From NCBI GenBank assembly GCA_025980475.1, contig JAICXL010000011.1, positions 1-44,829 of the forward strand: 44,829 bases of DNA. The letters are read 5' to 3'. Positions 1-44,829 of the stretch are shown piece after piece (position 1 is the first letter of the stretch; each line of letters opens with the position of its first letter). The notes under the pieces are model-generated. The model was not told the DNA's origin, searched no databases, and saw nothing but the letters and a program-made list of their open reading frames with translations. This stretch comes from Nocardioidaceae bacterium. GTDB lineage: Bacteria > Actinomycetota > Actinomycetes > Propionibacteriales > Nocardioidaceae. A program made the position numbers and the translations under genes.

Positions 1-1050
1 GCGCAACGCGAGTGACGCCCGGCGCTGGCGCTCCTCCTCCTGGGCGTTGAGCACGCGTTGCATCGCAGCATCCGCCGGCAGGCCCAAAAGCACGGCAACG
101 CGGGGGAGTAGCTCGTCGTGCATCAGCGATCTCGGGAGCGGGACCTCGTGGAGGGAGTGGTTCTTGACCGGGCCGCGGAATCCAGCGGCCCCGCGTGGCG
201 TGATCCACGCGCCGTTGACGTGGACGTAGCCGTGCTCGAAGAAGACGTCGATCGCGCGGAGGGCGTTCTGCTCGCCGAGCCGGAGGCCGCCATAGCCGGC
301 CACGCGGATCTTGGTGCCGAACAACGGCAGTCGGGTCAACAACGGGTCGGTGCCCTCCGGCCCGCAGACCACGTCTGCGGCTGCCGCCATCGCCTTCACC
401 TGGCGGGTCTCGGGGCGCAGGCGCGGGTCAACGTACTGCGCTGTCGCTCCGTGCAGGATGTTGGCCTTGGCGATCTCCAAGCCGTCCAGCGGGTCGATGC
501 TGCGATCGAGCCAGCCCAACCTCCACGCGAGCTTGCGCATCGCGGACAGTTGGCCGCGTAGATCTTCGCGGCCGCGGGTGGAGAACAGCGTCTTGCTGCC
601 CTTCTCCATCACCTTGCGGCTTTGTTCGACGCGCCATTTCGTCACCGCCACGTCGCCGATCGTCGGGTTGATGTGGGCGTTGAGACGCGACTCGCGCTGC
701 TCCATCGTTCGCGGTTGCTTGCCGCGCTCGATCGAATCCTTGAGGTACTCCTCGCCGAGCATCCGGATCGTGCGGGTGGCGCGGATATCGGCGCCGACCG
801 GTGTCGGTTGTTCGGTGTCGAGCGCCGCCTCGGCCTGGGCGAAGATCTTGCGCGCCTCGTCCTCCGACGCTGCTCGACGGAGGACTCGCCTCCATGATTC
901 GCCGTCACCGGCCGGCGCACGGAAGTAGATCTGGTACTTGTTGTTGCCGGGTGTTGGACCGTAGAGCCGCACCCGCCACGGTCGGCTGGCACCGCCGAGC
1001 GTGCGCGACTTGCCCTGTGCGAGCAGTGTCGGCTTCGGACGAGTGGCCAT
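1..1050 (-). CDS. Phage-type tyrosine recombinase/integrase, C-terminus cut by window edge
   Basis: Reading the minus strand from the ATG at 1050 gives 350 codons with no stop before position 1, so the gene continues beyond the window. Residues about 1-85 form a basic N-terminal arm-binding-like region (MATRPKPTLLAQGKSR). Residues about 92-200 look like the SAM-like core-binding domain. The catalytic domain begins near 215, with GYGGLRLGE at 252-260, where R257 fits the first catalytic Arg of the family. A box resembling KN.S.HEVPLPRSL follows near residue 295. The later His-x-x-Arg and Tyr motifs would lie outside the window. The family cuts and rejoins DNA at attachment sites. Its 5' end faces the core gene at 1187, so the mobile element should extend to the left. 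No tRNA or excisionase gene is seen here. The recombinase assignment is firm; whether the element is a prophage or an integrative element is unknown. Confidence 0.85.
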   Translation of the reverse strand, partial: MATRPKPTLLAQGKSRTLGGASRPWRVRLYGPTPGNNKYQIYFRAPAGDGESWRRVLRRAASEDEARKIFAQAEAALDTEQPTPVGADIRATRTIRMLGEEYLKDSIERGKQPRTMEQRESRLNAHINPTIGDVAVTKWRVEQSRKVMEKGSKTLFSTRGREDLRGQLSAMRKLAWRLGWLDRSIDPLDGLEIAKANILHGATAQYVDPRLRPETRQVKAMAAAADVVCGPEGTDPLLTRLPLFGTKIRVAGYGGLRLGEQNALRAIDVFFEHGYVHVNGAWITPRGAAGFRGPVKNHSLHEVPLPRSLMHDELLPRVAVLLGLPADAAMQRVLNAQEEERQRRASLALR

Positions 1051-1119
1051 GCGGCCGCCTCCTAGGCTGGATGCCAGCGACCCCAAGTGGTCGCCGTCCG
1101 AATCCATCGTACGCCGGTT

Positions 1120-1163
1120 TCGTGCATCACTCTCGTGCATCACTTCATGAAAAATGATGCACG
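1120..1163. repeat. Two 12-bp direct repeats plus an inverted copy beside the integrase
   Basis: tcgtgcatcact occurs at 1120-1131 and again at 1133-1144. The inverted core tgatgcacg lies at 1155-1163, so 1135-1163 is also an inverted repeat. The cluster sits between the integrase start and the DUF255 gene start. It could be integrase arm sites, part of an attachment site, or an operator. The sequence alone does not decide. Confidence 0.5.
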
Positions 1164-1186
1164 TGCCACTCGTCAGGAGTCATGGA

Positions 1187-3223
1187 ATGGCCAACCGCCT
1201 CGCCTCCGCTACCAGCCCGTATTTGCTCCAACATGCTGATAATCCAGTGGATTGGTGGGCGTGGGGACCCGAGGCGTTCGCCGAGGCGAAGCGTCGTGAT
1301 GCACCAATCCTGTTGTCTGTCGGGTACGCCGCCTGCCACTGGTGCCACGTGATGGCACACGAGTCGTTCGAGGACGAGGCGACGGCGGCCTACCTCAACG
1401 AGCACTACGTCGCGGTGAAGGTCGACCGTGAGGAGCGGCCGGACGTGGACGCGGTCTACATGCAGGCGACCGTGGCGATGACCGGGCAGGGCGGTTGGCC
1501 GATGACCTGCGTGCTCGACCACGACGGCACCCCGTTCTTCGCCGGCACCTACTTCCCCGACCGGCCACGGCAGGGGATGCCGAGCTTCCGGCAGCTCCTC
1601 GAGGCCATCGCGGACGCCTGGCTCAACCGCGCCGACGAGGTCCGCGGCACTGCGGAGAAGATCCGTGAGCACCTGCAGCGAGAGGTGGCCCTCGCCGGTG
1701 GGGCGCCGATCGACGGCACGGTGCTCGACGCGGCCGTGGACAAGCTCGCCGCTGAGTTCGACCCGGTCAACGCGGGGTTCGGGGGGGCGCCGAAGTTCCC
1801 CCCGAGCATGGTGCTGCAGTTCCTGCTGCGCCACCACGCCCGGACCGGTTCGGCGCGGGCGCTCGACATGGTGTCGCGCACCTGCCGGGCGATGGCGCGC
1901 GGCGGGATGTATGACCAGCTCGGCGGCGGCTTCGCCCGCTACTCCGTCGACGCCGGCTGGGTGGTGCCGCACTTCGAGAAGATGCTCTATGACAACGCCC
2001 AGCTGCTCGGCGTGTACGCGGACTGGTGGGCGCTGACCCGCGAGCCCCTCGCGGAGCGGGTCGTGCGCGAGACGGCTGAGTTCATGGTGACCGAGCTCGG
2101 CACCGAGCAGGGCGGGATCGCATCCGCGTTGGACGCCGACTCGGAAGGCGTGGAGGGGAAGTTCTACGCCTGGACGCCCGCTCAGTTGCGGGAGGCACTC
2201 GGCGAGCAGGACGGTGCCTGGGCCGCGGAGCTGTTGTCGGTCACCGATCGGGGCACCTTCGAGCACGGCAGCTCGACCCTCCAGCTGCGCCGCGATCCGG
2301 TCGCGGCCGACCTGTCTCGCTGGTCGAGGATCCGCAGTGAGCTGGGCGGTGCACGCGCCACGCGGGTGCGACCGGGGCGCGACGACAAGGTGATCACCGC
2401 CTGGAACGGTCTCGCGGTTTCGTCGCTCGCCCGCGCCGGGCTGTTGCTCGACGACGCGGCCCTCGTCGCCGCCGCCGAGCAGGTGGCGACGCTGCTGTGG
2501 CGCCTGCACGTCGACCGCACCGGGGCCGCCGGCGAGGTGCGGCTGCGGCGCGCCTCCCGGGACGGCGTCGCGGGCGCCCCCGCCGGGGTGCTCGAGGACT
2601 ACGGGTGCATGGCCGACGGGTTCCTCTCCCTGGTCGAGGCCACGGCGGAGCCGGCATGGCTCGAGCGCGCCGGCGCGCTGCTCGACGCGGCGATCGAGCG
2701 CTTCGCCGCGCCGGACGGGGGCTTCCACGACACGGCCGTCGACGCCGAGCAGCTGCTGGTCCGGCCGCGCGACCCCTCGGACAATGCCAGTCCGTCCGGC
2801 CAGTCCGCGATGATCCACGCGCTCGTGCGCTACTCCGCGCTCACCGGCTCCAGTCGTCACCGCGAGATTGCCGAGCGCGCCCTTGCGACGGTGCGTGGAC
2901 TGGCCGAGCAGGCGCCCCGGTTCGCGGGCTGGTCACTTGCTGCGGCGGAGATGATGCTCGCCGGGCCGCGCGAGATCGTCGTCGTGGCCGAAGCGCGCGA
3001 CCGGGTCGGCCAGGAGATGGCGCGCCTCGCCCGCGCCGTACCCGGGGCTGTGTCGCTGGTCGTCACGCCCACCGAGGTCGGACCGGACATCCCGTTGCTG
3101 GAGGGACGCTCCCTGGTCGACGGGAAGGCGGCGGCGTACGTGTGCCGCGACATGGTGTGCCAGCGCCCAGTCACCTCCGTCGAGGAGCTGCGGGGGCTCC
3201 TCGACACCTACCGCAGCGAGTAG
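1187..3223 (+). CDS. DUF255 thioredoxin-domain protein (YyaL/SSP411 family)
   Basis: The 678-residue product opens [17 protein letters not shown], the classical start of this family. It has an N-terminal thioredoxin-like domain with [11 protein letters not shown] (a CxxC near residue 47) and a long alpha/alpha-barrel C-terminal region like N-acylglucosamine epimerase or glycosidase folds ([33 protein letters not shown]). The biochemical role is not settled for the family; a redox or sugar-modifying function is usually suggested. I chose ATG 1187 because AGGAG lies at 1175-1179 with 7-nt spacing and the family N-terminus fits; an in-frame ATG at 1154 lies in the repeat cluster. The 3' end overlaps the convergent hemolysin III gene by 16 bp. 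It corresponds to M. tuberculosis Rv1084, followed in both genomes by hemolysin III and a Z-isoprenyl synthase. Confidence 0.93.
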
Positions 3224-3975
3224 GTCGCGATCGACGCGGCGACGTAGTGGCAGGTGAACGCCGCGATCGTGAAGGTGTGGAAGATCTCGTGGAAGCCGAA
3301 CCAGGTCGGGAACGGGTCCGGCTTCTTCAGGCCGTAGACGAGCCCGCCTAGTGTGTAGAGGCCGCCGCCGGCGGCGATCAACGCGGTCACCGCCGCCCCG
3401 CCGGAGGTCAGCTGGTGGGCGTAGAGGATCGCCACCCAGCCGAGCGCGAAGTAGATCGGGGTGTAGAGCCAGCGGGGGGCGTCGGTCCAGAAGATCCGGA
3501 AGAACACGCCGGCCACGGCACCGACCCACACGATCGTCAGCAGCACCACGCGGTTGGTGCCGTGCAGCAGGATCAGCGCGAACGGCGTGTAGGAGCCGGC
3601 GATCAGCAGGAAGATGTTGGAGTGGTCGAAGCGGCGCAGGAACGCCCACGTGCGTGGTGACCAGTTGCCCCGGTGGTAGATCGCCGACACGGTGAAGAGC
3701 AGCAGCGCCGTTGCCGCGAAGACCGCCGAGCCGACTCGGGTGGTGACGGTCGGGGACAGGCAGATCAGCACGATGCCCGCGGCCAGCGTCAGTGGCGTGG
3801 TGCCGGCGTGCAGCCAACCGCGCAGCCGGGGCTTGACCTCGCGGGCCTTGTCCCGGGCCCGGTCACGCACGTCCTGACCCATCTCGACCGCCCGCTCGCG
3901 CGCGTCGGCGGCCCGATCGCGCGCCTCTTCCGTGAGGTCGCGGCGTCGGTCCTGCCCGTGGGGAATGGCGCTCAC
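3208..3975 (-). CDS. Hemolysin III family (PAQR-type) membrane protein
   Basis: The 255-residue protein has a charged, probably helical N-terminus (about 1-50, rich in Arg/Glu/Asp repeats) and then seven hydrophobic segments. Family-defining residues are visible: SAIYHRGNW and [21 protein letters not shown], and near the C-terminus [19 protein letters not shown], which supply the conserved His/Ser/Asp metal-site residues of the PAQR/YqfA superfamily. The GTG start at 3975 has only a weak ribosome-binding site. The enzymatic activity of bacterial members is not established; hydrolase activity is suspected, and haemolysis is not expected merely from the name. It corresponds to Rv1085c in the mycobacterial gene order. 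The long charged N-terminal extension is the only slightly unusual feature. Confidence 0.92.
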
Positions 3976-3996
3976 GGGGAGAACCTACCCAACCGT

Positions 3997-4060
3997 AGGT
4001 TGCCCCAATCGCCCGCGTGCCCGGCGGAGGTTGCCCCAATCGCCCGGCGTGCCCGGGCGG
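3997..4060. repeat. Imperfect tandem repeat of about 31 bp
   Basis: aggttgccccaatcgcccg starts at 3997 and again at 4028, each followed by a near-identical cgtgcccgg(g)cgg tail. The two copies fill the gap between the divergent hemolysin III and isoprenyl synthase genes. They could be a duplicated regulatory site or slippage. Confidence 0.7.
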
Positions 4061-4086
4061 AGAGAGGGCCGGTACAGTCGAAGACC

Positions 4087-4863
4087 ATGGCGGATTGGAA
4101 GCATGCGGTACGCCGGGTGCTGTACCCGGCCTACGAGGCGCGTCTGGTCCGCCGGCTCCCGCCCGACCGGATCCCGCGGCACGTCGGGGTGATGCTCGAC
4201 GGCAACCGGCGCTGGGCGCGGGCGGTCGGCGCGGACAGCTCCCAGGGCTACCGGGCGGGCGCGGCCAACATCGAGCCACTCCTGGGCTGGTGCGAGGAGG
4301 TGGGCGTCCAGGTCGTCACCCTGTGGTTGCTCTCCACCGACAACCTGCACCGCCCACCGCGCCAGCTGCAGCCGCTGCTCGGCATCATCGGCGACGCCGT
4401 CGAGGCGCTCGCCGGTCAACGCCGGTGGCGACTGCACCCGGTCGGTGCCCTCGACCTGTTGCCGGCGGACGTGGCCGCACGACTCAAGGCGGCCGAGGAG
4501 ACCACCCGCGACGTGGACGGCCTGCTCGTCAACGTCGCGGTCGGGTACGGCGGCCGCCGTGAGATCGCCGATGCTGTCAGGGCGCTGCTCCACGAGCACG
4601 CCGACCGCGGCACGACGCTCGAGCAGCTCGCCGAGGTGATCGACGTCGAGCACATCGCCGAGCACCTCTACACCAAGGGCCAGCCGGACCCCGACCTGGT
4701 GATCCGGACCTCCGGTGAGCAGCGGCTCGGCGGCTTCCTGCTGTGGCAGAGCGCGCAGAGCGAGTTCTACTTCTGCGAGGCCTACTGGCCCGACTTCCGC
4801 CGCGTCGACTTCCTGCGTGCGGTGCGGGCCTACGCCGAGCGCGAGCGCCGTTTCGGAACCTGA
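4087..4863 (+). CDS. uppS: Isoprenyl transferase (cis-prenyl diphosphate synthase, Rv1086-like)
   Basis: The 258-residue protein condenses isopentenyl diphosphate onto an allylic diphosphate in cis configuration. The signature HVGVMLDGNRRWA at 32-44 contains the catalytic Asp38. NVAVGYGGRREI and the C-terminal IRTSGEQRLGGFLLWQ substrate-binding segment are intact. The N-terminus and gene neighbourhood match M. tuberculosis Rv1086, a short-chain Z,E-farnesyl diphosphate synthase, better than the decaprenyl synthase; product length is therefore uncertain and uppS is only the family symbol. ATG 4087 directly follows ccggtacagtcgaagacc, with a weak ribosome-binding site. It feeds polyprenyl phosphate carriers for cell-wall synthesis, acting at the cytoplasmic face of the membrane. 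Confidence 0.93.
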   Translation: MADWKHAVRRVLYPAYEARLVRRLPPDRIPRHVGVMLDGNRRWARAVGADSSQGYRAGAANIEPLLGWCEEVGVQVVTLWLLSTDNLHRPPRQLQPLLGIIGDAVEALAGQRRWRLHPVGALDLLPADVAARLKAAEETTRDVDGLLVNVAVGYGGRREIADAVRALLHEHADRGTTLEQLAEVIDVEHIAEHLYTKGQPDPDLVIRTSGEQRLGGFLLWQSAQSEFYFCEAYWPDFRRVDFLRAVRAYAERERRFGT

Positions 4864-4984
4864 GCGTCCGGGATCGTTCCCGTGACCTGCCGTCGGGCGT
4901 GTCGGGGCGCCGGCCGCCCTGCCGGCGTCGTACTTTTCCGGTGTCGGCGGGTGGGGAAGCCCGTCGATCCGGGAGGCGAAGCTC

Positions 4985-5062
4985 GTGAGCCCTCACGACC
5001 ACTGCACCTCCGGAGGTCCGCACTCTGACCTCCGGGCCCTGTCCCGGTCCGTGCACCACTGA
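4985..5062 (+). CDS. Possible 25-residue leader peptide upstream of phoH2
   Basis: GTG at 4985 opens a 25-codon frame starting MSPHDHCTSGG and ending SVHH, with five His. GGGAGG at 4971-4976 gives a good ribosome-binding site 8 nt upstream. The stop codon at 5060-5062 falls in the loop of a stable hairpin, and another hairpin lies inside the frame. That layout resembles an attenuation leader, but no homologue is recognised and the frame may be chance. Confidence 0.3.
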   Translation: MSPHDHCTSGGPHSDLRALSRSVHH

Positions 5063-5072
5063 CCGGACCGGG
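5010..5072 (+). promoter_or_regulatory. phoH2: Two consecutive hairpins in the phoH2 leader
   Basis: Hairpin 1 pairs ccggaggtc (5010-5018) with gacctccgg (5027-5035) around an 8-nt loop. Hairpin 2 pairs cccggtccg (5043-5051) with cggaccggg (5064-5072) around a 12-nt loop, extendable by a G-T and a G-C pair. Both arms are perfect. No T tract follows hairpin 2, so a classical intrinsic terminator is unlikely. They lie 39-100 nt before the phoH2 start. Confidence 0.5.
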
Positions 5073-5110
5073 GCGCCGAGTGCGCGTCCTGGCCCGCGGA
5101 GGGGAACCTC

Positions 5111-6430
5111 GTGGCCACTGCCAAGCAACCGGCCCAGCGTCGCACCTACGTCCTGGACACCTCGGTCCTGCTCGCCGATCCCGGCGCCCTGCGCCGCTTC
5201 GAGGAGCATGAGGTGGTCCTGCCGGTGGTGGTGGTCACCGAGCTGGAGGGCAAGCGCAACCATCCCGAGCTGGGCTACTTCGCGCGCACCGCACTGCGCA
5301 TGCTCGACGGACTTCGCGTGATCCATGGTCGGCTCGACCAGCCCGTCTCGATCGGCGAGGACGGCGGCACCCTGCGGGTCGAGCTCAACCACACCGACCC
5401 TGACTCGCTGCCGTCGGGTTTCCGTCTCGGCGACAACGACACGCGCATCCTGGCGGTGGCCCGCAACCTGGCCAACGAGGGCCACCGGGTCACGCTGGTC
5501 TCCAAGGACCTGCCCCTGCGGATCAAGGCAGCGGCCGTGGGGCTCGATGCTGCGGAGTACCGCAGCGACCAGGCCCACGAGTCCGACGCCGGCTGGACCG
5601 GCATGGCCGAGCTCGACGTGGCCGGCCCCGACATCGACGGGTTGTACGACGACAGCGCGATCGACCTCGATGACGCTCGTGACCTGCCCTGCCACACCGG
5701 GCTGGTGCTGATCTCCGAGCGTGGCAGCGCCCTGGGCCGGGTCAAGCAGGACAAGCGGGTGCACCTCGTGCGCGGGGACCGCGAGGCGTTCGGCATTCGC
5801 GGCCGGTCGGCCGAGCAGCGGATCGCGCTGGACCTGCTGCTCGACCCGGAGGTCGGCATCGTCTCGCTGGGTGGCCGGGCGGGGACCGGCAAGTCGGCGC
5901 TGGCGCTGTGCGCCGGGCTGGAGACCGTGATGGAGCGCCGGCACCACAAGAAGGTGGTCGTCTTCCGGCCGCTCTACGCCGTCGGCGGGCAGGAGCTCGG
6001 CTACCTGCCCGGCAGCGAGTCGGAGAAGATGTCGCCCTGGGCGCAGGCGGTCTTCGACACCCTGGGTGCGGTTGCCAGCACCGATGTGATCGACGAGGTC
6101 CTCGACCGCGGCATGCTCGAGGTGCTGCCGCTCACGCACATCCGCGGCCGGTCGCTGCACGACGCCTTCGTGATCGTGGACGAGGCCCAGTCGCTGGAGC
6201 GCAACGTGCTGCTGACCGTGCTCTCCCGGATGGGCGCCAACTCCAAGGTGGTCCTCACCCACGACGTCGCCCAGCGGGACAACCTGCGGGTCGGCCGCCA
6301 CGACGGGGTGGTCGCAGTCGTCGAGCGGCTCAAGGGTCACCCGCTCTTCGCCCACGTGACCCTGACGCGGTCCGAGCGCTCGCCGATCGCGGCGCTGGTC
6401 ACCGAGATGCTCGAGGACGTGACGATGTGA
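5111..6430 (+). CDS. phoH2: PhoH-family ATPase with N-terminal PIN domain (PhoH2)
   Basis: The 439-residue protein fuses a PIN ribonuclease domain to a PhoH helicase/ATPase domain. The PIN part (about 12-150) shows [12 protein letters not shown] with Asp16, VTELEGK and GDNDTRIL, the acidic residues expected for metal binding. The PhoH part has Walker [10 protein letters not shown] at 254-262 and Walker [10 protein letters not shown] (D357, E358), then a Q/RGRS-type segment (HIRGRSLHD). Mycobacterial PhoH2 is an ATP-dependent RNA unwinding and cleaving enzyme, and length and order match Rv1095. GTG 5111 is supported by GGAGGGG just upstream. In mycobacteria a small overlapping phoAT gene precedes it; no clear overlapping equivalent is seen here, only the non-overlapping candidate leader ORF. 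Confidence 0.93.
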
Positions 6431-6507
6431 ACCGGCGGTTTCCGGGCACTTACGACACCACCGGTGGCTGAACCGCGCCGAAACGGTCCAGACCAGCACG
6501 AGGCACC

Positions 6508-6555
6508 CTGAGGCCACTGGGCTTGCTGAGGCCACAGTTACTGATGTGGCCTCAG
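6508..6555 (+). promoter_or_regulatory. Triple 10-bp repeat forming an 11-bp hairpin
   Basis: ctgaggccac occurs at 6508-6517 and 6526-6535. Its complement gtggcctcag is at 6546-6555. The second copy and the complement make an 11-bp perfect stem (6526-6536 with 6545-6555) around an 8-nt loop, and the first copy could compete for the same partner. It lies about 80 bp after phoH2 and 134 bp before the transglycosylase gene. It may be a terminator without a T tract, an operator cluster or a switching leader. Confidence 0.5.
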
Positions 6556-6688
6556 TGTGCCCGCCGTCACCCACATCCTCGGCGCTTCGACTTGCGGCCC
6601 GTCTGGCGCATCGGCGATGGTGGGTTGCGCCTGCCCGCGCAGCCGCGCGCAGAGCTGATCACCGACACCCACCGAAGGTCCTTGCTGC

Positions 6689-7342
6689 ATGCCGTCTGAC
6701 ACGTACGCCCCGAAGCACCGGGGCGCACCGAAGAAGCCTGTCCGCGCGGGGGTCCGCAACCTGACCATCCTGTCCGGCGTCGCCGTGGCCGCCACCGGGC
6801 TCGCGGTCTCGAGTGGCGTGATCGGCCACGGGCCGGCCGGCACCGACGGCAGTGCCATCGCGCTGAGTTCCACGCACGTCGGCAACCACCTCAGCCCGGC
6901 TGAGCTCACTCGACGCGAGGACCAGGTCTCCCGCTCGTCCAATGACCGGATGGCAGCGGTGAAGAGGTTGAAGACCCGCCAGGTCGACCACGTCGACGAC
7001 GCCACGGGCAAGGCGGTCACCCACACCGAGGACCTGTCCAAGGCGGACCCCCGCACTCTCGCACAGGCCCTGATGCCGCACTTCGGCTTCTCGTCCTCGG
7101 AGTTCGGCTGCCTCAACGACCTCTGGAACAGTGAGTCAGGCTGGAACGTGCACGCCGACAACCCGTCTTCGTCGGCCTACGGCATCCCGCAGGCGCTGCC
7201 CGGCTCCAAGATGGCCAGCGCCGGGCCCGACTGGGCCGGAAATGCGGAGACCCAGATCCGTTGGGGCCTGGGCTACATCCGGAGCAGCTACGGAACGCCC
7301 TGCTCGGCCTGGTCGTTCAAGGAAAGCCACGGATGGTACTGA
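6689..7342 (+). CDS. Secreted lytic-transglycosylase-like protein (Apf C-terminal type)
   Basis: The 217-residue protein has a basic start (KHRGAPKKPVRAGVR), a hydrophobic segment at about 24-46 suggesting export or membrane anchoring, a low-complexity linker, and a C-terminal transglycosylase-like fold at about 125-217. LNDLWNSESGWN contains the likely catalytic Glu149, and two Cys (FGCLND and TPCSAW) could form a disulfide. AYGIPQALPG and RWGLGYIRSSYG match the aggregation-promoting-factor/Rpf-related families that cut peptidoglycan. Chain length is usual. It stands alone between phoH2 and a PKD-like secreted protein. GAAGG 11-12 nt before ATG 6689 is a weak ribosome-binding site. A cell-wall remodelling role is inferred. 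Confidence 0.82.
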   Translation: MPSDTYAPKHRGAPKKPVRAGVRNLTILSGVAVAATGLAVSSGVIGHGPAGTDGSAIALSSTHVGNHLSPAELTRREDQVSRSSNDRMAAVKRLKTRQVDHVDDATGKAVTHTEDLSKADPRTLAQALMPHFGFSSSEFGCLNDLWNSESGWNVHADNPSSSAYGIPQALPGSKMASAGPDWAGNAETQIRWGLGYIRSSYGTPCSAWSFKESHGWY

Positions 7343-7484
7343 CCAGACCGCCGTCCCGCTGCTGATCGGCCAAGGTTTCGTCCGAACGGTCAGATCACGG
7401 GCTAGACCGGATTCCCGGTTTCGTGATGGTTTCGGCCGTTGAGCGACCGTTTGTCCGGATCGCCAAGCATTCTCTCCCCAAGCA

Positions 7485-7503
7485 CACGACCGCAGGGGTC
7501 GTG
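7485..7503 (+). promoter_or_regulatory. Short hairpin in the leader of the PKD-like gene
   Basis: cacgacc (7485-7491) pairs perfectly with ggtcgtg (7497-7503) around a 5-nt loop, 29 nt before the start codon. It may affect message stability or be an operator. The remainder of 7343-7532 shows no gene. Confidence 0.3.
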
Positions 7504-7532
7504 GCGGTTCACGAAGCCTTGGGGGGCCTCTC

Positions 7533-8930
7533 ATGGATATCAATCGTCCGCTGGTGCGGATGGCGGCACTCAGCGCCGCCGGCGCTATGGTGCTGGCGGC
7601 GGCACCGGCGATGGCCAGGGCGCCGAAGCCCGCCCCGCCGGGGTCCGCCACCAACCCGCTGATCAACGCAAGTGGCATCACCGTGTCGAATGGCACCTAC
7701 GGCGTGCCCTCGACCTGGGGCGCCAGGACGAGGAATCGGCAGCAGATCAGCAGCTTCGAGGTGCTGCTCAAGAACGCAACGACCGGCACCTTGCTGGACC
7801 GGGACACCGTGCCCGCATCGACGCACTCCTGGACCTCGGAGACCACGGCGCCGGCCGGCACCAACGTGGTCGTCACCGTCACTGCCTTCAACAGCACGAA
7901 GAAGGGCGGTTCGAGCACGAGCCCCGCCGTGCAGCTGCCGGACATGACTGCGCCGACGGGAACCTTCAAGGTGAGCGTCGACAAGACCGACAACCGCACG
8001 GTGACGGTGACCCCTACCGTGTCCGACGACCTGTCGCCGGCCAGCGAGGTCTCCGGATACGTCGACTGGGGTGACGAGGCCCTGACCGGTGCCGATGCCG
8101 ACACGAGCCCCACACAGACGCTCACGTCGATGGACCAGCCCTTCACGCACGTCTACCCCGCGGTCCAGGGTCGCTGGTTGCCGACGATCGTGCTCACCGA
8201 CAAGGCCGGCAACGCGACGGACGCCCTCGCGCTTCCCGCCGCGGTGATCTTGGACACCAACGCGCCCACCGGGGCTGCCTACACGGCGGCGCCTGGCAGC
8301 GCCTGGGCCTCGTTCACCGATGTGGTGCTGACCGAGACTTCCGCGCCGGCGGACCAGTTCAGCCCCGTCCAGGACATCACTCGGGTGGTCGACTGGGGTG
8401 ACGGATCCGCGCCCGAGCCCTGGGCCGGCACCACCATGGTGCACCGCTACGCCGCGACCGCCGACAGCGCCGACACCTACACGCCGGTCGTGACGGTGAC
8501 GGACGAGGCAGGGAACGCCGTCGACGTGAGCAGCAACGCGGTCACGGTGACGAAGGACAGCACCGCTCCGGTCGTGAAGTTCAAGTACCCGGCCAAGCCG
8601 CGCAACGTGGTCAAGAAGTGGCGCACCCTGCGGGGCTCCGTCGCTGACGCGGGTGTTGGCGCCAAGCGGGTGCAGCTGGTGGTCATCGAGAAGCGTGGCC
8701 GCGCCTGGTACGCCTACAAGCCGGGCACCCACCGCTGGGTCAAGGCAGGCACGATGCACCGCGCCTGGACCAAGGCCGGGATCTCGCGGATGACGCCGAG
8801 CTCGACGGGCGCCTGGGCCAAGTCGGTCGTCGGACTGCGCCGGGGGACGCTGACCTACCGCGCCAAGGGCGTCGACCGGGTGAACAACACCTCGAGGTGG
8901 CTGACGCACAGCCAGACGCTGACCCGCTGA
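7533..8930 (+). CDS. Secreted PKD-like repeat protein
   Basis: The 465-residue product starts with a Sec-type signal peptide (MDINRPLVRMAALSAAGAMV, cleavage likely after AMA near 28). Two beta-rich repeats carry the PKD-like core V.DWGD at 177-181 and 286-290, each leading to a V.Y/VTDEAGNA strand. The C-terminal 100 residues (from about 345) form a basic Trp/Tyr-rich domain (RAWYAYKPGTHRWVKAG, GTLTYRAKGVDR) typical of actinobacterial extracellular proteins. No catalytic site is seen. A surface or matrix-binding role is only an inference from the repeats. A strong GGGGGG-rich ribosome-binding site lies upstream and an inverted-repeat terminator follows. Confidence 0.8.
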   Translation: MDINRPLVRMAALSAAGAMVLAAAPAMARAPKPAPPGSATNPLINASGITVSNGTYGVPSTWGARTRNRQQISSFEVLLKNATTGTLLDRDTVPASTHSWTSETTAPAGTNVVVTVTAFNSTKKGGSSTSPAVQLPDMTAPTGTFKVSVDKTDNRTVTVTPTVSDDLSPASEVSGYVDWGDEALTGADADTSPTQTLTSMDQPFTHVYPAVQGRWLPTIVLTDKAGNATDALALPAAVILDTNAPTGAAYTAAPGSAWASFTDVVLTETSAPADQFSPVQDITRVVDWGDGSAPEPWAGTTMVHRYAATADSADTYTPVVTVTDEAGNAVDVSSNAVTVTKDSTAPVVKFKYPAKPRNVVKKWRTLRGSVADAGVGAKRVQLVVIEKRGRAWYAYKPGTHRWVKAGTMHRAWTKAGISRMTPSSTGAWAKSVVGLRRGTLTYRAKGVDRVNNTSRWLTHSQTLTR

Positions 8931-8951
8931 CGAAGCGACTCGCCTGACGGG

Positions 8952-8997
8952 GCAAGGCCCCTCGACCCGACCACCCGGTCAGGTCGGGGGGCCTTGC
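8952..8997. terminator. Bidirectional inverted-repeat terminator
   Basis: gcaaggcccc (8952-8961) pairs with ggggccttgc (8988-8997), with a second inner pairing of cccgacc-like and ggtcggg-like arms. It lies at the convergent end of the PKD-like gene and the five-gene minus operon and overlaps the last codons of the latter. It lacks a long T tract, which is common in high-GC genomes. Confidence 0.75.
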
Positions 8998-9509
8998 GCC
9001 ACCCGCTGGCCGATCCACACCATCGAGACCGCCAGGAGGACCAGCGCCAGGACGAAGATCGCCGACGGCATCGTCGACCCACGCAACCAGTGCGCCGCCA
9101 GCCAGAGCAGCGCGCAGGCCAGCCAGAGTGCGCCGCCACGGGCGAGCCAGAGCCGCGCCTGTACCGGGTCCGGGTGCATCACCGCCGGCCCCTGGGCCGC
9201 CAGCAGCAGCGCGACGTGCACCGCCACGACCCCGGCTGACGCCAGCAACACCCACGGACTCGTGATCGACCCGGCCGGCTGAAGCAGCCACACGAGGCCG
9301 AGGGCTGCGACGAGCACGAGCCCGGCAGGGGAGTCGGCCCGCGCCAGCGCGACCAGGCTCAGCAGGCCCACGACCACCGCGAGCCAGGCCGGGACAGACC
9401 CGACCGCGGCGGCGGCGAACAGGACGACGGCGGCGCCCACCACCACACATCCACGAAGGGCGGCCTGGCCCGCGGGCACGTGCCAGGACGGATGGCGCCA
9501 GATCCTCAC
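8979..9509 (-). CDS. Uncharacterised polytopic membrane protein in the MoxR/DUF58 operon
   Basis: The 176-residue protein has about five hydrophobic segments (for example VVVGAAVVLFAAAAVG, LVLVAALGLVWLLQ, WVLLASAGVVAVHVALLL, IFVLALVLLAVSMVW) and no known catalytic motif. Its GTG start at 9509 overlaps the stop of the DUF58 gene by 4 bp, so it is likely co-translated as the last member of the operon. The function is unknown; the context suggests a membrane partner of the MoxR system. Confidence 0.75.
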   Translation of the reverse strand: MRIWRHPSWHVPAGQAALRGCVVVGAAVVLFAAAAVGSVPAWLAVVVGLLSLVALARADSPAGLVLVAALGLVWLLQPAGSITSPWVLLASAGVVAVHVALLLAAQGPAVMHPDPVQARLWLARGGALWLACALLWLAAHWLRGSTMPSAIFVLALVLLAVSMVWIGQRVAQGPPT

Positions 9510-10801
9510 CGGACCACCGCCCGGGGAAGCTGGGAGCGACGAGCCAGCCGGCGCATCACCTCGTCGAGGGTGCCCGGGCCGCGCCAGGCCACCACCGGGA
9601 TGCCGGCCCTGGCCAGCTCCACGAGCTCCAGCCGCCGCTCGGCGAGCCTCAACCGCCAGGCCAGGTCGCCGCGGGTCAGCCCCGTCGGCCGGCGATCGGG
9701 CAGGGTGTCGATCGCCACCACGGGCAACCCACGGTGGGCGAGGTCGGCGAGCGTCGACGTCACCAGCGGCGCCAGCAGCGGGGAGAGGACGAGCACGGTG
9801 GTCCCCGCGCTGGCACCGAGGCGCAACCGCGCGGCCGGCCTCACCGGGTCGGGCACCACAGTCGCGAGCGTCTCGAGGATCCGGCGCTGGTGGCGCAGGC
9901 CGCCGGCCGGCCGGACCACCTGGCCCGAACCACCGAGGACTCTCAGGCCGACGCGGTTGCCGATACGCAGGTGGTGCTCGGCGAGCGCCCCGGCGGCACG
10001 GACGGTGGTGTCCAGGCTGCTGGCGGCGCCGTCCACACCTCCGCTCACGCCCAGGTCGGCGATCGCGTCGACGAGCAGGAGCACCTCGCTGTCCTGCTCG
10101 GCGGTCGTCGTGACCGTGTGCAGCTGACCGGTGCGCAGGGAGGTGCGCCAGTGGATCCTCCGCAGCCGGTCACCGGCCTGGAACGGCCTGATGCCCGAGA
10201 ACTCCGTGCCTTCGCCGTCGCGGCGCGACCGGTTCGCGCCGACCAGCCCGAGGGGACGAGGCGTCTCGGCACGGGTGTCGAACGGCAGCGGGGCAGGCAG
10301 CACTGTGAGCCGTCCGCCGGCAGTCTGGACGGGGCCCCAGCGGTAGCCGGCCCAGCGGCTCGTCGCGGTGAGCAGGCCCGCGCCGATCGCCGGGCGCCCC
10401 CACCTTCGCGGGCTCACCGCCACGGCCACCTCGAGCTGGTCCGACCGGTGCCTCGGGGCCGGACTCGCCGAGACCGCCCCGGCCACCGGCTTGGTGGCCA
10501 CCAGGTCCACCGGCGCAAGAACCCGGGTCACCTGCTCCAGCCGGTCACCCACGAAGCTGGCGCGCAGCATGGTGCCGGCGCCCTCGGGGAGAACCCGGTC
10601 CTCCGTCGTCGAGTCCACTCGCGGCTCCGCCGTCGGCCGGTTGAGCAGCCCGGCCACCGCGTAGACCAGCAGCGGAGCAGCCAGCACCAGCAGGACCGGC
10701 CGGCCGAGGAGCACGGCTACGACCGCGAGGACCGGCCCCGCGACCGCGCCCCGGACCAGCGCGGCGGTGGGGCGCCAGCTGCTCGCCGAGACCGGGCTCA
10801 T
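9506..10801 (-). CDS. DUF58 domain-containing protein
   Basis: The 431-residue protein has two N-terminal membrane helices (about 13-60), a beta-rich middle and the DUF58 signature FQAGDRLRRIHWRTSLR followed by TTTAEQDSEVLLLVDAI, which begins a VWA-like region. DUF58 proteins accompany MoxR ATPases and are thought to be their partners in assembling or activating envelope proteins. ATG 10801 overlaps the MoxR stop codon by 4 bp (ATGA). The central Arg-rich block GANRSRRDGEGTEF matches the family. No metal-site analysis can settle whether the VWA region binds Mg. Confidence 0.92.
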   Translation of the reverse strand: MSPVSASSWRPTAALVRGAVAGPVLAVVAVLLGRPVLLVLAAPLLVYAVAGLLNRPTAEPRVDSTTEDRVLPEGAGTMLRASFVGDRLEQVTRVLAPVDLVATKPVAGAVSASPAPRHRSDQLEVAVAVSPRRWGRPAIGAGLLTATSRWAGYRWGPVQTAGGRLTVLPAPLPFDTRAETPRPLGLVGANRSRRDGEGTEFSGIRPFQAGDRLRRIHWRTSLRTGQLHTVTTTAEQDSEVLLLVDAIADLGVSGGVDGAASSLDTTVRAAGALAEHHLRIGNRVGLRVLGGSGQVVRPAGGLRHQRRILETLATVVPDPVRPAARLRLGASAGTTVLVLSPLLAPLVTSTLADLAHRGLPVVAIDTLPDRRPTGLTRGDLAWRLRLAERRLELVELARAGIPVVAWRGPGTLDEVMRRLARRSQLPRAVVR

Positions 10802-11790
10802 TGGCGGGTGTGGTGGACGGTCGTCTCCAACGCCGGCGGCGTCGGCACGCTGGCGAGCACCGAGTCCACGACGGTCGCGCCTGTGACAGCCGTCATCCAG
10901 AGCTCGGGCTTCACCGTGATCCGGTGGGCGAGCACCGGTCGAGCCACCGCCTTGACGTCTTCGGGCAGGACGAAGTCGCGGCCCCGGAGCACCGCCAGCG
11001 CCCTCGCGCAGAGGACCAGACCGAGCGAGCCCCGCGGTGAGGCACCGACCAAAACTTCAGGGTGGCGGCGGGTGGCCTCGGCGAGCGCGACGCAGTAGCG
11101 CCCGACGCTCGGGTCGACGTCGACGGTCTCGACCGCCGCCTGCATGGCCAGGACGCCCGCGGCGTCGGTCACGGCCGGCAGCACCACCTCTTCACGACGC
11201 CGCTGCAGGCGGGCGTGCATGATCTCCCACTCCTCCTCGGCCGACGGGTAGCCGAACCCGACGCGCAGCAGGAACCGGTCGAGCTGCGCCTCCGGGAGGG
11301 GATAGGTGCCTTCGTACTCCACCGGATTCGCGGTGGCCAGCACGTGGAAGGGCGGTGTCAGGGGGAAGGTGGTGCCCTCGACGGTCACCTGGCCTTCCTG
11401 CATCGACTCCAGCAGCGCCGCCTGGGTCTTGGGCGGGGTCCGGTTGATCTCGTCGGCGAGCAGCAGCCCGCAGAAGATCGGGCCGCGTCGGAAGACGAAA
11501 TCCCGGCCGCCCTGGTCGTAGACGAAGGAGCCGGTCAGGTCCGCCGGCAGCAGGTCGGGCGTGAATTGGGCACGATTGAAGTCCAGACCCAGGCTCTGGG
11601 CGAAGCACCGTGCGGCGAGTGTCTTGCCGAGCCCGGGGAAGTCCTCGAGGAGCACGTGGCCGCCGGCCAGGATGCCGGCAAGGACGAGGGAGAGCGGCTC
11701 ACGCTTGCCGACGACGACCTCGCTGACCTGGTCGAGCACCAGCCTGGCCCGCGTCGAGGCGGCGGCAGTGTCGGGCGCGGCTTGGTTCAC
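10798..11790 (-). CDS. moxR: MoxR-family AAA+ ATPase
   Basis: The 330-residue AAA+ chaperone-like ATPase has Walker A DFPGLGKT at 50-57, Walker B LLLADEINR with D113/E114, an arginine-finger region (PLPEAQLDRFLLRVGFGYP) and SPRGSLGL sensor 2. The longer open frame running to 12147 reads antisense-like sequence; GTG 11790 is chosen because GAGGAG lies upstream, it overlaps the previous stop by 4 bp, and the family N-terminus fits. It probably acts with the DUF58 and DUF4129 products in the envelope. The symbol is the family name, since several moxR paralogues exist in actinobacteria. Confidence 0.92.
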   Translation of the reverse strand: MNQAAPDTAAASTRARLVLDQVSEVVVGKREPLSLVLAGILAGGHVLLEDFPGLGKTLAARCFAQSLGLDFNRAQFTPDLLPADLTGSFVYDQGGRDFVFRRGPIFCGLLLADEINRTPPKTQAALLESMQEGQVTVEGTTFPLTPPFHVLATANPVEYEGTYPLPEAQLDRFLLRVGFGYPSAEEEWEIMHARLQRRREEVVLPAVTDAAGVLAMQAAVETVDVDPSVGRYCVALAEATRRHPEVLVGASPRGSLGLVLCARALAVLRGRDFVLPEDVKAVARPVLAHRITVKPELWMTAVTGATVVDSVLASVPTPPALETTVHHTRQ

Positions 11791-12269
11791 AACTCCTCGA
11801 TCCTGTCGATGACGCGGCTGATCGCGGCCGGGCGCAGGCGGCGCGGTCTCGCGTCGGTGAGCACCGCCAGATCTAGGCCCAACGGGCTGTCGGGTCTCTC
11901 GGCCGAGCCGCCGCCCGGGTGGGCGCCGGACTGGGCCAGCCGGTGCTTGGCGAGGGCGAGCAGCCTGCGTTGCAGGCTGGTGTCGACGTCGCGGCTGGCC
12001 CAGTGCCGCTCCAGCAGCCGCTCGTACGCCGCCAGGGTCGCCTCCGTCCTGGCCGGGCGGACGTCGGCCAGTCGCTCGACCGACCAGTCGGTGGCCGTCA
12101 CCGTGGAGGCCCCGTCGACGACCAGGCCGATCGCGGCGACGAGGCACACTGCCGCCAGGGTCACCAGCACCGTGTCGTGCCGCCGGGCGACCAGCTCGAG
12201 CACCACGTTGACCGCAACGGCGATGACCACGACGAGCAGTCCCCGGCTGAGCCAGCCCCGGCGGGTCAC
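11787..12269 (-). CDS. Small membrane protein of the MoxR operon
   Basis: The 160-residue product begins with basic VTRRGWLSRG and has two transmembrane segments (GLLVVVIAVAVNVVLELV at about 11-28 and VLVTLAAVCLVAAIGLVV at about 34-51). A soluble helical tail follows, with LERHWASRDVDTSLQRRLLALAKHRL. The GTG at 12269 overlaps the DUF4129 stop and its own stop overlaps the MoxR start, each by 4 bp. I do not recognise a named family beyond proteins habitually found between DUF4129 and MoxR genes. Function unknown. Confidence 0.78.
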   Translation of the reverse strand: MTRRGWLSRGLLVVVIAVAVNVVLELVARRHDTVLVTLAAVCLVAAIGLVVDGASTVTATDWSVERLADVRPARTEATLAAYERLLERHWASRDVDTSLQRRLLALAKHRLAQSGAHPGGGSAERPDSPLGLDLAVLTDARPRRLRPAAISRVIDRIEEL

Positions 12270-13021
12270 CGGACCGTCCCGTCGGCGGGATCGGCGGCGA
12301 CTGCGGCGCCTCCGGAGGAGATCACCGCCAGGTCTGCCTGCAGGCTCACCAGCGCCCGGCGCGCCGTGTCGCGGTCCGCCTCGACCAGGTCGTGGGTCGA
12401 GAAGCGGGCAGCGTGGTAGAGGTGGGCCAGCTGGCCCGCCGGCCGCGGGTCCACGTCCAGGCGGTGCAGGAAGCGCGTGATGAACTCGGTGGGCGTCTCG
12501 GCCGCGGCGGGCCCGACGCCGAGGTCGCGCGCCGCATCCTCGAGCAGCACCCAGCACCTCACGATCGCGTTGCGCGGGGTGCCTGCGGCGAGGCCATTCA
12601 GCTGCTCTGCGAGGGCGGAGCTGACGCGTTGGGCAACGACCTCGGGATCGGGCTGGGTCTCGAACTCGGCGGCGATCCGCGTCGGGTGCTCGCGGGCCAG
12701 CAACCGGTCCCGGAAGGCACGCACGCCCAGCCAGAGCAGCCATCCACCTCCGAGGAGCAGCAGTGCCTCGACGAGCTCACCGACCCAGGACAGGTCGAGC
12801 ACCCGTGCGGGACGCTGCGTCCGGTGCTGCTGGGGGGACCGGCGCACGCCGCCCGGCTGCTGGGTCGCCGACGCGGTCGCGGTCGGGACGGCCGTCTGCG
12901 CGTGCGACCCACCGGTGATGATCTCCCGCGGACCGGAGCTCGCCGCCCACAGGAGCATCAGCATGGCCAGGACGACACCGGCCCCACCGACTGCAGTGAG
13001 CGTGAACCGGGAGCTGTGCAC
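12266..13021 (-). CDS. DUF4129 domain-containing membrane protein, first gene of the MoxR operon
   Basis: The 251-residue protein has transmembrane helices at about 8-27 and 80-97 separated by a Thr/Gln/Arg-rich external linker. The C-terminal DUF4129 domain (about 115-235) contains RCWVLLEDAARDLGV, ETPTEFITRFL and ARFSTHDLVEADRDTARRAL, as expected for the family. It is the promoter-proximal gene of a coupled string DUF4129, membrane protein, MoxR, DUF58, membrane protein. DUF4129 domains accompany transglutaminase and MoxR genes; the molecular role is unknown. Confidence 0.88.
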   Translation of the reverse strand: MHSSRFTLTAVGGAGVVLAMLMLLWAASSGPREIITGGSHAQTAVPTATASATQQPGGVRRSPQQHRTQRPARVLDLSWVGELVEALLLLGGGWLLWLGVRAFRDRLLAREHPTRIAAEFETQPDPEVVAQRVSSALAEQLNGLAAGTPRNAIVRCWVLLEDAARDLGVGPAAAETPTEFITRFLHRLDVDPRPAGQLAHLYHAARFSTHDLVEADRDTARRALVSLQADLAVISSGGAAVAADPADGTVR

Positions 13022-13071
13022 GCCCCCACGTTACGAGCAGGAGGTCACGGCGCGATCTCGCCGGGCCTCGT

Positions 13072-14460
13072 TCAGGGATGCGTCATCGAGTGGACGTCGA
13101 GGGCTTCGTCGAGCTGCTGCTCGGTGAGGTCGCCACGCGCGACGTAGCCCATCTCCAGCACCTGCTCGCGGATGGTGCGTCCCTGCTTCAGCGCCGCCTT
13201 GACGACCTTGGACGCCTCCTCGTAGCCGATGTAGCGGTTCAGGGGCGTGACCACCGAGGGGGACGACTCGGCGTAGGTCCGCATCCGGTCCGCGTCTGCG
13301 GTGATGCCGTCGACGCAGCGGTCGGCGAGCACGCGGGTGGCGGTGCCCAGCAGCCGGATCGACTCCAGCAGGTTGCGCGCCATGATCGGCATCATCACGT
13401 TGAGCTCGAAGCTCCCCGCTGCACCGGCCGTCGCGACGGCGGCGTCGTTGCCGACGACCTGCGCGCAGACCATCAGGGTCGCCTCGGCCAGCACCGGGTT
13501 GACCTTGCCCGGCATGATGCTCGACCCGGGCTGCAGGTCGGGCAGGTGGATCTCGGCGAGTCCGGTGGTGGGCCCCGAGGACATCCAGCGCAGGTCGTTG
13601 CAGATCTTGGTGAGGCCGACCGCGATCGTGCGCAGCTGGCCGGACAGCTCGACCAGCGAGTCCTGTCCGCCCTGGGCTTCGAAGTGGTTGCGGGCCTCGC
13701 TGAACTCCAGCCCGGTGTCCTGCGAAAGGCGGGCGATCACCTTCCCGGGGAAGCCCTGCGGCGTGTTGATGCCGGTGCCGACCGCCGTACCTCCCAAGGG
13801 CAGCTCGGCCACCCGCGGCAGCGTCGCCTCCAGCCGCTCGACCCCGATCCTCACGACCGCGGCATAGCCGCCGAACTCCTGGCCGAGCGTCACCGGGGTG
13901 GCGTCCATCAGGTGCGTGCGCCCGGACTTGACCAGGTCGGCGAACTCCTCCGCCTTGCGGCTGAGCGCTTCGGCGAGGTGCTGCAGCGACGGGATCAGCT
14001 GGTTGCGCGTCGACTCGACGGCCGCGACGTGGATCGAGGTCGGGAACGTGTCGTTGCTGGACTGGCTGGCGTTGACCTTGTCGTTGGGATGTACGTCGAC
14101 CCCACCCCTGGCCGCCAGTGACGACAGCACCTCGTTCATGTTCATGTTCGAGCTGGTGCCGGACCCGGTCTGGAAGACGTCGATGGGGAAGGCGTCGTGG
14201 TGCTGTCCGCCGATCACTTCGTCGGCTGCCGCGACGATGGCGCCGGCCTGCTCGTCGCTGATCACGCCGAGCTCGGCGTTCGTCTGCGCGGCGGCCCTCT
14301 TGATCCGGGCCAGCGCGACGATGTGGGCCGGTTCCAGCGTCGTGCCGCTGATCGGGAAGTTCTCCACTGCCCGCTGGGTCTGCGCCCGCCAGAGGGCGTC
14401 GCGAGGCACCTGGACCTCACCCATGCTGTCGTGCTCGGTCCGGAAGTCGTCAGCTGTCAT
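13072..14460 (-). CDS. fumC: Class II fumarate hydratase
   Basis: The 462-residue protein interconverts fumarate and malate in the TCA cycle in the cytoplasm and forms homotetramers. The hallmark [10 protein letters not shown] loop is at 312-321 with the catalytic Ser at 313/314. [27 protein letters not shown] and [16 protein letters not shown] (the active-site His region) are all present. Length is normal for class II and the N-terminus [16 protein letters not shown] fits. In-frame sequence upstream to 15123 is antisense to the protease gene and was not included. It matches Rv1098c in position; here it is separated from glpX by the protease, sugar transporter and copper-assembly genes. Confidence 0.96.
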
Positions 14461-14642
14461 GACCCGACGGTACCCATCCCCGGATCCGGCCGATCTACGG
14501 AGGTCCGCCGCCCGTTCCCGGCGATTCTCCGGCCGTGGTGGCGAGTCGCGGGGAATTTCCGGGACGGGCCCGGCTGCCTGTGATTTGGTGCTGGCGGTGA
14601 GGTCGACCGGCGAGACGCGGGTGCGGTTCGCAGAGATGCTGG

Positions 14643-14660
14643 GTCGACGACTACGTCGAC
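14643..14660. promoter_or_regulatory. Inverted repeat upstream of the subtilase gene
   Basis: gtcgacg (14643-14649) and cgtcgac (14654-14660) form a perfect 7-bp inverted repeat with a 4-nt spacer, 51 bp before the protease start. It is suitable as a dimeric-repressor operator, or could be a short hairpin. The rest of the 14461-14710 gap holds a GC-rich region with no gene. Confidence 0.4.
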
Positions 14661-14710
14661 GCCTCTCACGGTCTGTCGTCCCTTGCCAACGTTCGGAAGG
14701 GAATGTCCAG

Positions 14711-17700
14711 ATGAGAAGACCCCTGAGGTTGACCACCCTCACGGCTGCCGCAGCGGCAGCCGCGACCGTCGTGGCCACCATCCAACCCGTGGTGCATGCC
14801 GACCCCGGCAAGCCTGCGCCATCGCGGCAGGCGCGCGCCGTGCAGACCGCCGGGCACGGCCAGGTGCCTGCGTCAGCCAAGGTGCAGGGCCTGCAGCACC
14901 TGACCGGCCGCCAGCCGGTGTTCGTGCAGCTCGCCGGTGCAGGCGCGGCTGCCGTTTCCAGCCACACCATGCGAACAGCGCCCGGCCACGCGAGCGCGAG
15001 GGCGAGCGAAGCCCGCTCCGCGGCGCTCGCCCGGCGTGCCGACGTCGCGTCGCACGCCAGGGCCGCCCTCGACGATGCTCGTCGTGCCGACAGCAAGGCG
15101 CAGTCGCTGTTCGTGGTCTCCAACGCAGTCCCCGGTTTCGGAGTGGTCGCCGACCGGGCTGCGATCGAGGCGCTGGCCCAGCGCAGCGACGTCGTGAAGG
15201 TGAGCGCGATCGTGCCGAAGACGGCGTCGAACGCCTACCCCGCGCAGCTCACACGCGTGCTCAACACCTGGCAGGACACCGGCACGCTCGGTGCGGGCGT
15301 CACCGTCGGCATCATCGACACCGGCCTGGACTACACGCACAAGGACTTCGGCGGCGACGGGGACTACGCCGCCGCGCAGGCCAATGCGGGCAACAAGCTC
15401 TTCGACTGGCGCGCCGCGCAGCCGGCGCTGTTGCGCGCCAAGGTCGCTGGCGGCTGGGACTTCGTCGGCGACGACTACAACGCCGACCCGCAACCCGCTC
15501 CAGGCGAGTCGGCCTACCAGCCGGTCCCGCACCCGGACCCCAACCCGCTCGACTGCAACGAGCACGGCACGCACGTCGCCGGCACGGTGGCCGGGTACGG
15601 CGAGGACGCCAAGGGCAGGACCTTCACCGGCAACTACAGCAAGCTGAAGGCCAGCGACCTGGACGGCATGAAGATCGGGCCGGGCATGGCCCCGGCGGCA
15701 ACGCTCTACTCGCTCAAGGTCTTCGGCTGCAGCGGCTCGACGGACGTCGTCATCCCTGCCCTCGACCTCGCACTCGACCCCAACGGTGACGGCAACTTCG
15801 CCGACCACCTCGACGTCGTCAACCTGTCGCTCGGCTCGGACTACGCCCCCGTGGACGACCCGGAGAACGCCGTCATCGACCAGCTGGCGAAGCACGGCGT
15901 GCTTCCGGTCATCGCGATGGGCAACGGTGGTGACCTCACCGACGTCGGCGGTGCGCCCGGCAACGCGGTCCGCTCGCTGGCTGTGGCCTCGTCGGTCGAC
16001 GCAGCGCAGCTGCGCGACGGCATGCGGGTCAACGCTCCTGCCACGCTGCCCAAGGTGGTGGCCGGTCAGATGTCGGTGGCCTACCCGTGGTCCACCGCGG
16101 CGCCGGTCACCGGGGACGCCGTGACCATGCCGGGCGCGAGCCTGGCCGACCCGGTGGCCGACAACGCCGACGGTTGCCAGGCGTTCACCGCCGACCAACA
16201 GGCTGCGGTCAAGGGCAAGGTCGTCGTGCTGGTCTGGGACGACAACGACAGCACGCGACGCTGTGGCTCGGCCGGGCGCTCGGCGAACGCCAGGGCCGCA
16301 GGCGCCATCGGCGCGATCTTCACCTCCACGCTGGACGTCTTCGGCGCTGGCATCACCGGTGACGAGAGCATTCCGGTGTTCCAGGTGCCGAAGGCCAGCA
16401 CCCAGGGGATCTGGGCCGCGGCGGCCGCGGGAACGTTGAACGTCACGTTCGACGGCTCACTCCAGGCCACCATCAAGGACGTCAACCCCTCGATCAACGA
16501 CACCATCTCGTCGTTCAGCTCCCGCGGCACGCACGGCTCGATCGGAGTCGTGAAGCCGGATGTCGCCGCGCCAGGTGACACGATCGCCTCGGCGGGCATG
16601 GGGACCGGTGATGGTGTGCTGGTCATCTCCGGCACCTCGATGGCGACCCCGCACACCGCCGGGATCAGCGCCCTGGTGAAGGCCGCCCACCCCGACTGGG
16701 ACACGGAGCAGCTCAAGGCCGCGATCATGAACAACGCCGACCACGATCTCTACACCGGCGAGGACCACAGCGGCCAGATCTACGGTCCGGCCCGCGATGG
16801 TGCCGGTCGCGTCGACGCGCTGTCTGCGGTGAACACCCACGTGCTCGCCTACGACACCGACGTCGAGGGCGCGGTCAGCGCGTCGTTCGGCGTCGTCGAG
16901 GCGCCGATCGCCGGTGGCCCGGTCACCGAGACGCGCACGGTCCGGGTGCAGAACACCGGTGGGAGTGCCGTGACGTACGACGTCTCGTACGCTGCCGCGG
17001 TCAAGCAGCCCGGAGTGTCCTACTCGTTCCAGCCGAGCACTGTCGCGGTGCCTGCCCACACAGCCGGCACCGTGCAGGTCACCATGACGGTCGACCCCGC
17101 GGCGCTGCGGCACACGATCGACCCGACGATGGCGACCAACCAGCTCGGGGTGCCTCGGCAGTTCGTCTCCGACGCGTCAGGCCGCATGCTGCTGACCCAA
17201 CAGGGCGGAGCTGGCCAGGTGTTGCGGGTGCCGGTCTATGCCGCTGCCAAGCCGGTGGCGGACATGTCGGCCTCGGTGGGCTCCAGCGACGGCCACCCGG
17301 TCGTCGACCTCACCGGTGACGGTTTCGCGGAGGGCAACGAGTCGTCCGACTACACCTCGCTCGTCTCGGTGATGGACTTCGGCGCCGAGAGCCCGAAGCT
17401 GCCGTCGTGCGCACCCGATGGAACTGTCGCCGACTGCACTCTGAACCAGACGGCAGAGGGTGGCGACATCCGTTACGTCGGTGCGGGGGCCAGCCCGGGC
17501 ACGGACCCGAAGACAGGTGACCCCAGCCTCGCCAACGGCTGGCTCTGGTTCGGGCTGTCCACCTACGGCGACAGCGCAACGCTGGGCAACAGCGTGATCC
17601 CGTACGTCGACTTCGACACGACGGGTGACGGCAAGCCGGACTACGAGGTCTACCTGCAGAACGCCACCGGCTCCGACGTGCCGCTGGCCTGGCTGGTCGA

Positions 17701-18661
17701 CCTGAAGACCGGCGAGACCCTGGATGCAGAGCCGGTGAACACGCTCTTCGGTGACGTCGACACCGACGTCTTCGACACCGATGCCGTGCTCATCCCGGTG
17801 TGGCCGAAGATGATCGGGCTCACCGACGAAACAACGTCGTTCCCGATCACCTACAGCGTCGGAACGTTCAGCTCCTACGGCTCTCCGGTCACCGGTGACA
17901 TCGACCACTCACCGTCGGTGACGTTCGATGCGGCCAACCCGGCCGTGCCGGTCGACGGCCCGTTGTGGGTCGACGAGCCCGGCACGATCCCGCTGGGTGC
18001 GCCCACGTCGAACGCGAAGGCGCTGGTGCTGCACCTGCACAACAGCAGTGGCGACCGGGCCGAGGTGCTGACGCTCCCCACTGTCAAGGCCGCCGCACCT
18101 GTCGGCCTGACGCTCGACGACACCTCGGTGGCACGCGGGCAGCAGGTCACGGCGACAGTGACGGTCCCGCAGGAAGGCGCCACGTCGGCCAGTGGGGACG
18201 TCTCGCTGGTGTCGGGCGGCAAGACGGTGACGAGCGGCCAGCTCGTCGACGGGGCCGTCGACCTGACCTTCAGCGAGTCCGGGGCCGGGCAGTACCCGAT
18301 GGTCGCGGAGTACGCCGGTGACAGCAACTACCAGGCCGGCAGCTCCGACCCGGTCACGCTCGACGTGGCCAGGTCGCGGGCGCGGGTGTCGCTGGCGCTC
18401 TCCCCGAACCCGGTGCGTCACGGCCGGACCGTCACCGCCACGGTGAGGGTCAGCACCGTGGCTGGTGTGCCGGCCACCGGTCGGGTCGTGCTCCGCAAGG
18501 GAAACGGGCACGCGGTTGCGCACGGCACGGTCAGCAACGGAGTCGCCACGGTGAAGTTCGTGTGGCGGTCACGGAAGGACCCGCGCATCCACGCCGCCTA
18601 CGCCGGTGACACCAACTACCGGCCGGGCACGTCGCGCGCGGTGCGCCTGGTCTCGCGCTGA
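14711..18661 (+). CDS. Large secreted subtilisin-like (S8) serine protease with PA and Ig-like domains
   Basis: The 1316-residue protein carries a signal peptide ([21 protein letters not shown], ending near VVHA), then a propeptide-like region to about 175 and an S8 domain. The catalytic triad is visible: Asp203 in GIIDTGLDY, His285 in NEHGTHVAG and Ser643 in [10 protein letters not shown]; an oxyanion Asn lies in MGNGGDL. A protease-associated insert lies at about 484-582 ([20 protein letters not shown]). After the catalytic part come Fn3-like and Ca-binding-like stretches ([31 protein letters not shown]). Two bacterial Ig-like repeats with paired [14 protein letters not shown] and [14 protein letters not shown] strands close the chain (about 1131-1222 and 1224-1316). 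GGAAGGG precedes ATG 14711. It likely degrades extracellular protein. No anchor motif is seen, so secretion into the medium is probable. Confidence 0.93.
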
Positions 18662-18674
18662 CGCTGGTCCGACT

Positions 18675-18720
18675 ACGGGTGAAGGGCCTCGGAGCTTCGG
18701 CTCCGGGGCCCTTCGCCCGT
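18675..18720. terminator. Very strong hairpin terminator with TTCG loop
   Basis: Positions 18675-18695 pair with 18700-18720 around a ttcg tetraloop. The 21-bp stem is complete with two T-G wobbles. It lies between the convergent ends of the subtilase and SpeE-like genes and can serve both. It lacks a T tract. Confidence 0.88.
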
Positions 18721-18724
18721 GCGG

Positions 18725-19429
18725 TCAGTCGCGCATCGACCGCGAAGCGACGTAGAGGTGGTACGCCTCCTCCCGCTCCTGCAAGCGCACCGGAAGGCTG
18801 ACCTGCCGGCAGCCGCCGAACGCGCCGGCCACCGCATCCTCCAGCGCTGGTGCGTGGTCAGCGGTCCAGATGACAAGCACGCCGCCTGGCTGCACCACCC
18901 GTCGCACGGCGACGAGGAAGCCTGCCTCGTAGAGCGCTGCGTTGTGCTCGTGCACGAGGTGGCCGGGGCCGTTGTCGACGTCCATCAGCACAAGGTCGTA
19001 CGTCGCGCCGACGGTCTCCTCCACCACGGTGGCGAGGTCGGCGTGGAGCACCCTGATCCGCCGGTCGGCCAGCAGCCCCGGGCCGTGCGGCACCGTGCCG
19101 TCGCGCATCCATCCGATCAGCGCGTCCTCGAGCTCGACCACGTCGATGCGTTCCACGCGAGGGTCGGCGAGCAGCTCGTGGACGGTGAAGCCGAGACCGA
19201 GGCCGCCGACGAGCACGGTCCGCGGGTCGGGCACCAAGCCCAGCGCCTGCTGCGCCAGCGCCCGCTCGGTGGACGTCTCGCGGGTGTCCATCACGAACAC
19301 CCCGCTGACCCGCAGCTCGAGCACGGCCGGACTGCCTTCGGCCTGGCGTCGGCGCAGCACCACCTCGCCCCGCGGCGTCTCGGCCCGCGCGACCTCGTCG
19401 TACCTGAGCTGATCCGGATCGTGCCCCAT
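18725..19429 (-). CDS. Spermidine synthase-like (SpeE-fold) methyltransferase family protein
   Basis: The 234-residue protein has a nucleotide-binding glycine loop VLVGGLGLGFT at 72-82, an acidic ribose-binding residue in IDVVELEDALI and YDLVLMDVDNGPGHLVHEHNAALY, as in spermidine synthases. However, the expected polyamine-site residues of true SpeE are not clear and the protein is short, so substrate and reaction are unknown. ATG 19429 is chosen from the family N-terminus (DEVARAETPRGEVVLRRR). The frame stays open to 19705 but lacks family similarity there, and the ribosome-binding site at 19429 is poor, so a leaderless start is possible. Confidence 0.72.
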   Translation of the reverse strand: MGHDPDQLRYDEVARAETPRGEVVLRRRQAEGSPAVLELRVSGVFVMDTRETSTERALAQQALGLVPDPRTVLVGGLGLGFTVHELLADPRVERIDVVELEDALIGWMRDGTVPHGPGLLADRRIRVLHADLATVVEETVGATYDLVLMDVDNGPGHLVHEHNAALYEAGFLVAVRRVVQPGGVLVIWTADHAPALEDAVAGAFGGCRQVSLPVRLQEREEAYHLYVASRSMRD

Positions 19430-19613
19430 GGACCACGGAGCGTATGGCGTGCAGCGCTCGGAGGAGGAGCGGGCCCGCGGTCCGTCGCTCCTCGTCGAGA
19501 GGACCAGCCCGAGCTGGGTGCCGGGGTTGAGCCTTTGACGGACCACCAGCGTGACCGGGTAGCGCCTGCCGTGCACGTCTTCGACACGGAGTCGGAGAAC
19601 GGCTGAGTGCTTG

Positions 19614-19627
19614 ACAGCAGCTGCTGT
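19614..19627. promoter_or_regulatory. Perfect 14-bp palindrome between divergent genes
   Basis: acagcagctgctgt is self-complementary. It lies 41 bp before the -35 of the sugar-transporter promoter, between that operon and the divergent SpeE-like gene. It has the size and symmetry of a LacI/GntR-type operator. No regulator gene is nearby. Confidence 0.45.
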
Positions 19628-19667
19628 TACCCAACCGTTACGCGTCGGTAGCCGCATATCGGTGATA

Positions 19668-19696
19668 CTGACAACGGTGGCCAACGTGGCTAGTGT
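19668..19696 (+). promoter_or_regulatory. Probable sigma-A-type promoter of the sugar ABC operon
   Basis: CTGACA at 19668-19673 and TAGTGT at 19691-19696 are separated by exactly 17 bp, close to the TTGACA/TANNNT consensus. It lies about 50 bp before the ATPase start codon. The 317-bp gap 19430-19746 otherwise holds only the palindrome described separately. Confidence 0.6.
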
Positions 19697-19746
19697 GACA
19701 AACAATCTCGGGACGACGTCTCTTCAATCGTGATGGAGATGAGCGC

Positions 19747-20964
19747 ATGGCCAAGATGGAATTGCGCCACGTGGGGAAGGTCTATCCCGACGGCACCCGC
19801 GCGGTCACCGACCTGAACATGCGGATCGACGACGGTGAGTTCGTCGTCTTCGTCGGCCCTTCGGGTTGTGGCAAGACCACGGCACTGCGCATGATCGCCG
19901 GGCTCGAGACGATCAGCGAGGGCGAGATCGAGATCGGCGACCGGGTGGTCAACGACGTACCACCCCGCGACCGGGACGTGGCGATGGTCTTCCAGTCCTA
20001 CGCGCTCTACCCCCACCTCAGCGTCCGGGACAACATCGGGTTCGGCCTGCAGCTGCGCAAGGTCCCCAAGCGTGAGCTCAACAGGCGGGTGGAGGAAGCC
20101 GCCAAGATCCTCGGCCTGACCGATCACCTCGACCGCAAGCCCCGCAACCTCTCCGGAGGGCAACGGCAACGGGTTGCGATGGGCCGCGCGATCGTGCGCG
20201 AGCCACAGGCATTCCTGATGGACGAACCGCTGAGTAACCTCGACGCCAAGCTGCGGGTCCAGATGCGTGCGGAGATCGGCAAGCTCCAGCGCGACCTCGC
20301 CGTCACCACCATCTACGTCACCCACGACCAGACCGAGGCAATGACCCTGGGTCACCGCGTCGCGGTGATGAAGCTCGGCGTCCTCCAGCAGATCGCCCCG
20401 CCGCAGGTGCTCTACGACCACCCGGACAACCTCTTCGTGGCCGGGTTCATCGGCTCCCCGGCGATGAACTTCATGCCGGGCACGCTGCGCCGGGACGACA
20501 CCGGTCACCGCGTCGAAGTCGGCCAGCAGTCGATCTCCGTGCCGGACAAGGTCGTCGCCGAACGTCCAGCGCTGGCGTCCTACGTCGACAAGGACGTGGT
20601 GATCGGCTTCCGGCCCGAGGACGTCGACGACGCCGCGATCACCAAGCCCGACCCCGGCCGCTCGTTCGTCGGCACCGTCGAGCTGGTCGAACCCCTCGGG
20701 TCCGACCTGATGGTGCACGTGTCGACCGATGCGCCCCCGCTCACCGAGAGCGAGGACCTGGCCGAGCTCGGCAAGGACAGCGACGCGGGTGCGCCGTTGG
20801 GCGACCGGACGCGGGTGGTCGCACGGTTCAACCCGCGAAGCCGGGTGCAGATCGGTGAGCAGGCGACGATGAGCCTGGACACCGAGCGATTCCATTTCTT
20901 CGACCCCCAGACCGGCCGTTCGATATGGGCCCACCAACCCGCGGACCCAACGCACGATTCCTAG
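19747..20964 (+). CDS. ugpC: Carbohydrate ABC transporter ATP-binding protein (UgpC/MalK/MsmK type)
   Basis: The 405-residue cytoplasmic ATPase powers the sugar importer encoded downstream. Walker [10 protein letters not shown] is at 37-45, the signature LSGGQRQRV starts at 135, Walker B FLMDEP contains Asp159, and the switch is in [10 protein letters not shown]. The C-terminal MalK/TOBE regulatory region (from about 235, with [12 protein letters not shown] and IGFRPEDV) marks the CUT1 class. The symbol is the family label, not a substrate claim. The TAG stop is fused to the AGGAGGAG ribosome-binding site of the next gene. In this class one ATPase can serve several transporters. Confidence 0.93.
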
Positions 20965-20973
20965 GAGGAGAAA

Positions 20974-22335
20974 GTGGCACCACGCAGAAAGTTCCTCTGC
21001 ATCGCTGCGGCCGCGGTCGCGTCGAGCGTTGCCGTCGCCGGCTGCGGCGGCGGCTCGACGCCCAGCAGTGGCGGCTCGCCCAGCGGCGCGAGCAGCAGCT
21101 CCGGTTCGGCCGGTCACAACCTGGACGGCCAGAGCTTCACCATCCTCGGCCAGTGGACCGGCGGGGAGCAGGCAGCCTTCGAGGCCGTGATCAAGCAGTT
21201 CGACGACAAGACGGGGGCGACCGGGCACTACACACCCGCCGCCGGCGGGAACGAGGCGGGGGTGCTGGGCACGAAGGTGGCGGGTGGGACCCCGCCCGAC
21301 ATCGCGATCCTGTCGTTGCCCGGCGCGATCGCCCAGTACGCGTCGTCGAGCAAGATCTTCCCGGTGTCGACCGCCACCCAGCAGGTGGTGGGGCAGAACT
21401 TCGCCTCCGAGTGGGGCAAGCTCGGCTCCTACCAGGGGAAGATGTACTGCGTTCCGGTGGACGCCTCCAACAAGTCAACCGTCTGGTACAACAACGACCT
21501 GTTCAAGACGGCCGGGATCAGCTCGACACCACAGACGTGGCCGGACCTGATCAAGGACGCCAAGACCCTGTCTGCATCCGGGGTGAGCGTGCCGGTGTCT
21601 GTCGGGGGTGGTGACGGCTGGACGCTGACAGACTGGTTCGAGAACGTCTACCTGCGCACCGCCGGCATCGCCAAGTACAACCAGCTCACCCAGCACAAGA
21701 TCAAGTGGACCGACCCGTCGGTGGCCAAGGCGCTGGAGACCTTGAAGCAGATCTGGGGCGACCCACAGCTGATCGGTTCCCCGGCGGCCGCGGTCAAGGT
21801 TCCCTTCACCGCGTCGGTGGACAACGTCTTCAAGGCGAACCCGACCTCCGCGATCGTCTACGAGGCCAGCTTCGTGGCCACCACCATCACCGGGGACAAG
21901 GACCCGGCCAAGGTCGGTGTCACGGCCAAGGTGTTCCCGTTCCCGTCCATCGACGGCTCGGGCTCCGTCGTCGAGGCAGCCGGTGACTTCGGCTGCGCGT
22001 TCACCAAGAACAAGGCCGCAGACCAGTTCCTGGCCTACCTCGCGGGGCCCCAGGCGGCCACCACCCTGGTGTCCACCCCGGGCAGCGGCTTCCTGTCGGT
22101 GAACAAGAACGTCCAGTCGTCGTCCTACAACGACCCGACGTCGGCTCAGCTGGCCGAGCAGATGGTCAAGGTGGGCAACAACTTCGTGTTCGACATGTCC
22201 GACCAGACTCCCGCGGCGTTCGGTGGGACGCCCAACAAGGGTGAGTGGGGCGACCTGCAGCAGTTCCTGACGAACGGGAACGTCCAGGCGGCCCAGCAGC
22301 AGCTGGAGAAGGACGCGGCGGCGGCCTACAAGTAG
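20974..22335 (+). CDS. Carbohydrate ABC transporter substrate-binding lipoprotein
   Basis: The 453-residue protein has a lipoprotein signal with lipobox VAGC (Cys24) and a Gly/Ser linker, then an extracellular solute-binding domain of the family 1 type. ILGQWTGGEQAAFEAVIKQF, AGGTPPDIAILSLPG and WYNNDLFKTAGI resemble alpha-glucoside-type (AglE-like) binding proteins, so maltose-like or trehalose-like sugars are plausible but unproven. The GTG at 20974 follows a strong AGGAGGAG. It delivers sugar to the two permeases downstream. No glycosidase is in the window. Confidence 0.9.
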   Translation: MAPRRKFLCIAAAAVASSVAVAGCGGGSTPSSGGSPSGASSSSGSAGHNLDGQSFTILGQWTGGEQAAFEAVIKQFDDKTGATGHYTPAAGGNEAGVLGTKVAGGTPPDIAILSLPGAIAQYASSSKIFPVSTATQQVVGQNFASEWGKLGSYQGKMYCVPVDASNKSTVWYNNDLFKTAGISSTPQTWPDLIKDAKTLSASGVSVPVSVGGGDGWTLTDWFENVYLRTAGIAKYNQLTQHKIKWTDPSVAKALETLKQIWGDPQLIGSPAAAVKVPFTASVDNVFKANPTSAIVYEASFVATTITGDKDPAKVGVTAKVFPFPSIDGSGSVVEAAGDFGCAFTKNKAADQFLAYLAGPQAATTLVSTPGSGFLSVNKNVQSSSYNDPTSAQLAEQMVKVGNNFVFDMSDQTPAAFGGTPNKGEWGDLQQFLTNGNVQAAQQQLEKDAAAAYK

Positions 22336-22346
22336 GCCGTTGACGA

Positions 22347-23765
22347 GTGTCGACCGAAATGCCCGAGGACGCGAGGGTGGCGCCGGCCGCCCCCACCTCC
22401 CCACCGGCTGTGGCGGGCGGGGCAGGGGTGGGGGCCGGCCGCGCGCAGCCTCCCGGGAAGACCAAGCCGCCGAGGCTGCCCGGGGAATCCCGCTGGGTGG
22501 CCGCCCTCTTCATCTTCCCGGCCGGGATCTGGCTAGCAGCGATCGTGCTCTACCCGCTCGTCTACACCCTGATCCGCAGCCTTTTCCACGACGGCCCGGT
22601 CGGCCAGGCCACCTCCTTCGCCGGGATCCAGAACTACATCGACATCTTCACCCAGTCCGACTCGTTCGAGGCCTTCAAGAACAACGTCATCTGGGTCGTG
22701 GTGGTGCCCGCGCTGGTCACCATCCTCGGACTGATCTTCGCCGTGCTCACCGAGCGGATCCGGTGGGCCTCGGCTTTCAAGATCATCGTGTTCACCCCGA
22801 TGGCGATCTCGTTCCTCGCCGCTGGCATCACCTGGTCGCTGATCTACGTCGACCAACCCAGCCAGGGGCTGGGCAACGCCGTGCTCACCGGGATCCACGA
22901 CACCGTCAGCCCCAGCGCTGCCTACCCGAACCTGCACCCCAGCACGCAGGTGACCCTCCTGGATGGCAGCTCGGCGAAGGGCTACACCACGAAGAAGCAG
23001 TACGCCGCGGGCGCACCCGCCGCGTTGCCCTTCACCGGTCTCGACCTGCTCCATCCGCCCAGCAATGCCCAGCCGGCCGCCCAGCCGTCCGGGAAGGGCC
23101 TGACCGGGGTGGTGTGGAACGACTTCAAGGCCGGCGGCGGGGGGACGCCCGGCAAGGTCGACCCGGGCGAGCTGGGCGTGCCCGGGGTGACCGTCCAGGC
23201 CCTTCAGGGGGGCAAGGTGGTCGGCTCGACCACGACCCAGCCCGACGGTGCCTTCAGCTTTCCGGGCCTCACCTCGGGCTCGTACACGCTCGAGCTGCCG
23301 GCCAGCGACTTCTCCGCCGCATACACCGGAGTCTCCTGGCTCGGTCCGACGCTGATCACACCGGCGATCATCATCGCCTACCTGTGGATCTACGCCGGGT
23401 TCGCGATGGTGCTGCTGGCTGCCGGCATGGCGGCCCTGCCCCGCGAGACGATGGAGGCTGCCCGCATCGACGGCGCCACGGAGTGGCAGGTCTTCCGGCG
23501 GGTGACGATGCCGCTGCTCTCACCGGTGCTGCTGGTGGTCTTCGTGACGATGGTGATCAACGTCCTGAAGATCTTCGACATCGTGTTCGTGATGCAGCAG
23601 CCGGCCGGTGGCAACGCGCGCTACGCCAACGTGCTCGCCGTGCAGCTGTACGACGAGTACGGCAACCAGCAGTACGGCGCGGCCAGTGCGGTCGGCATCC
23701 TGCTGGTGATCCTGGTGATCCCGGCGATGATCTTCCAGATCCACAACTTCAGGAAGTCGCAGTGA
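22347..23765 (+). CDS. MalF-type sugar permease with an inserted extracytoplasmic beta-domain
   Basis: At 472 residues this is about 160 longer than usual MalF-type subunits. A Pro/Ala/Gly-rich cytoplasmic head is followed by TM1 (WVAALFIFPAGIWLAAIVL), TM2, TM3 (FTPMAISFLAAGITWSLIY), then an insert of about residues 170-329, and TM4-6. The EAA loop MEAARIDGATEWQVFRRVTM is intact, so transport function is expected. Within the insert, about 250-324 (GLTGVVWNDFKAGGGG, GVPGVTVQALQ, PDGAFSFPGLTSGSYTLELP) looks like an SdrD-B/Cna-B-type beta-sandwich as found in surface adhesins. E. coli MalF also has an insert at this site (P2 loop), but of different sequence. GTG 22347 has a weak ribosome-binding site; ATG 22359 is an alternative. 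Confidence 0.88.
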   Translation: MSTEMPEDARVAPAAPTSPPAVAGGAGVGAGRAQPPGKTKPPRLPGESRWVAALFIFPAGIWLAAIVLYPLVYTLIRSLFHDGPVGQATSFAGIQNYIDIFTQSDSFEAFKNNVIWVVVVPALVTILGLIFAVLTERIRWASAFKIIVFTPMAISFLAAGITWSLIYVDQPSQGLGNAVLTGIHDTVSPSAAYPNLHPSTQVTLLDGSSAKGYTTKKQYAAGAPAALPFTGLDLLHPPSNAQPAAQPSGKGLTGVVWNDFKAGGGGTPGKVDPGELGVPGVTVQALQGGKVVGSTTTQPDGAFSFPGLTSGSYTLELPASDFSAAYTGVSWLGPTLITPAIIIAYLWIYAGFAMVLLAAGMAALPRETMEAARIDGATEWQVFRRVTMPLLSPVLLVVFVTMVINVLKIFDIVFVMQQPAGGNARYANVLAVQLYDEYGNQQYGAASAVGILLVILVIPAMIFQIHNFRKSQ

Positions 23766-23793
23766 TGAGCCGGCCGACGAGGGGGGCACTGGG

Positions 23794-24684
23794 ATGACCG
23801 TGGCCAGCAGCGACATCGTCACCGGTGCGATCAACCGCAGCCTTCCTGCCCGCGTCGTCGCGCGCACCGGCGGAGGGGTGCTGCGGATCTTCCTGATCGT
23901 CGTGGCGCTCGTGTGGCTGGTGCCGACGTTCGGGCTGCTCGTGGAGTCCTTCCGCGACCCGGCCCAGTACGCGAACGGCGGCTGGTGGGACGCCATCACC
24001 CACCCGGGCCAGCTGACCGCGCACAACTACGTGGAGCTGCTGAAGAACTCCACGATGACCTCCAGCTTCCTCAACACCATCGAGATCACCCTCCCGGCCA
24101 CGATCCTGGTGGTGCTGATCGGTTCGGCTGCCGGCTATGCCTTCGCCTGGATGGAGTTCCCCGGCCGCGACGCGATCTTCCTGCTCGTGGTCGGCCTGCT
24201 GGTGATCCCGATCCAGATCGCCCTGATCCCGGTCATCAAGCTCTACGGGCTGATGGGGATCTCCGGCACGATCCTCTCGGTGATCATGTTCCACGTGGGC
24301 TTCGGGCTGCCGTTCGCGATCTTCCTGCTGCGCAACTACTTCTCCGGGATCCCCCGCGACCTGATGGAGGCCGCCCGGATGGACGGTGCCAGCGAGGTGA
24401 AGATCTTCTTCAAGGTGATCCTGCCGTTGGGCATGCCTGCGATCGCCTCGCTGGGGATCTTCCAGTTCCTGTGGGTGTGGAACGACCTGCTGGTCGCGCT
24501 CGTCTTCTCCAACGCCACGAGCGAGCCGATCACGGTCGCCCTGGCCAGCCAGACCCGACAGTTCGGCAGCAGCATCGACATCCTCGCCCCCGGGGCCTTC
24601 CTGTCGCTGATCGTCCCGCTGATCGTCTTCCTGGCCTTCCAGCGCTACTTCGTCCAGGGCGTCATGGCCGGGTCGGTCAAGTAG
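23794..24684 (+). CDS. MalG-type sugar ABC permease
   Basis: The 296-residue protein has six predicted membrane helices (first FLIVVALVWLVPTFGLLVESF). The EAA loop MEAARMDGASEVKIFFKVILP is the contact for the ATPase. Its C-terminus FQRYFVQGVMAGSVK is typical of CUT1 second permeases. It starts 28 bp after the MalF-type gene with GAGGGGGG upstream, completing an ATPase, binding protein, MalF, MalG operon. Length is normal, in contrast with its partner. Confidence 0.93.
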   Translation: MTVASSDIVTGAINRSLPARVVARTGGGVLRIFLIVVALVWLVPTFGLLVESFRDPAQYANGGWWDAITHPGQLTAHNYVELLKNSTMTSSFLNTIEITLPATILVVLIGSAAGYAFAWMEFPGRDAIFLLVVGLLVIPIQIALIPVIKLYGLMGISGTILSVIMFHVGFGLPFAIFLLRNYFSGIPRDLMEAARMDGASEVKIFFKVILPLGMPAIASLGIFQFLWVWNDLLVALVFSNATSEPITVALASQTRQFGSSIDILAPGAFLSLIVPLIVFLAFQRYFVQGVMAGSVK

Positions 24685-24698
24685 GCCCGGCGACCGGG

Positions 24699-25697
24699 TC
24701 ACCCCCGGCCGTTGAGCCGGGCGAGCATCCGGTTGTAGGCGGCCAGCGCGTCGTCGTCGACGTCGACGTCGTCGCCCGAGTAGCCCTCGGTGTCGCCGCT
24801 GGCCGCGACGTGGTCGACCAGTGCCTGGCGCCGCACCGACTCCAGCCATGGGCCGATCATGTGGCTGCGAGCGCCCTGGCCGGCGGCAAGGGCCACGATC
24901 AGGCCGACGCCGTAGCACATCATCATGCCGTCACCGACGACCCACATCAGGCCGCCGCCGAGCTGCAGGTCGTGCAACGGCGCCGGAGCCCAGCCGGGGT
25001 GCTGGGCGAACATCAGCGGGAACGGGTCGTTGTTGGTCTGCAGCAGCACCAGGCCGACCACGGTGTCGGGGATCATCCCGACGAAGACGAGCCCGAACCG
25101 CAGGAGGTAGGGCAGCCGCCAGCGAATCGGCTCGTCGCCGATCAACGTGAGCAGCATCAACCAGCCGGACGCGACGTAGAGAACCTGCTCGACAGGCATC
25201 AGCCACGGGTGCAGGACCATCTGGTCCATGAAGGAGGTCAGGTGCGTCCCGACGATCACCCCGGCGTAGCAGAGCATTCCGACCAGCGGGTGGGTCGCCA
25301 CCGAGACGGGCCATGACTGCAGCACCGCGTCGACGCGGTGCCGACGTGAACCTGGCACCGACGCGCGTACGACGGCCAGCGGGTGCCCGAGCACCAGCAG
25401 GGCGGGCACACCCATGATCAGCAGCAGATGCTCGACCATGTGCACCCAGAAGGCCGACATGGCATAGGTGTCGATCGCCGAGCTGACCGTCGCGACCAGC
25501 AGCAGCAGCCCGAAGGCGAAGCAGCCCGCTCGTGCGGGGTGCACCGACCGGTCGCCCGAGCCGCGACCGCGCACGAACAGCATGAGGTAGCCGGCCAGCA
25601 GCAGCACGGCGAACACCGTCCACCCCGGGACGAACTTCCAGTCGTGGAGCAACGGTCCCCAGCCGAAAGGCGGGAGCATGCCGGCCATGTCGTGCAC
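24699..25697 (-). CDS. ctaG: CtaG-type (caa3) cytochrome c oxidase assembly membrane protein
   Basis: The 332-residue protein has about seven hydrophobic segments. Conserved family motifs include SAFWVHMVEHLLLIMGVPALLVLGHP, DQMVLHPWLMPVEQVLYVASGW and FGLVFVGMIPDTVVGLVLL, with several His/Met residues suited to copper handling. The acidic C-terminal tail (GDDVDVDDDALAAYN) is unlike most relatives. It assembles the CuB site of haem-copper oxidases in the membrane. The divergent neighbour encodes an SCO lipoprotein, giving a copper-insertion pair. ATG 25697 is used; ATG 25688 is equally possible. Confidence 0.87.
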   Translation of the reverse strand: MHDMAGMLPPFGWGPLLHDWKFVPGWTVFAVLLLAGYLMLFVRGRGSGDRSVHPARAGCFAFGLLLLVATVSSAIDTYAMSAFWVHMVEHLLLIMGVPALLVLGHPLAVVRASVPGSRRHRVDAVLQSWPVSVATHPLVGMLCYAGVIVGTHLTSFMDQMVLHPWLMPVEQVLYVASGWLMLLTLIGDEPIRWRLPYLLRFGLVFVGMIPDTVVGLVLLQTNNDPFPLMFAQHPGWAPAPLHDLQLGGGLMWVVGDGMMMCYGVGLIVALAAGQGARSHMIGPWLESVRRQALVDHVAASGDTEGYSGDDVDVDDDALAAYNRMLARLNGRG

Positions 25698-25758
25698 GGG
25701 GCAACGGTAACTCCGCCCCGGTCGGGGCTGCCGGCCGGATCGACGTACCCTCGGGTGC

Positions 25759-26523
25759 GTGCTTCGTCACGCCGTCCCCGTGTCCCCAGCGCTGGCAGCG
25801 CTGGCAGCGGTGCTCGGGCTGCTGGTGCTGGCCGGCTGCGGAGCCGACCCCTCGGTGCCACCACCGGGGCCCGACGTCGGCACCCGGATCGACCAGCCGG
25901 TGCCGGCGAGGTTGCTGCACCTGCCGTTGCGTGACGAGCGGGGGGACGTCCGTCACCTCTCCGACTTCAAGGCCCGGGTGCTGGTGATCTCAGACGCGAT
26001 GACGCTGTGCCAGGAGACCTGCCCGCTCGACACCGCCCAGCTGGTGCAGACGGCCCGCAAGGTCGACCGCTCGGGCCAGGGCAAGGACGTGCAGTTCCTC
26101 AGCATCACCGTCGACCCGGCGCGTGACACCCCGCACCGGTTGGCGGCCTACCGCCGGCTCTTCGCGCCCCCGCCGGCGAACTGGACGCTGCTGACCGGCT
26201 CTGCGCAGGACGTGCACGCCCTGTGGAAGTGGTTCGGCGTCTACTGGCACAAGGTGCCATCGCAGAAGCCGGCGCCGAAGGACTGGCTCACCGGCAAGCC
26301 GCTCACCTATGACGTCACCCACTCCGACGAGGTGTTCTTCCTCCGCGGCGGCCAGGAGCGGTTCGTGCTGGAGGGGATGCCCCACCTGGCCCGTGGGTCG
26401 GAGATCCCGCGTCGGATCAGGGACTTCATGAGCGCAAGAGGCCGCCACAACGTGGCCCATCCAGAGCCGTTCGCGTGGACGGCCGACCAGGCCGCCCACG
26501 TGGTCCGCTGGCTGGCGAGCTAG
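25759..26523 (+). CDS. SCO1/SenC-family copper chaperone lipoprotein
   Basis: The 254-residue exported protein has a lipobox LAGC (Cys27) and a thioredoxin-like domain. The copper site is visible: CQETC at 84-88 gives the CxxxC pair and His188 in THSDEVFFL gives the third ligand. It delivers copper to CuA of cytochrome c oxidase or acts as thiol reductase, on the outside of the membrane. GTG 25759 lies 61 bp from the divergent ctaG start, so a shared control region is likely. Its last 4 bases overlap the convergent hydrolase gene. The C-terminus (ARGRHNVAHPEPFAWTADQ) extends beyond the usual domain. Confidence 0.88.
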   Translation: MLRHAVPVSPALAALAAVLGLLVLAGCGADPSVPPPGPDVGTRIDQPVPARLLHLPLRDERGDVRHLSDFKARVLVISDAMTLCQETCPLDTAQLVQTARKVDRSGQGKDVQFLSITVDPARDTPHRLAAYRRLFAPPPANWTLLTGSAQDVHALWKWFGVYWHKVPSQKPAPKDWLTGKPLTYDVTHSDEVFFLRGGQERFVLEGMPHLARGSEIPRRIRDFMSARGRHNVAHPEPFAWTADQAAHVVRWLAS

Positions 26524-27413
26524 CGCGCCCGATCGGCCGTCCGGCGGATCACGTCGGCGAAGTCCTCGAACATCTCGACCGGCAGGTCGTGCCCCATGCC
26601 CTCCACCAGCAGCAGCTCCGATCCGGCGATCGCCGACGACGTCGCCCGGCCGCCGGAGACGTGCACCATCTTGTCGGCCAGCCCGTGCACGATCGTGGCC
26701 GGCACCTGCACCGAGCGCAGGTCGCGGGTGCGGTTCGGCTGGGTCAGCACTGCCAGCATCTGGCGCAGGACGCCCTGCGGGCTGAAGCCGCGGTCCCACG
26801 TCTCGCCGGCCCGCTGCCGCACCTTCTCGTCGTCGACGGGGAAGCCGGGGGAGCCGATCAGCTGCCACGTGCGGGCCGAGCTCTCGACGTAGGCTTCCCG
26901 GCCGATGCCGCGCTTGCCCAGCAGGGCCGGGAAGAGGCTGGGATGCTGCCAGCCCACCGTGCGTCGCCCCGTCGTGGACATGATCGAGGTCAGCGATCGA
27001 ACCCGCTCGGGGGCCTGGATCGCCATGGTCTGCACGATCATGCCGCCCATCGAGACCCCGGCCAGGTGCGCGGACTCCCAGCCGAGGTGGTCCATCAGCC
27101 CGAGGCCGTCAGCGGCCAGGTCGGCCATGGAGTACGGCGTCCGCACAGTCATGCCCAGGAACGCCTTGACGATCATGCTGCGCGAGACCCGGCCGCGCAC
27201 CTTCGTCGACCGACCGGTGTCGCGGTTGTCGTAACGGACCACGAAGAATCCCTTGCGCGCAAGGAGGTCGCACAGCGCCGGGTCCCACCAATTCATCGGA
27301 CCGCCGAGGCCCATCACCAGCAGCAGCGGCTCGCCGTCGGGATCCCCGTAGGTCTGGTAGCACAGCTCCACGCCGCTTCCCACCGGAGCGAACATCTCCT
27401 CGGAGACCTGCAT
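26520..27413 (-). CDS. Alpha/beta hydrolase
   Basis: The 297-residue protein has the oxyanion-region strand LLLVMGLGGPMNWWD, the nucleophile elbow GVSMGGM (Ser near 117) and a late GMGHDLP with the catalytic His; the acid is likely Asp in HGLADKMV. The sequence with NRDTGRST resembles secreted-ester or arylesterase-like members, but no signal peptide is present. Substrate unknown. ATG 27413 is preferred over upstream frame because AAAGGACG lies just ahead. It shares a 106-bp divergent gap with the lipase-like gene to the right. Confidence 0.85.
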   Translation of the reverse strand: MQVSEEMFAPVGSGVELCYQTYGDPDGEPLLLVMGLGGPMNWWDPALCDLLARKGFFVVRYDNRDTGRSTKVRGRVSRSMIVKAFLGMTVRTPYSMADLAADGLGLMDHLGWESAHLAGVSMGGMIVQTMAIQAPERVRSLTSIMSTTGRRTVGWQHPSLFPALLGKRGIGREAYVESSARTWQLIGSPGFPVDDEKVRQRAGETWDRGFSPQGVLRQMLAVLTQPNRTRDLRSVQVPATIVHGLADKMVHVSGGRATSSAIAGSELLLVEGMGHDLPVEMFEDFADVIRRTADRAR

Positions 27414-27519
27414 CGACGTCCTTTCCGCAGGGGTTCGTTGCCGGAAGTCTAGGGGTACCCGGCAGTAGCAGCCGCGACGCGCGGAACGCGAAAACAGGTG
27501 CACTTTCAGGGGAATCACG

Positions 27520-28383
27520 ATGGATTTCGCTAACGTCGAGGGCGTGGGGTCACCGATCGGTGCGTTCCTGCGGCCGCCGGAGTTCGCGGGGCCGCAGGGG
27601 GTCCGCGCACTCGCCCGGGAGTCCAGCGCGGCTGTGGAGGCCCTCCGGCTGGTGCGCCGCAGCCGGCAGGAGCGCCGTCGACGGGCGGGCCTGCCCTATG
27701 CCGGCAGTCACCGGCTGGCGGCCCTCGATCCGGTGCTGCTCGTCCCAGGCTTCATGGCCGGCGACTCGACGCTGCGGCTGATGGCCGCGTTCCTGCGCAA
27801 CGAGGGCTTCCGGACCTACCGGTCCCAGATCCACGTCAACGTCGGCTGCACCCAGCAGGCCGCGGCCCGGCTGGAGCGACGGCTGGAGTCGATCGCGCTG
27901 CGCCGCGAGCGCAAGGTCACCATCGTCGGGCACAGCCTCGGCGGCATGCTCGCCCGCGGGATGGCGGCGCGCCGGCCCGACCTCGTCGCGGGCATCGTGA
28001 CGCTGGGCAGCCCCGTGCTGGCGCCGGGTGCGGTGCACACCGTGCTCGCCTGGGACACCCGGATGCTGGTCCGGCTCGCCCGTGCGGGAGTCCGTGGCCT
28101 GATGAGCGAGGACTGCATCGCCGGTGCCTGCGCCCGGACGAGCTTCGAGGAGACCCGGCAACCCCTCGATCCCGAGATCGGCTACACGGCGATCTGGTCC
28201 CACCGCGACGGGATCGTCGACGCAGCGGCCTGCCGGGATCCCGGCGCCCGCTGTGTCGAGGTGACCACCAGCCACTGCGGCATGGCCGTGGACCCGGTGG
28301 TCTTCGACCTGGTGCTGCAGGCGCTGCGCGAGCAGCGGTCGGCGATCAGCCCGGCCAGCCGTCCGACAGCTCCGAGCGCGTAG
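27520..28383 (+). CDS. Lipase-like alpha/beta hydrolase
   Basis: The 287-residue protein has a hydrophobic strand PVLLVPGFMAGDSTLRLM followed by a nucleophile elbow GHSLGGM with Ser near 140 and a GSPV segment. Asp and His candidates are in SHRDGIVD and TTSHCGMAVDP. These fit a triacylglycerol-lipase/cutinase-like fold. There is no clear signal peptide, so it may be cytoplasmic. Four Cys in the last third (CIAGAC, ACRD, CGM) are more than usual. The 3' end overlaps the convergent kinase by 38 bp. Substrate unknown. Confidence 0.82.
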   Translation: MDFANVEGVGSPIGAFLRPPEFAGPQGVRALARESSAAVEALRLVRRSRQERRRRAGLPYAGSHRLAALDPVLLVPGFMAGDSTLRLMAAFLRNEGFRTYRSQIHVNVGCTQQAAARLERRLESIALRRERKVTIVGHSLGGMLARGMAARRPDLVAGIVTLGSPVLAPGAVHTVLAWDTRMLVRLARAGVRGLMSEDCIAGACARTSFEETRQPLDPEIGYTAIWSHRDGIVDAAACRDPGARCVEVTTSHCGMAVDPVVFDLVLQALREQRSAISPASRPTAPSA

Positions 28384-29275
28384 GCGGCTCTGCTCCGCGT
28401 CGAGCGCAGGTCAGGGCTGCCACCGCGCCAGCCGCGTGCAACAGGGACTCCAGCGACTTCTCGTCGGCCGGCATGCCCGCGCCGTAGTCTCCCACCGCGC
28501 CGGACTCCAGCAGCACGGTCAGCGCTCCGGCCATGAACGCGTCCCCGGCGCCGATGGTGTCGACCAGCTCGGCGACCGTCGCGGGCACGTCCACGCAGAC
28601 CTCGCTCGTGCCGGCCAGCGCGTAGGCCGACGCGCCGTCTGCGCCCCTGGTCAGCAGCACGAGCTCGGTGCGCTCACCGGCGAGCAGCGACCGGGCGATG
28701 TCCTCCGGGTCGGCACCCGGATGCAAGGCCGCGACGTCCTCCTCGCTGAGCTTGACCAGCCCGGCACGGTCGGCCAGTGACTCGAGGTCACGCCACGCGC
28801 TGCGCCGGTCGTCGACGAAGGCCGGTCGCACGTTGGGATCGAAGCTGACGAAGACGCCCCGGGCCCAGGCCTGCTCGACGAGGTCGCGCACGCTGTGGCG
28901 CCCCGGCTCCAGCATCGCGCCGAGCGAGCCGACGTGCAGCACGTCGCAAGCGGGCAGCTCCTGGTGGGGAAGCGACCAGTCGAGGTCGAAGGCGTAGTCG
29001 GCCGAGCCATCCCGGCCGATCCTCGCGGTCGCGGTGGCGGTGCGGCCCGAGGAGGTCGGGACCGCCACGAGCTCGGCTCCGCTGGCGGCGACCCGGTCCG
29101 CGATGCGGCCGCCGTACTCGTCGTGCCCGGTCTGCGTGACCAGCACCGTGGGCACTTCGAGGCGCGCGAGTGCGAGGGCGACGTTGAGGGGGGAGCCCCC
29201 CACGGCCTCCACCAGGGTGTCGCCGTCGGCGTCGAGCACGAGGTCGATCAGCGACTCGCCGACGACGACGATCAT
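28346..29275 (-). CDS. PfkB-family sugar kinase (fructokinase-like)
   Basis: The 309-residue kinase begins [13 protein letters not shown] with GGSPLNVALALARLEVPT and has the C-terminal PfkB signature DTIGAGDAFMAGAL (catalytic Asp in GAGD). It phosphorylates a sugar such as fructose; the exact substrate cannot be read. ATG 29275 shares one base with the glpX stop (TGATG), indicating coupled translation behind the FBPase gene. The open frame beyond 29275 is glpX sequence in another frame. The 3' end overlaps the lipase-like gene. Confidence 0.88.
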   Translation of the reverse strand: MIVVVGESLIDLVLDADGDTLVEAVGGSPLNVALALARLEVPTVLVTQTGHDEYGGRIADRVAASGAELVAVPTSSGRTATATARIGRDGSADYAFDLDWSLPHQELPACDVLHVGSLGAMLEPGRHSVRDLVEQAWARGVFVSFDPNVRPAFVDDRRSAWRDLESLADRAGLVKLSEEDVAALHPGADPEDIARSLLAGERTELVLLTRGADGASAYALAGTSEVCVDVPATVAELVDTIGAGDAFMAGALTVLLESGAVGDYGAGMPADEKSLESLLHAAGAVAALTCARRGAEPPTRSELSDGWPG

Positions 29276-30300
29276 CAGCGCGAGAAGTCCACGTCGGCGT
29301 AGGCGCGAAGCTTGCTGAGCTTGTGCTCGGAGATGATCGAGCGGATCGTGCCGCTGCGCGACCGCATCACCAGCGAGTGCGTCGAGGCGCCGCCAGAGGT
29401 GTAGCGCACGCCCTGCATCAGCTCGCCGTCGGTGATGCCGGTGGCCACGAAGAAGCAGTCGTCGCCCGACACGAGGTCGTCGGTCATCAGCACCTGGTCG
29501 AGGTCGTGGCCGGCGTCGAGGGCCCTCTGCTTCTCCGCCTCGTCCGTGGGCCACAGTCGCGCCTGGATGACGCCGTCGAGGCACTTCAGCGCGCAGGCGG
29601 CGATGATGCCCTCGGGGGTGCCACCGACCCCCATCAGCAGGTCGATGCCGGTGCCCGCTCGCGCAGCCATGATCGCACCGGCCACGTCACCGTCGGTAAT
29701 GAACTTGATCCGCGCGCCCGTCTCCCTGATCTCCTCGACGAGGCGCTGGTGGCGGGGCCGGTCGAGCACCACCACGGTGACGTCCTCGGCGGCGCGGCCC
29801 TTGGCCTTGGCCACCTGGCGGATGTTCTCCGCGACCGGGCTGCGGATGTCGACCACGTCGGCCGCTTCGGGGCCGGTGACCAGCTTGTCCATGTAGAACA
29901 CCGCGGACGGGTCATACATCGAGCCCCGCGGCGCCACTGCGAGCACCGACACCGCGTTGGTCATCCCCTTGGCGGTCAGCGTGGTGCCGTCGATCGGGTC
30001 GACGGCCACGTCGCACGCCGGGCCGGTGCCGTCGCCGACACGCTCGCCGTTGTAGAGCATCGGGGCGTGGTCCTTCTCGCCCTCGCCGATGACCACGGTG
30101 CCGTCCATACCGACGGTGGAGATCAGCACTCGCATCGCGTTGACCGCCACGCCGTCCGCGCCGTTCTTGTCGCCGCGCCCCACCCAGCGCCCGGCAGCCA
30201 TCGCAGCAGCCTCGGTCACGCGGACCAGCTCGAGGGCCAGGTTGCGGTCGGGGGACGTCGGCGCGACGGCGAGGTCGCCTGGGAGGTGGCTGTCCGGCAT
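29275..30300 (-). CDS. glpX: Class II fructose-1,6-bisphosphatase
   Basis: The 341-residue gluconeogenic enzyme removes the 1-phosphate from fructose 1,6-bisphosphate in the cytoplasm. Metal-binding motifs [11 protein letters not shown] and DPIDGTT and the later [18 protein letters not shown] define class II. It matches Rv1099c by content and order, though fumC is not adjacent here. Start ATG 30300 follows the family N-terminus and includes [21 protein letters not shown]. It is the first gene of a coupled pair with the PfkB kinase. Confidence 0.95.
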
Positions 30301-30320
30301 GACCTGATGGTAGCGGCCGG

Positions 30321-31574
30321 TCAGCCGAGCACGCCCGACCACGCGTGCAGCACCGCGACCCCGGCGACCATCGCCACCGGTGTCGCCACCAGGGCGACCA
30401 GGTGGAAGTCCCGACCGGTCGAGACACCGCCGTTGCGGACCAGGGACCGACGCCAGAGCAGGTTCGCCAGCGAGCCGGTCCAGGTCAGCGACGAGCCCAC
30501 GTTGATGCCCACCAGCAGGGCCAGCACCGCGGTGGCACCCAGCGGCGCCACCATCGGCACCACCAGCAGGGTCGCCGGCAGGTTGTTGACCAGGTTGGCC
30601 AGGACCCCACCGAGCACCGCGGTGCCGAGCAGGGCGGTGAAGCCGTCCCCGCCCGGGACGAGGTGGTGCACTGCCGAGCCGAGCCAGGTGTGGGCCAGCA
30701 CGGCGACCACCACGCCGAGTCCCAGCACGAAGATCCCGAAGGACAGGTGCGTGCTTTGGACGAGCTGCGCCAGGCTGGCGCGGCGACGGGCGACGGCATG
30801 GCCGGAGAGGACGAGCGCCGCCACGACGGCCGTCCACACCGGCTGCACGCCGTACGCCGACGTCACCCCGAAGGAGCAGAGCATCAGCACGATCGCGACC
30901 AGGGGCACGCGAGGCAGCGGTGGCAACACGTCGGGGGGGAGGTGCCGGTCGCGGGTCCGTCCGCCGAGCTCCCCGCGGAAGAGCAGCCGCAGGGCGAGCC
31001 AGTCCAGCGTGACGACGACCATCCAGCTCGGCGCCATCCGCAGCAGGAAGCCACCGAACGACAGCGACACGTAGGGGAGCGCGAGGAGGTTGGTCAGGTT
31101 GGACACCGGCAGCAGCAGCGACGCCGAGTTCGCCATCCGCACGCAGGCAAGCTCCGCCGGCCGCGAGGGCACCCGGGCACCTGCGGCCGCCGCGATCACC
31201 ACCGGCGTGAAGAGGACCACGGTGGCGTCCAGGCTCAGCGCCACCGTGACCAGCGCCGCCACCGTGACGGCGAGGAGCAGCAGCGACCGGGGATCGCTGC
31301 GCAGGGCCAGTCGCGCGCCGAGCGCGCTGAAGAGCCCCTCCACCCGGCAGGCCTCGGCCACCACCAGGATGGCGAGCAGGAAGACCACGACCGGCAGCAG
31401 CCGGGACAGCTCGGCGCCGGCTCCGGCCAGGCCGATCGCGCCGGTCGACATGGCCAGCGCCGCGCCTCCCACGCCGACGAGCGCCTCGACCCAGTCCTTC
31501 GGGTGCAGGTAGGCCGCCGCGAGCAGGACGACCAACGCCACGATCGGCGCCGCGTCGCGGTAGGCGGGCAGCAC
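30321..31574 (-). CDS. SLC13/ArsB-type permease
   Basis: The 417-residue protein has about 11-12 hydrophobic segments. Repeated hairpin-like motifs [22 protein letters not shown] and [18 protein letters not shown] match the two helical reentrant repeats of the ArsB/NhaD ion-transporter superfamily. It could export arsenite or transport anions such as dicarboxylates; no ars regulators or arsenate reductase lie nearby, so substrate stays open. GTG 31574 is the start. It precedes glpX by 20 bp on the same strand and may be in its operon. Confidence 0.8.
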
Positions 31575-31665
31575 CGGCTGAGCCTACCGAGTGCACCCGC
31601 CGGTGCAGCGCTTGGCAGGATGGGTGGTGTGAAACCCCACGGCGCTGCTCCTTCGGCCACGGGCG

Positions 31666-32217
31666 ATGAGTGAGCCACCCGGGCGCTACGAACGCTCGCC
31701 CCGCGGCATGCTCACCGCGCTCGTCGTGGTCGTCATCGGCGTTGCGGCCTATGTCGGTCTCCGTGGCCTGCTGAACGACAACGCCGCCACCCCGGTGCCG
31801 ACCGTCGACTACCACGGCTGGGTGAAGTCCGGCCACCAGGACGGCAAGCTGCAGATCCTCGTGCCCCACCCGATGCCCGCGGGCTGGAGGGCCACCAGCG
31901 TCAACTACGCAACCGGCAACGACCCCTCCTGGCACCTCGGCATGCTCACCGGCCAGGGCCGCTACGTCGGCCTGGAGGAGCAGTGGGCCAGCCCGTCGGA
32001 GATGGTGCAGCAGTACGTCGGTGCGGGCGCGTCCCGCGGCAAGACGGTGGGCATCGCCGGGCGCACCTGGCGGGTCTGGACCGACTCCCGCGGTGACTAC
32101 GCCCTGGTCGACAACCGCCCCAGCAAGGTGCCCCGGCACCCGGAGACGGTCGTCGTGGTCGGGGACGCGCCCCCGGCACAGATCCGTGCCTTCGTCGGTG
32201 CGCTCTCGCCGCACTGA
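31666..32217 (+). CDS. DUF4245 domain-containing membrane-anchored protein
   Basis: The 183-residue protein has a short cytoplasmic start, one transmembrane helix ([22 protein letters not shown]) and an external domain with [27 protein letters not shown] and [18 protein letters not shown], the DUF4245 pattern. Rv1100 occupies the same position next to glpX in M. tuberculosis. Function unknown; probably a cell-envelope protein. ATG 31666 is preceded by a weak site. Confidence 0.88.
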
Positions 32218-32238
32218 CGGGCGGCGCCGGGCGGTGGG

Positions 32239-32460
32239 TCAGCGCCCGGCGGACTCGTCGAGCGCCTTGTCGAGCCGGGCCCGGGCGCCTTCCAGGGCCG
32301 CCTGGCACACCCGGGCGAGCTCCTCGCCCCGCTCCCACAGCAACAGGGACTCGGCCAGGGTGGTGCCCCCCTGCTCGAGCGTGCGGACCACCTCCACCAG
32401 TTGGTCGCGCGCCTCCTCGTAGCTGAGCTGCTCGGCAGTGCCCTCGGCGGAGTCGGTCAT
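32239..32460 (-). CDS. xseB: Exodeoxyribonuclease VII small subunit
   Basis: The 73-residue helical protein has [21 protein letters not shown] and [18 protein letters not shown], the standard XseB pattern. It binds the large subunit to make the single-strand exonuclease that trims ends. ATG 32460 overlaps the xseA stop by 4 bp. Equivalent to Rv1107c. Confidence 0.94.
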
Positions 32461-33743
32461 CGGGAACCTCCCTGGCTGGTGCGGTCGGTGGTGTCGGCGT
32501 CGTCGGTGTCGAGGTCGACCAGCGGCGCCGGCTCGACGCGGGTCGTGCTGGCGCCGATGCGGCCGTCGGCGACCCGGATGTGGATGTCTTGGCCCGGCTC
32601 CAGCGTGGCGATGCTCGACAGCGCCTGGCCGTCGGCGTCGGAGAGCACCGCATAGCCCCGGCGCAGGGTCGCCAGCGGCGACAGGGCCCGCACCCGGGCG
32701 AGCTGGTGGGCGAGGTCGTCGGTGGCGCGGTCGAGGGAGTGGCCGAGGCAGCGCCGGGAGCGGTCGCGCAGTGCGACCACGTCGTCGATCCGGCCGGCCA
32801 GCCCCGACCGCGGGTCGGCCAGACTCGGCCGTGACCGGAGGGACGCGAGCCGCTGTTGCTCGCGGTCGACGAGCTGGGCCAGGCAGTGGCGCCCGCGCTC
32901 ACGCAGGATCAGCACGCGTTGCGCCTCCTCTGCCACGTCGGGGACGACGAGCTTGGCGGCGTCGGTCGGGGTCGAGGCGCGCACGTCTGCAACCAGGTCG
33001 AGGATGGGGGAGTCCGGCTCGTGGCCGATCGCCGAGACCACCGGAGTGGTCAGCTGGTGCACGCACCTGATCAACGCCTCGTCGCTGAACGGCAGCAGGT
33101 CCTCCAGGGAGCCGCCGCCCCGGGCCACCACGATGACGTCGACCGAGTCGTCGGCGTCGAGCGTGGTCACCGCCGCCATCACCTCGCGGGTGGCGTTGAC
33201 GCCCTGCATCGCCGCGTGCCTGACGGTGAACCGCACGCCGGGCCACCGCCGGCGGGCGTTCTCCAGGACGTCGCGCTCGGCCGCGGAGTTCTGCGCCGTG
33301 ACCAGCCCGACGGTCCGCGGCAGGAAGGGGAGACGGCGCTTCAGCTCGGGGGCGAAGAGTCCCTCCGCGGCCAACAGCTGCCGTCGCCGCTCGAGCCGGG
33401 CCAGCAGCTCGCCCTCGCCGACCAGCCGGATCTCGCGAACCTGGAGCGACAGCGTGCCGCGGTTGGGGTAGAAGGAGGGTTTCGCGTGGACCACGATGTG
33501 GGCGCCGTGCACCAGGGGAGTCGGCAGCGAGTCGATGACCGTGCGCGGGCAGGTCAGCGTCACCGACAGGTCGGCCACCTTGTCGCGCAGGGTCATGAAG
33601 ACCGTGCTCATCCCGTCTCGACGGCTCAGCTGGGTGAGCTGGCCCTCGACCCACACCGCGCCCAGCCGGTCGATCCAGCCGGCGATCGCCTGCGCGACCT
33701 GGCGCACCGGAGCGGGGTGCTCGGGGGACGTGTCGATGGCCAC
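32457..33743 (-). CDS. xseA: Exodeoxyribonuclease VII large subunit
   Basis: The 428-residue subunit has an N-terminal OB-fold ([24 protein letters not shown]), a middle catalytic region with [34 protein letters not shown] and [27 protein letters not shown], and a coiled-coil C-terminal part. It degrades single-stranded DNA with the small subunit. The Gly-Gly-Gly-Ser catalytic-region motif is intact. The GTG start lies 36 bp from the divergent ispH start. Matches Rv1108c. Confidence 0.95.
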
Positions 33744-33779
33744 GTCGGCACCCTAGGCCACGGCACCTACCATGGCGTG

Positions 33780-34799
33780 GTGACTATCGATCTGGGGACT
33801 CCCGACGTGCTCTCGCCGGAGGAGGCCGACCGTGCGGTGCTGCTGGCGGCCCCGCGCGGCTACTGCGCGGGCGTCGACCGGGCAGTGATCACGGTCGAGA
33901 AGGCGCTGGAGCTCTACGGCTCCCCGATCTACGTCCGCAAGCAGATCGTGCACAACAAGCACGTCGTCGCAGACCTGGAGTCGCGCGGCGCGGTCTTCGT
34001 CGAGGAGCTCGACGAGGTTCCCGAGGGCTCCACGGTGGTCTTCTCCGCCCACGGGGTCTCGCCAGCGGTGCACGAGCAGGCTCGCGAGCGCCAGCTGAGG
34101 ACGATCGACGCGACCTGCCCACTGGTCACCAAGGTGCACCACGAGGCGAAGCGCTTCGCCGATGAGGACTACGACATCCTGCTGATCGGGCACGCCGGTC
34201 ACGAGGAGGTCGAGGGCACCTCCGGCGAGGCGCCCGGCCGCATCCAGCTGGTCGAGGGCCCTGACGACGTGGCGGGCATCGTCGTACGCGACCCCGCCAA
34301 GGTCGCCTGGTTGTCCCAGACGACGCTCTCCGTCGACGAGACGATGGCGACCGTGGACGCGCTGCGCGAGCGGTTCCCACAGCTGCTGGACCCGCCCAGC
34401 GACGACATCTGCTACGCCACCCAGAACCGCCAGGGCGCGGTCAAGGAGATCAGCTCCGGCGCCGACCTGGTGATCGTGGTCGGCTCGGCGAACTCGTCGA
34501 ACTCCGTGCGGCTGGCGGAGGTGGCCCTCGAGGCGGGTGCGAAGACTGCGCACCGCGTCGACGACGCCGCCGAGATCGACGAGTCCTGGCTCGACGGCGT
34601 GCACACCGTGAGCGTCACCTCGGGGGCCTCGGTTCCCGAGAACCTCGTCGACGGCGTGCTCGACTACCTCGCCGCCCGCGGCTACCCCGACGCCCGCGCG
34701 GTGCACACGGCCGAGGAGTCGCTGATCTTCGCACTCCCGCCCGAGCTGCGCCGCGAGCTGCGGGCCCGCGAGAAGGCCCGCGGCGACCAGCCGGGCTGA
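33780..34799 (+). CDS. ispH: 4-hydroxy-3-methylbut-2-enyl diphosphate reductase
   Basis: The 339-residue enzyme is the last step of the MEP pathway, making IPP and DMAPP. The three cluster cysteines are Cys29 (RGYCAGV), Cys113 (ATCPLVTK) and Cys211 (CYATQNR). [17 protein letters not shown] and [10 protein letters not shown] are also intact, giving a 4Fe-4S enzyme. In-frame sequence extends upstream through the antisense of xseA but family similarity begins with [20 protein letters not shown] 33780 (or 33777) is chosen. The stop shares a base with the next start (TGATG). Corresponds to lytB2 Rv1110. It supplies the isoprene units used by the prenyl synthase at 4087. Confidence 0.95.
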
Positions 34800-35419
34800 T
34801 GGCTCGCTACCTCGACGTCCACCCCGTCGACCCGCAGCCCCGTGCCATCGGCCAGGCCGTCGCGCTGCTCCGTGACGACGGGCTGATCGCCTACCCGACC
34901 GACTCCGGCTACGCCCTCGGCATCCAGCTGGGCAACCGGTCGGGGCTCGAGCGGATCAGGCAGATCCGAAGGCTCGACGACAAGCACCACTTCACGCTGG
35001 TGTGCCGCGACTTCGCGCAGCTCGGATCGCTGGTGCACCTCGACAACGCGGCCTTCCGGATGGTCAAGTCGGTCACGCCGGGTCCCTACACCTTCATCCT
35101 GCCGGCGACCGCCGAGGTGCCCAAGCGGTTGATGCACCCCAAGAAGCGCACCGTGGGCGTGCGGATCCCCCGCCACCGGGTGGTCCAGGCCCTGCTGGCC
35201 GAGCTCGGTGAGCCACTGCTCTCGAGCACGCTGCTGCTGCCGGGGCAGGAGGAGCCGATGACCGAGGGCTGGGCGGTCAAGGAGGAGCTCGATCACTCCC
35301 TGGACGCGGTGATCGACTCCGGCGAGTGCGGGTCGTCGCCGACGACGGTGGTGGACCTGTCCTCCGGCGTGCCCGAGGTGGTCCGCAGCGGCGCCGGTGA
35401 CACGGCCCGCTTCGGATGA
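34799..35419 (+). CDS. YciO-type Sua5/YrdC-family protein
   Basis: The 206-residue protein has the YrdC fold with GLIAYPTDSGYALGIQLGNRSGLERIRQIRRL, KHHFTLVCRDF and PGPYTFILPATAEVPKRL and VGVRIPRHRVVQALL. It may bind RNA or make threonylcarbamoyl-AMP, but the YciO branch (HHFTLVCRDF) is less active than TsaC in E. coli, so function is uncertain. ATG 34799 overlaps the ispH stop by one base. The 3' 127 bp lie antisense to the DUF6542 gene, an unusually long convergent overlap. Confidence 0.85.
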   Translation: MARYLDVHPVDPQPRAIGQAVALLRDDGLIAYPTDSGYALGIQLGNRSGLERIRQIRRLDDKHHFTLVCRDFAQLGSLVHLDNAAFRMVKSVTPGPYTFILPATAEVPKRLMHPKKRTVGVRIPRHRVVQALLAELGEPLLSSTLLLPGQEEPMTEGWAVKEELDHSLDAVIDSGECGSSPTTVVDLSSGVPEVVRSGAGDTARFG

Positions 35420-35814
35420 CCCGGATCAGCAGGGGCCGGACGGCACTGTGAGCGTCGGCCGATGACCCGGTGGCGCATCGCCAGCACGCCGAGGCAGAGG
35501 GCGTAGCCGGCTGACAGGGCCCCCGCGTGGTCGGCGAGGCCGGTGACGAGTCCCTGGACGAAGCCGTCGCCGTGATCGGCGATCGCTGAGCGCTGCGCCA
35601 GCGACAGCAGGACACACACGACCAGCAGCAGGAGCGGTGGCAGCACCCCGATGGTGAAGAAGTCGCGCGGCCGCACGGCGAGCGCGGTGCCCACGCACAC
35701 GGCGACGAAGCCGATGTCGAAGACCAGGTCGACCCGTCGGGTGGTCACCAGGTCGACGGCGACCAGCAGCACGCACGCGAGCACCGCCAGCCGGGTGGTC
35801 CGGCTACCGGACAT
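35293..35814 (-). CDS. DUF6542-like membrane protein
   Basis: The 173-residue product from ATG 35814 has four hydrophobic stretches (RLAVLACVLLVAVDLV, IGFVAVCVGTALAV, IGVLPPLLLLVVCVLL, ALSAGYALCLGVLAM) with the RPRDFFT loop found in DUF6542 proteins near ispH/ychF. A low-complexity charged tail lies antisense to the YciO gene. GAGG 5 nt upstream favours ATG 35814; GTG 35847 would add 11 residues but its site is too close. Function unknown. Confidence 0.72.
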   Translation of the reverse strand: MSGSRTTRLAVLACVLLVAVDLVTTRRVDLVFDIGFVAVCVGTALAVRPRDFFTIGVLPPLLLLVVCVLLSLAQRSAIADHGDGFVQGLVTGLADHAGALSAGYALCLGVLAMRHRVIGRRSQCRPAPADPGHPKRAVSPAPLRTTSGTPEDRSTTVVGDDPHSPESITASRE

Positions 35815-35958
35815 CCGCCCCTCTTCCCACAACGTGGGCGCGCTCACGTCTCCACGCTAGGGCGGTCCACCGGGCCGGTTCGCTCGACGCGCCGGGGTGG
35901 CAGCGGGGTCAGGGCCGGCTGATCAGGATGAACCGGGGCGAACCGGGCTCCTGGCCCG

Positions 35959-35980
35959 CGGCATGCCTGCGGCATGCCTG
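35959..35980. repeat. Tandem 11-bp repeat in a gene-free gap
   Basis: cggcatgcctg is present twice in a row (35959-35969, 35970-35980). It is in the 215-bp gap 35815-36029, which shows no gene and only GC-rich sequence with a nearby gaaccgggg-type repeat. Confidence 0.7.
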
Positions 35981-36029
35981 TCCGCGCGAGGACCTCGCAG
36001 GACCTTGGCCAGACGGCCCCAGCGGAGCG

Positions 36030-36452
36030 TCAGCGCAGGAGGTCGCGGGCGGCCGCGGCGATCTCCTCGGGATCACCCGGCGTCGGAACCCACGGCAGCT
36101 GCAGGTCGTCGCGGGTGGGGTCGCCGGCGTACCGCGGGACCACGTGGAGGTGGAAGTGGAAGACGGTCTGCCAGGCCGCCGCGCCGCACGCGTTGACGAG
36201 GTTGACCCCGTCGGCGCCCAGGTTGCGCGTCGCCAGGCCGGCCATCCGCTGGGCGGTGGCCGCGCACGCCGCGAGGTCCTCTGCGCCGATGTCGAGGAGG
36301 TCGCTGGCATGGGCGCGCGGCACGACGAGGGCGTGGCCGCGCGTGGCGGGCTGGATGTCCATGAACGCGACCGTGCGGTCGTCCTCGTGGATCCAGGTGG
36401 CGGGGACCTCGCCGGTGACGATCCCGCAGAAGAGGCAGTCCTGGTCGGCCAT
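36030..36452 (-). CDS. HIT-family nucleotide hydrolase/transferase
   Basis: The 140-residue protein begins CLFCGIVTGEVPATWIHEDD and contains the histidine triad FHFHLHVVP preceded by NACGAAAWQTVFHFHLH. It matches HinT/HIT-like proteins that cleave nucleoside phosphoramidates or dinucleotides; Cys pair near the start (CLFC) may bind zinc. ATG 36452 is chosen from the family N-terminus MADQDCLFC. The exact substrate is unknown. Confidence 0.92.
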   Translation of the reverse strand: MADQDCLFCGIVTGEVPATWIHEDDRTVAFMDIQPATRGHALVVPRAHASDLLDIGAEDLAACAATAQRMAGLATRNLGADGVNLVNACGAAAWQTVFHFHLHVVPRYAGDPTRDDLQLPWVPTPGDPEEIAAAARDLLR

Positions 36453-36469
36453 GCCCGCGAGAGTAGCGG

Positions 36470-37606
36470 TCAGCCGGTGCGTCGCCCCTGGTCGTCGGAC
36501 GTGTCCGGCATCTCCGGGCGCATTCCCGCCGCGGGCAGCTCCGGACGGTCCTCGGCGACCGCCTCGAGCAGCTCGGCGGCGGAGAGCGGTCGTGGCGCCT
36601 CGCGGATCGGCTCGGGCGAGCGCAGCGCCTCGCGGGCGACGCCGATGTCCTCGAAGTGTCGAGCGGTCACCAGCACCCGGCTCTCGAGCGAGCCGACAGC
36701 CCGGTTGTAGGCCTCGACACTGCCCTTGAGCGACCTGCCGAGCTTGTCGAGGTGACCACCGAGTATCCCGAGCCTGGTGTGGAGGTCTCGGCCGAGCTCG
36801 TGGATCTCCCGGGTCCTCTCGGCCAGCGCCTCGGTGGTCCACCCGTGGGCGACCGTGCGGAGCAGGGCGATCAGGATCGTCGGGGTCGCGATCACGACGT
36901 TGCGGGCGGCGGCGTGCTCGAGCAGGGTCGGGTCCGCGTCGAGCGCGGCCGCGAGGGAGGACTCGGCCGGCACGAACAGCACCACGAACTCCGGCGTGGC
37001 CGGGAGAGCGCGCCAGTAGGCCTTGGCTGCCAGCGCGTCGACGTGGGCGCGCAGCTGGCGGGCGTGGCGGCGCAGGTGGGCCTCGCGCTCCTCCTCGTCG
37101 TCGGTCGCCAACGCGTCGAGGTGGGCATCGAGGGGGACCTTGCTGTCGACGGCGATGCTGCGCCCGCCGGCGAGGCGGACGACGAGGTCGGGTCTCTGAG
37201 CGCCGTCCGCGCCCACGAGGTGCACCTGCTCTTCGAAGTCACAGTGGTCGACCATGCCGGCCAGCTCGACGCTGCGGCGCAGGTGCAGCTCGCCCCAGCG
37301 CCCGCGCACCTGCGGCTTGCGCAGCGCCGTTGACAGCGACGCCGTCTCCCGGCGGAGCTGGTCGGTGCTCAGCCGGACGTCGTCGACCTGCTGGCGAAGC
37401 TGGCCCTGCCAGGCCACGCGCTGCTGCTCCAGGTCGCGCATCCGCTCGTGCAGCCGGTCGAGACCGTCCCGGATGACCGCCTGCTCGTCGCCGTGCGCCT
37501 CGATCGCCGCCAGCGCAGGGTCGTCGCGCCGGGCCCAGCGCAGGCCGACGAGCACGCCGGCCACGAGGCCGAGGAGCAGCAGCAGGAGGGGCAGCACGAT
37601 GTCCAT
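36470..37606 (-). CDS. rmuC: DNA recombination protein RmuC
   Basis: The 378-residue protein starts with a membrane helix (MDIVLPLLLLLLGLVAGVLVGL), then a coiled coil (about 35-95), then a nuclease-like RmuC domain with VRGRWGELHLRRSVELAGM, DLVVRLAGGRSIAVDSKVPLD and AYWRALPATPEFVVLFVPAE. It is thought to limit inversion at short repeats and is predicted to be a nuclease. ATG 37606 fits the helix start; ATG 37636 would add 10 residues. It lies 17 bp after the HIT gene start and 30 bp from fdxA. Confidence 0.92.
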   Translation of the reverse strand: MDIVLPLLLLLLGLVAGVLVGLRWARRDDPALAAIEAHGDEQAVIRDGLDRLHERMRDLEQQRVAWQGQLRQQVDDVRLSTDQLRRETASLSTALRKPQVRGRWGELHLRRSVELAGMVDHCDFEEQVHLVGADGAQRPDLVVRLAGGRSIAVDSKVPLDAHLDALATDDEEEREAHLRRHARQLRAHVDALAAKAYWRALPATPEFVVLFVPAESSLAAALDADPTLLEHAAARNVVIATPTILIALLRTVAHGWTTEALAERTREIHELGRDLHTRLGILGGHLDKLGRSLKGSVEAYNRAVGSLESRVLVTARHFEDIGVAREALRSPEPIREAPRPLSAAELLEAVAEDRPELPAAGMRPEMPDTSDDQGRRTG

Positions 37607-37636
37607 GCCGGGCACCCTGCCACGCAGGACCGACAA

Positions 37637-37984
37637 TCAGGCGGATTCGCGCGGCGGATGGGAGGCGACCAGCGGTGTGTCCACGCCGTACGCCCCGACC
37701 TTGGCGGCGCCACCCGGGGAGCCGATCGGGACGTCCCGCCCGGGCAACGGTGCGAAGAAGAAGTCCGCGTTGTCGTCCTTGTAGGGCACCAGGGCTTCGG
37801 GCAGGTCGTCCTCGTAGTAGATCGCCTCGACGGGGCAGACCGGCTCGCAGGCACCGCAGTCGACGCACTCGTCGGGGTGGATGTAGAGCGAGCGGCCGCC
37901 TTCGTAGATGCAGTCCACCGGGCACTCGTCGACACACGCTCGGTCCATCACGTCGACGCAGGGCTCGCCGATCACGTAGGTCAT
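37637..37984 (-). CDS. fdxA: 7Fe (3Fe-4S/4Fe-4S) ferredoxin
   Basis: The 115-residue electron carrier has Cys at 9, 17, 21, 25, 40, 43, 46 and 50, the pattern of mycobacterial and Streptomyces seven-iron ferredoxins. MTYVIGEPCVDVMDRACVDE and ECVDCGACEPVCPVEAIYYEDDLP are close to FdxA/FdxC. It also has an unusual C-terminal tail (GRDVPIGSPGGAAKVGAYGVD) of about 40 residues beyond the core. ATG 37984 has GAGGA 8 nt upstream; an ATG at 38005 falls in the palindrome described next. It may feed P450s or other reductases. Confidence 0.93.
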   Translation of the reverse strand: MTYVIGEPCVDVMDRACVDECPVDCIYEGGRSLYIHPDECVDCGACEPVCPVEAIYYEDDLPEALVPYKDDNADFFFAPLPGRDVPIGSPGGAAKVGAYGVDTPLVASHPPRESA

Positions 37985-37997
37985 CCCACGGTCCTCT

Positions 37998-38023
37998 TTT
38001 TTCACGGGCTATTCCGTGGAAAA
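37998..38023. promoter_or_regulatory. 26-bp near-perfect palindrome between fdxA and the DUF2249 gene
   Basis: tttttcacgg (37998-38007) and ccgtggaaaa (38014-38023) pair at 9 of 10 positions around gctatt. It lies in the 81-bp divergent gap. On the minus strand a TACTTT-like -10 overlaps its outer edge, so a repressor or activator controlling both genes is plausible. The 6-nt spacer suits CRP/FNR-like or Rrf2-like dimers. Confidence 0.6.
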
Positions 38024-38065
38024 GTATGCGCCGACAGCACGCCCCAACGGAAGAGGAGACACGAC

Positions 38066-38305
38066 ATGGCCCAGGAGCAGGAGCTCGACATCCGCAACGA
38101 GGTGCCGGCGCGGCGCCACGAGCTGATCTTCGAGACGTACGGCGCACTCGACGCCGGCGAGGCGTTCGTCCTCGTCAACGACCACGACCCGAAGCCGCTC
38201 TACTACCAGTTCGCCGCCGAGCAGGCCGGGCGGTTCACCTGGGAGGCGATCGAGGAGGGCCCGGAGCGCTGGCGGGTCCGGATCGGCCGCACGCAGGCCG
38301 CCTGA
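38066..38305 (+). CDS. DUF2249 domain-containing protein
   Basis: The 79-residue protein has the DUF2249 pattern: ELDIRNEVPARRHELIFETYGAL, FVLVNDHDPKPLYYQF and GRFTWEAIEEGPERWRVRIGR. AAGAGGAG is a strong ribosome-binding site at 38051-38058. DUF2249 proteins often occur in oxygen/nitric-oxide stress loci and are TusA-like in fold; the divergent ferredoxin neighbour fits a redox role. Function not established. Confidence 0.87.
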   Translation: MAQEQELDIRNEVPARRHELIFETYGALDAGEAFVLVNDHDPKPLYYQFAAEQAGRFTWEAIEEGPERWRVRIGRTQAA

Positions 38306-38324
38306 GCCACGACCGGCAACCGGG

Positions 38325-39137
38325 TCACTCCGGGGTGACGTGGGTCGGGTCGAGCACCCGCTGCAGGAACTCGCGGGTGCGCGGCTCCGTGGGGTTGCCG
38401 ACCACGTCGTCGGGACGGCCTTGCTCGACGATGACGCCGCCGTCCATGAACACCACCCGGTCGGCCACCTCGCGGGCGAAAGCCATCTCGTGGGTCACCA
38501 CGATCATCGTCATCCCGTCCTCGGCCAGCCGCCGCATCACGGTGAGCACCTCGCCGACCAGCTCGGGGTCGAGCGCGGAGGTGGGCTCGTCGAAGAGCAT
38601 CAGCGAGGGGTCCATCGACAGGGCGCGAGCGATGGCGACCCGCTGCTGCTGACCACCGGACAGCTGGGCCGGGACGGCGTCGCGCTTCTCCGAGAGGCCC
38701 ACCCGGTCCAGGTTCATCCGCGCGACCTCACGGGCCTCGGAGCCGCGGCGCCCCAGCACGGTCTCCTGGGCCACGGTGCAGTTGGCCAGCACGGACTTGT
38801 GCGGAAACAGGTTGAACTGCTGGAAGACCATCCCGATGTGCCGCCGCGCGGTGTCGATGTCGCAGTCGGGGTCGTTCAGCTCGACACCGTGGACGACGAC
38901 GCTGCTGTCCGGGTGCGGCTGCTCGAGCAGGTTGATGCAACGTAGCAGCGTCGACTTGCCGGAGCCGGAGGGGCCGATGACGCAGACCACCTCCCCCTGG
39001 CTCACCTCGAAGTCGATGCCGCGCAGGACGTGGTTGTCACCGAAGGACTTGTGCAGGTCCCGGATCCGCACGATCGGCTCGCCAGGAAGACCAGGCATGC
39101 CCGCGTCCGCAGCCCTCGCTTCTCCCACCGTGGTCAC
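38325..39137 (-). CDS. Polar amino-acid ABC transporter ATP-binding protein (GlnQ/HisP type)
   Basis: The 270-residue ATPase has Walker [10 protein letters not shown], the signature LSGGQQQRV, Walker [14 protein letters not shown] and the switch His in [11 protein letters not shown]. These, with the [22 protein letters not shown] segment, mark the polar amino-acid class. GTG 39137 is chosen because it overlaps the permease stop by 4 bp; a later in-frame ATG at MPGLPGEP is possible. Likely glutamine, glutamate or related substrate. Confidence 0.92.
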
Positions 39138-39952
39138 CGTCCCTTCGCCGTCGACGCTTCCATGCGCCGCACCAGCCACGACAGCGGCAGCGTGATCACC
39201 AGGTAGCCCAGGCCAGCGACGACCAGGGGCGTGATGTTGGCGGAGTCGTTGGCCATGCCCTTGCCGAAGGCGGTGAGCTCGAACCCGCTGACCGTGAGGC
39301 CGATGGCGTAGACCAGCGAGGAATCCTTGATCAGCATGATCAGCTCGTTGGTCAGCGGCGGGATCATGATCCGGAAGGCCTGGGGCAGCACGACCTTGCG
39401 CATCGCGGCGCCGGAGGTCATCCCCAGTGAGCGCGCCGCCTCGACCTGACCGCGCGGCACTGCCTGGATGCCGGCCCGGATCGTCTCGGCCATGTAGGCG
39501 CTGCCGACGATGCCCAGGGCGATCCACACGGTGCCGTAGGGGTCGAAGGGAACGACCAGGCCGGTGAACGCCAGCGGCAGCAGCGACAGCGCGATGAAGA
39601 CCACCAGCGTGGGCAGGCCCCGGAAGAACTCGATGTAGACGGTGGCGATCCACCGGTAGGGAAGCACGTCCGACAGGCGCATCAGGGCGAAGAGCGTCCC
39701 GGCCAGCAGGCCGAGCACGAAGCCGCCGGCGGTGTAGGTGATCGTGTGCACCAGCGCCGCCCCGAGGCCGTGCAGGACCGTGCTCTTCGCGATGCCCACG
39801 TCGAAGAACACGTGCGCGATCTGGCCCCAGTTGGCCCCCACCGCCGCGATCACCGCGATGGCGACGAGGAGGGCGTACTGCGCCAGCCGGATGCGCTGCC
39901 GGCGCTTGCGTGGGCTCAGGCGGGACCCGGGCGCCGTCGTCGCAACGGCCAT
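39134..39952 (-). CDS. Polar amino-acid ABC transporter permease (HisM type)
   Basis: The 272-residue protein has five to six membrane helices. The family signature is [38 protein letters not shown], carrying the EAA loop, with [18 protein letters not shown]. Only one permease gene is present, so it probably homodimerises. It is 6 bp from the binding-protein stop and overlaps the ATPase by 4 bp. Confidence 0.92.
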
Positions 39953-39958
39953 GGACGC

Positions 39959-40792
39959 CTACCCGATGCTCTTCTTGGGCAACGTGCCGAACCACCTCTT
40001 GAAGATCTGGTCGTAAGTGCCGTCCTTCTGCGACTTGGCGATCACCGCGTTGAGCTTGTCGACCAGCTTGGTGGCGTTGGGGTCGTTCTTCTTCACCATG
40101 AAGCCGTAGTGCTCGCCGGTGTCGAATTCCTTGGTGACCTCGGCGCCGGAGTTCTCGTTGGCGAAGTTGTACTCCGGGCCGTTGTCGTTGATGGCGGCGT
40201 CGACCTTCCCGGTCAGCAGGGCGTTGAACTCCGAGATCGAGTCGTCGAAGACCACCGTGGTGTAGCCGTACTTCTTGGCGTACTTGTCGCCGTAGAGCTG
40301 GCCGGTGGTGTCGGTCTGCACACCGAGCTTCTTGCCCTTCAGGTCGGCGAGGCTGCTGATCCCCGAGCCGGTCTTCACCAGCAATGCCTGGGTCGCGTTG
40401 AAGTAGGGATCGGAGAACTTCACCGCCTTGGCTCGTTCCGGCGTGATGGTCGCGGCGCCCATTCCGACGTCGCACTTGTTGGCGGCGAACGCGGCACCCG
40501 AGGTGATCTGGTTCCACTCGATGGAGATGACGCTCGTGGTCACGCCGAGCTGCTTGGCCAGCAGGTCGACCATGCTCTCGTCGAAGCCCACGACCTTCCC
40601 GTTCTGGGTGAACTCGAAGGGCTTGTAGGGCAGGTGGGTGCAGATCGTGAGCTGGCCCTTCTTGACCAGGGTGATCCCGTCGGCGGTGCCACTGCTGCTG
40701 CCGCTGCCGCACGCGGCCGTGAGGCCGAGGCCCAGGGTCGCAGCAGCGACCCCGACGAGGCGGAGCAGGCGGGCGGTGGTCGGGTGGGTCAT
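39959..40792 (-). CDS. Polar amino-acid ABC transporter substrate-binding lipoprotein
   Basis: The 277-residue protein has a lipobox TAAC (Cys28), then the SBP-bac-3 fold: [53 protein letters not shown] and [21 protein letters not shown] precedes ATG 40792 and TACCCT just upstream is a plausible -10. It captures the amino acid outside the cell; ligand not determinable. First gene of a binding protein, permease, ATPase operon. Confidence 0.92.
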
Positions 40793-40882
40793 GCGTGGCT
40801 CCTTCGGCGTTCGCGTCCGGGCAAGGGTACTCATCATCCAGCCCTGGAACGTCGGGGGTGCGCGGGCCGGGACGGGTCGTGG

Positions 40883-41680
40883 TCAGGCCAGCTCGACGAC
40901 CACCGGAGCGTGGTCGGACGCGCCCTTGCCGTGGCCGTCGGCACCGCCACGCTCCTCGCGATCGACGAAGGCGCCGGTGACGCGCCGGGCGAGGGGCGGT
41001 GACGCGACCACGAGGTCGATGCGCATGCCCCGGTTGCGCTCGAACCGCTGGCGGTAGTAGTCCCAGTAGGTGAAGGCCTCGCCCCCACGCACGAGGGGGC
41101 GTACGACGTCCAGCCAGCCGTCCTGCAGGAAGCCGTCGAAAGCGGCCCGTTCCGGCGGGGTGACGTGGGTCGACTTCGCGAAGCGGGTGATGTCGAAGAC
41201 GTCCTCATCGGTGGGTGCGATGTTCCAGTCGCCGACCAGGGCCACGGGCTCGTCGAGCCAGGCCTTCGCGGCATCGCGCAGCCGCCCCAGCCAGTCGAGC
41301 TTGTAGACGTAGTGCGGGTCGTCGGGCTTGCGGCCGTTGGGGACGTAGAGGGACCAGACCCGGACGCCGCCGCAGGTCACGCCGATCGCCCGCGCCTCGG
41401 CGGCCAGCGGCTCGCCCCAGCCGGGCATCGCGTCGAAGCCGACGGTGACGTCGGTGATCCCGACCCGGCTGATCACCGCGACGCCGTTCCACTGGTCGAC
41501 GCCGGCGGCGGCGACGTCGTACCCCAGGGACTGCAGGCCCATCAGGGGCAGCTGGTCCTCGCGCGCCTTGGTCTCCTGCAGCGCGAGCACGTCGATGTCG
41601 TGCCGTTGCAGGAACGCCTCGACCCGGTCGATGCGGGAGCGCAGGGAGTTGACGTTCCAGGTGGCGATGCGCACCGCCAC
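40883..41680 (-). CDS. xthA: Exodeoxyribonuclease III (AP endonuclease)
   Basis: The 265-residue protein has the Mg-dependent endonuclease fold: [50 protein letters not shown] and the final [12 protein letters not shown]. All catalytic Asn, Glu, Asp and His motifs are intact. It removes abasic sites and 3' blocks in base-excision repair. GTG 41680 is used; GTG 41674 (VRIATWNV) is an equally reasonable start. Confidence 0.94.
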
Positions 41681-41713
41681 ACCTTAGTCAGCAGATGTCG
41701 GGAGGCGGCGGCC

Positions 41714-42187
41714 ATGGGGGTCCGTGTTTACATCGAGGTCATGCGTCGCGTGATCTCCCTGCTGCTGGTCGGTGCCGTCCTGATCGACGGTGCCTACTGG
41801 GCGATCTGGTTCGCCCAGCGCGAGTGGCTGGCCAGCCAGCGCACGCGGGCGTACTACGCCTTCGAGAACGCCTTCCCGCTCGCCGACGCCTGGCTCGCCG
41901 TCGCCTGCCTGCTCGCGCTGGTCATGCTGCTGAGCCGCTCGCCCACGGCCCTCTTCTGGCTCGTGTGCGCCGGCAGCGCGGGGACCTACCTCTTCTGCAT
42001 GGACGTCCTGTACGACGTGCAGCACGGCATCTTCCGGCTCGGCATCCCGGGAGCCCTGGAGGCGCTCGTCGTCGCGCTGACCCTGGGCTTCTCGCTGACC
42101 ATCCTGCTCTGGTCGTGGCGACATCGCGGTGTGCTGCTCTCGCCGGAGCCAGACGACGATTGGGGTCGTCGTACCCCTCCGCCGTAG
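41714..42187 (+). CDS. Uncharacterised four-helix membrane protein
   Basis: The 157-residue product has four hydrophobic segments (RVISLLLVGAVLIDGAYWAIW, AWLAVACLLALVMLL, ALFWLVCAGSAGTYLFCMDVL, ALEALVVALTLGFSLTILL) and an acidic tail SPEPDDDWG. ATG 41714 follows GGGAGG by 8 nt; ATG 41741 (MRRVISLL) is the alternative. It resembles small membrane proteins seen beside exonuclease III or ychF in related genomes, but I cannot name a family. Function unknown. Confidence 0.65.
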   Translation: MGVRVYIEVMRRVISLLLVGAVLIDGAYWAIWFAQREWLASQRTRAYYAFENAFPLADAWLAVACLLALVMLLSRSPTALFWLVCAGSAGTYLFCMDVLYDVQHGIFRLGIPGALEALVVALTLGFSLTILLWSWRHRGVLLSPEPDDDWGRRTPPP

Positions 42188-42198
42188 ACTCGCGGCCC

Positions 42199-43287
42199 GT
42201 GGCACTCACCATCGGCATCGTCGGCCTCCCCAACGCGGGCAAGTCCACCCTCTTCAACGCGCTGACCAGGAACGACGTGCTCGCGGCGAACTACCCCTTC
42301 GCCACGATCGAGCCCAACGTGGGCGTGGTCGGGGTGCCCGACGAGCGGCTGGCCCGACTGGCCGTGCTCTTCGAGTCGGCCCGCATCGTGCCCGCCACCG
42401 TCGAGTTCGTCGACATCGCCGGCATCGTCAAGGGCGCCAGCGAGGGCGAGGGGCTGGGCAACAAGTTCCTCTCGCACATCCGCGAGTCAGCGGCGATCTG
42501 CCAGGTGACCCGGGTCTTCCGCGACGAGGACGTCACCCACGTCGAGGGCGAGGTCAACCCGGCCAGCGACATCTCCACCATCCAGACCGAGCTCATCCTC
42601 GCCGACCTGCAGACGGTCGAGAAGGCGATCCCGCGGCTGGAGAAGGAGGCCAAGGGCAGGAAGGAGCTGGCGCCCGTCGTGGCGGCCGCGAAGGAGGCGC
42701 AGGAGGCGCTCGAGGCCGGCACCCCGATCATCGCCTTGTCCCAGAGCGGCGCCATCGACACCTCGCTCCTGCGCGAGCTGATGCTGCTGACCGCCAAGCC
42801 CTACCTCTACGTCTTCAACTGCGACGCCGACGAGCTCGGCGACGAGTCGCTCAAGCAGCGGATGCGCGACCTGGCCGCCCCGGCGGAGGCGATCTTCCTC
42901 GACGCGAAGTTCGAGGCCGAGCTGGTCGAGCTCGGCGACGAGGAGGAGGCGCGCGAGATGCTGCACGAGATGGGGATCGACGAGCCCGGCCTCGACGTGC
43001 TCGCCCGCGTCGGCTTCGAGACCCTCGGCCTGCAGACCTACCTCACTGCCGGCCCGAAGGAGGCCCGCGCGTGGACGATCCGCAAGGGAGCCACTGCTCC
43101 GGAGGCTGCCGGCGTGATCCACACCGATTTCCGATCAGGCTTCATCAAGGCCGAGATCGTGTCGTACGACGACCTCATGGCGGCCGGCTCGATGGCCGCG
43201 GCGAAGGCGGCCGGCAAGGTTCGGATGGAGGGCAAGGACTACGTCATGCAGGACGGGGACGTCGTCGAATTCCGCTTCAACGTGTGA
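42199..43287 (+). CDS. ychF: Redox-regulated ATPase YchF (Obg family)
   Basis: The 362-residue protein has G1 GLPNAGKST at 9-17, G3 [21 protein letters not shown], the family block [19 protein letters not shown] and a C-terminal TGS domain (from about 280). YchF prefers ATP and binds ribosomes. GTG 42199 is 11 bp from the previous stop. Position matches Rv1112. The 3' end overlaps a doubtful minus-strand ORF. Confidence 0.95.
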
Positions 43288-43703
43288 TCTGAGCTGTTTG
43301 CGCAGGTCAGAGGGAGTGTGACTGCTCCCAGCCCGCACACAGTTCGCAAGAAGTTTAGCCGTAAGGGTCCAACGAGGGCACTTCTGAGGCGCTCCGAGCG
43401 ACGTCCTGGGACCGTCCGCAGCATGCTCGACGCCGCTGCTTTGGCGGCTATGACGTATCCCGCTTGGAGGCCGGGAGGCCGGAAGCCCTCGACTGGTTGC
43501 TCGTCGGAGTGTGGCGTCCCAGTTTCATAGCCGGGGGGCCACTGCCTCTTCACCGCGATTTCATCCCAACCTGACTGAAGACGGTTGTGGGCACGGCTGG
43601 CGAGAGTCTCGAGTGCACGAACGACCTCGCGAGGTGGCCGCTCTTCTTTTGCCGCGAGGTAGCCCAGCAGGATGTTGACGGCGGTTGGCTCCTGCGGGGT
43701 CAT
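43239..43703 (-). CDS. Orphan ORF of unknown function next to the IS element
   Basis: From ATG 43703 the frame encodes 154 residues ([20 protein letters not shown]), with no homology recognised. The first 60 residues look protein-like (helical, charged, [19 protein letters not shown]), but the rest is basic and less protein-like. The 3' 49 bp overlap ychF and the frame stays open into the IS inverted repeat, so it may be a gene truncated or displaced by the insertion. The region is less GC-rich than its neighbours, suggesting acquired DNA. Confidence is low. Confidence 0.35.
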
Positions 43704-43721
43704 GCGTGCCACGACGTTCCC

Positions 43722-43745
43722 GGCGGACTCAACCGGTTGTTGCAA
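43722..43745. repeat. IS30 left inverted repeat
   Basis: Starts ggcgg and ends cggttgttgcaa. It contains the transposase stop codon. Confidence 0.8.
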
Positions 43746-44775
43746 TGAGTGTGGTGTTGAGTGTCTTGGCTGGAGTCTTCCACTCCAGGGTCATTCGGGG
43801 CCTGGTATTAAGTCGCAGTGCGACGTCGTCGCATTCTGTCTGGGTGAGGTCGCGCAGGTCGGCGCCCTTGGGCCAGTACTGGCGCAGTAGGCCGTTGGTG
43901 TTCTCGTTGGTTCCCCGTTGCCAGGGTGACCGTGGATCGCAGAAGTAGATCGGGATGCCGGTCTGGATCTTGAACTGGGCGTGCTCGGCCATCTCGCTGC
44001 CGCGGTCCCAGGTGATCGACTTGCGCAGGTGCAGCGGCAAGGTGGCGATCATCTGCGCCAGGGTCATCCGGGCGATGTCGGCGGTGTGCCGGCCCGACAG
44101 CGGGGCCAGCAGTACGAACCGGGAGGAGCGCTCCACCAAGGTGATCACGGCGCCCTTTCCGGTGCCGCCGAGCAGCAGGTCGCCCTCCCAGTGGCCCGGC
44201 ACCGCCCGATCGGCGGCTTCGGCTGGCCGGGCGCGGATGGTGAGGTCTTCGGTGATTCCCAAGGTGACCCGCTTAGCGCCGCCGGTCTGTGGCTTGCGGG
44301 CGGTGCGCTTGGAACGCAGGTGTGCGGTCAACTCGCGTTTGAGCTCGCCCCTGGCCTGGACGAACAGCGACTGGTAGATCGTCTCGTGCGACACCCGCAT
44401 CCTCGGGTTCTTCGGATACAGATCCGGCAGGGTGGCCGCGATCTGCTGCGGTGACCAGTCTGCCCGCAGCAGGTCCCACACCTGCTCCCGCAGCGGGCCA
44501 TGGTCCAACCGGCGGGCCTTCGGTCGGCGCGCCTTCACCGTCGCCTGCCGATGCGCCCGCTCGGCGTTGTAGGCACGCCGATACCCCTGCCCGCCGCCAC
44601 GAGCGGTGCCCGCCCTGGGTGACCGAGACCCCGGTGCCGCACACCGCCCCAGCTCTCGACTCACCGTCGACTTGTGCTTGCCGACGATCGCCGCGATCTG
44701 GTCCAGACTCAGACCGATCCGATAGGACCTCTCAATCGTCCGACGCTGCTCCACCGTTAACCGTGCTCCTGCCAT
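43729..44775 (-). CDS. IS30-family transposase
   Basis: The 348-residue protein has an N-terminal HTH (LTVEQRRTIERSYRIGLSLD and IAAIVGKHKSTVSREL) followed by a DDE catalytic domain with Asp199 (GHWEGDLL), Asp257 (TWDRGSEM) and Glu291 (QRGTNENTNGLLRQYWP). It cuts and joins the element ends. Start ATG 44775 has GAGG 9 nt upstream. It looks intact, so the element could be active. Confidence 0.94.
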   Translation of the reverse strand: MAGARLTVEQRRTIERSYRIGLSLDQIAAIVGKHKSTVSRELGRCAAPGSRSPRAGTARGGGQGYRRAYNAERAHRQATVKARRPKARRLDHGPLREQVWDLLRADWSPQQIAATLPDLYPKNPRMRVSHETIYQSLFVQARGELKRELTAHLRSKRTARKPQTGGAKRVTLGITEDLTIRARPAEAADRAVPGHWEGDLLLGGTGKGAVITLVERSSRFVLLAPLSGRHTADIARMTLAQMIATLPLHLRKSITWDRGSEMAEHAQFKIQTGIPIYFCDPRSPWQRGTNENTNGLLRQYWPKGADLRDLTQTECDDVALRLNTRPRMTLEWKTPAKTLNTTLIATTG

Positions 44776-44805
44776 GGGCTGCAACCTCTTCTGAATCAGT
44801 AAAAG

Positions 44806-44829
44806 TTGCAACAACCGTTAGAAACCGCC
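44806..44829. repeat. IS30 right inverted repeat at window end
   Basis: Ends ttgcaacaaccg then ttagaaaccgcc; its complement matches 20 of 24 positions of the left end. It stops at the final base of the window. Confidence 0.78.

Follow-up and report, generated by a model that had tools for sequence, protein, structure and literature searches.

What is an adhesin-type domain doing inside the permease of a sugar importer? In the window, by which we mean the whole stretch of 44,829 nucleotides that was analysed, the third of four importer genes codes for a permease (PERM1) with a long extra region between its third and fourth transmembrane segments (TM3 and TM4). The four genes, for an ATPase, a substrate-binding protein (SBP), PERM1 and a second permease (PERM2), form an operon that is a standard sugar importer. 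The features discussed here are as follows.

19,747 to 20,964, forward strand: ABC ATPase of the importer, 405 aa, UgpC/MalK-like (Pfam ABC_tran, OB_MalK and TOBE_2; NF008653)
20,974 to 22,335, forward strand: SBP, 453 aa (Pfam SBP_bac_1, E 9.2e-20)
22,347 to 23,765, forward strand: insert-bearing permease PERM1, 472 aa, six TM segments by hydropathy (open ORF, Pfam and MalF alignment)
22,893 to 23,330, forward strand: whole insert, predicted to be extracytoplasmic, residues 183-328, between TM3 and TM4 (alignment with insertless relatives and with E. coli MalF)
22,893 to 23,096, forward strand: residues 183-250, the less conserved N-terminal half of the insert, in which Pfam finds nothing (pairwise identity averages 0.31 in 48 operons)
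23,109 to 23,300, forward strand: SdrD_B/CarboxypepD_reg-like domain, residues 255-318 (Pfam; PDB profile match to SdrD)
23,454 to 23,525, forward strand: EAA (coupling) loop, residues 370-393, cytoplasmic (invariant E370 A371 A372 D375 G376 A377 ... P389)
23,794 to 24,684, forward strand: second permease PERM2, MalG-type, 296 aa, without insert (Pfam BPD_transp_1, E 2.9e-17)

The partner genes are of familiar kinds. The ATPase passes the UgpC subfamily model NF008653 with 460.7 bits against a cut-off of 432. The best PDB sequence matches of the SBP are chitin-oligosaccharide and glucose binding proteins (7eho and 2b3b), and it is probably a lipoprotein, because its start (…VAVAGCGGG) resembles a lipobox in the string AVAGC. 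The core of PERM1 is that of a MalF-type permease, as the initial annotation had it. The reading frame begins with GTG and is open throughout, BPD_transp_1 covers residues 328-464 (E 1.1e-18, 68 bits against a cut-off of 26.4), and a Kyte-Doolittle scan places the TM segments near 50-68, 114-132, 143-161, 340-358, 386-404 and 445-463. The EAA loop, described earlier as intact, is indeed there (E370-A-A...G376...P389), with its residues invariant across 30 PERM1 family members; domain and loop together make PERM1 a type I ABC importer permease of the MalF/SugA group. The scores for the sugar-specific NCBIfam equivalogs GlcT, UgpA and MalF all fall below the curated cut-offs, the best being GlcT (86.3 bits against 360), while MalF reaches 32.4 against 392. 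SugA of the trehalose importer (8ja7_A) has the same core type and matches PERM1 on both flanks of the insert: PERM1 49-171 and 340-462 correspond to SugA 23-145 and 170-290, the first piece being weak (i-Evalue 0.33; 0.0049 for the close 7cad_A). About 25 residues separate the two pieces in SugA, where PERM1 has the insert.

Site, side and domain content of the insert

The TM3-TM4 loop of PERM1 runs for 165 residues between residues 171 and 336. Its length is 163-175 residues in all 50 insert-bearers measured, which had been found with profiles containing the insert, as against 18-32 in the insertless relatives measured. The initial annotation was right that the protein is longer than usual, and its figure of about 160 residues was somewhat too high, the excess being about 135-145 relative to insertless relatives. 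It had also placed the insert at the P2 loop of E. coli MalF, and here the alignment with the MG1655 sequence leads elsewhere. PERM1 residue 90 aligns with MalF 257, 166 with 339, 330 with 360 and 340 with 371, which puts the insert in MalF 343-370, a stretch that we take to be P3 in the naming of MalF loops; P2 maps to the first loop of PERM1, at residues about 82-90. The hhalign comparison agrees: the family profile pairs residues 343-472 with MalF 371-510 (probability 97) and 93-181 with MalF 258-350 (probability 80). The insert lies outside the interval between the MalF TM segments at 73-91 and 285-303 that holds the P2 loop, and its sole alignment with the P2 sequence has a probability of 0.2%.

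On which side of the membrane does the insert stand? TM4 follows it directly, with the cytoplasmic EAA loop next, and we therefore read it from the sequence as extracytoplasmic. The composition of residues 167-328 (7 Lys, 0 Arg, 8 Asp and 2 Glu), with its lack of arginine, and the alignment of the site with MalF 343-370 are further signs of this. In all 50 members the insert is free of cysteine.

A Pfam search, which had been suggested as a check for residues 170-330, returned two overlapping families there above their curated cut-offs: SdrD_B at 255-318 (E 6.7e-9, 36.4 bits against 29.7) and CarboxypepD_reg at 274-326 (E 1.1e-7, 32.5 bits against 32.3). Pfam and the alignment thus agree on a predicted extracytoplasmic domain of the SdrD_B/prealbumin-like type between TM3 and TM4, and the limits first proposed for it, 250-324, come close to those of the Pfam match. 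When family members were scanned singly at E <= 0.01, PERM1 included, SdrD_B was found in 21 of 30 (nine lacked it) and CarboxypepD_reg in 24 of 30. The insert profile has S. aureus SdrD (10ps_A) as its best PDB chain, with E 3.2e-11. With HMMER E-values taken at face value, we judge that the SdrD_B match is not due to chance, because most members scanned match and the insert profile finds SdrD.

The resemblance to the B-domain of MSCRAMM adhesins (SdrD_B, PF17210) is significant and incomplete. The match covers profile positions 6-65 of 112, that to CarboxypepD_reg ends at position 63 of 82, and neither match takes in the full set of strands of the SdrD_B or prealbumin-like family. Since the SdrD_B match ends at position 65, the usual last strands appear to be absent from the insert or too altered to be recognized. 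The domain also differs from SdrD_B in standing as a single copy within a transporter. By profile comparison, then, the insert is the carrier of a partial member of the SdrD_B family. A circular permutation, in which the N-terminal half supplies the missing strands, was considered and rejected: in all five members tried, swapping the halves gained 0.1-1.4 bits for SdrD_B and 0.1-0.9 bits for CarboxypepD_reg, the matches reached at most positions 77 of 112 and 62 of 82, respectively, and the swapped versions gave no real support, although one single strand could still escape detection by this procedure.

Conservation is uneven along the protein. Over 48 operons the mean pairwise identity is 0.31 in the N-terminal half of the insert, 0.47 in the C-terminal half and 0.62 in the core. 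The best-kept residues of the beta-domain, among 50 members, are G254 (46), D259 (49), F260 (47), G266 (48), E275 (49), G277 (50), G289 (48), G301 (50), G311 (47) and F322 (50), and position 272 is Asp or Glu in 47 of the 50. D259, D/E272 and E275 presumably stand about where SdrD has the Asp and Glu residues of its calcium loop; unlike SdrD, the domain has a glycine run in the middle of this loop. Immediately before TM4, the motif W331-L332-G333 (WLG) is nearly invariant (49, 50 and 49 of 50 members).

Distribution and origin of the insert-bearing family

The initial annotation asked how widespread the insert is among actinobacterial homologues, and the answer is that it is widespread. In the class, a three-member profile finds matches at E <= 1e-38 in 69 of 394 genomes, that of the window included. 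The 90 matches listed all reach E 1.5e-129 or better and cover almost the full length of the profile, and the insert is present in all 34 of them that were aligned, PERM1 among these. The insert-region profile matches 25 of 396 genomes of the phylum and 5 of 294 of the family, own genome included in both counts; one of the phylum matches is fragmentary, in an open frame of 112 residues. In a sample of Chloroflexota, made up of genomes from the phylum of a Chloroflexota MAG, 19 of 201 genomes match the insert-region profile. Five of these have insert permeases (E 2.9e-56 to 8.5e-30); the other 14 match it in part, within open frames that range from 394 to 6426 residues. Insert-like stretches with E about 1e-6 to 1e-9 were observed in L155-L158 and other partial matches of this sample, and those in large frames are possible donors or cousins of the domain. 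Among named genome contigs, scanned with two narrow peptide patterns, 3 of 24 loci carry the insert (one Nocardioidaceae and two Marmoricola MAGs). Plasmid records of Nonomuraea gerenzanensis and ten Streptomyces match in a single piece over 85-90% of the protein; all eight of these eleven records that were fetched carry the insert. The gene table holds no features for the Nonomuraea stretch and one Streptomyces stretch, and six annotated records name the insert permease simply ABC transporter permease. Our taxonomic statements rest on group codes and a few named records.

Was the insert acquired once or repeatedly? Trees were built from the alignment columns of the permease core, excluding those of the insert, and two loci were omitted, L135 as too short and L146 as broken. 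The first tree, with 50 insert-bearers and 37 others, needs one insert change (SH-aLRT 99). The second, in which the same number of insert-bearers is set against 29 others, including ten sister operons of the Chloroflexota sample, also needs one (support 94/99), and one change suffices in 96% of 200 bootstrap trees. Insertless loops measure 19-32 residues in the first tree and 18-32 in the second; no loop between 32 and 163 residues occurs in the two tree sets, whose insert-bearers had been found with insert-containing profiles. Several outgroup rows are long branches, two of them in the second tree, and the root was not inferred. Gain is a simpler reading of these trees than loss, because the loop is short in every comparator, 37 in the first tree and 29 in the second. 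The nearest insertless relatives on the trees are permeases of about 310-340 aa to which we give the label AglF-like (alpha-glucoside type). They share the core and gene order with the insert family and differ from it in a TM3-TM4 loop of 18-32 as against 163-175 residues and in having no beta domain. As judged from the trees, the insert-bearing permeases are an old and conserved family of single origin. The word chimera, with its suggestion of a recent fusion, fits poorly with a protein family that forms one group on the trees and extends over two phyla.

Operon context and a test for covariation with the binding protein

The order SBP-PERM1-PERM2 on one strand is found in 48 of 51 loci scanned, a count that includes L112, whose SBP match is in two pieces, and L129, whose SBP is cut by a contig end. 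The three loci outside it are L135, which is cut by a contig end, L163, with the SBP gene on the other strand, and the broken L146. The last (G549:C13:99000-114000) holds the same operon in several short pieces, fragments of ATPase, SBP and permease following one another in the usual order; this points to a copy that has decayed or was poorly sequenced. Of the 51 loci, 18 have an ATPase gene immediately upstream in the same orientation. In 12 of the 51 a GH13 gene stands directly ahead of the SBP gene; these are the six annotated plasmid copies from Streptomyces, L112 (partial only) and five loci of group f22, which we take for Streptomyces. Six more loci (L087, L088, L089, L092, L105 and L132) have a weaker GH13 match nearby. 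The gene is annotated as 'glycoside hydrolase family 13' in five records and 'alpha-amylase family' in one. Among NCBIfam models it scores highest with those for beta-galactosidase BglA (394 bits, cut-off 900) and alpha,alpha-phosphotrehalase (323 bits, cut-off 799). In all six annotated Streptomyces plasmid copies (L106-L111) the GH13 gene follows another SBP gene; farther upstream, on the other strand, stands a PadR-family regulator gene with ABC transporter genes. A Streptomyces-type copy in L094, L095 and L102 is without an adjoining GH13 or ATPase gene and is flanked by large ORFs, whose start presumably resembles a family 2 glycosyltransferase; this copy may have a substrate other than that of the GH13-linked copy.

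Ten insertless sister operons were fetched. Nine have SBP-PERM1-PERM2, one (L179) gave no SBP match, and their PERM2 homologues are 44-50% identical to PERM2. With an SBP gene in nine of these ten, the insert is not needed for SBP-dependent transport.

A mirror-tree test was run on 48 of the 51 operons; L112, L129 and L135 were excluded because their genes are incomplete. When core and PERM2 are controlled for, the insert does not correlate significantly with the SBP (partial Mantel r 0.078, p 0.13), and insert-SBP co-evolution was set aside on this result. The insert correlates with PERM2 (partial r 0.365, p 0.0005) and with the PERM1 core (0.377, p 0.0005), and the SBP correlates with the core (0.449, p 0.0005) and PERM2 (0.188, p 0.012). 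For the N-terminal half of the insert the correlation with the SBP is nominally positive (r 0.115, p 0.016, uncorrected), and for the SdrD_B half it is not significant over the 48 operons (r 0.03, p 0.37).

A proposed role for the insert and its alternatives

How could such a domain serve an importer? By sequence, the PERM1 clade comprises MalF/SugA/AglF-type permeases with an SdrD_B-like domain in the TM3-TM4 loop and a leader of 65-70 residues. We propose that the domain stands next to the pore on the outside of the membrane, at the place where the SBP lands, and would provide a built-in docking or orienting surface, so that a loaded SBP may be captured and aligned before the scoop loop of PERM2 enters it. 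Substrates are probably alpha-glucosides or related oligosaccharides, to go by the GH13 neighbours in part of the family and the AglF-like sister group. MalF, another permease of a type I importer, likewise has a large domain on the extracytoplasmic side, P2, which has an Ig-like fold and contacts the binding protein. The insert occupies a different site, and hhalign found no sequence relationship between the two. On the docking reading, the insert would work like P2 and yet not be a member of the P2 kind: a counterpart of separate origin, made of a different domain in a different loop. The system PotD-PotABC offers another comparison. PotB has the same core type as PERM1, but one extra helix in its P2 loop, and according to PMC11414716 PotB and PotC differ notably in nothing but this loop; the same text has PotC T126, K127 and R145 bonding to the SBP, residues that we place in the P2 loop.

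We tentatively regard help in docking or orienting the binding protein as the likeliest role of the insert. The points in its favour are the outer side, the single origin, the whole insert in 50 of 50 members, the linkage to an SBP gene and the GH13 gene in 12 of 51 loci; against it count the mirror-tree test, which does not single out the SBP, and the nine of ten insertless sister operons that also hold an SBP gene. A bolder form of this reading is unlikely as it stands: that a counterpart of MalF P2 evolved in Actinomycetota and Chloroflexota, in which an adhesin-type beta domain with a relic metal loop (D259, D/E272 and E275) captures the tethered SBP, its action depending on outside calcium.

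Because the insert tracks PERM2 and the core rather than the SBP, our confidence in docking is limited and its main rival is a role within the permease pair. The insert may instead stabilize or regulate that pair, by packing on the outer loops of PERM2 or closing the outer gate with no direct capture of the SBP. The higher correlations with PERM2 and core than with SBP and the nearly invariant WLG motif before TM4 speak for this possibility, which we hold to be somewhat improbable: mirror-tree signals also reflect common ancestry and unequal rates, and PERM2 has no matching extra domain.

That the insert is a glycan-binding module, holding a polymer or oligosaccharide near the pore, is less probable still. 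Prealbumin/CNA-B and CarboxypepD_reg-like domains often adjoin carbohydrate-active domains, and this company, with the GH13 gene in the operon at 12 loci, would suit such a function. The best-kept residues of the domain, however, are mostly Gly, Asp and Glu; no conserved aromatic set was seen in it besides F260, F303, Y313 and F322, which fit the fold core, and the SBP already supplies a binding site. Anchoring or spacing the transporter against peptidoglycan, which the initial annotation had entertained, is very doubtful. SdrD_B domains are the stalk repeats of wall-anchored adhesins and PERM1 has the string LPFTG at residues 228-232 (LPLTG in L144), but an LPxTG occurs in just 2 of 50 members, in mid-loop, with no sorting tail behind it as in the sorting signal of MSCRAMMs, and one short domain makes no stalk; anchoring via this string was rejected. 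Finally, the source genome is a draft of 114 contigs, but a misassembly, frameshift or recent one-off chimera is dismissed by the recurrence of the same full insert in 49 other loci measured, in two phyla and on plasmid records of named Streptomyces.

What does the insert mean for importers of this type? A search by title and abstract start, with most subscription papers outside it, found no printed description of the insert-permease family. The permease is of a known kind, hitherto annotated merely as ABC transporter permease in six records, and it represents a widespread, conserved variant of importer permeases. The comparison with MalF suggests that importer permeases gained large accessory domains on their outer side repeatedly, at different loops. 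With an insertion of single origin and sister operons without it, the idea that such a domain helps a binding protein to meet its transporter becomes testable by comparison.
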